Assembly: GCA_016203225.1 (NCBI GenBank)
Contig: JACQNC010000015.1
Coordinates: forward strand, 1 to 37,308
From: Candidatus Woesearchaeota archaeon
GTDB lineage: Archaea > Nanobdellota > Nanobdellia > Woesearchaeales > ARS49
Direction of reading: 5' to 3'
DNA length: 37,308 nucleotides
Below are positions 1 through 37,308 of this stretch, one piece after another. Under the pieces are notes generated by a model. The model did no database searches. It was not told where the DNA came from and saw nothing but the letters and a program-made list of their open reading frames with translations. A program made the translations under genes and the position numbers. Numbering within the stretch: the first letter of the stretch is position 1; every line of letters starts with the position of its first letter.

Positions 1-13
1 AACCTGCTTGGGG
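1..13 (-). repeat. Truncated end of dispersed palindromic element (copy F)
   Basis: The first 13 bases (AACCTGCTTGGGG) are the reverse complement of the left end of the intergenic element at 6675 (CCCCAAGCAGG...). The rest of the copy, if present, lies outside the window. The assignment rests on one end only. Confidence 0.45.
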
Positions 14-44
14 AGCCAGCAGAGTCCAGCAGGCTCTGCGGCTC

Positions 45-68
45 AGCAGAATGCGAAAGCGTTCTGCT
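45..68. repeat. Hairpin module AGCAGAA...TTCTGCT
   Basis: Ten base pairs (AGCAGAATGC with GCGTTCTGCT, one T-G wobble) close a GAAA tetraloop. The same stem with a different inner part (AGCAGAACG/CGTTCTGCT) lies inside the element copy at 32663-32788. The bases between the two sites are otherwise unrelated, so the hairpin looks like a unit of its own. The rest of 1-164 holds a second weak stem (CGCCTG at 107 / CAGGCG at 121) and no gene. Confidence 0.5.
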
Positions 69-164
69 TGAGAAATGCCGGGGACGCGGGATGAGAAATC
101 CAGCTCGCCTGGGTCGATCAGCAGGCGATGATCGGCGAGTTTTGACGTAACGTCGAGAAATCCC

Positions 165-476
165 TTACTTGAATTCGACTTTCTTCGCGCGCCAGGAGTC
201 GCCGGCGATGTGCAGCTTGTTGCAGACCTTGCACTGGTAGCGCAGGTCGACCTTCTTCGACGTCTTTCTGCCGAACAGGCGTCGTCTGCCGATGGGCGGC
301 ATCGAGTAACGGCCGTGGTTGCCGTAGCCCGAGAGATGGCGCTTCTGCGCGCGCTTGCCCCATGACTGCGGGTGCGCGGAGCCCATGGTCTTGTTCTTGG
401 TCTGCTCGACCTTGTGCTCCGTGTGCTTCTTGCAGTGCGGGCAATACGTGTTCCGCACCTTCGGGATGACGACCAT
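165..476 (-). CDS. rpl44e: 50S ribosomal protein eL44 (L44e)
   Basis: A 103-residue basic protein with the eL44 pattern: a short start (MVVIPKVRNTYC), a CPHC pair at residues 12-15, a Lys/Arg-rich middle with HLSGYG, and a second CKVC pair at 82-85. The four Cys form the family's zinc site. eL44 sits near the E site of the large subunit in archaea and eukaryotes. A TATA-like box on this strand (498-509, rc CCTTTATAAACC) is centred about 27 bases before the ATG, so the transcript should be leaderless. Archaea often pair this gene with eS27; that partner would lie beyond the window edge. Confidence 0.95.
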   Translation of the reverse strand: MVVIPKVRNTYCPHCKKHTEHKVEQTKNKTMGSAHPQSWGKRAQKRHLSGYGNHGRYSMPPIGRRRLFGRKTSKKVDLRYQCKVCNKLHIAGDSWRAKKVEFK

Positions 477-610
477 ACCGTCGAGTGCAGAGGAGCGGTT
501 TATAAAGGTTTCGAGCTGGAGTCCGGAACCTTGAGCGCGCCTTCGGCGTCGGTCGCTCTGACTCTGGCCCCACTTTATATACTACTTGCTGAGGACAACA
601 AGAAGGAAAG

Positions 611-620
611 ATTTATATAG
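611..620 (+). promoter_or_regulatory. TATA box of the small protein-methyltransferase-phosphoesterase operon
   Basis: ATTTATATAG lies 24-33 bases before the ATG at 644, the spacing expected for a leaderless archaeal mRNA. It overlaps a possible GTG start at 620, which is therefore unlikely to be used. A second TATA-like string (CTTTATATAC, about 574-583) lies further upstream. Confidence 0.7.
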
Positions 621-643
621 TGTTTTTTGCCAAAGGAACCACA

Positions 644-958
644 ATGATCAAGACCCCACACGACCTGGCATTCGCCATCCTTCACTTTTTCGCCAAGAAC
701 GTCGAAGAGCAAGGCATCGGAAAGCTGGACCTCGCGCAAGCGATGACCTGGACAAAAGACGACCCTACCAGCTGCACCACGCGCATCGTACGGCCCGAGA
801 CCCTCTCAGGCCACGAGATCGGCGCGTACGATCTCAGCAAGAGTCGCGAGGCGTACGAACGCGCGATCCAGACGAAACGCGTCATTTACTCAGGCATCCA
901 TGGGCAGTTCGGCTGGTACCTTACCGCGCGAAGCACCGATAAGGTTCAGGCGACATGA
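644..958 (+). CDS. Small conserved-looking protein, first gene of operon
   Basis: A 104-residue soluble protein that I do not recognise. It has an N-terminal helix (MIKTPHDLAFAILHFFAKNVEE) and a polar C-terminal half ending KVQAT; there is no signal peptide, membrane segment or metal motif. The start is placed at the ATG at 644 because the TATA box at 611-620 would be inside any longer reading. Its TGA overlaps the ATG of the methyltransferase by 4 bases (ATGA), so the two are probably translationally coupled. Confidence 0.7.
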   Translation: MIKTPHDLAFAILHFFAKNVEEQGIGKLDLAQAMTWTKDDPTSCTTRIVRPETLSGHEIGAYDLSKSREAYERAIQTKRVIYSGIHGQFGWYLTARSTDKVQAT

Positions 959-1545
959 TGCACCAACCGGTCGAACAGCTCATCGAAGGCATCCAGGCAC
1001 AGCGTGAACCCAAGGGATTCCCTGGCAGGATGCTCGACGCGGCATTCGCGCCCATCCTGATCTCGCGTATCGCGATCAGCGAGCCGTTGCGCGACGATCT
1101 CAGGCGCCTCCGCGGACAGACACTCGTCGACATCGGCTGCGGCATGAGCGGCGCAGGATACCTTATCGCGTGCAGGTTCGGCGTGCGATCCTACGTCGGA
1201 GTCGACGTTTTCTTCGAGAACCTGCGCCCCGACGCACGGCCCTGCCTACCTGGCGCGGTCGAAGACAGGATACCCGTCGCTTGGGAACGACAGGACATGC
1301 TCGACTTCCTGACTCGCCTGCCTGAGAGATCCGTGAGCGTCCTCGCCACCGGCATCGATGTCTGCGTCATCCCGAGCTTCAAGCACCTGCAACGGATCGG
1401 GGAGCAGATCACGCGCGTGCTGCACGATGACGGCCTCGCGATCACGTATTCGTCCGACATCGAGCCGCCGCGGCTCAGCAGGATAAGCCACGGAATCCGG
1501 GGTTTTCCAACGCTCGATGACATAGACCTGTACCACAGAGGCTGA
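955..1545 (+). CDS. Class I SAM-dependent methyltransferase
   Basis: 196 residues with a Rossmann-type SAM site: motif I LVDIGCGMSGAG at residues 57-68, and YVGVDV at 80-85 giving the acidic residue at the end of strand 2. An N-terminal helical part precedes the fold. A weak match to later strands is LATGIDVCVIPS. The substrate cannot be told. It overlaps the preceding gene by 4 bases and is followed after 1 base by the phosphoesterase gene, so all three are probably one transcript. At 196 residues it is near the minimum for the fold and has no added substrate domain. Confidence 0.8.
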   Translation: MMHQPVEQLIEGIQAQREPKGFPGRMLDAAFAPILISRIAISEPLRDDLRRLRGQTLVDIGCGMSGAGYLIACRFGVRSYVGVDVFFENLRPDARPCLPGAVEDRIPVAWERQDMLDFLTRLPERSVSVLATGIDVCVIPSFKHLQRIGEQITRVLHDDGLAITYSSDIEPPRLSRISHGIRGFPTLDDIDLYHRG

Positions 1546-1546
1546 C

Positions 1547-2545
1547 ATGCAGACCCTCTGGATCGGTTCCGATGTGCACGGCGATGTCGACGCGCTGGAG
1601 CAGATGGTGCGCTACGCGACAGCGCAAGGCGTGCGGAACAGCAGGCTTGTCGTGGCGGGTGATTTGAGCCTGCGGGCATATACTCTCGACCAGGCAAATC
1701 GATATGCTGCTGAATCTGATCAAGCCTTGGAGGACGCTCCTGACGCGTTCCGCGGCGCACAAACGGCATTCAAGAGCGCTGCGCGCGACCACAACGTCCG
1801 CAACACGCTCGGCCCGATGAAAACGATCCTTGAACGCTCGGGCATGCCGTTCAATGTCATCCCGGGCAACTATGACCATAACTTCACCGACGTCTTCGGT
1901 GCCGCTAACCTCCACCTCGCATCGACACGATTCGGCGGCGCGAAGGTGTTCGGGTACGGCGGCGCCGACGAGGGTCCCGGACATCTCTGGGGCAACAAGT
2001 TTGTCTGGAACGGCATCGATGTCCGCATCGACATGCGCAAGCTGCTCGAGATCTGCCCCTTCGACCACGACGAACTCTACGGCGCGCTTGTGCGAGAACA
2101 GCCCGACATCGCGATCGTGCACAACCCTCCTCTCGGACTGTGCGACGACATGTTCGACGGCAACAACGTCGGCACGCACGCGACGCGCAAATTCATGCTC
2201 GAACGCCTGCACGCACGGCGCCCGTTGAAGCTCGGCATATCGGGGCACGTCCACGAGGCGGGACCGAACGGCAACAACCCGCATCACGTTGCGGGCATCA
2301 ACGGCCTTGTCGAAGGCGCGCTCAAGACTGTCGTCGTGAACCCGGGCAACCTCGGACGTTACGCTATGATCAACAAGGACACGCTGGCCGAGGTGCGCGC
2401 GTTCCCATACGGCACGTTCATCCGCGTCGACTGCGAGGACGACGGCACGCCGAGAGCGTGCGAACAATACTCGCTCACGCCGCAGACGTCTTTGAACACG
2501 CGCTCATTCGGCGCCGTGCGGCAATTGAGAAGGGTCACGTTCTAG
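1547..2545 (+). CDS. Calcineurin-type metallophosphoesterase
   Basis: 332 residues with the ordered metal-binding motifs of the family: SDVHGD at 8-13 (D-x-H), GDLS near 38, GNYDHN near 107, an isolated His in VHNPP, and GHVHE near 234. These bind two metals in phosphomonoesterases and phosphodiesterases; the substrate is unknown. The insert between the second and third motifs is longer than usual and helical. It is the last gene of the operon starting at 644. The stop overlaps the end of the convergent GINS gene by 4 bases. Confidence 0.85.
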   Translation: MQTLWIGSDVHGDVDALEQMVRYATAQGVRNSRLVVAGDLSLRAYTLDQANRYAAESDQALEDAPDAFRGAQTAFKSAARDHNVRNTLGPMKTILERSGMPFNVIPGNYDHNFTDVFGAANLHLASTRFGGAKVFGYGGADEGPGHLWGNKFVWNGIDVRIDMRKLLEICPFDHDELYGALVREQPDIAIVHNPPLGLCDDMFDGNNVGTHATRKFMLERLHARRPLKLGISGHVHEAGPNGNNPHHVAGINGLVEGALKTVVVNPGNLGRYAMINKDTLAEVRAFPYGTFIRVDCEDDGTPRACEQYSLTPQTSLNTRSFGAVRQLRRVTF

Positions 2546-3285
2546 CGTTCGACGCACGCGCCCTGCTCGATCCAGATATCGGCTATCTCCGACGGGAGTT
2601 CGGCCGTGTCGTTAGGGCTGAAGGGGCCGTACGGTTCCATCTCGGCGCCCACCACCTGCGGGACCTCCTGGAGGAAACGCACGTGCTTTATGGCAGGCTC
2701 TGATGGACTTGTTGAAAGTGTCGATTGTCCGCCAATCGTGCCGGGGTCTGCAGTGCTTGGGAAGTCCTGTTGGGAAGCAGGTACGCTTGGGAACGCAGAA
2801 GCGGTAGGCGGTGTGAACGACGAGAGCGTGTGCGATGCCAATTGCGGCTCGCGGACCTGGAGGAGGCTGCCGAGCACGTTGTTGCGGAACAGGTCCAGCA
2901 CGCTGACGACCTGGTCGAAGAACGCGCGCTCCTCTGTCAAGAGATTGGTCGTGTCTACGATGTTGGCGTTCGTCCGGCTCCTGTTCAAGGCCATGTCTAT
3001 GATCTTCTTCTCCCTTCGCTCGTACAATTCCTTGACGAGCCTGCGGATGTTCTGCATCTCGAGATGGAGCCTGTCGCGCTCGCTGATGCTGAACAGGTCG
3101 TTCTTGTGCCCCGCGTCGCCGTACGTCGTCTCCTTGTCGCGCAGGTAGCCCACCAGTTGGGCGAAGAACTTCGGGTCGAGCTGCTGCAGCTCCTCGCGGC
3201 CCTTCTCGCGCCGCATGAGCTCGTAGAGCGTCTCGTACGTGAGCGCGACGTCGTGCTGCGCAGAAACAGCTGTTTCCTCCACCAT
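2542..3285 (-). CDS. Archaeal GINS complex subunit (Gins51/Gins15 type)
   Basis: 247 residues with a helical A domain (about 12-145), including NIRRLVKELYERREKKIIDM, then a linker, then a small B domain (202-245: VRFLQEVPQVVG ... YGPFSPNDTAELP ... IADIWIEQG). A-then-B order marks the Sld5/Psf1-like archaeal subunit that joins MCM and the RecJ/Cdc45-like protein at the replication fork. The linker (about 150-200) is rich in Ser, Pro and Thr, and its DNA matches the dispersed palindromic element (2692-2796). Promoter: TTTAAAAC at 3315-3322; GGGGT lies just before the ATG. A second subunit (Gins23) is not in the window. Confidence 0.85.
   Translation of the reverse strand: MVEETAVSAQHDVALTYETLYELMRREKGREELQQLDPKFFAQLVGYLRDKETTYGDAGHKNDLFSISERDRLHLEMQNIRRLVKELYERREKKIIDMALNRSRTNANIVDTTNLLTEERAFFDQVVSVLDLFRNNVLGSLLQVREPQLASHTLSSFTPPTASAFPSVPASQQDFPSTADPGTIGGQSTLSTSPSEPAIKHVRFLQEVPQVVGAEMEPYGPFSPNDTAELPSEIADIWIEQGACVER
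2692..2796 (+). repeat. Degenerate palindromic element inside the GINS linker (copy G)
   Basis: 2692-2746 (GGCAGGCTCTGATGG ... TGTCGATT ... CAATCGTGCCGGGG) follows the intergenic copies at 3401 and 6675, with a gap of about 9 bases; the last 14 bases are identical to copy B. 2784-2796 (ACGCTTGGGAACG) resembles the outer end CATCACGTTTGGGAACG of copy B. On the coding strand this gives residues PGTI at 181-184, the same frame as PSTI in ftsY. The reading frame stays open throughout. Confidence 0.55.
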
Positions 3286-3381
3286 AGTACCCCAATGGAC
3301 GTCTACTGGCCGCGTTTAAAACGTTTTCTCTTCTCCAGCCGGAAAAACAACACTTTGGCCGGAAATATGCTATCGTAGACA

Positions 3382-3514
3382 TCCCAAGCGTGATGCGCTC
3401 TAAGCAGGTTTGTAGTGGCTTGATAGTTGTTGATTCCATGCCGATAACGCGACGTCAAACCTGCCGGGGGAGCTCACAGCGGGGAAGCTCAGCGATTGCA
3501 CATCACGCGTGGGA
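3382..3514 (+). repeat. Dispersed palindromic element with nested inverted ends (copy A)
   Basis: Outer ends TCCCAAGCGTGATG (3382-3395) and CATCACGCGTGGGA (3501-3514) are inverted repeats matching at 13 of 14 positions. Inside, 3401-3470 is the core unit, with inverted GCAGGTTTG (3404-3412) and CAAACCTGC (3456-3464). The core matches copies B, C and D. It lies between the GINS promoter and the end of the S-layer gene; apart from this and the terminator I see nothing in 3323-3612. Confidence 0.7.
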
Positions 3515-3561
3515 GCGGCAACCGTTCTGAGGAGAAATATCTCAGGTCGCGGTCGTTATGG

Positions 3562-3602
3562 GAAAAAAGCGAGAAAATCAAAAAAAAAAGAAAAATCAAA
3601 AA
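3562..3602 (-). terminator. T-rich terminator of the S-layer gene
   Basis: On the minus strand this is a long pyrimidine run with a stretch of ten T, starting about 10 bases past the S-layer stop. Archaeal RNA polymerase ends transcription at such T tracts without needing a hairpin. Confidence 0.7.
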
Positions 3603-3612
3603 TCGTTCCGAC

Positions 3613-6015
3613 TTATCCGGCCGTGATGGTCACGTCGGTCAGGGTCGTTCCCTTCACGACGACCTTCGAACCCTTCAGGTCCGCGGCGTAGTCCTTGTAA
3701 CTCGCAAGGACGCGCGTCACACGACGGGTGTCAAGGGCGCTGTAACCAGCCGCGAGCAAGGCAACGTTTCCGTTGTCGTACTTCCACGCCTGGATGATGC
3801 CCATGCCGTCAGTGAAGCCAGCAGTACAGTCCGCCGGGTTGCCGAGCAGCTCAGCAGCGACCGTGTTCGCACACGGACCGCCGACAACGAGCAGGTTCTG
3901 GGCCTTCACGTCGGTGATGTCACGGTCGAGCGCCGCGCTGCCAACCGCTATCTGGTTGACGACGACGGTCTTGACCGCTCCGCCGGCCGACGAGATCTTG
4001 GCCTCTGCCTCGCCGATGAACGCCTGCGCGTACCTGTACTCTTCAGGGTACGTGACGGTGGCGAACTTGTCGTCCTCCTGGTCGTAGTAGACCTCGGTGG
4101 ACCAGTTCGTGACGTACCACTCGTGGTCGTCATCGTCCTTGCTCGCATCGACCGCACTCGCATGGAATGCGCCGGTCGTCGCCGTCGGGACGTTCACGTC
4201 GATATCGTCGTCGCTTCCGGTGTCGTCAGCGATGCTGAACGAGAGCACGTTCGCGCCGTAGCCGTCCTCGCTCTCTTCAGTCAAAGTGAAGATAGCCGCG
4301 TTGGTGAATCCCGTCAGGTTTGCGTTGCCCGCAATCCCGCTGAAGGTCAATCCACCCTCGTCGTTGAGGCTCGTCTCTGCGATGTTGCTGTTGCCGGAGA
4401 CCTCGGTGAAGACCAACGAACCCGTTGTTGTCGGGCTGATGGTCAGCGAGATCGCGCCAGCGCCGGAGCTGAGATCGATGACCTGGCTGGTGTTGACCAC
4501 GGTCTCGTCGAAGTCGTCTTCGCTCGTGCTGCCGTACGTCACGTCCTTCAACTTGATCTTGTTGTCGGCCGTGTCGAAGTCGAGCAGCTCCATCATGTGG
4601 GCTTCTCCGCCCGACGTGATGACGAGGAACTGAGCGCCTTCGCACTCGGTGACCTCGGTGACGAAGTTGCAACCCTGGCCTTCGAGGTAGGTGCGCTCGT
4701 CGATGTCATCGCCATCACCCAGATGGATGAGGTCCGAGTCGTTCTTGTTCCACTCGAGCTTGACTTCCTTGCCGTCATTGTTCATGAACGTCAAGTCAGC
4801 GTTGTCGCCGCTCGCCTGGAGGTCAATCGTCTCCGTCTTCGACGTGCTGAGCCCGTCGAAGTAGAATGTGAACGAGTCGAACACAGGTTCGGTGAAGTGG
4901 TCGCCCGCCGCGAGGAAGACGTCGTCTTCAGGCTCGTACCAGATGCTGAGCGATTCCAAGACGCCGCCGGTGCTGGCGATGTTCACTTCGGAGCCGTCGA
5001 TGTCGACGCCGTTCAGCGTGACTTCGTTGCCGTCCTCGAGCACAAGCTCTGTCGCGCCGAGGTTGACCTCGCACACGTCAGTGTCCTTGCCCGCGCTGTG
5101 CACGACGATCGCGTCAGTGACACCGACTTCGATGCCGCCGATGGTCTTCGTCGTACCACGGTCGATCCACTGCACGGTGCCGTCTACGCTGATGCCGCAC
5201 TTGTCCTCGTTCTCGTTGACGTCGAGAAGCACGAACGTGTGCTTCGCGCCCGAGATCTCACGGGTCAAAGGCTCGTCCTGCGTCATCCACCGGGTGGTGT
5301 CGCCCGCGAGGAACGTTATCTTGTCGATCACGTTGCCGGTCGCGGTCTTCACTTCCGTGATGGTGTACGTCTTGCCGAGGATGTCCAACTTCGCTGTGTT
5401 GAAGTCGTCATCGGTCGTGGTTGCCGACGTGTTGTCGTATTCCACGTCTTCGTCGAACTCGAGCGTGTAGTTGTACATGTCCGAGTTGTCCGCGAAGAAC
5501 AGGTATGCGCCCGCAGTCGGAGCGTCGCTGTCATCTTGCGTGAAGATGAGCTGGCCGCTCGTGCTGAACAGGTCGATCTCCTGTGTGTAGTCGACTTTGT
5601 TGCTTGTGTCGCCCTCGTCCTCGTCGAACGTTCCGTCCGCGAGCAGGGTGGGCAGGTCAGTGCCGTCGAGCGAGGTGTCCTGCACGAACTGCAAGAACCT
5701 GTTGTAGCCGACGTGGGTGCCTGTCTTGTCGATCTTGACTCCCTTGTCAATGACCGAATAGCCAGGACCGACAACGACTTCGGTCTCGGTGACCGAAGCT
5801 GCCTGGAGGGCAGCCGTGGCTTCGATGGAACCGAGGACGTCAGACGTCTTCGCGTTCGCGCCGACCACGATCTTGCCGCTGAACGTTCCGTCCTTGATGA
5901 ACATCGGGGACGGATAGTCCGCCAGATCCTGCGCAGCTGCGCCGAAGATCGTCGCACCGACCATGGCCAAGCCAGTGGTCAACGCCACGATCTTTTTGGT
6001 ATTTATCGATTTCAT
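3613..6015 (-). CDS. S-layer protein (archaeal S_layer_N / S_layer_C type)
   Basis: An 800-residue acidic exported protein. A signal peptide (about 1-28, KKIVALTTGLAMVGATIFGAAAQ) is followed by the archaeal S-layer start DYPSPMFIKDGTFSGKIVVG and SDVLGSIEATAALQA. The C-terminal end (YDNGNVALLAAGYSALDTRR ... VVVKGTTLTDVTI) is the matching S-layer C domain. Long Asp/Glu-rich beta segments lie between, with few Cys. No membrane anchor is present, as usual for lattice-forming proteins. A strong ribosome site (GGAGGTG) sits about 6 bases before the ATG, the TATA box is at 6095-6103, and a T-rich terminator follows, all consistent with very high expression. Confidence 0.9.
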   Translation of the reverse strand: MKSINTKKIVALTTGLAMVGATIFGAAAQDLADYPSPMFIKDGTFSGKIVVGANAKTSDVLGSIEATAALQAASVTETEVVVGPGYSVIDKGVKIDKTGTHVGYNRFLQFVQDTSLDGTDLPTLLADGTFDEDEGDTSNKVDYTQEIDLFSTSGQLIFTQDDSDAPTAGAYLFFADNSDMYNYTLEFDEDVEYDNTSATTTDDDFNTAKLDILGKTYTITEVKTATGNVIDKITFLAGDTTRWMTQDEPLTREISGAKHTFVLLDVNENEDKCGISVDGTVQWIDRGTTKTIGGIEVGVTDAIVVHSAGKDTDVCEVNLGATELVLEDGNEVTLNGVDIDGSEVNIASTGGVLESLSIWYEPEDDVFLAAGDHFTEPVFDSFTFYFDGLSTSKTETIDLQASGDNADLTFMNNDGKEVKLEWNKNDSDLIHLGDGDDIDERTYLEGQGCNFVTEVTECEGAQFLVITSGGEAHMMELLDFDTADNKIKLKDVTYGSTSEDDFDETVVNTSQVIDLSSGAGAISLTISPTTTGSLVFTEVSGNSNIAETSLNDEGGLTFSGIAGNANLTGFTNAAIFTLTEESEDGYGANVLSFSIADDTGSDDDIDVNVPTATTGAFHASAVDASKDDDDHEWYVTNWSTEVYYDQEDDKFATVTYPEEYRYAQAFIGEAEAKISSAGGAVKTVVVNQIAVGSAALDRDITDVKAQNLLVVGGPCANTVAAELLGNPADCTAGFTDGMGIIQAWKYDNGNVALLAAGYSALDTRRVTRVLASYKDYAADLKGSKVVVKGTTLTDVTITAG

Positions 6016-6019
6016 TCAA

Positions 6020-6105
6020 ACACCTCCGTGTTTTTTGGGCTATCTTTACGGTGTAAAGACGCGGTGTTAATTCAGAGCCTTCGCCCTGAACCGCGTATTT
6101 AAACC
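6020..6105 (-). promoter_or_regulatory. S-layer promoter, leader and Shine-Dalgarno
   Basis: On the minus strand, TTTAAATAC (6095-6103) preceded by a purine-rich AAAGG gives an expected start near 6076 and a leader of about 60 bases, ending with GGAGGTG before the ATG. This is one of few genes here with both a leader and a strong ribosome site. Confidence 0.75.
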
Positions 6106-6386
6106 TTTATTGGTGGGAACCTATATTTTCGATAATATACGTCCCTCTCTTTCGCTAGTTGATCGTACAACTGAGCACTAGGCTAAAACCAAACTTGTTT
6201 TATAAGATTTTCGCAATCGCTAGCGACGGAAAACCTCCGATTTAGGTTAAAGTGAGGTTTATACCCTTTATACGGGCTAATATTGCGACACCACTCGAGA
6301 ATGGTATGGACTATTGGTCTGGATTCTATGAAGGAAAACGTGCGAAAAAACGAGACCTGGTGCATAACTCCGGTATACGTATCCGT
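6106..6386. other. AT-rich intergenic stretch upstream of the S-layer gene
   Basis: No gene is supported. It has an imperfect inverted repeat GCTAGTTG (6154) / CAACTGAGC (6169), a palindrome CGCTAGCG near 6219, and several TATA-like strings on both strands. It may hold upstream control of the S-layer promoter or an unrecognised small RNA. Confidence 0.4.
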
Positions 6387-6520
6387 ATGCAGGGAGCAGA
6401 TAGTTGTTCTGGGATGCAGGGAGCAGGCAGACGTTCTAGGAATCTAGGCTTCGCGACTATACCGCAGGGGCTCTATCGCCGCCCCCTTCTCGAACCCCGC
6501 GACAGAATGCAGGGAGCAGG
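6387..6520 (-). repeat. Array of truncated tRNA-Leu 3' ends
   Basis: ATGCAGGGAGCAG, which is the reverse of the tRNA-Leu acceptor 3' strand and the start of the T stem plus one flanking base, occurs at 6387-6399, 6414-6427 (one base longer) and at the gene itself (6507-6520). The copies are exact, lie downstream of the tRNA in its own orientation, and are 27 and 93 bp apart. The 93 bp spacer carries a GGGGC/GCCCC stem (6467/6480). Confidence 0.85.
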
Positions 6521-6590
6521 ATTCGAACCTGCGAAGGCCTAAGCCATGCGGTCCTAAGCCGCACCCGTTTGACCACTTCGGTATCCCTGC
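6508..6590 (-). tRNA. tRNA-Leu (anticodon UAG)
   Basis: An 83-base class II tRNA. Acceptor GCAGGGA pairs with TCCCTGC, discriminator A at 6508. The anticodon stem TGCGG/CCGCA encloses CTTAGGA, giving anticodon TAG for CUA codons. A long variable arm (GGC/GCC) and a T arm GCAGG-TTCGAAT-CCTGC follow. No intron and no encoded CCA. A weak AT-rich box (about 6613-6625) is the only promoter candidate. Confidence 0.96.
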
Positions 6591-6674
6591 GAGGAATAGC
6601 GGTTATTCTTGCTACCTATTATTAGTTGTGCTTCCTAGTGATGCTATGCAATAGTGATCTGCCCCTGCTGAGCG

Positions 6675-6780
6675 CCCCAAGCAGGTTGGTAGTGGTGTTA
6701 TTGCTGTCGATTCAGTACCGATAAAGCCACGTCAATCGTGCCGGGGAAGATATGTTTTAGCTCATCACGTTTGGGAACGG
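6675..6780 (+). repeat. Dispersed palindromic element (copy B)
   Basis: The core 6675-6746 begins CCCCAAGCAGGTTGG and ends CGTCAATCGTGCCGGGG. It shares most positions with copies A, C and D. 6763-6780 (CATCACGTTTGGGAACGG) matches the outer right end of copy A, so the longer form of the element is present here too. It lies between tRNA-Leu and the end of the eL37 gene, and nothing else is seen in 6591-6887 besides a T-rich stretch after eL37 (about 6850-6887). Confidence 0.7.
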
Positions 6781-6887
6781 CAAGAATCAGGGTTGCAACT
6801 GATGTTGTGAACGGGCGTTCACTAACAAAATGGCTTTGGAAAGTGTTCCAAAATAAATGTTAGAAAATAACTATAGAAATATATCCT

Positions 6888-7052
6888 TTACGCAGGATTC
6901 TTCCAGTTGTAGTGGCGCATATGGGTCGTCTTGCCGAAGCCGCAGCTCGCGCACGCCTTCTTGCGCGCGTGGTACGAGTGACGGCCGCAGCGGCGGCAGA
7001 TTATGTGCGTGCCGCCCTTGTTCCGCCGACCCATCGAATATGTGCCTTTCAT
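6888..7052 (-). CDS. rpl37e: 50S ribosomal protein eL37 (L37e)
   Basis: A 54-residue basic protein. The start [20 protein letters not shown] matches the family, and the zinc ribbon is two pairs, CRRC (19-22) and CASC (34-37), followed by [13 protein letters not shown]. The start lies only 4 bases after the LSm stop. The LSm-eL37 pair is a common archaeal operon. A pyrimidine-rich stretch follows the stop. Confidence 0.95.
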
Positions 7053-7056
7053 GGAA

Positions 7057-7287
7057 TCACGCTGCAGGCGAGATCAGGATGATCGTGTCGCCGCGCAGGA
7101 ACACTGTCCCGAGCTTGCGCTTCAAGGCGCCGGCTTCGTGCTCCTCGGCATTGTCGAGGACGACGTTTATGTGTATGTCGAACGCGTTCAGGTTGCCCAC
7201 GTACGTCTTGCCACCCTTCAGCTCGACGATGACCTTCTTGTTCCTTGCCTTGTTCAATGCGTCCAAAGGACGGCTTTGTTCCATCAT
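7057..7287 (-). CDS. Archaeal LSm (Sm-like RNA-binding) protein
   Basis: 76 residues. Sm1 motif: [20 protein letters not shown], then [21 protein letters not shown]; Sm2 motif: [12 protein letters not shown]. The family forms heptameric rings that bind U-rich RNA. Two ATGs (7287, 7284) follow a GGGGTG stretch; a longer GTG start at 7296 is less likely because it would overlap that ribosome site. TATA box at 7335-7344 (TTATTTAAAT). It is cotranscribed with eL37. Confidence 0.93.
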
Positions 7288-7351
7288 GTAAAACACCCCG
7301 AATAACGGTTGATGGATTGATTCCCAGAACAGGGTTATTTAAATGTTTCCT

Positions 7352-7864
7352 TCAGTCGAACGATAAACGCTGGTCAACCGTCACCGCATCAGGATCCTTC
7401 GCCTCAGCGAGATCCTTGGACAAGCAATAGATGACCCTGGCGCCCGCGAGGTTCACGCGTTTCGAGAAGAACGCGAAGAACCTGTTTATCGTCTCGCGGT
7501 CGTGATATAGCTTCATGATTCCGCGGGACTCAAGCAGCACGTTCTCGGGATGGAAGCTCGTGATCGCGGTATCGAGCACGTACAGTATCTCGTTGAAATC
7601 GAGCTGTTTGCTGAGCATCACGACGTTGGGCGAAGGTTTTTCGTTGAATTGCAGGAGCGAGATGAATAGGATCTTGCCGTTCCCTTCGCCAGCAGTCTTC
7701 AGGAGATCCTTCCAGAACGATGCCGGCCTCGAGAACGCGAAGACCAGCGTGCGGACGCCGCTCAGCTGCGCCAGGATCTCCGCCACTCTCTGCTCGAAAC
7801 TCCTCTCGGGGATGGCGATGAGCGTGCTCTGCCTTGCCAGCAACGCGGTAGTCGTCGGCATCAT
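7352..7864 (-). CDS. Unknown alpha/beta protein, downstream of nitroreductase
   Basis: A 170-residue protein of alternating strands and helices (ILFISLLQFNE, VVMLSKQLD, EILYVLDTAITSF, GARVIYCLSKDL). It looks like a degenerate RecA/KaiC-type or DUF835-like domain, but I see no Walker A loop, so ATP binding is not supported. The start is placed at the ATG at 7864, which overlaps the nitroreductase stop by 4 bases (ATGA); longer readings run through that gene out of frame. The two are likely one transcript. Confidence 0.65.
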   Translation of the reverse strand: MMPTTTALLARQSTLIAIPERSFEQRVAEILAQLSGVRTLVFAFSRPASFWKDLLKTAGEGNGKILFISLLQFNEKPSPNVVMLSKQLDFNEILYVLDTAITSFHPENVLLESRGIMKLYHDRETINRFFAFFSKRVNLAGARVIYCLSKDLAEAKDPDAVTVDQRLSFD

Positions 7865-8403
7865 GCGTGATAGCGCTCCTTGCAGACGATGTCCTTCATG
7901 GACTTCCGGGTCTTCGGCTTGCGGAACGCGCCCTTCCGCTCCTTGCCGAGCAGGATCAGCAGCACGGTCTTGCGCTTCTTCGGCACCTCGAGGAGCTTGT
8001 CCGCGATGACCGGATTCGGCGTGAGGAACCCCGTATCGATCCTGAGCGCGTGAGCCATCAACGCCATGCTCATCGCGGCCGTTCCACAGCACACATGAGC
8101 GTCCAGCAACCCGTGCTCCACGTTCGGCGCGCAGACGTTGCTGATATCGACGCAGGTCTTGTCGAGGACGACTGCGATGAGTTGCGGAGGCGGGATCGCG
8201 AACGCGGCGCTCGTGCAGCAGTCAACCAAGCGCAGTATGCGCTTCCGGTCCTTTACGACGATGAACTTCCACGGCTGCGTGTTATGACAGCTCGGGCTCC
8301 AACGGCCCGCCTCGAGGATACGTCGCAGGTCGCGCACAGAGACACGTGTCTTGTCGAAATCGTAGACAGAATGCCGGGTCTTTAGGAATCGCAGGAAATC
8401 CAT
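7861..8403 (-). CDS. Nitroreductase-family flavoprotein
   Basis: About 180 residues with the family start FLKTRHSVYDFDKTRVSVRDLRRILEAGRWSPSCHNTQPWKF, where RHSV and the Ser-Cys-His-Asn-Thr-Gln-Pro-Trp segment contact FMN. A middle helix (GTAAMSMALMAHALRIDTGFLT) and the C-terminal strand VLLILLGK complete the fold. Such enzymes reduce nitro groups, quinones or flavins with NAD(P)H. Many Cys (DCCTS, HVCCGT) are unusual for the family. AGGAGGT directly precedes two ATGs; the second (8403) has the better spacing. TATA: 8441-8449. Confidence 0.85.
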   Translation of the reverse strand: MDFLRFLKTRHSVYDFDKTRVSVRDLRRILEAGRWSPSCHNTQPWKFIVVKDRKRILRLVDCCTSAAFAIPPPQLIAVVLDKTCVDISNVCAPNVEHGLLDAHVCCGTAAMSMALMAHALRIDTGFLTPNPVIADKLLEVPKKRKTVLLILLGKERKGAFRKPKTRKSMKDIVCKERYHA

Positions 8404-8440
8404 CATACCTCCTTTTCACAGGAGTGATGCGCGCAGGTTC

Positions 8441-8468
8441 TTAAATATTGCGGCAGCAACATTTATGA
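8441..8468. promoter_or_regulatory. Divergent promoters of nitroreductase and PLDc_N genes
   Basis: Minus-strand AATATTTAA (8441-8449) serves the nitroreductase gene. Plus-strand ATTTATG (about 8461-8467) lies 26-27 bases before the ATG at 8492, so that gene should be leaderless. Confidence 0.6.
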
Positions 8469-8491
8469 ACCCATGCTGATTATCGGCATCC

Positions 8492-8734
8492 ATGGCTGAT
8501 CCGGGACAGACGCTCATCCTCGCTTTGTTCGGAGGCATCTGGCTCCTCTGGCTGATAATCATGGTCGCGGGCGTGCTCGCGACGGCGTTCTGGCTCTGGA
8601 TGCTCGTCGACTGCGCGCTCCGCAAGTTCAAGACAGATACCGACAAGATAGTGTGGATCCTGCTCTTGGTGTTTCTGCACTTCCTGGGCGCGACTATCTA
8701 TTATTTCGTGATCAAGCGGAAATCACAATCCTAG
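8492..8734 (+). CDS. PLDc_N-domain membrane protein
   Basis: 80 residues with two membrane helices (about 8-31 and 51-73). WMLVDCALRKF after the first helix and DKIVWILLLVFLHFLGATIYYFVIKRK match the PLDc_N domain, which normally precedes a phospholipase D or cardiolipin synthase catalytic part. Here it stands alone with no HKD motif, as is common in archaea. The role is unknown. Its 3' end overlaps the end of ftsY by 12 bases, tail to tail. Confidence 0.8.
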   Translation: MADPGQTLILALFGGIWLLWLIIMVAGVLATAFWLWMLVDCALRKFKTDTDKIVWILLLVFLHFLGATIYYFVIKRKSQS

Positions 8735-10327
8735 GCTGTCGAGAAGCGTCTTCGCGTCGAATCTCTTGAGGTCGTCGTATTCCTGTCCGGTGCCGAGATA
8801 GAGTATTGGTTTCTTCGTGACGTACGAGACCGAGATGGCGGCACCGCCCTTCTCGTCGATGTCGGCCTTGCTGAGGATGATTCCGTCGATGCCGACGGCC
8901 TCGTTGAACTGCTTCGCCTGCTCCACGCAGTCGTTGCCCGTGATGCTCTCGCCGATGAACAACGTGAGGTCCGGCTTGGCGACGCGCACTATCTTCTTCA
9001 TCTCGTCAACGAGGTTGATGTTGCTGTGGAGTCTGCCCGCGGTGTCGATCAATACCACGTCTTTCTTCGACGCTTCGGCGTGCTTGATGGCGTCGAACGC
9101 GACAGCCGCAGGATCGGCGCCGTAATCGTGCTTGACGAGTTTCACGCCGAGCTTGTCCGCGTGGAGTTGGAGCTGGTCTATCGCCGCCGCACGGAACGTG
9201 TCGGCTGCCGCCAGGACGACTCCGAAGTTGTGCGCCTTCAACAAATGGGTGACTTTCGCTATCGTGGTCGTCTTTCCCGATCCGTTGATGCCTACGAAAC
9301 AGATGACGAACGGCTTCTTGCTCCTGACTTCGTGCAGGAGGTCGATCGACGGCACGTCGAACAGGTCCTGCAGTGATCGCCGCAAGGACGCGAGGATCGT
9401 GGACTCGACCTTGCCGCGAGGGATGGGTTGATCGACCAACGCAAGCTTCAGATCTTGCTTGATCTTGTCTATGACTTCGACGGCGACGTTGTTCTCGAGA
9501 AGCGCGACCTCCAAGTCCCAGAACAACTGCTCGAACTGGTCAGCCGTGAGCTTCTTGTGCGTGATGGTCTCTCTGATGCGCTGGAAAAAGCCTTTCTTCT
9601 CGGGGACCTCGTCCCCGGATTTTGCCGTCCCAGGCAGGTTTGACTTGCGTTCGTCTACGCTTGTTTCTTCCTTGACCTTGACTCCTTTGATGCGTTCGCT
9701 GACTTTCGTGGGCGAGAATTCCTCCTCTGGCACGGGCTCCACGACAGGAACGCTTCGCGCGCGTCTCTTCGGCAACTCTACGGCCGGCTCGGGCGCGGTG
9801 CCTTCGGGAGCGGACTCGAACAGTCCCTCGACAGCGGCGCGCTCGCGCTCCAACTGCTCCTCCCTGTGGATGTCGACCTTCTTCAGCGGCGCGCCCTCGA
9901 CAGTGACTTCAGGTTCTTCGACAACGACCTCTTCGACGGGCTCGCGGGGGAGGATCTCGATGCCGAACTTCTCGTGGTGCTCCTCGAGCTCTTCCACCTC
10001 CTCCTTCTTCGAGAATATGCCCTTGATCTTGGAGAACAAGCCCTTCTTCTCGGGGATCGTGATGCGGGGTGGTTCTGGGATCGCGGGAGTTTCTGCCTGC
10101 TGCTCGCGCTCTGACGTCATCCCAGGCTCTTGCTCCCCGGGCAGATTTGTCGCGGCCGTTTCTTGCTCTCTGGTTTGTTCTTCTGATGGAGCCGACTCAA
10201 TCGTGCTTGGGGCTGCTGGCGCGGGGGACTCTTGAGTTTCTTCGGAAGTCTCCTCCGCGACCTCTTCGACTTTCTTTGAGAACGAGGACAACGCGCCTTT
10301 CAGCTTGTCCTTCAGGAACTTGAACAT
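8723..10327 (-). CDS. ftsY: Signal recognition particle receptor FtsY
   Basis: 534 residues; the GTPase docks ribosome-SRP complexes at the membrane. The NG domain is at about 245-534: N-domain helices, G1 GINGSGKTTT (346-355), DTFRAAA (376-382), DTAGR (428-432), SKAD (486-489, Ser replacing the usual Thr), and GTGQEYDDL (512-520). The N-terminal 245 residues are an acidic, disordered region with three similar short basic helices (KFLKDKLKGALSSFSKK, KKGLFSKIKGIFSKK, KKGFFQRIRETITHKK), probably membrane-contact segments. Its DNA contains one clear and one partial palindromic element (10135-10212; 9627-9649). The ATG is 2 bases after the pfdA stop. Confidence 0.96.
   Translation of the reverse strand: MFKFLKDKLKGALSSFSKKVEEVAEETSEETQESPAPAAPSTIESAPSEEQTREQETAATNLPGEQEPGMTSEREQQAETPAIPEPPRITIPEKKGLFSKIKGIFSKKEEVEELEEHHEKFGIEILPREPVEEVVVEEPEVTVEGAPLKKVDIHREEQLERERAAVEGLFESAPEGTAPEPAVELPKRRARSVPVVEPVPEEEFSPTKVSERIKGVKVKEETSVDERKSNLPGTAKSGDEVPEKKGFFQRIRETITHKKLTADQFEQLFWDLEVALLENNVAVEVIDKIKQDLKLALVDQPIPRGKVESTILASLRRSLQDLFDVPSIDLLHEVRSKKPFVICFVGINGSGKTTTIAKVTHLLKAHNFGVVLAAADTFRAAAIDQLQLHADKLGVKLVKHDYGADPAAVAFDAIKHAEASKKDVVLIDTAGRLHSNINLVDEMKKIVRVAKPDLTLFIGESITGNDCVEQAKQFNEAVGIDGIILSKADIDEKGGAAISVSYVTKKPILYLGTGQEYDDLKRFDAKTLLDSLGL
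9627..9649 (+). repeat. Half palindromic element in ftsY (copy H)
   Basis: GTCCCAGGCAGGTTTGACTT matches the terminal arm of the element (compare CCCAGGCAGGTTTGTAAAGG in copy D and CGGCAGGTTTGACGTGG in copy C). It encodes NLPG at residues 230-233. Only one arm is recognisable. Confidence 0.4.
10135..10212 (+). repeat. In-frame palindromic element in ftsY (copy E)
   Basis: 78 bases (26 codons) from CCCCGGGCAGATTTGTCG to CTCAATCGTGCTTGGGG align along their whole length with intergenic copy B, including both ends and the inner GAT-AGCC part. It encodes residues 39-65 of FtsY, in the disordered linker, without breaking the frame. PSTI (40-43) and NLPG (61-64) come from the two arms. Confidence 0.65.
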
Positions 10328-10329
10328 GG

Positions 10330-10752
10330 TCAGTCCTTGACCAGGTCCCGCAATTCTGTCTCGGCCTTTTCAGCGAGCGCGGTCAGCTGCCGCAACTGCT
10401 TGTTGAGGTCTTCCTGCAAGGAACGCATCTCCACGGCTTGCGCGGCCATCAGCTTCTTGACTTCAGGGATGGGTTTCTGGACGTTGACAGAAGCGCCGAC
10501 GTTGACGAGCAGGTTCTGCGTGTCGGTCGCGACCGTCTTCGCGAACACGCCGTTCGCGATCGGCACGAGGATCTCCGTGCCTTGCTTGACCTGGCTGAAC
10601 TCGTCCAGGTGCTGGCTGATCGCGTCAAGCTGGACGGCCTGCTGCTCGAGCTCCTCCACCTGCTGCTGGATCTGCTGCATCTTCTGGTTTAGGAGCTGGA
10701 GCTCCATGTACTTCTTCTGCGCGTGCTGTTCCTTATCCTTCTTGTCAGTCAT
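10330..10752 (-). CDS. pfdA: Prefoldin alpha subunit
   Basis: 140 residues with the alpha-prefoldin plan: an N-terminal coiled coil (about 8-52), two beta hairpins (EILVPIANGVFAKTVATDTQ and LLVNVGASVNVQK), and a C-terminal coiled coil (98-138). Two alpha and four beta subunits form a jellyfish-shaped holdase that passes unfolded proteins to the thermosome. The start (MTDKKDKEQ) overlaps the stop of the preceding 56-residue ORF by 4 bases. Neighbouring ftsY is the usual archaeal arrangement. Confidence 0.92.
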   Translation of the reverse strand: MTDKKDKEQHAQKKYMELQLLNQKMQQIQQQVEELEQQAVQLDAISQHLDEFSQVKQGTEILVPIANGVFAKTVATDTQNLLVNVGASVNVQKPIPEVKKLMAAQAVEMRSLQEDLNKQLRQLTALAEKAETELRDLVKD

Positions 10753-10919
10753 GTGAGTTTCTTGAGCAGGCTCTTGACGAACCCCTCGTACTTCTCCTGG
10801 CTCATGTAGAACCAGAGTTCGGTGTCTGTCTCGCGCATCCTCTCTTCCGATTTCAGATGCTTCCACTCGCGCTTCACGAGCGCCTTGAGATACGCCTTCT
10901 CGTCTTTTGTCAGAGCCAT
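10749..10919 (-). CDS. Small helical protein upstream of pfdA
   Basis: 56 residues (MALTKDEKAYLKALVKREWK ... FYMSQEKYEGFVKSLLKKLT), highly charged and probably helical throughout. I do not recognise it. In many archaea this place is held by ribosomal protein LX (eL20/L18a); this one is different in sequence and shorter. A TATA box (10943-10952) is centred about 27 bases before its ATG, and the stop overlaps the pfdA start, so it opens the pfdA-ftsY operon. Confidence 0.75.
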   Translation of the reverse strand: MALTKDEKAYLKALVKREWKHLKSEERMRETDTELWFYMSQEKYEGFVKSLLKKLT

Positions 10920-10942
10920 GCCCTGTTCGTCGGACGGACGCT

Positions 10943-10973
10943 ATTTAAATATTGCGGGGAAAAGTTTTAAAGA
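10943..10973. promoter_or_regulatory. Divergent TATA boxes
   Basis: TATTTAAATA at 10943-10952 faces the small ORF-pfdA-ftsY operon. TTTTAAAG (10966-10973) lies about 25 bases before the ATG at 10995 on the plus strand. Both predict leaderless transcripts. Confidence 0.65.
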
Positions 10974-10994
10974 CGCGGGTTCCGCGCCGTCGGT

Positions 10995-11345
10995 ATGCAT
11001 CCACGCAACGTCGAAGCCGCGCTCTGGCACACGTTCATCCCGGACGGCACGGAAAAAGTCAGGTTCTACGACACGCTCCGCGTGAGCCTCCCGAACAAGA
11101 TCGTGCTCGGGTATGCCCGGGCAAACGGTGCATGCGCCTGGGCGTTCCCCGACGCGCGCGAGTTCTGGGAGCACCTGATGCCGCGATTGCGGACGTTCGA
11201 CATCACGATCCTGAACGGAGACGAGCCGAAGACGCTGCGCGAAGCGATCGAGGATATCACGCGAAAACCCTACACGGTCGGCTACGAAGAACGCTTCAAT
11301 GGTGTGTGTCTTGTGGTGCGGTCTTCTGCTCCTTCACGAGCTTAG
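10995..11345 (+). CDS. Uncharacterised 116-residue protein
   Basis: A soluble mixed alpha/beta protein (LWHTFIPDGTEKVRFYDTLRVSLPNKIVLGYA ... FWEHLMPRLRTFDITILNG ... YEERFNGVCLVV). I recognise no domain. The TATA spacing supports the ATG at 10995. Its stop overlaps the 3' end of the EEP gene by 4 bases, tail to tail. Single-gene transcript. Confidence 0.65.
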   Translation: MHPRNVEAALWHTFIPDGTEKVRFYDTLRVSLPNKIVLGYARANGACAWAFPDAREFWEHLMPRLRTFDITILNGDEPKTLREAIEDITRKPYTVGYEERFNGVCLVVRSSAPSRA

Positions 11346-12163
11346 AACTCGAGTTCCGCGACGACCGGATAATGGTCGGACGCGGTTTCTGTGAGTTTGT
11401 TCTTGATGACGCGCGAGCTGATGACCTTGAAGTCTCGCGACGCGAAGATGTAGTCCAGCCGGAGTTTTGGCTCGCGTCCCTTCGACTTTGTCGGAATCGT
11501 GTGCGTTCTGTTGTTCTTCGGCAGCGTGTCCTCGAGCCCGTGCGAGCGCACTGACGGGATGAGATTTCGAACAAGCATCCGGTCCGCTACGACGCGCGCT
11601 TCCTTCCCGTTGGCGGGGATTTCGCGGATGAGCTTCTTCCGGTCATACGCGTCTTCTTCGGAGAGCGAGTTGAAGTCTCCTATCATAAGGTAGGGTGCGG
11701 TGAATGTTTTGAGCAGTGGTGCGAATGCGGTGACGCGGTCGTTGTCAGATATCTTGGGCGCAGGATGGACCACGTCGACGTGCACGCGTTTGCCGTTGAC
11801 GTCAAGCGTTGCCCGGATGGCGGACACGGATTCGCCGCGGTGATTTTTGCCGAGCTGCAGTCGTTCGGCATGAAGGATGGGAAATTTTGAGAGAATCATG
11901 CTGCCCCATTCCTGCTCAAATCCTGTTGCATAGGAGTGTTTTAACCCGAATAATTGTTCGTAATCGACGCGGATGATGCGGTTGCGGTCTTGGGAAGTCC
12001 AGAACTCGCAATATACTGCTTCAGTGAGTCCGAGAATGTCGGGTTTTTCAGCGCGCACGATGTTGCGTACGGCGCGCATGCGTGCCAGGTCGAGCAGGAT
12101 AAGGTTGCCGTCGCGGTTATGCAGACCGTACAACACATTGTAAGTCATCACCTTGATCTTCAT
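11342..12163 (-). CDS. Endonuclease/exonuclease/phosphatase (EEP) family protein
   Basis: 273 residues with the EEP motifs in order: TYNVLYG (7-13), LGLTEAV with the metal-binding Glu (about 44-50), VDVVHPAP, GDFNS (Asp and Asn), LDYIFAS, and SDHYPV with the catalytic Asp-His near the end. The family includes ExoIII/APE-type nucleases, lipid phosphatases and deadenylases; no DNA-binding loops specific to ExoIII are obvious, so the substrate is open. It starts 1 base after the scpA stop. Confidence 0.85.
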   Translation of the reverse strand: MKIKVMTYNVLYGLHNRDGNLILLDLARMRAVRNIVRAEKPDILGLTEAVYCEFWTSQDRNRIIRVDYEQLFGLKHSYATGFEQEWGSMILSKFPILHAERLQLGKNHRGESVSAIRATLDVNGKRVHVDVVHPAPKISDNDRVTAFAPLLKTFTAPYLMIGDFNSLSEEDAYDRKKLIREIPANGKEARVVADRMLVRNLIPSVRSHGLEDTLPKNNRTHTIPTKSKGREPKLRLDYIFASRDFKVISSRVIKNKLTETASDHYPVVAELEF

Positions 12164-12164
12164 G

Positions 12165-12926
12165 TTACGGCTGCGTGTTCTTTTCCACGGACGCGGGCTT
12201 CACGAGCTTGATCGAGAAGTCCTCGAACGGCGCCTGCTGTTCTAGGTCGAGCTTCCGCTGCGACCCCAGATGGAGCAACGGCACGAACGTGAACAGCTTC
12301 GCGTCGCGCGACGGCTGCTCCGGCAGGAGCTCGGAGAACATAAGTCTCGATTTCCTGTTGAGAACGAACCATTCGCGCACGGACTTGTAGACCTGCTTTA
12401 TGGCGAGAGTGATGTCGAGCCTCTTCAACGGCACGATGATTCTGCCTTCGGGGCTGTCGATCCTGATCAACCTGCGATGCTTCACTTCCAACGCCTTTTC
12501 CAACGCGCGCACGAGATCGTAGACAGAGACCTTGCGCTTCCTCGGCTGCGGCGTCCGCGGGATGAGGCGCAGCATCTCCTCGGGAGGCATCACTCGCGCG
12601 GTCTGCAGCTCGCTCTCGAGCTCGTTGTAGAACTGCTCCTCCGTCATCTCCGCGCTCGCGAGGAGGCGGTCGAACTCGTTCAGGTCCTCGCCCACGAGGC
12701 GTTTCGATTTTATCTTGAGGAGCATCGCGGCCGCGAGCAGCACCTTGCCTGACAGGTTCAGGTTGCTCTCGCGCATCTCGCGCAGACGCTCGAGGAATTT
12801 CTGCGTGAGCACGCTCAGGTCGACGTCCCAGGGGTCCATCTGCTCGGTCTTGATCAGGTCGTAGATGATGGCCTTCCAAGTGACGTCATTCTGCTCTACG
12901 AGGATCTGGAAGAGCTTGTCCTGCAT
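12165..12926 (-). CDS. scpA: Segregation and condensation protein A
   Basis: About 253 residues. The N-terminal part (VTWKAIIYDLIKTEQMDPWDVDLSVLTQKFLERL ... LNLSGKVLLAAAMLLKIKSKRL) is the typical ScpA kleisin domain that binds Smc. The C-terminal part has the winged-helix-like segment (SVYDLVRALEKALEVKHRR ... FVPLLHL). The protein bridges Smc heads in chromosome condensation. The TATA box (12948-12957) places the RNA start at the second ATG (12926); an upstream ATG at 12938 would add four residues. The next gene follows after 1 base. No smc gene is in the window. Confidence 0.88.
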   Translation of the reverse strand: MQDKLFQILVEQNDVTWKAIIYDLIKTEQMDPWDVDLSVLTQKFLERLREMRESNLNLSGKVLLAAAMLLKIKSKRLVGEDLNEFDRLLASAEMTEEQFYNELESELQTARVMPPEEMLRLIPRTPQPRKRKVSVYDLVRALEKALEVKHRRLIRIDSPEGRIIVPLKRLDITLAIKQVYKSVREWFVLNRKSRLMFSELLPEQPSRDAKLFTFVPLLHLGSQRKLDLEQQAPFEDFSIKLVKPASVEKNTQP

Positions 12927-12947
12927 GGTCCCACCCATGCACGGAGA

Positions 12948-13017
12948 GTATTTAAGCATGACGGGTGCGAGAAACATTTATATACTGAACTGTACAACTG
13001 TATATTAATTTATACAG
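12948..13017. promoter_or_regulatory. scpA promoter and operator/promoter of the nucleotidyltransferase-HEPN pair
   Basis: GTATTTAAGC (12948-12957) is the scpA TATA on the minus strand. ATTTATATA (12976-12984) is the plus-strand TATA. Between it and the ATG at 13018 is a perfect inverted repeat, CTGTATA (12998-13004) and TATACAG (13011-13017), six bases apart, covering the expected RNA start. A further half-site CTGTAC lies at 12990. The site suits repression by the winged-helix protein encoded directly downstream. Confidence 0.7.
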
Positions 13018-13542
13018 ATGAACAATAAAAAGTACAAAATGGAGACATTGGACCTGTTCTTCGACGATCCGGAGGGCAGCTACCATGTCCGCGAGATCGC
13101 GCGCAGAACCGGCATCCATCCTAACACGACGCTCCGCGACGTCAAGACGCTCGCCAAGGAAGGGCTCCTGCTAGTGAGGAGAACAAAAGCGGTTCTTGAA
13201 GCGCGGGCAAACCCCCAGTCGGAACGCTTTTCCACGCTCAAACGCCTACGCAACCTCGGGAGGCTGCAGGACTCGGGGCTCGTGGAATTCCTGCATAAGG
13301 AATACTCAGCGCCTGAAGCCATCATCCTTTTCGGGAGCTACAGCCGCGGCGAGGACACGAAACGGAGCGACATCGATATCGCGATAGTCACCAAGCGGAA
13401 AATTGCGCACTCTCTCCCGCGGTTCGAGCGCGCGCTTGGCAGGCGCATCCAGCTCCACGAGATCGAACTCGACAGGGTGAGCAAAGAGTTCCTCACGTCG
13501 CTCGCGAACGGCATCGTGTTGAGAGGATACCTGACCCTATGA
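13018..13542 (+). CDS. Winged-helix/minimal nucleotidyltransferase protein (MNT-type antitoxin candidate)
   Basis: 174 residues. The first 60 form a winged helix-turn-helix (YHVREIARRTGIHPNTTLRDVKTLAKEGLLLVRRT). The second part is a minimal nucleotidyltransferase: FGSYSRGEDTKRSDIDIAIV (105-124) with the GSxxRG loop and paired Asp at 118 and 120. In MNT-HEPN pairs such enzymes block the HEPN RNase by adding AMP to it. The HTH fusion suggests it also represses its own promoter at 12998-13017. The 4-base overlap with the next gene supports a bicistronic unit. Confidence 0.85.
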   Translation: MNNKKYKMETLDLFFDDPEGSYHVREIARRTGIHPNTTLRDVKTLAKEGLLLVRRTKAVLEARANPQSERFSTLKRLRNLGRLQDSGLVEFLHKEYSAPEAIILFGSYSRGEDTKRSDIDIAIVTKRKIAHSLPRFERALGRRIQLHEIELDRVSKEFLTSLANGIVLRGYLTL

Positions 13543-13973
13543 AGAAATTCGAGGAATTCCTGGGGACGAACGACGTGCGGCGGACCTCGCGCGACCCCGC
13601 GCTGGCGCAAGCGCTCAGGACACGCGCGGAACAGCAGATGAAATACATCATCCAGCTTCCTTTGACCGACGAATCCGCGACGCTCGTCTTCGAGCAGGTC
13701 TATGACGCGCTCCGCGAATGCACGGACGCCCTGCTCGCGCTGCAAGGATTCAAATCATACTCGCATGTGGCGTCCATCACGTTCCTCGAACGCTATCCGA
13801 GCGTCATGCAGGCCGATCTGGCCACATTCGACAACGCGCGCGAAAAGCGTAACCTCGCGAAATACTACGGCACGCCGCTCACGCCCGCAGAGACGAAAGA
13901 CCTGCTCGCGTTCTATGCCGCGATGAAACCGAAGCTTGATGCGCTATTCCGCCAATTTGCGAAACCTTCTTAA
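13539..13973 (+). CDS. HEPN-like helical protein (toxin candidate)
   Basis: 144 residues, nearly all helix, with VYDALRECTDALLALQGFKSYSH (54-76) and KRNLAKYYG (103-111). Position and size fit a HEPN partner of a nucleotidyltransferase. The canonical RxxxxH RNase motif would be R104-NLAK-Y109, so the His is replaced by Tyr; either the RNase is inactive, or this is a Tyr-containing subfamily in which Y109/Y110 is modified by the partner. Family assignment is from fold-like pattern and context, not from a full motif. Confidence 0.6.
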   Translation: MKKFEEFLGTNDVRRTSRDPALAQALRTRAEQQMKYIIQLPLTDESATLVFEQVYDALRECTDALLALQGFKSYSHVASITFLERYPSVMQADLATFDNAREKRNLAKYYGTPLTPAETKDLLAFYAAMKPKLDALFRQFAKPS

Positions 13974-13998
13974 TCACCCGATGCGAAGAGGACCACAC

Positions 13999-14073
13999 GG
14001 GCTCGTGGCCTAATCCGGTTATGGCGGCTCCTTTACAAGGAGTAGGTTCCAGGTTCAAATCCTGGCGGGCCCA
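13999..14073 (+). tRNA. tRNA-Val (anticodon UAC)
   Basis: A 75-base tRNA. Acceptor GGGCTCG/CGGGCCC, discriminator A, anticodon stem GCTCC/GGAGT around TTTACAA (anticodon TAC), T arm CCAGG-TTCAAAT-CCTGG. No intron and no encoded CCA. TTAATC near 13970 is a weak promoter. Unlike Leu, Glu and Gly it has no 3'-end copies downstream. Confidence 0.95.
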
Positions 14074-14091
14074 TTTTTACCGCGGGGTCGA

Positions 14092-14118
14092 AGGGGGCGC
14101 GGCAGTTGAGCGCCCCCT
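14092..14118. terminator. GC-rich hairpin between convergent genes
   Basis: Nine base pairs (AGGGGGCGC / GCGCCCCCT) around a 9-base loop. It follows tRNA-Val (after a T5 run at 14074) and faces the end of the convergent surface-protein gene about 100 bases away. No T run follows it on either strand, so termination is only a guess. Confidence 0.45.
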
Positions 14119-14214
14119 GGAATGATTGCGAAGCCTATATTCTGCGTCTGCCTGGCAGGTCCATCGCAAACGCATGATATCTGTCGCGATCAGGCAGATT
14201 AGAACGCTGACGTT

Positions 14215-17200
14215 TTACGCTCTACGACGCGTCTTCCGCGACCGCATCCTGTGCCTGATCGACAACGCGATCAGGGCTAACAGCGCGAGCCCGATCGCGA
14301 TCACGAGCGCCCAGGGGATGCCCTGTTCCGCGGGAAGCTCTGGCACCTGAGCAGGTCGTTCTTCGGGAGTCACGGGCACAGGAACAGGCTTTTCCTCGAT
14401 AGGCATCGCGCAGGCTTGTTCTGTCGCAGGACTCGCCACACCGCATCCGTACCGATCCACGCAGTCCCTTGTTCGCATGCCATCTTGGCATGCGCTCCAT
14501 TCTTCGCATGTCCATGAAGGGATGCAGTCGTCATATCTGACGGTGGGCTGCTCGCCCGCGGTTCCGCCGGTCGACGTCGCTGCCGCTTCAGGGGTCTCAC
14601 GCGAGCTGTATGCTGTGAATCCGGTGACCGTGAAAGTGAACACGCCCTCCGCGAACCCGTCTTCGACGCACTGTGACTCCGAACAGGCCTCGAACACGCC
14701 GTCATCGTCGGAATCCACCAGTGGCTGCGGGTTTGTCCCGGTGATGTTATTTAGCTTGATCTGAGCGCTGGTGTTGAGGAGCGTCAGGTTGGTGCTGTTG
14801 AGGAATGCGCGGTTCGCAGTGATGTTGAGTTTCGTCATCGTGATGTCGAGCGCACCGCCGTTCTGAAGCGTCCCGGGGAATCTTATGCTGCCGTTTCCCG
14901 TCTTGAATGTGGTGTTGGTGAAGTTGTTGTTCGTGCTTGGCGTCGCGTTTATCCACTGCGCGGGATTTTCGAGAAGGGTATCGTTGAATACGGTCCCATT
15001 CGCGTTCTGGAGGGAGATCGCATAGCTCTGAGTGCCATTGGCAGTGATTGTGTTTGCGGCGATCGTGTTGTTGTACGATCCGCTCTCGAGCTGGATGCCG
15101 TGGCTGATGCTCGTGCCGCCCGCGGATATCCTGTTGTTGCGGATCGTGTTGTTGAGCGCGAGCGAAGCGATAGTGCCGCTCACGCTGGCCCTTATTCCGT
15201 GATTGTCCGTGGTCCCATTGGTGGTGATCGTGTTGTTCTCGATGAGGTTGTTCTCTGTCGCGAGCCTGATTCCCACATTGAAGCCTGACGTGCCGCTCGC
15301 GTACATCGTGTTGTTCGCGACGGTCGTTTCGTTCGAACCGCTCGAGAGCTCAACCCCGTAGTTCGTCGTCGTGCCGCTCGTGGTGATGGTGTTTCCTACC
15401 AGGATGCTGCCGCGCGCATTTATGACCAGGCGGATCCCCTCATTGCCTGCGCCGGTGCCATTCGCGTATATTGTGTTGTTCCGCACTGTGCTGTTGGAGG
15501 AATCCTCGATCTGGATGCCGCGGTTGGAGGACGTCCCGTTCGTGGTGATCGTGTTTCCGGTCACGTTGTTGTTCGAAGCCGACGTCAGCAGGTAGATGCC
15601 ATTGTTGCCGCTAGTGCTCCCGATCGCGGTCACGGTGTTGTTCTCAATGGCGTCGTGATTCGAGTTGCCCCTCAGAAGGATGCCATAGTTGTTGCTGGTC
15701 CCATTGGTCCGGATCGTGTTGTTGAAGATGATGCTGGAGTTCGTGCCGGTGAAGTTGATGCCGACGCCCTGACTTCCGGCGGCATTGGTGTCGCGGATGT
15801 TGCAGTTCTTGACCGTGACGTTGTTCCTTGCGACCGCTGCGACTCCAGCGTCCGCGCCTACGCCTCCGGTATCGAACGTGATGGTGTAGCCGTCGCAGTC
15901 GAGCACGAGGTTGTCCGCGGTGAGATTGAAGCAGAGACCCGCGCTCGTGACGTTGTTCAACAGGGTCGTTGATGTCGAGATGTTGCCGCAGACAGGCGGG
16001 CCCTCGGTTATGGCATAGCTCGTGAAATGGGACACGTTGAACACCAGCACGCCACCAGCATAGCTCCCCTGGGTGCATTGTGATGCGTCGCAGGAGGCGA
16101 ACGTGCCTGTATCGTTGGCATCGACGACTATCGAGGGGTTGCTGAACGACAATCCTTGCAGGACGATCCTGGCGCTCGTGTTCAGGAAGGACAGCGCCGT
16201 GCTGTTCATGAACGAGCGGTTGAACGAGACGTTCAATTTGTCATGGTTTACCGTCGTCGAGATCGGCACGGTCACGGTCGGCAGGATGAGGACGCTGCCA
16301 TCCGGGGCATCGAAGAGCAGGTTCGTGATGTTGTTGTCGCTTGCGCCGGAGTTTGTTGAAAGCCAGGTCGCGTTGGTTCGGATGGTCGTGTTCCTCAGCA
16401 CGTTGCTTGTGCTCGAGGCTATGTTGACCCCTGTTCCTGAGTTGCTCGAGGCCGTGTTGTTGGTGAGCACGTTGAAGTTAGAGGAACTCGTGATTAGCAG
16501 TCCGTTGCTGCTGTTGCTGGTGGCTGTGTTGTTGGAAAGCATGTTGTAGTTTGAGCTGCCATCGAGAGTTATGCCGTAGAGGTTTGTGCTGCTGCCGCGG
16601 TTGTTGTCGAGCGTGTTGTTGGAACTGCCGCTCAGGTATATGCCCCCATAACTCCCGTTGCCCGCGGCAACGTTGTTCATGAGCGTGTTCAGGTTTGAGC
16701 CGGTATCGAGACGTATGCCGACGTTAGGTCCGGTGGCGGTGTTATTGATGATGTTGCTGTTCGAGCTCGCTTCGATGAGCATGCCGTTGCCGCTGCTGCC
16801 TGTCGCGGTGTTGTTGGTTATGTTGCTGTTCGAGCTCGAGGACACGTAGATGCCGGTCCCCAGCGTCCCCGAGATACGATTATGGGTGGCGGTGTTGTTC
16901 GCGCTCGATTCGATGCGGATACCTACGCTCGGGCTCAGCACGGTGTTGTTGCTGAGCGTGTTGTGCGTCGAGCTCGAGGCGAGATAGAGCCCGAAGCTGG
17001 CCGAACCGGTCGCATTGGCCACGTTGTCACGGATCGTCCCATTCGTCGTGTTGCTGAAAAACACGGCATGCGCGCCGGTCACTCCCGAATCACCTTGGTC
17101 GATGTGGCAATCCCTGACCGTCACGTTATTCCGGTTGCTCACGTTCACGCCGTATCCGGTGCTGCTCGATGCATACGTGATCGTGAAACCGGCGCAGTCG

Positions 17201-18576
17201 AGGAAGCAGTTGTCGCAGCTGACCGTGAAACACGTGTCCGCGCTCGAGACGTTGTTGACGAGCGTGTTGTTCGCGCTAGCGAGAGTGCCACAGGCGGAGA
17301 CGGTCTCCGCCGTGGCGAAGCTCGTGAAGTGGCTCACGTTGAAGACGAACACGCCGCCGGTGTAGCTTGTCTCCGTGCAAGTTTCCGCAGGGCATGCGGT
17401 GAACGTTCCGCTATCTTCTAAGTCGACCACCGGTTGCGGATCAATGAACGCGAGCCCGTTCAGCGCGATGAACGCGCTTTGGTTGAGCTGGCTCAGGTTT
17501 GTCGAGTTCAGGAACGTGTGGTTGAACGTGATGTTGAGCTTTGCGCGCGTCATGTCCAGCGTGCCATTGAGCTGGATCCTGCCAGGGAGCCGCATGCTTC
17601 CGTTGTTCGTGACGAAGCTCATGTTGGTGAAGTTATTGAATGTCCCGACGCCGAGGGAAACCCACGCGACAGGATTATCGAGGATGGTGTTGTTGAAACG
17701 CGAGCCATTCGAAGCAAGGATAGAAATGCCGTAGCTGCCAGTCCCTCTTGTGGTGATGTTGTTCGAGAAGAAAGCGTTGTTGTCTGATGCGCTCTGCAGG
17801 CGGATACCGTGATTGCTGTCTGTGCCGTTCGTGGTGATCGTGTTGGCGGTCACGGTATTATCCGAGCCGGAAGTGAGGATTATGCCATGGTTGAGAGTGC
17901 TGCTACCGCCGGTCGTGATATTGTTGCCGGTGACGGTGTTGTTCGAAGCTGCCAAACGGATGCCGACGTTGAGCAGGGTGCCGCCGGTGCGGACGATGTT
18001 GTCCGTGACATTATTCCCTGAAGACGTGCCTGTGCTGAGGATGATATCTATTCCGTAGTTGCTGCTACCGCTGCCGCTTGTTGTGACATTGTTTCCTGTT
18101 ACGATGGTGTTCATCGAGTCTGAAACTTGGATGCCGAGATTGATCGATGTGCCGTTGGTGAAGACATTGTTGTTGGAGACGATGCTGTTGTTGGTGTCCG
18201 AGAACTTGATGCCGTACCCGCTGAGACCGTCGCCGTTGCCGTCTCGAACGTTGCAGTTCCTGACCGTGACATTGTTCCTGCTGGTCGCGGTTATTCCCTG
18301 GTCGCTTCCTCCTCCCGCCGTGTCGAAAGTGATCGTGTACCCGTCGCAGTCGAGGAAGCAGTTATCGCAGCTGACCGTGAAACACGTGTCCGCGCTCGAG
18401 ACGTTGTTGACGAGCGTGTTGTTCGCGCTAACGAGACTGCCGCACGCCGAGACATCGGTCTCGACAGTGAACGCGCCGGTCGGCCCCCGAGAGACGGGCT
18501 CCGTGAGCGCGAAAAAGAACATGAGCGCGAACGCTAGCGCTGCAAGCAGGAATCCCGGCTCTCCTCTTTTCTGCAC
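14215..18576 (-). CDS. Giant beta-helix surface protein, three modules, C-terminal anchor
   Basis: About 1453 residues. A signal peptide (FLLAALAFALMFFFALT) is followed by three modules of about 380-480 residues. Each opens with a CGxxxxxNxTLxNNVxSAxxCF segment, continues with many NNTI/GNTITTNGT rungs typical of right-handed beta helices (NosD type), and ends with an LNSTNLSxLNxSAxIxL ... VFNVSHFTSYA domain. A Cys-rich piece (CIPSWTCEEWSACQDGMRTR) precedes a Pro-rich linker, a membrane helix (WALVIAIGLALLALIAL) and a basic tail, so it is anchored and displayed outside. Very rich in NxT/S sites. The start is GTG at 18576, because the TATA box (18597-18605) excludes the longer TTG reading. Confidence 0.85.
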   Translation of the reverse strand: MQKRGEPGFLLAALAFALMFFFALTEPVSRGPTGAFTVETDVSACGSLVSANNTLVNNVSSADTCFTVSCDNCFLDCDGYTITFDTAGGGSDQGITATSRNNVTVRNCNVRDGNGDGLSGYGIKFSDTNNSIVSNNNVFTNGTSINLGIQVSDSMNTIVTGNNVTTSGSGSSNYGIDIILSTGTSSGNNVTDNIVRTGGTLLNVGIRLAASNNTVTGNNITTGGSSTLNHGIILTSGSDNTVTANTITTNGTDSNHGIRLQSASDNNAFFSNNITTRGTGSYGISILASNGSRFNNTILDNPVAWVSLGVGTFNNFTNMSFVTNNGSMRLPGRIQLNGTLDMTRAKLNITFNHTFLNSTNLSQLNQSAFIALNGLAFIDPQPVVDLEDSGTFTACPAETCTETSYTGGVFVFNVSHFTSFATAETVSACGTLASANNTLVNNVSSADTCFTVSCDNCFLDCAGFTITYASSSTGYGVNVSNRNNVTVRDCHIDQGDSGVTGAHAVFFSNTTNGTIRDNVANATGSASFGLYLASSSTHNTLSNNTVLSPSVGIRIESSANNTATHNRISGTLGTGIYVSSSSNSNITNNTATGSSGNGMLIEASSNSNIINNTATGPNVGIRLDTGSNLNTLMNNVAAGNGSYGGIYLSGSSNNTLDNNRGSSTNLYGITLDGSSNYNMLSNNTATSNSSNGLLITSSSNFNVLTNNTASSNSGTGVNIASSTSNVLRNTTIRTNATWLSTNSGASDNNITNLLFDAPDGSVLILPTVTVPISTTVNHDKLNVSFNRSFMNSTALSFLNTSARIVLQGLSFSNPSIVVDANDTGTFASCDASQCTQGSYAGGVLVFNVSHFTSYAITEGPPVCGNISTSTTLLNNVTSAGLCFNLTADNLVLDCDGYTITFDTGGVGADAGVAAVARNNVTVKNCNIRDTNAAGSQGVGINFTGTNSSIIFNNTIRTNGTSNNYGILLRGNSNHDAIENNTVTAIGSTSGNNGIYLLTSASNNNVTGNTITTNGTSSNRGIQIEDSSNSTVRNNTIYANGTGAGNEGIRLVINARGSILVGNTITTSGTTTNYGVELSSGSNETTVANNTMYASGTSGFNVGIRLATENNLIENNTITTNGTTDNHGIRASVSGTIASLALNNTIRNNRISAGGTSISHGIQLESGSYNNTIAANTITANGTQSYAISLQNANGTVFNDTLLENPAQWINATPSTNNNFTNTTFKTGNGSIRFPGTLQNGGALDITMTKLNITANRAFLNSTNLTLLNTSAQIKLNNITGTNPQPLVDSDDDGVFEACSESQCVEDGFAEGVFTFTVTGFTAYSSRETPEAAATSTGGTAGEQPTVRYDDCIPSWTCEEWSACQDGMRTRDCVDRYGCGVASPATEQACAMPIEEKPVPVPVTPEERPAQVPELPAEQGIPWALVIAIGLALLALIALSIRHRMRSRKTRRRA
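17193..18430 (-). repeat. Near-identical module starts within the beta-helix gene
   Basis: 17193-17278 and 18345-18430 are 86 bases long and differ at one position. They encode the Cys-rich opening segments of modules 2 and 1. The third module start (about 15890-15985) is clearly more diverged. This points to recent duplication or gene conversion between the first two modules. Confidence 0.8.
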
Positions 18577-18596
18577 GGAGGGTCGCTGGCGCACAA

Positions 18597-18605
18597 CGTA
18601 TTTAA
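18597..18605 (-). promoter_or_regulatory. TATA box of the beta-helix gene
   Basis: Minus-strand TTTAAATAC is centred 25-26 bases before the GTG at 18576. The gene therefore has its own promoter despite the same-strand gene only 82 bases upstream. Confidence 0.65.
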
Positions 18606-18658
18606 AAGTTCTCAATGGTCGCTCCTGACCGGCATCCGCGCGGGTCGCGGCTCATCCA

Positions 18659-21193
18659 TCACGCCTTTTGGGGTTTTCTTCTCGTGCGATGCCGTTCGTG
18701 CGTGAGAGCGAGCGCGATGAGAGCGATGATCAGCCCTATGAGGAGCGCGGTGTACGGTGGGTTCTGCTCGCCTGCCTTTATCGCGGCGATCTTCGCGTCG
18801 ACCGCGCGCTCGAGCACGGCTTCGTTCTCAGCCCGGATGCCGGTGATCTGGACGTCCGTGGCGGTCGTCTTGCCGTCATGGGTCGCGGTGAGCGCGAAAC
18901 TCGTGTCCGGCTCGGGACTGCCCGTCTCGAGCAGGTCATACACGAAGACCTTCGGTTCGCCCGCGACCAGCGCCTGCAGGCATTCTGTCGTTGACGCAAT
19001 GTCTCCGTTCTCATCGAGCACACCGCTCACCACGTAGCCAGGGGGGACGTTCATGCAGATGTCGACGTTCCATACGTCCGCGGACTCGAAGACGAACGGG
19101 TAGAGTTCCCGTTCACTGCTCCAGACCGTGTATTCAGGGTGCATCACGGTCAGCTTGGAACCTGTGATGACCTCTGCAAACCCTGCGCTGTACTTGACCG
19201 TCGCATCCTTCTTGATGAGTTTGCTGATGTGCAGCCTCTTCGTGATGATCGTCTGCGCCGCCGTGGAATCGTCTTCGCGGTCATCTTTCTCTTCATCGTC
19301 CACGTTCTCGAAGTTCGTGAATTTCGCGGCATAGACCGTCTGGCCTGTGGCGGCATCAGTGAACTTCGCAATAATCAATCCGTCGTTCGGGGCAGGCACG
19401 CCGATGACGCACGTCCCTGTCGGGTCGGTCATGCACGCGCCGACTTTTCCGATGTCAGCCTCGTAGATGTTGTTGAGCAGGTTCCGCACGGGTCGCGAGC
19501 CGAACGTGCTCACGAATTCGGGAGCCTGACGGTTGAATGCCTTCACAGTTATACCGGAAAGCGATTGCTTGCACGTTGACACGGGCTTGCCGTTCTTGTA
19601 CCCGCACACGCCTGACTTCGTCTGGTCCACGATCTGCAGGTCGACAACAGGCTTTTCCGCATACGGACAGCCCTTGTATGCTGGGATTCCCACGACATAC
19701 GCGCAGGCGTCCTGGGTGTCCAGGACCAAGTCATTGTCGTCATCAGGGTCGCACACGTCACCGATCGCGTCAGCGTCGAAGTCGTTCTGGTCGGCGTTCG
19801 CCACGACAGGACAGTTGTCCTGGACATCCGCGATGCCATCATTGTCATCATCAGGGTCGCACACGTCACCGATCGCGTCAGCGTCGATGTCGGATTGGTC
19901 GGTGTTGGCCATCGTCGGGCAGTTATCCCGCGTATCGATGATTCCGTCTCTATCGCTGTCGAGCGTCTTGAGCGTGTAGACTGCGTTTTCTGCGCACGTG
20001 ATGTCAGTCATCGTGTAGCTCACGCTATCAGGATTAGGGGTCACTATGGTGGTATACTGCTGTCCGTTCTTGAAGATGCCGCATGCGTTCGATGCACTGC
20101 ATAGCAGTTCGTTGAGCGCTTGCGGCAATCTGAACGCTATCGTGAGCGCGCTGCTGACGCAACCGTTCACGGTCAATCGGGGTTCGCCCGCGGATGTCGT
20201 CGATACAGTTATCGAGGACGTCGTTCCGTACGTCTCAGCGACGACCGTGCCGGCCGTTGTCGGGAGTGAAGCGACGCTCGCGCCTGATGCGCTGGTGAAC
20301 GCCGTGCTGAGGATGTATGTCTTGATATCGCCGGACCGTCCGAACTGGTCGAGCGCGGTCGTCCGCACGAAGACCGTCGAGGGGAAGGGCGCCGCTGCGG
20401 AGATGTCCGACACGACACTATAGGCATAGGGCGCGACGATCGTCGTGGACTCTGTCACGCTGCCGAGTATCTCCCCTGTCGGGCTTTCCCTGCGAACTTC
20501 GATGAGAACACGCCCTACAGAACTCAGTTCACCCGTATCAGTGACTGCCCTTCGGACAGCGTCATAGACGACGTTCTGCGTGACAAACACAGGAGGGGGA
20601 GACTCAAGCTCGAGAGATACGACTTCGCCCGGCTGGAGTACGTCTTGGATAGTGAGATAGACTGTGCTTCCCGGAACAGGCGTCACGGAGATGACGCGCA
20701 CGAACTGCATCAACGCAGGCCCTGCAACGGGGGCGAAATCAGAGGGGGCCGCCAACGCGAGCATCAAGGCGTTCTGCGCTTCGAGAATGTCGGGTGACGC
20801 GCCTCGCGCGACAAGTGCTTGCGAGAATGTGCTTATGAACTGCTCGGCTTCCGCGCCAGAGAGACCGTCGATGAATGTCTTGACGTCCTGCCAGAAACGC
20901 TCATCGAGGAAGTCGAGGACAAGCGTTGATGAATCAAGGTCAACATCAGCCTTCACGCGGGCGTTCAGCACACGACCGCCGAATTCAAGCCTGAGGACCG
21001 CCTCATCGATCGGGTTCGCGGTAAGCTCCTGCTGGATAGTTGTAGGCAACTGGCTGAAGTCTCCGACTGCGACGGCAGGGCCGCCGTCGATGACTCCCTG
21101 CACGCCTCTGTCGATCAGTCCTTCACCGTCGGGCTGAGCGCAGCCGACAAGCAAAAAAATACCCACAATGATTGTTGCGAGGAGTTTTTTCAT
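18659..21193 (-). CDS. Exported lipoprotein-like protein with TSP3 calcium repeats and C-terminal anchor
   Basis: 844 residues. The N-terminus KKLLATIIVGIFLLVGCAQ has a lipobox-like LVGC, suggesting a lipid-modified Cys. Residues about 30-410 are beta-rich domains I do not recognise. Then come thrombospondin type 3 repeats (DSDRDGIIDTRDNCP ... DIDADAIGDVCDPDDDNDG, twice, then a broken third) that bind calcium. A further beta region and a C-terminal helix (ALLIGLIIALIALAL) with the basic tail ERHRTRRKPQKA follow. The ATG at 21193 gives a clean signal; longer readings lack one. It starts 17 bases after the stop of the upstream gene, so the two are likely cotranscribed. Confidence 0.8.
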   Translation of the reverse strand: MKKLLATIIVGIFLLVGCAQPDGEGLIDRGVQGVIDGGPAVAVGDFSQLPTTIQQELTANPIDEAVLRLEFGGRVLNARVKADVDLDSSTLVLDFLDERFWQDVKTFIDGLSGAEAEQFISTFSQALVARGASPDILEAQNALMLALAAPSDFAPVAGPALMQFVRVISVTPVPGSTVYLTIQDVLQPGEVVSLELESPPPVFVTQNVVYDAVRRAVTDTGELSSVGRVLIEVRRESPTGEILGSVTESTTIVAPYAYSVVSDISAAAPFPSTVFVRTTALDQFGRSGDIKTYILSTAFTSASGASVASLPTTAGTVVAETYGTTSSITVSTTSAGEPRLTVNGCVSSALTIAFRLPQALNELLCSASNACGIFKNGQQYTTIVTPNPDSVSYTMTDITCAENAVYTLKTLDSDRDGIIDTRDNCPTMANTDQSDIDADAIGDVCDPDDDNDGIADVQDNCPVVANADQNDFDADAIGDVCDPDDDNDLVLDTQDACAYVVGIPAYKGCPYAEKPVVDLQIVDQTKSGVCGYKNGKPVSTCKQSLSGITVKAFNRQAPEFVSTFGSRPVRNLLNNIYEADIGKVGACMTDPTGTCVIGVPAPNDGLIIAKFTDAATGQTVYAAKFTNFENVDDEEKDDREDDSTAAQTIITKRLHISKLIKKDATVKYSAGFAEVITGSKLTVMHPEYTVWSSERELYPFVFESADVWNVDICMNVPPGYVVSGVLDENGDIASTTECLQALVAGEPKVFVYDLLETGSPEPDTSFALTATHDGKTTATDVQITGIRAENEAVLERAVDAKIAAIKAGEQNPPYTALLIGLIIALIALALTHERHRTRRKPQKA

Positions 21194-21210
21194 TCCGTCA
21201 CCCGTCGCGT

Positions 21211-23667
21211 TTACCTGCAGGTTCCTGCCATGCACGTGCCAGGCCGGCCCAGGTTATCACAGGGCATCCCTTCGTAGGCTCGTGGATCATTCACGCACGA
21301 GATACCGTCGAAATAGTCACGCGTGCATGGCTTGCCATCATCGCAGTTCGGAGCACCGCTCGGTGTGCAGACTCCGCCGCTGCATATATCCGTCGTTCCG
21401 GGGCAGATGTTGCCGCAAGAACCGCAGTTGACGGTATCTCTGCTCGTATCGACACAGGACGTTCCGCACTGTAACGTTCCAGCAGGACACCCACCCGTAC
21501 CGCCTGACACGCATGTGCGCGTGGCCAGGTCGCAGTTCGGCTGCGTTGCGGGGCAGTCAGCGTCACTTGCGCAGCCGCTGGATGTCTGCGGCAGGCACTG
21601 GCATGCCGCGCCACAATACGTCGTCGGTGAGCATGTCGGCGGCAGACTTGGCTCGCATTGCTCGCCAGGATCAATCATGCCGTTGCCGCAAACGCTAGAC
21701 GGTGCGGATGATAGACTGCCTGCGTCGTAGGATCCCCATTTGTTGTCCGCCTTCGCGAAATAGCCGACAGACGAGCCCTTGATGCTCGAGCCAAAGAACG
21801 CATGGATGGCTCCCGCAAGAGTCTTACCTGTCCAGCCAGCCTGGGTGTATGCCCAGACCGCGGACTTGCCTGATGCGATCGCGTTGTTGATCACACTCGA
21901 AACGCTGTTGACGCAGCTTCCTGTGCCCGTGTCGCAGACAGTTCCTGCGCCGCACGAAGTCGACGTGCAGCCGGACGGTTCTCTCCGCGCGATGGTGAAC
22001 GGTGTTGATGCGACGACGACACCTCGGTCAGTCAGTCTCAACGTGCCAGTGTCCCCTTCAACCCACCAGTTTCCAACGATTACCGGCACTTGAAAGGTGC
22101 CCGTGGGGCTGCTCATGGTGTCACGAATCGCTATTGGACCTACCGGTCCGTTACTCTTTGCTTCAAGCGTGAATGGCGTATTTGATTGAAATCCGCTTCC
22201 CTCGACAGTGATCGTTTCTCCGATACGCGCGATCGACGGCATCACGCTCAACGTCGCAGTCGTTCCTCCGCACTCTGCGGTCATTGCACAACGAGAATCT
22301 GCACAGTCAGTCATCCCATTACAGTCGTTATCGACTCCATCGTTGCAGAACGTTTCCTGGGACTGCGTCGGCGAACAACCGCCTTGCTGGAAGTTCACAG
22401 GCCCTCTCAACGGCAAGATTCCGACATTCGCGTCGGGCAGAGTCGTTCCGCCTCGAACCAACGTGATCTGGCCACTGCCGCTTCCATCAGACGCGAGCGA
22501 GAATCTCAGCGTGTCACCGTAATTCAACGTAATCGTGACCGGGTTAAGGTCGGGGCTCGTTACTCTCCAGGTACCTGTCGTGCTGGGTCCGTTGTTGCGG
22601 ACTTCCAGCGAAGCACGCACATACTGCTCGCCGGTGCTGAAGATGAAAGTGTCGGGAATTTGCTGGTTGAGCGTCGCTCCCGTAGACAGGAAGTTGCTGG
22701 TGTACACGGTCCGGGGCGGGTAATAACTGCTGGTCGAAGCAACGACATCAAACGATATCTGCTGCGTCGTTCGGCGTCCCGTGCTATCGGTAACCGTGAC
22801 TTCAATAACGTACGTCCCTGCACCGGCACCAACCAGCGACCACGCGAACGACGTCGTACTGGGCGGCGGCGCGATTCCGAGCGTTGCGGTGCTGCCCATA
22901 GGCTGCGAGATGATCTGCGCATCTGCGCTGAACGTCTGGCCTCCTGCGCACGGCGCCTGGTTATCCAGATCGTTCACATACACGGTGAGCGTTATCGTGC
23001 TGCCCGCCACCGGAGGATTTGGCTGAACTTGGTAGTTGCCGATCGTCGGCGGGTTCGAACCGCACGAGGACGATGACGACTGCACAAGACTGATTGCATT
23101 GTATTTGTTACCATCACCATTATAGTTTGAGCCGATGATCGAGGTGCCTGAAACCACTTGCACCAACCCGTCCTGGTACGTTTGAAGGAACAGGACGTCA
23201 CCTGGCCTGATCGTAAGTGTTGCAAGACCGGGGCTGGGGAACGTCGCCGATGCGACGTAGAGGCTGCCAGCACTGACGCTGAACGTCCAGTCAGTAGCGC
23301 CATCATTCATGAGTCGGAGAGAAATGCGCGACCCGTAAGGCGCCCAGATCAAGGAGCTCGGGTCATAGAGGATTGAATCTGCGGCCGTGCTTCTGCGCAC
23401 GTCGACGGAAGGGAACGGCTGTTGGGCCGCGCACGTTCCTGATGCGCCGTCACAATATTCTCCGTTCAAGACGACATCACAACGGCTGTCATCGGCGCAA
23501 GTCGCTCCAATGACTGCGCCTGTCGGTGAACCCGAGAAGAGACCGCTGAGCCAAGAGAAGAATGAACCTAACCCTGAACTCTGTGGCGATGCCGCGACAG
23601 GTACGCTCGCGAGCATCAATGCTATCATGACGAATGCAAGAATACGATACTGGTTGCGGCTCATCAT
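21211..23667 (-). CDS. Secreted Cys-rich multidomain protein
   Basis: About 818 residues. A signal peptide (ILAFVMIALMLASVPVAA) is followed by GSPTGAVIGA. Then Ig-like/PKD-like beta domains (PPTIGNYQVQPNPPVAGSTI, and the IARIGETITVEGSGF region), an FCNDGVDNDCNGMTDCAD motif found in many exported proteins, and several small Cys modules (CGNGMIDPGEQCE, CASDADCPATQPNCD, DTVNCGSCGNICPG, CDDGKPCTRDYFDG). No C-terminal anchor is visible. The role may be adhesion or surface assembly. Two ATGs follow AAAGGAGCG; TATA at 23748-23756. Confidence 0.8.
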   Translation of the reverse strand: MMSRNQYRILAFVMIALMLASVPVAASPQSSGLGSFFSWLSGLFSGSPTGAVIGATCADDSRCDVVLNGEYCDGASGTCAAQQPFPSVDVRRSTAADSILYDPSSLIWAPYGSRISLRLMNDGATDWTFSVSAGSLYVASATFPSPGLATLTIRPGDVLFLQTYQDGLVQVVSGTSIIGSNYNGDGNKYNAISLVQSSSSSCGSNPPTIGNYQVQPNPPVAGSTITLTVYVNDLDNQAPCAGGQTFSADAQIISQPMGSTATLGIAPPPSTTSFAWSLVGAGAGTYVIEVTVTDSTGRRTTQQISFDVVASTSSYYPPRTVYTSNFLSTGATLNQQIPDTFIFSTGEQYVRASLEVRNNGPSTTGTWRVTSPDLNPVTITLNYGDTLRFSLASDGSGSGQITLVRGGTTLPDANVGILPLRGPVNFQQGGCSPTQSQETFCNDGVDNDCNGMTDCADSRCAMTAECGGTTATLSVMPSIARIGETITVEGSGFQSNTPFTLEAKSNGPVGPIAIRDTMSSPTGTFQVPVIVGNWWVEGDTGTLRLTDRGVVVASTPFTIARREPSGCTSTSCGAGTVCDTGTGSCVNSVSSVINNAIASGKSAVWAYTQAGWTGKTLAGAIHAFFGSSIKGSSVGYFAKADNKWGSYDAGSLSSAPSSVCGNGMIDPGEQCEPSLPPTCSPTTYCGAACQCLPQTSSGCASDADCPATQPNCDLATRTCVSGGTGGCPAGTLQCGTSCVDTSRDTVNCGSCGNICPGTTDICSGGVCTPSGAPNCDDGKPCTRDYFDGISCVNDPRAYEGMPCDNLGRPGTCMAGTCR

Positions 23668-23747
23668 CACACGCTCCTTTTTTTGGCACCTGATATCCTG
23701 CTGCGCAGGAAACAGGCAACGATTCTGGTGTGAGCAAGCTTTTGTTG

Positions 23748-23756
23748 ATATTTAAA
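23748..23756 (-). promoter_or_regulatory. Promoter of the Cys-rich/TSP3 surface gene pair
   Basis: Minus-strand TTTAAATAT with an expected RNA start near 23725 gives a leader of about 58 bases that ends with AAAGGAGCG before the ATG. Confidence 0.6.
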
Positions 23757-23891
23757 CCTGACGGTTTCTTCCGAGAAACCAACGCGGGCTCTCAAAGACG
23801 CGTTGCGCCACGTCATCATACCACGATACCGGAGCCGATATTCCGAGCAAACACTCTATATAATGTGCATTTCGTTTCGGCAAAGAATGCT

Positions 23892-24029
23892 TTGACACTC
23901 AAACAGGCCCTTGGTACAGCGCTGCGACGTGTTCCTCGCGATGAGCAAGCCGCGGGTTCACTGGCGGGCCCATCTTATTTCTCCGCCATCGTCGGAAAGT
24001 TTCCGGAAATCTGTGCGCAAGACATATAA
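23892..24029 (+). CDS. Doubtful 45-residue ORF before the duplicated cassettes
   Basis: An open frame from a TTG (TLKQALGTALRRVPRDEQAA ...) ends in the TATA box of the first cassette. A TATA-like string (TCTATATAA, 23855-23863) lies at about the right distance for a leaderless start there. No homology is recognised and the start codon is rare, so this may be noise. Nothing else is seen in 23757-24010. Confidence 0.25.
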   Translation: MTLKQALGTALRRVPRDEQAAGSLAGPSYFSAIVGKFPEICAQDI

Positions 24030-24052
24030 ATTCCAAAAACAGCATGAAGGGC

Positions 24053-24172
24053 ATGGCGACAATCATCAACGGGGTTTGGCGAAAGGTCCTACCGGGACAA
24101 TCGCTGATCAACACTAAGGATTCTGAAGGGGTCATCAAAGAGGTTTTCAGGATGCTGGGGATCGCGGAATGA
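24053..24172 (+). CDS. Cassette gene A1, tiny unknown protein
   Basis: 39 residues (MATIINGVWRKVL ... EVFRMLGIAE). The TATA (24023-24030) is centred about 26 bases before the ATG at 24053, so that start is preferred; an in-frame ATG at 24044 would add MKG. It shares the MAT start and the KEVFRMLG end with A2. The stop overlaps the B1 start (ATGA). Function unknown. Confidence 0.6.
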   Translation: MATIINGVWRKVLPGQSLINTKDSEGVIKEVFRMLGIAE

Positions 24173-24351
24173 TACGCACATTCGGGCTGGCGATCACCGC
24201 AGAGGACGGCGCGAACGGCAGTCTCGAACGCGTGCAGGTCCGCAGCCAAAGCCACGGACTGTCCGAAGAGTCCATCATCACCATCGTCCGCACGTGGTTG
24301 CGGAACCTCGAGGACAACTACCGCGATGAATACCTCGGCCGTTCCGCGTGA
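24169..24351 (+). CDS. Cassette gene B1, small unknown protein
   Basis: 60 residues (MIRTFGLAITAEDG ... HGLSEESIITIVRTWLRNLED ...). It aligns with B2 over its length (F-x-L-x-I, GLSEE/GLREE, TIVRTWLR/TMVRNWLR), which shows that both are real genes. A strand-then-helix layout is likely. No known domain is recognised. Four-base overlap with A1. Confidence 0.7.
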   Translation: MIRTFGLAITAEDGANGSLERVQVRSQSHGLSEESIITIVRTWLRNLEDNYRDEYLGRSA

Positions 24352-24441
24352 TGATCAGAACCTCTTGAAAGGATCCTTCCTCGAAAACCTTCTGGAGATT
24401 CCTGTGCAAGACATATAAATTCCAAGAACAGCATGAAGGGC

Positions 24442-24612
24442 ATGGCGACAAAAAAGGAGTTGATGCGGCAGGGGCTCGTGACCCAGGATTTCGGGAAGAA
24501 GAGGCCTTCGAAATTCTTCAAGGAGATTTTTGCGATGCTTGGCGAGGGCGAACGGAACAGTACAGTCAAGAGTTACGTCGCAGAGCCCGACCCAAAGAAG
24601 CGAACCCCGTGA
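24442..24612 (+). CDS. Cassette gene A2, tiny unknown protein
   Basis: 56 residues (MATKKELMRQGLVTQDFGKK ... FFKEIFAMLGEGE ...). It is longer than A1, with a basic/acidic C-terminal tail ending PKKRTP. The TATA (24412-24419) gives the same leaderless start as A1; an ATG at 24433 is the alternative. Its TGA overlaps the GTG of B2. Confidence 0.6.
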   Translation: MATKKELMRQGLVTQDFGKKRPSKFFKEIFAMLGEGERNSTVKSYVAEPDPKKRTP

Positions 24613-24776
24613 ACCATCCGATGTTCGCGCTCGGCATCTTCCTAGAGGAGAGTCAAGGACAGGGATCGAGACTCCACGTCGAGACAGACAACCTCGGTTT
24701 GCGCGAAGAGGTCACCCTCACGATGGTCCGCAATTGGCTGCGCAAGGCTGACGACAAATTCAAGGCAGAGGCCTGA
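24609..24776 (+). CDS. Cassette gene B2, small unknown protein
   Basis: 55 residues from a GTG (MNHPMFALGIFLEESQGQG ... LGLREEVTLTMVRNWLRKAD ...). Paralogue of B1. An ATG at 24621 is possible, but the GTG keeps the 4-base overlap (GTGA) seen in cassette 1. Role unknown. Confidence 0.68.
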   Translation: MNHPMFALGIFLEESQGQGSRLHVETDNLGLREEVTLTMVRNWLRKADDKFKAEA

Positions 24777-24800
24777 TCAGAACATTCTGGAATCATCCGT

Positions 24801-26375
24801 CTAAGTATCGGATGGGCTTTCCGCCGCGCGCCCCAACGGAGTGCTGGCGCACGTGCGCTGCTCGACCTCATAGATCCAGAGTCTGCGCATCTGCTCGATG
24901 CGCGATCCGAGCAGGATGATGTTTCTCTTGTCGCTGGCCGACGCTGATTCAAGGACAGTCTTATCGTGCAGCAATACCTGCAGCTTCCTCTCGTAGCCCG
25001 CGATGGTCTCGAGCGAGCGACGCGATTCCTCGGACACCCTTTCGGCTTGCGCGTATACCGCCTTGGCGTTGGTCTCGAGCTCGATGATGTCCTCGTCCTT
25101 CTTCGCGAGAAGGGATTCGAGCGCGGTCTTTTCTCTCTTGACGACCTCGAGCTGGCGTTTGTAGTCGTCGCTCTGCGACTGAAGCGAGCCAAACCTGGAT
25201 TCGAGCTCGCCGTAAGTCTCCTTGAACCGGTCGGCTTCCTTCCGCGCTTTTCCGACGGAGTCGGATAATTCTCCTCTCAAAGACGCGACAAGTTCCTCGC
25301 CGGCCTGGATCTTCTGCAAGTGCCCGAATGTGCTCTTGATTATCGCCTCACGGAGTTCGGGGATCTTCGGCGGTAGCCCCTTCCTGTCCCCTGGCTGCAG
25401 ACCCGCGAGATCGAGCTCGATCAGCATGCGCTGGATCTCGCGGCCGTAGGAATCGATGAGCGCGACCGCGGTCTCCTGCGTGAGCTTCGGCGCATACTTC
25501 CCGGGATCCGTGGTCGCGTCATCATGCGTGATGCATCGTTGCTGCAGGTCCACCATGTCGCGAGCGACCGGCACGTCCATGAAATAGTAGAACGAGGTGC
25601 GGACCAGCTGGTGCTCATCCATCGAGTACAGGGATACCAAGTCCGGCGACTCGAAGAGGTACAGCGACGTCCCCTGGTAGAACGCCCGGGCCTCGTCGCC
25701 CGGAAGGATGATGATCTTGCCAGCGAGCTCCAGGAATTCCGCGCCTTGCTCGGGCAGCTTGTTCATGAGCATGATATCGACCTTCCTGATGTAGTCGATG
25801 AGCGTCTGCGGAGCCGGAGCCGGCGACGCCACGAGATATTCCTCGGGCGCATCGACAACAGGGAAGATGCCGAGTTCAGGAGCGAGCCCCACCGCACCGA
25901 GACGGATGGATCCAGCGTAATTCTCTTTCCAGTCGGCGAGGCGTTCGCCCAGCGCTCCCGCGAACCGCGTATCAGCCAGGAGCCTATACGTGATGCCTTC
26001 CGCATCGAACGCGCGCGCGACAGCCTCGATTGCCTGCAGGTTCTCCTTGATCCGGTTCGATATGGCTCCCCAACCAGGCTTGTTCCTTTCGAGGGATGCC
26101 ACCAGGCGCGCGTAGAGTTCAGCGGCCTCGCGCAGTGCCGGGACGTCGCTTTTGCGCAACCGGAAGACAGCCTCTGCACGCGCTTTCAGGTCCTTCTTGT
26201 TGATCAGACGGGTGGCGTTCGCGAGCGCGACCCTCTCCTCGAGGGTGTACGCGGGCGTTGAGTGCTCGCCCAGCCCGAACGCGATTTTAGCGCCGTTGCC
26301 CTTGGCAAGGGCAAGCCCTTGCCGCAGCCTTTGGGTATCCGCCCGTATGTCGGTCAGCGTCGCGAAACAGTCCAT
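24801..26375 (-). CDS. Large coiled-coil protein of unknown function
   Basis: 524 residues. The first 360 are a mixed helical/alpha-beta region (GITYRLLADTRF ... FLELAGKIIILPGDEARAFYQGTSLYLFESPDLVSLYSM) that I cannot assign. Residues about 365-500 form a long coiled coil (LRGELSDSVGKARKEADRFKE ... DDYKRQLEVVKREKTALESLL ...). No signal or membrane segment. The ATG at 26375 is chosen because the TATA region (26397-26408) lies inside the longer reading. It is divergent from another coiled-coil gene and near an actin-like gene. Confidence 0.75.
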   Translation of the reverse strand: MDCFATLTDIRADTQRLRQGLALAKGNGAKIAFGLGEHSTPAYTLEERVALANATRLINKKDLKARAEAVFRLRKSDVPALREAAELYARLVASLERNKPGWGAISNRIKENLQAIEAVARAFDAEGITYRLLADTRFAGALGERLADWKENYAGSIRLGAVGLAPELGIFPVVDAPEEYLVASPAPAPQTLIDYIRKVDIMLMNKLPEQGAEFLELAGKIIILPGDEARAFYQGTSLYLFESPDLVSLYSMDEHQLVRTSFYYFMDVPVARDMVDLQQRCITHDDATTDPGKYAPKLTQETAVALIDSYGREIQRMLIELDLAGLQPGDRKGLPPKIPELREAIIKSTFGHLQKIQAGEELVASLRGELSDSVGKARKEADRFKETYGELESRFGSLQSQSDDYKRQLEVVKREKTALESLLAKKDEDIIELETNAKAVYAQAERVSEESRRSLETIAGYERKLQVLLHDKTVLESASASDKRNIILLGSRIEQMRRLWIYEVEQRTCASTPLGRAAESPSDT

Positions 26376-26396
26376 AACACCGCGCTGAGTGAAGAT

Positions 26397-26453
26397 GTTT
26401 AAGTATTTTATCATTTATTAGTGATGATTATAATGCTAGAAAGGTTTAAATAT
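26397..26453. promoter_or_regulatory. Divergent promoters of the two coiled-coil genes
   Basis: Minus-strand TAAAATACTTAAAC (26397-26410) points to a start at 26375. Plus-strand AAAGGTTTAAATA (26441-26453), with a BRE-like AAAGG, is about 26 bases before the ATG at 26476. Both starts would be leaderless. The shared 60 bp is AT-rich. Confidence 0.65.
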
Positions 26454-26475
26454 TGTTACTATTGAGTGATTATTT

Positions 26476-27405
26476 ATGAGTGGGTGCGAGGAACTGGCGG
26501 ACATTCTAGAGAAAGGGTTTCCTGAGAGCGTTTCACCGATCGTCTACATCGGCTCCAAGCTTGAAAAAGCGATGAGCGAGACAGAGCAGAATGATGCCTG
26601 CGGGGGGATATTCTACCGCTACCTGTCAGACCCTGCGCAAGGGGACGCCGTGCTCCTCGCGAGGAGCTATCGGACATCACCCGACAAAGTGCAACGGGCA
26701 CTTATCGAGAGGCTGGTGGAATACTCCCGGCAGTCGGTACTTCTCAACGCCGATCCGAGGGAGGCCGCGCAGCACATACCTCACCTGGAGCGGGAGATCG
26801 CGCGTTTGGACGCCCAGGCAAGACCGATAAGGGAACGCTACGATGCCCTGGCTGCAGAACATGACGAGGCGCGCGGTTCTGCGTGGAAACAAGGACGGTT
26901 GCGCAAGAAGATCAACGAAGTCCACGTTGAGTTGGCGCCTCTCGAGAAAGAACTCGGTCCATTGACGGCAAGATATCGCGCGTACAAACGGATACTGGAC
27001 TTCCACCAGAGCGGCCAGGCTGCGCAGCTGATGCAAAGACGCGTCAAACGCGCGCAGGAATACCACCGGCTCGTGGAAGAGAACTATTTCGTGCGTGCAT
27101 ATGCCGCATCGGAACAGACCTCGTCGTGCCGACCTGTGGATTCCTCGCAACTCACCGCCATACAGAGCCAGCTTGGCGCACTGAAAGAACAGCTGGACAG
27201 GCTCGAGAAGGCATATCCTACGCAAGGAAGCTCCATCGTGCCTTCCGAGATACTGGATCAGATCTCGGGTCTTCGGGAGGAGATCCGGCGCGTATCGGGC
27301 ACGAGGGACAACACGATCGTCCACGGTGAACCTGCCCGGAAAGAGCCTGAGAAACAGCGGGAGTTCGGCTCAGGCATGATAGACTTCGACAAGGATTTCA
27401 AGTAA
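26476..27405 (+). CDS. Coiled-coil protein next to actin-like gene
   Basis: 309 residues. After an N-terminal helical part (about 1-85), a long coiled coil runs from about 95 to 200 (LEREIARLDAQARPIRERYD ... INEVHVELAPLEKELGPLTAR), with another at 222-290 (LTAIQSQLGALKEQLDRLEKA). The acidic C-terminus ends GMIDFDKDFK. No enzyme motif, signal or membrane segment. Convergent with the actin-like gene (58 bases between stops). A filament-binding or scaffold role is a guess from context. Confidence 0.75.
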   Translation: MSGCEELADILEKGFPESVSPIVYIGSKLEKAMSETEQNDACGGIFYRYLSDPAQGDAVLLARSYRTSPDKVQRALIERLVEYSRQSVLLNADPREAAQHIPHLEREIARLDAQARPIRERYDALAAEHDEARGSAWKQGRLRKKINEVHVELAPLEKELGPLTARYRAYKRILDFHQSGQAAQLMQRRVKRAQEYHRLVEENYFVRAYAASEQTSSCRPVDSSQLTAIQSQLGALKEQLDRLEKAYPTQGSSIVPSEILDQISGLREEIRRVSGTRDNTIVHGEPARKEPEKQREFGSGMIDFDKDFK

Positions 27406-27436
27406 CCTAAGCGAGACTTGATTCTAGGACGTCTGA

Positions 27437-27456
27437 AAAATAATAATCAAAAAGAA
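27437..27456 (-). terminator. T-rich terminator after the actin-like gene
   Basis: On the minus strand, CTTTTTGATTATTATTTTTC lies about 10-27 bases after the stop at 27464. Confidence 0.55.
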
Positions 27457-27463
27457 GGAAGGC

Positions 27464-28762
27464 TCAATCCTTCCTATCTTCGGTCTTGCCCTGGTCCCAG
27501 GATGTGAGCGCGAGTTTCTTCGCGATGCGCAATCCGCCGATCGCCGTGCCATACACGGGATCAGCCAGTCGCGTGATCTTCGCGATCACGCCGCGCGTCT
27601 TGAGCTCCTTCGTGACCTCTTCGCCAAGTCCGCGCAGGTGGGAACCGCCTCCCCCTAGGATTATGTTCTCGAGCATCTGTCTGCGCGCGATCTGGCTCTG
27701 GCCGACCTTGCCCACTTTCTGGATCGCCTCGGCCATCAGCTTGACCATCGGCGAGCAGGCGTCCACGACAGCATCGGAGATGTCGATCTCGCGCGTCGCG
27801 AGCGTATCATCGATGCACTCATACTTGCCCTTGCATTCCGGCAGGTGGGCTTTCGTGACCGCACCGTAATCTACGAAGACCCTCCGGGCGTCGTCGAGCG
27901 AGAACGTCATCGCCCAGGGATACTTGCGTTCGCTGGTCTTCGGGTCGACGTCGTTGATGTGGTTCAGATTGTAGCGGATGCTGTTGATCATCTCTGCGGA
28001 TGCGAAGTTGACCAGCCGCGTCTCATCGTTCGTCTTGACGGACCTTTTGAGCGTCTCGACATGGCTGTGCGGGGTATACGTGGGATCGGACATGTGCACT
28101 CCGACGACGTCGGTCGTTACCTCACCGATGGATGCATAGATGCTGTGGCACATCTTGTCGATGCCGTAGCCCTCCGATGCGGCGCCGCCGGCGCCCTGCG
28201 ATATAGCCTTCTTGAGCGCCAATGCCTTGTTCGAGCGCATCAAGTCGATGATCAGTTGGGCGGACTCGTTCGGCTTGCGGCTCTGCGCCTTGGCCTCATG
28301 CAGCTCCGCCATCTCCTCTGGCGGAAGCGCGAATATTCCGACCACCGATTTCGATTGGACGTACCCTACGATGTGGTTGAATCCGAGAGCGAACAGCTCG
28401 TGGTCCGCGACGCGACCGCCGCGGATGACATAGCCCCCTTTCCCGTCTTCCGGCCGTATCCTGCCGTCGACCTGGATCTGCTCCATGATCTCCTGCGCCT
28501 GGCGGCCGTAGAAAACCGACCTGCCGAACATGTTGGACAGGTTCGGGTTCGTTATCTTCAACACGCAGCTGGGGACTGACGCGACCACGACCGGATCCTT
28601 GCCGGTACGGGGCTCGTACATGGTCTTGTCGCCGAAGACCGCGAGCTCGTCGTCAGGGATCCTCAATGCGCCCTGTTCCCCGAAAACCGCGATCTTCCAA
28701 TAACCGCCGCCCAAGTCGAAGCTTGCCTTGACCTGTTCGTCGGATCCAGTCTTGTCTGCCAT
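27464..28762 (-). CDS. Actin-like ATPase (MreB/ParM-type fold)
   Basis: 432 residues with actin-superfamily ATP motifs: phosphate 1 SFDLGGGYWKIAVFG (14-28), phosphate 2 YASIGEVTTDVVGV near 235, and the adenosine motif IILGGGGSHLRGLG near 390. Such proteins form filaments for shape, division or plasmid partition. It is not Hsp70 (too short, no peptide domain) and not close to MreB in sequence; an archaeal or plasmid-type actin is likelier. The start at 28762 follows GGGGGTAAC, with TATA ATTTATAAAG at 28811-28820; longer readings cross that promoter. It is single-copy in the window, next to two coiled-coil genes. Confidence 0.8.
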   Translation of the reverse strand: MADKTGSDEQVKASFDLGGGYWKIAVFGEQGALRIPDDELAVFGDKTMYEPRTGKDPVVVASVPSCVLKITNPNLSNMFGRSVFYGRQAQEIMEQIQVDGRIRPEDGKGGYVIRGGRVADHELFALGFNHIVGYVQSKSVVGIFALPPEEMAELHEAKAQSRKPNESAQLIIDLMRSNKALALKKAISQGAGGAASEGYGIDKMCHSIYASIGEVTTDVVGVHMSDPTYTPHSHVETLKRSVKTNDETRLVNFASAEMINSIRYNLNHINDVDPKTSERKYPWAMTFSLDDARRVFVDYGAVTKAHLPECKGKYECIDDTLATREIDISDAVVDACSPMVKLMAEAIQKVGKVGQSQIARRQMLENIILGGGGSHLRGLGEEVTKELKTRGVIAKITRLADPVYGTAIGGLRIAKKLALTSWDQGKTEDRKD

Positions 28763-28903
28763 GAAGTTACCCCCTGTAATGATGATCGTACTCCGGGAGA
28801 AAGAGGAGTCCTTTATAAATCTTATGACATTGTTCTCACTATGTAGTAAATTCATTTTGAGGGTTCGAGAGAAACTGCTCCTGAAATGCGAGCGTTCTGC
28901 CTC

Positions 28904-29222
28904 AACGCTCCCGACGGCAGGCGCCGAGTCCGAGCCTCGGCGAGCCATCAGGCGTCGATGCTCCCGACGGGATTCAGCGAAGTGCCACAGCACGAGCTGC
29001 GCCAGAGAACCGAAGTTCTCTGAGCGTGTTCAAATCCCGCTCGATTGTGTGCTGCGGGCTAGATACGATTGCATGCTCCCGACGGGATTCAACCGAGCGC
29101 TGTGAGCGCAGCGAACTGGGCGAGCGTTGTGCCACGGAATCCGCAGATTCCGTTGGCATGTTCAAATCCCGTGTCGATCACGTATCCGGAATTCGAACGC
29201 TCTGATGCTCCCGACGGGATTT
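28904..29222 (-). repeat. Array of truncated tRNA-Glu 3' ends with hairpins
   Basis: ATGCTCCCGACGGGATT, the reverse of the tRNA-Glu 3' end plus one flanking base, is exact at 28958 and 29073 and in the gene (29205). A shorter, slightly altered copy (AACGCTCCCGACGG) is at 28904. Units of 115 and 132 bp also carry an inverted piece TGTTCAAATCCCG (29027, 29159) that matches the tRNA T arm in the other orientation. CGGGATT and AATCCCG could thus close each unit. Inner hairpins: CAGAGAAC/GTTCTCTG (loop CGAA) and CGGAATC/GATTCCG (loop CGCA). 28763-28903 holds only the actin promoter. Confidence 0.85.
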
Positions 29223-29280
29223 GAACCCGTGTCAGAGCCTCGAAAGGGCTCCATCCTTGACCGGACTAGACGACAGGAGC
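29206..29280 (-). tRNA. tRNA-Glu (anticodon UUC)
   Basis: A 75-base tRNA. Acceptor GCTCCTG/CGGGAGC, discriminator A, anticodon stem GAGCC/GGCTC around CTTTCGA (anticodon TTC), T arm ACGGG-TTCAAAT-CCCGT. No intron and no encoded CCA. TATA-like TTTTTAAAT (29306-29314) lies about 30 bases upstream. Confidence 0.96.
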
Positions 29281-29315
29281 GATGATGATGCTTCACGACG
29301 GGCCATTTAAAAACG

Positions 29316-29343
29316 TTACTAAAGAAAAAGAAAAGAAAAGAAG
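29316..29343 (-). terminator. T-rich terminator of the anchored surface gene
   Basis: On the minus strand, CTTCTTTTCTTTTCTTTTTC follows the stop at 29345 directly. Confidence 0.6.
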
Positions 29344-29344
29344 A

Positions 29345-32188
29345 TCAGTGCTTGCGGACCGCGAGGTAGTACAGCGCTCCGATGGCGAACACCAGGAGCA
29401 GCACCGCCGCAGGTTGCGGCGCGCCATTGCCGTTGAACGAGGCCGTAGCCGCGCCCTGGCCCGCGAACCTGCCTTGCCCGCGCTCCATGACCACGATGCT
29501 CTTGCTGAGCGTGCTCGCCTTGTTCTTCTGCTTGCCTTGGCCGTCCTTGGTCTTGTCGACCAGCTTGTGGCTGACGCCGAGCGCCTTGCCGTTCAGACCG
29601 GGCACCGCGCCCGTGATCATCGCGCCCGTGGTCTCGACCGGGCACGCGATGTTGAACAGCAACGCCTCGGTGCCCTGGCTGACCGAAGTGGACTTCACGG
29701 TGTCGTCGACCACGCAACCGTCAGGCGGGACGACCGTGGCGGTCACGTCCCAGGACGTGTCCGTCGTGTCATAGATGAACACCGCCTCGCTGTTGGTCTC
29801 GAGCACGTCGGGATCGAACACCTGCAGGAGGCTCCCTCCCACGGCGCGACCCGAGCTGCACGTCCACTGGCCGTTCTTCGTGTTGGTGACGAACATCTTG
29901 CTCACCAACGGGCTCGCGAAATCGGTCGAGTACTTGAGCGTCGCAGGGGCGCAGGCTTCTCCCGCGCTCGCGTCCTCGAGGACGATCTGGCGCTGTTCGG
30001 GGGCGAGCACCGCCGCGTTGGGCTTGAACTTCGTGAAGTCCTTGCCGTCGGCCGTGAACACGTCGAACGACGCCGTGCGCGTCTCGCCGAAGCCCTGCAA
30101 TGTCACCTGTCCTGCGCCATCCTGCAGGTAGCCGTTGACCGGCGCGATCCCGCGGCTGACGCCAGCCGAGCCGACGAGGCTCTTCTGCACCGTCACCGGG
30201 AAGATCTTGTCGTCTCCCGACGTGCCGGTGAACGAGACGCCGCTGCTGAGCGGCACGATGAGCAGGTCGGTCACCGGGCTGTTGGGCCCGATGAGCTTGA
30301 GGCTCGATCCGGACGCGATGGTGACGCTCACCAATGCGCCGTTCTTGTTCAATTGGACCGTAGCCGTGCTGGGTCCCGCGTTGTCTATGAAAAGGTTGTT
30401 GCCAGAGACACGCACCGTGACCGCGGCGTCAGAAGCTGAGACGCTCTGGATTACGAAACCCGCGAAGGGCGTCGCGTACGGTCCGACAGTCCCTTGCACG
30501 CGCAAGGACCCTCCGTTCAGGAAGGGGTTCGAGACCGCGACCAGGTTCAACTGCGTGAACGTACCCTGCTGCCACGTGCCGGTCTGCTGCGCTGTCGTGC
30601 CGCCGACCTTGAACGTGACCGTGGCGCCGTCCGTGCCGCAACCCGGTTGCGTGGACGCGCTCGCGACGTCAACCGAGTATGCGCCGCGCGATGCCGTGGT
30701 CGTTCCGCAGGACGTTGTCCCTATCAGGGCGACGACCTGCACGTTGTCCGCGGGCTGGCCGTCGAGCGTGACGCTGCCCGAGAATGTCGCTGAGGTCTTG
30801 CGCACAATGACCGTGCCGGTCACGAATCCGATGCCGGTCGCGCCGTTTTCTGCGACGACCGAGTAGTCGAGACGCGCGCTGCTACCTGCCGTGAGCGGCG
30901 CCGTCGTCGGGATGACGATGACCACGCCGTTCTCGATCGTTTTCGTCGTTGCGACCTGCGTGGCGGTGGTGAAGTCTGCCCCCACCTCGCGTGCGATGAC
31001 GACCGCGATGGCCTTGTTGGAGGTGTCCAGCAGGGTGAATTCGGGCTCGCCCTTCGCGTTGATGCGGCCGCTGAGCACCGCGATGTTCGAGTATGCCCTT
31101 CCGTCGAAGAGCGCAGTGATCGGGACCAGTATGCCGTTCCGCTTGAACTTCATGTCAAGGGTCGACGCACCGGACTTCAGGCCGCCGATATCGACGTCGA
31201 ATGTGCGACCGTTGTACTTGATGAGGAACGAGCCGACGTTCGCGTACACCTTGGAGGGCTGGAGGTCGAGCGACGCCTCGATGTCGAGTTTCGTGCCGGT
31301 GAGCACCGAGAGCGCGTAGTTGGTGATGCTCGCGATGGGCGCGTTGAACTTCACGCTCACGCGGTCCGTCGCGAACTCGACGAACTCAGGGAAGAGGCTG
31401 AACGGCGACACGCGGAAGGCATTGTCGCTCTTGCCCAAGCGCTCCTGTCCGTTGTACGTGGACTGCCCAATCGCGCGGACGAAATACTCAACCTTCGAAC
31501 TCAACGGTTCCGAGACCTGGATAGTCTGTTTCTCTACGCTGAATGAGCCCCGCAGCGTGTCTGCGGTTCCCGAGAATATCCTGCTGCCGATGATGGTGGT
31601 CGTCCGGTCGGCATTGACCTTATGGATCTCCACGGTGAACGTGATAGGCGCCGACGGGGGGAAGAAGGTCGCGGTGCCGATATCCATGATCGGAGTCGCG
31701 AATTCCATCGCAGACGGGATCTTGCCTACGGCGACCGGAAGGACAAAGGCCTTGCCTCCGTTGATCCTCACGTCTGCGCTCGATGATGTCGCGGGCGCGC
31801 GCTGGATGAGGTTCCCGTCCCGGAACATCGTCCAGTAGCCATACTGCGCAGAGAACGCAGGGTAGGAACCGAGCGCTTGGCCCGTGAGGTCGTCGAATTT
31901 CGCCGAATTGATCTGCGAGAAATACACCGTGCCGTCGGCACCGGCACTCTCTACAACGTAGGACGCAGTGGTAATGGTCGCACCAGATTTGGGATCCGTG
32001 ATGCTCGTGAGCCCCTGATAGGTCACGAAGAGGGTGGTGTCATAATAATTAGTTATGGCTGTCCTGACGCCCTGCTGCAGCGTGAGCGTGACGTCGAACG
32101 TCTCCGATGGCGGCACTTGCGCAGAAGCGGACAAAGCGAACACCGAGAGCGCCGCCATCAAAACGATCAGAAAAGTGACTTTCTTCAT
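29345..32188 (-). CDS. Anchored cell-surface protein with beta-sandwich domains
   Basis: 947 residues. Signal peptide (TFLIVLMAALSVFALSASAQ), then beta-rich regions. TFSGSVTLDGQPADNVQVVALIGTTSC ... GAYSVDV looks like a carboxypeptidase-regulatory-like fold; others resemble Ig-like modules. Near the C-terminus are MITGAVPG, a Lys-rich stretch, and a membrane helix (AAVLLLVFAIGALYYLAV) before RKH. A large extracellular protein tethered by its C-terminus; binding partner unknown. AGAGGTG lies 5 bases before the ATG; TATA ATTTATATAT (32239-32248). Confidence 0.8.
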   Translation of the reverse strand: MKKVTFLIVLMAALSVFALSASAQVPPSETFDVTLTLQQGVRTAITNYYDTTLFVTYQGLTSITDPKSGATITTASYVVESAGADGTVYFSQINSAKFDDLTGQALGSYPAFSAQYGYWTMFRDGNLIQRAPATSSSADVRINGGKAFVLPVAVGKIPSAMEFATPIMDIGTATFFPPSAPITFTVEIHKVNADRTTTIIGSRIFSGTADTLRGSFSVEKQTIQVSEPLSSKVEYFVRAIGQSTYNGQERLGKSDNAFRVSPFSLFPEFVEFATDRVSVKFNAPIASITNYALSVLTGTKLDIEASLDLQPSKVYANVGSFLIKYNGRTFDVDIGGLKSGASTLDMKFKRNGILVPITALFDGRAYSNIAVLSGRINAKGEPEFTLLDTSNKAIAVVIAREVGADFTTATQVATTKTIENGVVIVIPTTAPLTAGSSARLDYSVVAENGATGIGFVTGTVIVRKTSATFSGSVTLDGQPADNVQVVALIGTTSCGTTTASRGAYSVDVASASTQPGCGTDGATVTFKVGGTTAQQTGTWQQGTFTQLNLVAVSNPFLNGGSLRVQGTVGPYATPFAGFVIQSVSASDAAVTVRVSGNNLFIDNAGPSTATVQLNKNGALVSVTIASGSSLKLIGPNSPVTDLLIVPLSSGVSFTGTSGDDKIFPVTVQKSLVGSAGVSRGIAPVNGYLQDGAGQVTLQGFGETRTASFDVFTADGKDFTKFKPNAAVLAPEQRQIVLEDASAGEACAPATLKYSTDFASPLVSKMFVTNTKNGQWTCSSGRAVGGSLLQVFDPDVLETNSEAVFIYDTTDTSWDVTATVVPPDGCVVDDTVKSTSVSQGTEALLFNIACPVETTGAMITGAVPGLNGKALGVSHKLVDKTKDGQGKQKNKASTLSKSIVVMERGQGRFAGQGAATASFNGNGAPQPAAVLLLVFAIGALYYLAVRKH

Positions 32189-32194
32189 CCGTGC

Positions 32195-32248
32195 ACCTCT
32201 TTAATGCTATCTTGGTATACAGTTGCGTATACTAGGTAATATATAAAT
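32195..32248 (-). promoter_or_regulatory. Promoter of the anchored surface gene with a GTATAC pair
   Basis: TATA at 32239-32248; two GTATAC palindromes (32215-32220, 32227-32232), six bases apart, cover the expected RNA start near 32216. AGAGGTG (32195-32201) is the ribosome site. The GTATAC pair may be an operator. Confidence 0.6.
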
Positions 32249-32320
32249 TTACTTTTTAATTCCTGCAAGAACACCGACGAGATGATGTTCACGTGAATGC
32301 TCGAAGAAAACTGAATCTGA

Positions 32321-32529
32321 TACGCTCGGCGGATAAAGCCGTTGCGACGGCAGACCCGCACTCGCGCTTATGCGCTCGGCGGGCAGTCGCCGACGTGCGG
32401 TCGGCGGGCCCTCCTTCGCGCATGTGTCGATTGTAACTCGATACATGCGCTCGGCGGTGCTAGTCGAACGTGCGCGCTCTCCTGCACCCCTCGCGCTCGT
32501 TCGCTTACGCTCACGATGCGCTCGGCGGG
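32321..32529 (-). repeat. Array of truncated tRNA-Gly 3' ends with hairpins
   Basis: ATGCGCTCGGCGG, the reverse of the tRNA-Gly 3' end plus one flanking base, occurs at 32370 (14 bases), 32445 (13) and in the gene (32516). Variants are at 32321 (TACGCTCGGCGG) and 32395 (GTGCGGTCGGCGGG). Spacings of about 50, 75 and 71 bp. Hairpins between: CGCCGAC/GTCGGCG (32388-32406) and a 13-bp stem from GCGCATGTGTCGA to TCGATACATGCGC (32418-32450) that runs into the third copy. No gene is seen in 32249-32516. Confidence 0.85.
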
Positions 32530-32587
32530 AATCGAACCCGCATCTCAGCCTTGGCAAGGCCGCATTCTACCACTAGACCACGAGCGC
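32517..32587 (-). tRNA. tRNA-Gly (anticodon GCC)
   Basis: A 71-base tRNA. Acceptor GCGCTCG/CGAGCGC, discriminator A, anticodon loop TTGCCAA (anticodon GCC), T arm GCGGG-TTCGATT-CCCGC. No intron and no encoded CCA. TATA TTTAAATAC (32613-32621) lies about 30 bases upstream. Confidence 0.95.
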
Positions 32588-32662
32588 GTGGTGTTCGTTG
32601 TGTTCGGGATTCGTATTTAAAGATATCTTTGCCCACGATGCGTGATGCTTCAAACGTGACCT

Positions 32663-32788
32663 CCCCCGGCAGGTTTGACGTGGCTTTACAAGCAGAACGT
32701 AGCGTTCTGCTGTACAGCCGAGACCTTCGGGCTCGGCATGTATTGGAATCGATGCGATAACCATAACTCCACCACCAACCTGCTTGGG
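32663..32788 (-). repeat. Dispersed palindromic element carrying a 44-base insertion (copy C)
   Basis: On the minus strand the copy runs CCCAAGCAGGTTGG ... CGATTCCAATACATGCCGA, then 44 extra bases (32689-32732), then TAAAGCCACGTCAAACCTGCCGGGGG. Without the extra bases it aligns with A and B. The insert holds one complete hairpin (AGCAGAACG/CGTTCTGCT) and most of a second, GCCGAG/CTCGGC, whose outer bases come from the host element. Confidence 0.7.
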
Positions 32789-32841
32789 ACTGCAACGGAT
32801 GCGGGGCAAGGCTATTTAAGGCGGCACTCGTTCATGCGTCC

Positions 32842-33684
32842 ATGAAATTCCTGATAATCGGCGACCTGCACGGGCGGATGCCGAGGATCCGGTTCAAGGG
32901 ATTCGATGCAATAATCGCGCCGGGAGACTTCTGCTCCGACGCGCTGCGCACGCACATGTTCCGCGCGATGCGGAGGAACATGGAACATCCTGACCGGCCA
33001 GCCGTGCAATGGTACAATCTCATCGGGAAGCGCCGCGCCAGGAAAATGGTGCTGAAGTCGTTGGCGGACGGACGGCGCATACTCGAATTCCTGGACTCCT
33101 TTGGCGTGCCCGTGTACACGGTGCCAGGCAACTGGGACTGGACGGGCGGCAGCGCGTGGAAGTTCCTTGATAGGAACCATTGGAAGGGATTGAAGAGAGG
33201 ATTGCGGAATATCATAGACGTCTATCACCGCCGTGTCTCTGTCGAGGGCTTCGACTTCATCGGGCACGGCATCACGTCCGGGCCTGAACTGCCGGTGCAC
33301 CATCTGAAGGAGATGACGTCTGCTGAACGGAAGCGCGCGCGACACGCCTACGAAAGACTCAGACGACCTGTCGCGAGACTGTTCAGGACGCGGACGCCCG
33401 TAATCTTTTTGTCGCACAACGTGCCGTACGGCACGCCGATCGACAGGATCACCGACAAGAACTCGCCCAGGTGCGGCATGCACTTCGGTTCCTACCTCGC
33501 GCGCGACATGGTCGAGACGCATCACCCCATCGTGTGCATCGGGGGCCACATGCACGAGCATTTCCGCGCGTGCAAGCTCGGCAAGACGACGTGCATCAAC
33601 GCCGGATTCGGGTCGGACGTGAATGTTTGGCTGGAACTCGACGGCCGGCGCATCAAGAGATTGAAGTTCTATCGCAGAAGATAG
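32842..33684 (+). CDS. Metallophosphoesterase, second copy in window
   Basis: 280 residues with calcineurin-type motifs: GDLHGR (7-12), PGDF near 27, PGNWDW near 95, SHNVPYG near 193, and GHMHEHF near 234, then INAGFGSD. The metal-site set is complete. It has more Arg/Lys than the copy at 1547 and differs in the central helical region, so the two are only distant relatives. TATA (32813-32820) is 26 bases before the ATG, a leaderless single gene. Confidence 0.85.
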   Translation: MKFLIIGDLHGRMPRIRFKGFDAIIAPGDFCSDALRTHMFRAMRRNMEHPDRPAVQWYNLIGKRRARKMVLKSLADGRRILEFLDSFGVPVYTVPGNWDWTGGSAWKFLDRNHWKGLKRGLRNIIDVYHRRVSVEGFDFIGHGITSGPELPVHHLKEMTSAERKRARHAYERLRRPVARLFRTRTPVIFLSHNVPYGTPIDRITDKNSPRCGMHFGSYLARDMVETHHPIVCIGGHMHEHFRACKLGKTTCINAGFGSDVNVWLELDGRRIKRLKFYRRR

Positions 33685-33689
33685 TAGTC

Positions 33690-33764
33690 TGCGGCAGCCC
33701 GGCGCGAGCAAGCCGGGGGACGCCCCAGCCGGGGTGGCTTGCGGAGCCTGCCGGGGTTGCCGCA
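33690..33764. repeat. Long nested hairpin after the phosphoesterase gene
   Basis: TGCGGCAGCCCGGC (33690-33703) pairs with GCCGGGGTTGCCGCA (33750-33764). Inside, GCAAGCC (33708) pairs with GGCTTGC (33736). It starts 5 bases after the stop. It may act as a terminator or 3' stabiliser; CCTGCCGGGG at 33747-33756 also equals the end of the dispersed element, so it may be a decayed copy. Confidence 0.55.
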
Positions 33765-33797
33765 AAGTTTTAAAAGCACATAACCGCATGGCTTGAC

Positions 33798-33898
33798 GGG
33801 CCCGTAGCTCAGTCCGGCTAGAGCAGCGGTCTTATACGGCACTGCTCAATCCAGCCTAAGAACACCGCCGGTCGACCGTTCAAATCGGTCCGGGCCCA
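33798..33898 (+). tRNA. tRNA-Ile (anticodon UAU) with a 26-base intron
   Basis: Acceptor GGGCCCG/CGGGCCC, discriminator A, D arm GCTC/GAGC, anticodon stem GCGGT/ACCGC, T arm GACCG-TTCAAAT-CGGTC. The acceptor and D arm match archaeal tRNA-Ile. A perfect bulge-helix-bulge (central helix CTTA/TAAG, bulges TAC and AAC) sets the intron at 33837-33862, the usual 37/38 place. The spliced loop is CTTATAC, giving anticodon TAT. Promoter AGTTTTAAAAG (33767-33776). Confidence 0.9.
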
Positions 33899-33956
33899 TC
33901 ATATTCCAAAACGGTGACGCGACAACCTTTTATACCACGCCAGCTTGGATGGGCCC
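33891..33956. repeat. Inverted repeat of the tRNA-Ile 3' end
   Basis: CGGGCCCATC (33891-33900, the tRNA 3' strand plus 3 bases) is repeated inverted as GATGGGCCCG at 33947-33956, just before the ribosome site of the next gene. Six of the ten bases are self-palindromic, so chance is possible. Confidence 0.5.
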
Positions 33957-33968
33957 GAGGTGATACGT

Positions 33969-34172
33969 ATGAACAAAGTCGCATTCTGGGTCTACTGGAC
34001 CATCGCGGTCGCGTTCGGCATCCAGTCGATCGTCGTGTCGAGCGCCATGATCGCGAAGACGCTCACGGTGAACTGGCTGGCGCCGCAGGTGACCGCCGCC
34101 GCGGGCTGGATCACGCTCGTGCTCGTCATCATCGGCCTGCTCAACCTGCTGATCTGGGCCGTGCGCAAGTAA
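33969..34172 (+). CDS. Small membrane protein with two helices
   Basis: 67 residues (MNKVAFWVYWTIAVAFGIQS ...). Two membrane helices (about 5-25 and 42-64) with a basic end AVRK. GAGGTGAT sits 4 bases before the ATG, and TTTTATA (33928-33934) is the TATA box, which rules out earlier starts. Two bases separate it from the CAP-domain gene, so they are likely cotranscribed. No family recognised. Confidence 0.75.
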   Translation: MNKVAFWVYWTIAVAFGIQSIVVSSAMIAKTLTVNWLAPQVTAAAGWITLVLVIIGLLNLLIWAVRK

Positions 34173-34174
34173 GC

Positions 34175-34888
34175 ATGAACCCGCGCGGAAACGAAACCTT
34201 TTGGCTTTTTTTCATGGTGCTCCTGCTGGCGATCGTCTTCTGGCAATTGAACGTCATCATGGAGATGAGATTGAGCGACGCGATCCCTCACGCGCCGACG
34301 CCGCTCGTGCAGCCTCCCGAGGAGCGCACGCAGGTCACGACCGACCAAGGCTTCATCGAGAAGTTCATCAAGGAATCCGAGCAGAGCGAACGCGACAGGC
34401 CCTCGCTGGATATCGACGAGTTGGAGCTGCACGTCCACGATCTCACCAATGTCGAGCGCGCGCAGAACGGGCTTGACCGGCTGGAGTACGACGACGCACT
34501 CGCCGCTGTCGCGCGGGCGCACAGCGAGGACATGGCCAGCCGGGGCTTCTTCGACCACACCAACCCCGACGGCGAGAGCCCATCCGACCGCGCCGAACGA
34601 CAGGGCTACAAGTGCCGAAAGGTCGGGATCCTGTACATCACCGAAGGCATCGCCGAGAACCTCGCGAAACTCTCCGTCTACGAATCGAAGACGTCCCTAA
34701 AGTACCAAGGCAAGACGTACTACGTTTACGAATGGTACTCGCAGGACGAACTGGCCGAGAAGACCGTCGACGGCTGGATGGACAGCCCAGGACACCGCGA
34801 GAACATCCTGACGGAAGGGTACGACGCAGAAGGCATAGGCGTGGCCGTCAGCGACGAACTCGTGTACGTCACGCAGGACTTCTGTTAG
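34175..34888 (+). CDS. CAP/SCP-domain protein with N-terminal membrane anchor
   Basis: 237 residues. A membrane helix (FFMVLLLAIVFWQLNVIM, about 12-29), a polar spacer, then a CAP domain (about 90-237): LTNVERAQNGLDRLEYDDAL, ARAHSEDMASRGFFDHTNPDGESPSDRAERQGY, EGIAENL, and WMDSPGHRENILTEGYDAEGIGVAV. The His and Glu of the CAP cavity (RAHSED, AENL, GHREN) are all present. The domain faces outside; CAP proteins of this YkwD type bind lipids or act in surface processes. An insert (SKTSLKYQGKTYYVYEWYSQ) is typical of prokaryotic forms. Confidence 0.88.
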   Translation: MNPRGNETFWLFFMVLLLAIVFWQLNVIMEMRLSDAIPHAPTPLVQPPEERTQVTTDQGFIEKFIKESEQSERDRPSLDIDELELHVHDLTNVERAQNGLDRLEYDDALAAVARAHSEDMASRGFFDHTNPDGESPSDRAERQGYKCRKVGILYITEGIAENLAKLSVYESKTSLKYQGKTYYVYEWYSQDELAEKTVDGWMDSPGHRENILTEGYDAEGIGVAVSDELVYVTQDFC

Positions 34889-34921
34889 CCCGTTCCCAGG
34901 CTGAACCTCAAGCTTTCCATA

Positions 34922-34992
34922 CCCAGGCAGGTTTGTAAAGGTGTAATGGCAATTGAATCAATACCGATGAAGCCACGTCAATCGTGCTTGGG
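34922..34992 (+). repeat. Dispersed palindromic element (copy D)
   Basis: From CCCAGGCAGGTTTGTAAAGG to CCACGTCAATCGTGCTTGGG, with AATACCGATGAAGCC in the middle, closely matching copy B. It lies between the CAP gene and eL41. No outer ends are seen. Confidence 0.7.
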
Positions 34993-35078
34993 CAGCAAGG
35001 CCGGGGACGAGGCGGCGATTCACGCATTTCGCCGCGCCAACAGCAAGCTTTATAAGACACCATCTGGACCTTGCCGTC

Positions 35079-35189
35079 ATGAAACGCAGCTCCCGTCGCT
35101 GGAAGAAGAAGCGACAGATGCGCTGGAAGTGGCAGCGCAAGCGCATGAAGAAGGAAAGAAGGAAGCGAGCTGCGCGAGCTTCGGCGTGA
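35079..35189 (+). CDS. rpl41e: 50S ribosomal protein eL41 (L41e)
   Basis: 36 residues, almost all Arg, Lys and Trp. Residues 14-36 (MRWKWQRKRMKKERRKRAAR) match the single-helix eL41 that bridges the two subunits in archaea and eukaryotes. The TATA box CTTTATAAG (35048-35056) is centred 27 bases before the ATG at 35079, so a 13-residue basic extension (MKRSSRRWKKKRQ) appears to be translated; the classic 23-residue form would start at 35118. Too short for most gene finders. Confidence 0.8.
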   Translation: MKRSSRRWKKKRQMRWKWQRKRMKKERRKRAARASA

Positions 35190-35228
35190 GTCGTAACATT
35201 TTTCTAGTCTGACGACCCGAGTCCATGC

Positions 35229-35513
35229 ATGGAGAACGGGGTTCTGTACTTCCGGGTCGAATGCCTGCGGGCGACGCACTATCTCGCCGCGCGGTCTGCC
35301 GAGCACGCACGGACGTTCGCGGGCATCATGAAGAGCGGAGACGAGACGCTCGAAGAGATCAGCGAACAGCATGCGGCCGAACGCGCGCCGCACTTCAAGG
35401 AGTTCGCGCGCAGGAAAGACCTGTGCTCCGACGGGACCTACAGTTTAGGCGTGGTGCTGAAAGATCATTCGCCTCCGCACATGCAGGGTAGCGCGCCTTA
35501 CTTCAGGCACTGA
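35229..35513 (+). CDS. Uncharacterised 94-residue protein
   Basis: Soluble, with a strand-helix start (VLYFRVECLRATHYLAARSAEHARTFAGIMKSG) and a charged helical middle. No domain recognised. The upstream promoter is weak (TTTTTCTAG, about 35198). Overlaps the doubtful convergent ORF at 35503 by 11 bases. Confidence 0.55.
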   Translation: MENGVLYFRVECLRATHYLAARSAEHARTFAGIMKSGDETLEEISEQHAAERAPHFKEFARRKDLCSDGTYSLGVVLKDHSPPHMQGSAPYFRH

Positions 35514-35613
35514 ACATCTTGTAGATATCCTCGCGCTTGCGCGAATAGTCGCGGACAGTATTCAAATGCGTTGCTGCGAATTTTCCGTGGTTCTTCCGAC
35601 GGACCCGGAACAC
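35503..35613 (-). CDS. Doubtful 36-residue basic ORF
   Basis: From a GTG: VFRVRRKNHGKFAATHLNTV ... SRKREDIYKMFSA. The composition is protein-like and a palindromic TATA (35656-35665) could serve it, but the frame stays open upstream and has no ATG. It may instead be a remnant of a longer gene. Confidence 0.3.
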   Translation of the reverse strand: MFRVRRKNHGKFAATHLNTVRDYSRKREDIYKMFSA

Positions 35614-35655
35614 GTCCGGCGCTGACCGGAAGAACGCGCGCGCATCCTGATGCCC

Positions 35656-35686
35656 ATTTAAATACCCCTTCGATACCTTTATATAG
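35656..35686 (+). promoter_or_regulatory. rRNA operon promoters
   Basis: Two TATA boxes 21 bases apart, ATTTAAATAC (35656-35665) and CTTTATATAG (35677-35686), lie before a gene-free leader leading into 16S. Start sites near 35687 and 35708 are expected. Confidence 0.65.
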
Positions 35687-36139
35687 AACCTGCCTGCCCG
35701 AAGAACTATTCTTTTCTGCTAAGAAGAGAATCCTGAATCAACACCAACAGTCCTGTCAGTTCACCACCTATGGTGGGAGGCGGTATCCATCCGCCGTCGA
35801 CAGATGTCCGCGAAACCAAAACACACAGACGTAACAGTCTCTGGTTTTGATCGCATCATCTTCATGATTGCGCGTACTCGAAGGTCGCGCATGATGAACA
35901 GACAGCCGAACTGTCAATTCTGAACAAAGTTTGACAATAGTGATGCTCCGAGAATAAAGAATTCTCGGACGTATTTTCGACGCAGACAAAATCTCACGAT
36001 TTTGTCGTGCAAAAAGAAGCCTCAAAAACTTCTTTGCGTCGGGAACGATACTTGCGACCAAAATAGAAGATTTCATCATCGCAGCTCGATGATGAGCTTG
36101 CAACTGCCGTGTCTCAACACACGGCGTAGGCGAGGAAAC
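35687..36139 (+). other. Pre-16S leader with serial perfect hairpins
   Basis: About 450 bases without a gene. Stems: CCGAGAAT/ATTCTCGG (35948-35968), GACAAAATC/GATTTTGTC (35985-36006, loop TCAC), GCAAAAAGAAG/CTTCTTTGC (36009-36036, two unpaired A), CATCATCG/CGATGATG (36074-36094), GCCGTGT/ACACGGC (36106-36125). A 16S processing stem must pair with bases beyond the window, so it cannot be judged. Confidence 0.6.

Positions 36140-37308
<1,169 letters not shown>

Follow-up and report, generated by a model that had tools for sequence, protein, structure and literature searches.

Short structured non-coding units follow tRNA genes of Woesearchaeales and carry copies of the tRNA 3' end. In our judgement these units are probably small mobile cassettes, inserted directly behind tRNA genes by target duplication. 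They form a gene-free covarying family present in at least 18 Woesearchaeales families, with both strands of the host tRNA end at its edges. A search of open-licence papers found no description of such cassettes and no fitting family, and they look like a previously undescribed kind of mobile element or of tRNA-linked RNA.

The window, that is, the whole stretch of 37,308 nucleotides that was analysed, is one entire contig of an archaeal genome of 1.0 Mb (Woesearchaeales, DPANN). By FtsY, its relatives are Candidatus Woesearchaeota. All 43 tRNA genes (RF00005) were examined in 942 kb of the reassembled genome.

Copies of tRNA ends downstream of tRNA genes

The intact tRNA-Glu(TTC) gene (29206..29280; RF00005) is the host gene; the copied segment is its 3' end, arm A. 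This gene and all features behind it lie on the minus strand. A spacer s1 of 33 nt (29173..29205; 29-41 nt are typical elsewhere) separates the tRNA end from unit 1. The structured core of unit 1 (29082..29172) comprises arm B1 ACGGGATTTGAAC (29160..29172), whose 13 nt are exactly antisense to the T-loop and T-stem 3' strand of tRNA-Glu, hairpins including ACGGAATC-TGCG-GATTCCGT, and the start of arm C1 AATCCCGTCGGGAGCA (29074..29089), an exact copy of tRNA-Glu that starts at T-loop position 58 and ends with the discriminator base. Unit 2 (core at 28967..29040) has arm B2 GCGGGATTTGAAC (29028..29040), the hairpin CAGAGAAC-TTCG-GTTCTCTG and arm C2 (28959..28974), which again copies the tRNA-Glu 3' end exactly. 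Unit 3 contains a payload hairpin (28918..28957) and arm C3 CCGTCGGGAGCG (28906..28917), a partial 12-nt copy with one mismatch.

C1 and C2 belong to exact 17-nt copies of the tRNA-Glu 3' end plus T (minus-strand AATCCCGTCGGGAGCAT), downstream of the tRNA and in its orientation. The start-to-start spacing at this locus is 132, 115 and 53 bp. The segment GTTCAAATCCCG occurs at 29160-29172 and 29028-29040 in the orientation opposite to that of the copies, and thus CGGGATT and AATCCCG stand at the edges of each main unit. An earlier note on this DNA had described the serial copies (two exact and one partial, downstream, in the tRNA orientation, at spacings of 53-132 bp) and the inverted T-arm piece of each main unit, with ends enclosing a hairpin; both descriptions are confirmed. 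The payload of unit 3 has kin behind tRNA-Arg (contig C4) and in an orphan copy with a tRNA-Glu-like tail and no adjoining tRNA gene (L005, G000 C7:160623-160683, minus strand).

The same pattern was found beyond the view of that note, at other tRNAs and in many related genomes. Within the window, units of a class without arm B stand behind tRNA-Gly(GCC) (32517), with four copies of CCGCCGAGCGCA at no more than one mismatch (32330..32516, minus strand), and two copies of CTGCTCCCTGCA stand behind tRNA-Leu(TAG) (6508; copies at 6388..6507, minus strand).

A second conserved hairpin motif, ACCGCGGGGTY-CAAGGGGGC-GGCGGTWGAG-GCCCCTTG, was observed directly 3' of several tRNAs and has no Rfam match. 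Its positions in the window are 14079-14135 (+) behind tRNA-Val and approximately 6440-6500 (-) behind tRNA-Leu. It is also present behind tRNA-Glu(CTC), Lys and Pro elsewhere in the source genome and in the congeneric genomes G003 and G018, and is reversed within a unit in G003 C19.

Recurrence was scanned systematically with the last 12 nt of each tRNA, allowing at most one mismatch, in the 300 nt downstream and upstream of the gene. At the 43 tRNA genes of the source genome, 14 copies of the gene's own end were found downstream, none upstream and none reversed; the ends of other tRNAs, used as a control, give an expected 0.17 copies on average. The copies are not due to chance. They occur at eight of the 43 loci, namely Glu, Gly, Leu, Lys, Gln, Pro and two Ser. 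Since all statistics are drawn from related genomes, the counts are not independent events. Among 218 tRNAs of several genomes, at one mismatch, 37 are followed by a copy of their end and none is preceded by one (cognate rate 17%, non-cognate 0.16%); 74 tRNAs of G004 and G019, a sister pair from one genus, have 28 downstream copies and none upstream; and a set of 78 tRNAs, mostly from G003 and G018, has 19 and none, respectively.

The genomes are mostly metagenome assemblies. An assembly artefact was rejected, as units are also present in the single-contig genomes G035 and G113. Several draft contigs (L026, L044, G012 C1:1) stop exactly at a tRNA 3' end. Repeats at tRNA ends would break contigs there, and the units are probably under-counted in metagenome assemblies.

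Conserved structure and arms matched to the host tRNA

A typical (class I) unit contains, in 5' to 3' order behind the tRNA, a spacer of approximately 30-40 nt, arm B, two or three hairpins and arm C. Arm B is a 12-13 nt antisense of the host tRNA T-loop and T-stem 3' strand. Arm C, 16 nt long and with a sharp left edge, is a copy of the host tRNA that starts at T-loop position 58 (AAT), takes in the 3' strands of T-stem and acceptor and ends with the discriminator. In other unit types C begins in the T-loop (20-24 nt) or within the T-stem (12-14 nt), and several units of the latter type seem, by inspection, to bear an antisense of the acceptor end in place of B. Some units lack B (Gly, Lys, Ser and Gln in the source genome), and some differ in the length of C. 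The units are non-coding, encode no genes and span 50-290 bp, most of the 66 being 50-180 bp and a few longer.

Arms B and C pair to form the closing stem of a three-way junction. This is the de novo fold of seven units that share one payload at seven tRNA loci of G019 and G004, with eight pairs changed on both sides and a covariation of 0.265 vs 0.136 for shuffled alignments (0 of 500 shuffles as high). The first covariance model, R1, was built from these seven units alone, which come from another genus than the source genome. Its significant matches in the 942 kb of the source genome are unit 2 of the window (73.3 bits, E=7e-22), unit 1 (35.4 bits, E=1.8e-8) and the Pro unit, with no others. 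In an alignment of 24 units, which was fitted to the covariance model and is biased toward it, 22 of 27 pairs have double changes, covariation is 0.41 vs 0.12 for shuffled alignments, and 93% of cells pair vs 30-51% in slid controls. Maintenance of the three-way junction by compensatory changes is supported by this covariation.

A second model, R2, scores unit 2, the best fit to the family, at 87.3 bits (E=5e-20) and unit 1 at 54.4 bits. It has matches in 46 of 353 Woesearchaeales genomes from 18 families, and in five genomes of the same class outside Woesearchaeales. For 27 of the 30 best order-wide loci, ARAGORN places a tRNA on the same strand no more than 165 nt upstream, and the unit tail coincides with the end of that tRNA, with at most one mismatch, in 22 of these 27. 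At one further locus of the best 30 (G120), a tRNA end missed by ARAGORN is visible by eye. A scan of the unit region against Rfam 15 gave no family above the gathering score except tRNA. By inspection, the payload has no bulge-helix-bulge motif, and such an intron was rejected; a box C/D guide was likewise rejected as the role of the antisense arm, as no D box was seen at the required spacing.

Neither this conserved covarying structure nor the match of the inverted arm to the cognate tRNA lay within the scope of the earlier note. The pyrimidine of B that faces T-loop position 57 tracks the cognate purine at 44 of 48 loci, a few of which are orthologous or entered twice (A/T 30, G/C 14, discordant 4; Fisher p=2.7e-8). 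The pairing of B with C does not need this base, because the opposite base in the unit is usually G. At the T-stem positions, B matches the cognate tRNA at 3.56 of 5 vs 2.79 of 5 for shuffled tRNAs (0 of 5000 shuffles), and in one payload family of G019 it follows the cognate tRNA in all seven members. In 55 of 78 copies the acceptor part of C does not differ from the tRNA. Substitutions in C broke the pairing with the tRNA 5' strand in 19 cases and preserved it in ten, so that C resembles a copy decaying in the manner of duplicated DNA rather than a maintained partner; selection for pairing of the acceptor copy with that strand was rejected.

The computed energy is -19.5 kcal/mol for B paired with the tRNA T-arm vs -13.6 kcal/mol for B paired with C. 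When the tRNA plus units are folded to minimum energy, the T-arm pairs with B of unit 2 and the tRNA is re-paired. Thermodynamics would thus allow a switch between B:T-arm and B:C.

Probable mobility and competing explanations

Near-identical payloads were found at different tRNAs. The payloads at tRNA-Tyr of G003 and tRNA-Asp of G018 are 97.6% identical over 85 nt, one payload is present at seven or more tRNAs of G019, and a payload of G016 is common to tRNA-Glu, a second tRNA-Glu, tRNA-Leu and one more tRNA. The kinship of unit 3 in the source genome, noted above, is of the same kind. In the orthologous flanks of the congeners G003 and G018 the site is filled in one genome and empty in the other at Gly, Leu and Ser, and the two differ by one whole payload at Tyr. 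The same sequence at different sites, together with empty sites in relatives, is what generally defines a mobile element, and from these distributions we infer that the cassettes are likely to move. The patchy presence, the many isoacceptors and the neutral decay of C also favour mobility. The earlier note had suggested stacked insertions of non-autonomous units of approximately 100 bp, and this is borne out by the shared payloads and the empty and filled sites in sister species, at a size of 50-290 bp; the contrary observations that it named (a uniform number of copies, a lack of empty sites, payloads that are not shared) were looked for, and the suggestion stands.

The filled and empty sites of sister species show direct repeats of 25-40 nt, and recent cases have direct repeats of 28-41 nt that extend beyond the tRNA. 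The lengths of C and of the part beyond the tRNA are 16+17 nt in G004 C48, 16+25 at tRNA-Tyr of G003, 16+12 at tRNA-Glu of G018 and 16+12 in G495. Long direct repeats are clear in about five cases only, and some repeat cases are tandem duplications (G019 C155, G510). Repeats of this form are what target duplication at a fixed T-loop cut would leave.

Insertion would duplicate the target from a fixed T-loop point (57^58) to approximately 12-25 nt past the tRNA, which would leave the whole tRNA upstream and create arm C. Stacks would arise by repeated insertion beside the tRNA. The form that is recognised or moved is probably a fold of single-stranded DNA or RNA in which B corresponds to the T-arm of the tRNA, and the mover may be a putative enzyme acting in trans. 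B may be copied from the target upon insertion, be selected later or itself choose the target. No transposing enzyme tied to the cassettes was found in the searches for tyrosine recombinases (PF00589), Cas1 and reverse transcriptases. Viral carriage was rejected, the sole pattern match in IMG/VR lying inside an ORF and having no model match.

One possibility, unlikely in our estimation, is a guiding role for B. In folded form, whether RNA or single-stranded DNA, the cassette would pair its 13-nt antisense with the T-arm of the tRNA gene and so steer its own insertion behind that gene with a helper or host enzyme, and a changed B would retarget it. This would make the cassette a tiny nucleic-acid-guided mobile element, and if it moves by T-arm pairing, these symbiotic archaea with their reduced genomes would have a retargetable insertion system of very small size.

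The main rival to mobility is a host RNA role. The unit might be a functional module in the tRNA trailer, in which the B:C-closed three-way junction serves as a sensing or protein-binding domain and the alternative B:T-arm fold controls tRNA maturation; spread would be by rare duplication or gene conversion. The strong covariation and the conserved unpaired positions agree with such a role, as do the complementarity of B to a T-loop base that is dispensable for B:C pairing, the energy difference and minimum-energy fold described above, and a probable ortholog pair (G004 C48:277, G019 C76) with two compensated pairs. However, units are present in some congeners and absent in others, the isoacceptors are many and unrelated and form no fixed set, and the acceptor-strand copies, which would have no role in the module, decay neutrally. 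We consider this explanation not very likely. On the other hand, the conserved structure could reflect a function of the RNA in the host, the units spreading through gene conversion among tRNA loci, and mobility and RNA function can both be true. A unit acting as RNA would be a tRNA-linked regulatory module borne by many isoacceptors. Either way, the covariance model and the empty and filled pairs provide a handle on why tRNA 3' ends attract mobile DNA so strongly.

Another possibility is that the units are non-autonomous derivatives on which tRNA-targeting tyrosine recombinases act, possibly with folded single strands as the moved form, similar to integron attC sites; we regard this as improbable. 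A tyrosine recombinase of approximately 430 aa is encoded directly behind a tRNA in the source genome (Tyr), G003 (Pro), G018 (Thr), G016 (Asp) and G013 (Glu), and C begins in the T-loop, a known place of integrase crossover. The tRNA 3' identity block is found at both ends with the gene restored, as arm C and the intact tRNA. However, G004 and G019, two of the genomes richest in units, have no tyrosine recombinase detectable by PF00589 or by a profile of the approximately 430-aa proteins, and a resident recombinase as a necessary cause was rejected; integrases also occur in genomes empty of units. The displaced copy does not retain the full crossover overlap, as C mostly begins sharply with AAT (58-60) and the main class has lost TTCR. 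An attachment site would preserve TTCRAAT in full, and thus the displacement of the old 3' end by an integrase, proposed in the earlier note, is unsupported.

The recombinase of the source genome (437 aa, with a C-terminal zinc ribbon) is encoded in an 8.3-kb integrative element behind tRNA-Tyr (G000 C7:19780-28143), which is ended by the displaced Tyr end GCCCGCGGGGAT. In G018, a reverse transcriptase gene lies next to the tRNA-Thr integrase (L402, C72:18689-19330) and may belong to a diversity-generating or viral element.

A local repeat generator, the alternative offered in the earlier note, would act by template switching or slippage in replication, seeded by the self-complementary T-arm, with no mobile element involved. 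A combination of inverted and direct copies of the same sequence is a typical outcome of template switching, and tandem identical units occur in G510 and G019 C155. However, copies are never upstream, and the conserved payload is common to different tRNAs, genera and families, which local slippage cannot produce; this explanation is largely refuted and very unlikely. Least probable is insertion by a CRISPR- or casposase-like Cas1 or by a reverse transcriptase: despite the direct repeat of approximately 33 nt beside a leader-like gene and the reported use of tRNA 3' ends by casposases (PMC4046053), Cas1 was found in only two of 57 genomes, in none of the unit-rich ones examined, and not in the source genome, G003, G004, G016, G018 or G019, and a reverse transcriptase is absent from the source genome, G003, G004, G016 and G019, so that resident copies of these enzymes are refuted by absence from most carriers.

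Relation to known systems

Elements integrated at tRNA genes and their scars (attL/attR remnants and partial tRNA genes; PMC9897764, PMC3218864) resemble the units in having downstream copies of the tRNA 3' end in the tRNA orientation, sometimes stacked. However, known cases span approximately 9-23 kb (PMC9897764), whereas the units are structured, gene-free, 50-290 bp long and conserved as a family, have an antisense arm fitted to the tRNA, and lack the full overlap.

CRISPR arrays and casposons (PMC4046053, PMC10359463) are similarly inserted beside a leader-like gene with duplication of a repeat, and casposons can use tRNA ends. The insert of a unit, in contrast, is a conserved structured payload and not captured foreign DNA, and Cas1 is missing.

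IS200/IS605 guide sequences and IS110 bridge RNAs are structured and have a segment complementary to the target site, as the units do; however, the units are complementary to the tRNA T-arm and have long direct repeats. Integron cassettes with their attC sites are likewise small, closed by imperfect inverted repeats and stacked by a fixed site. Unlike them, the units take their arms from the host tRNA, have no gene cargo and have no link to an integron integrase (the search covered the general family PF00589). MITEs, REP/BIME and double-hairpin elements are also short, palindromic and non-coding, with many dispersed copies, whereas the units are strictly placed and oriented at tRNA 3' ends, have arms matched to the target and have no known transposase ends.

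Two further observations concern individual genomes. An unusually long unit in G006 (L405, contig C13, behind the tRNA at 26529-26603) has a payload with a short open frame of approximately 38 codons, which may be cargo or chance. The tRNA genes of G016 are very intron-rich, many of them being 90-127 nt long, and some of the introns have CTTTAG-style hairpins like those of the units.
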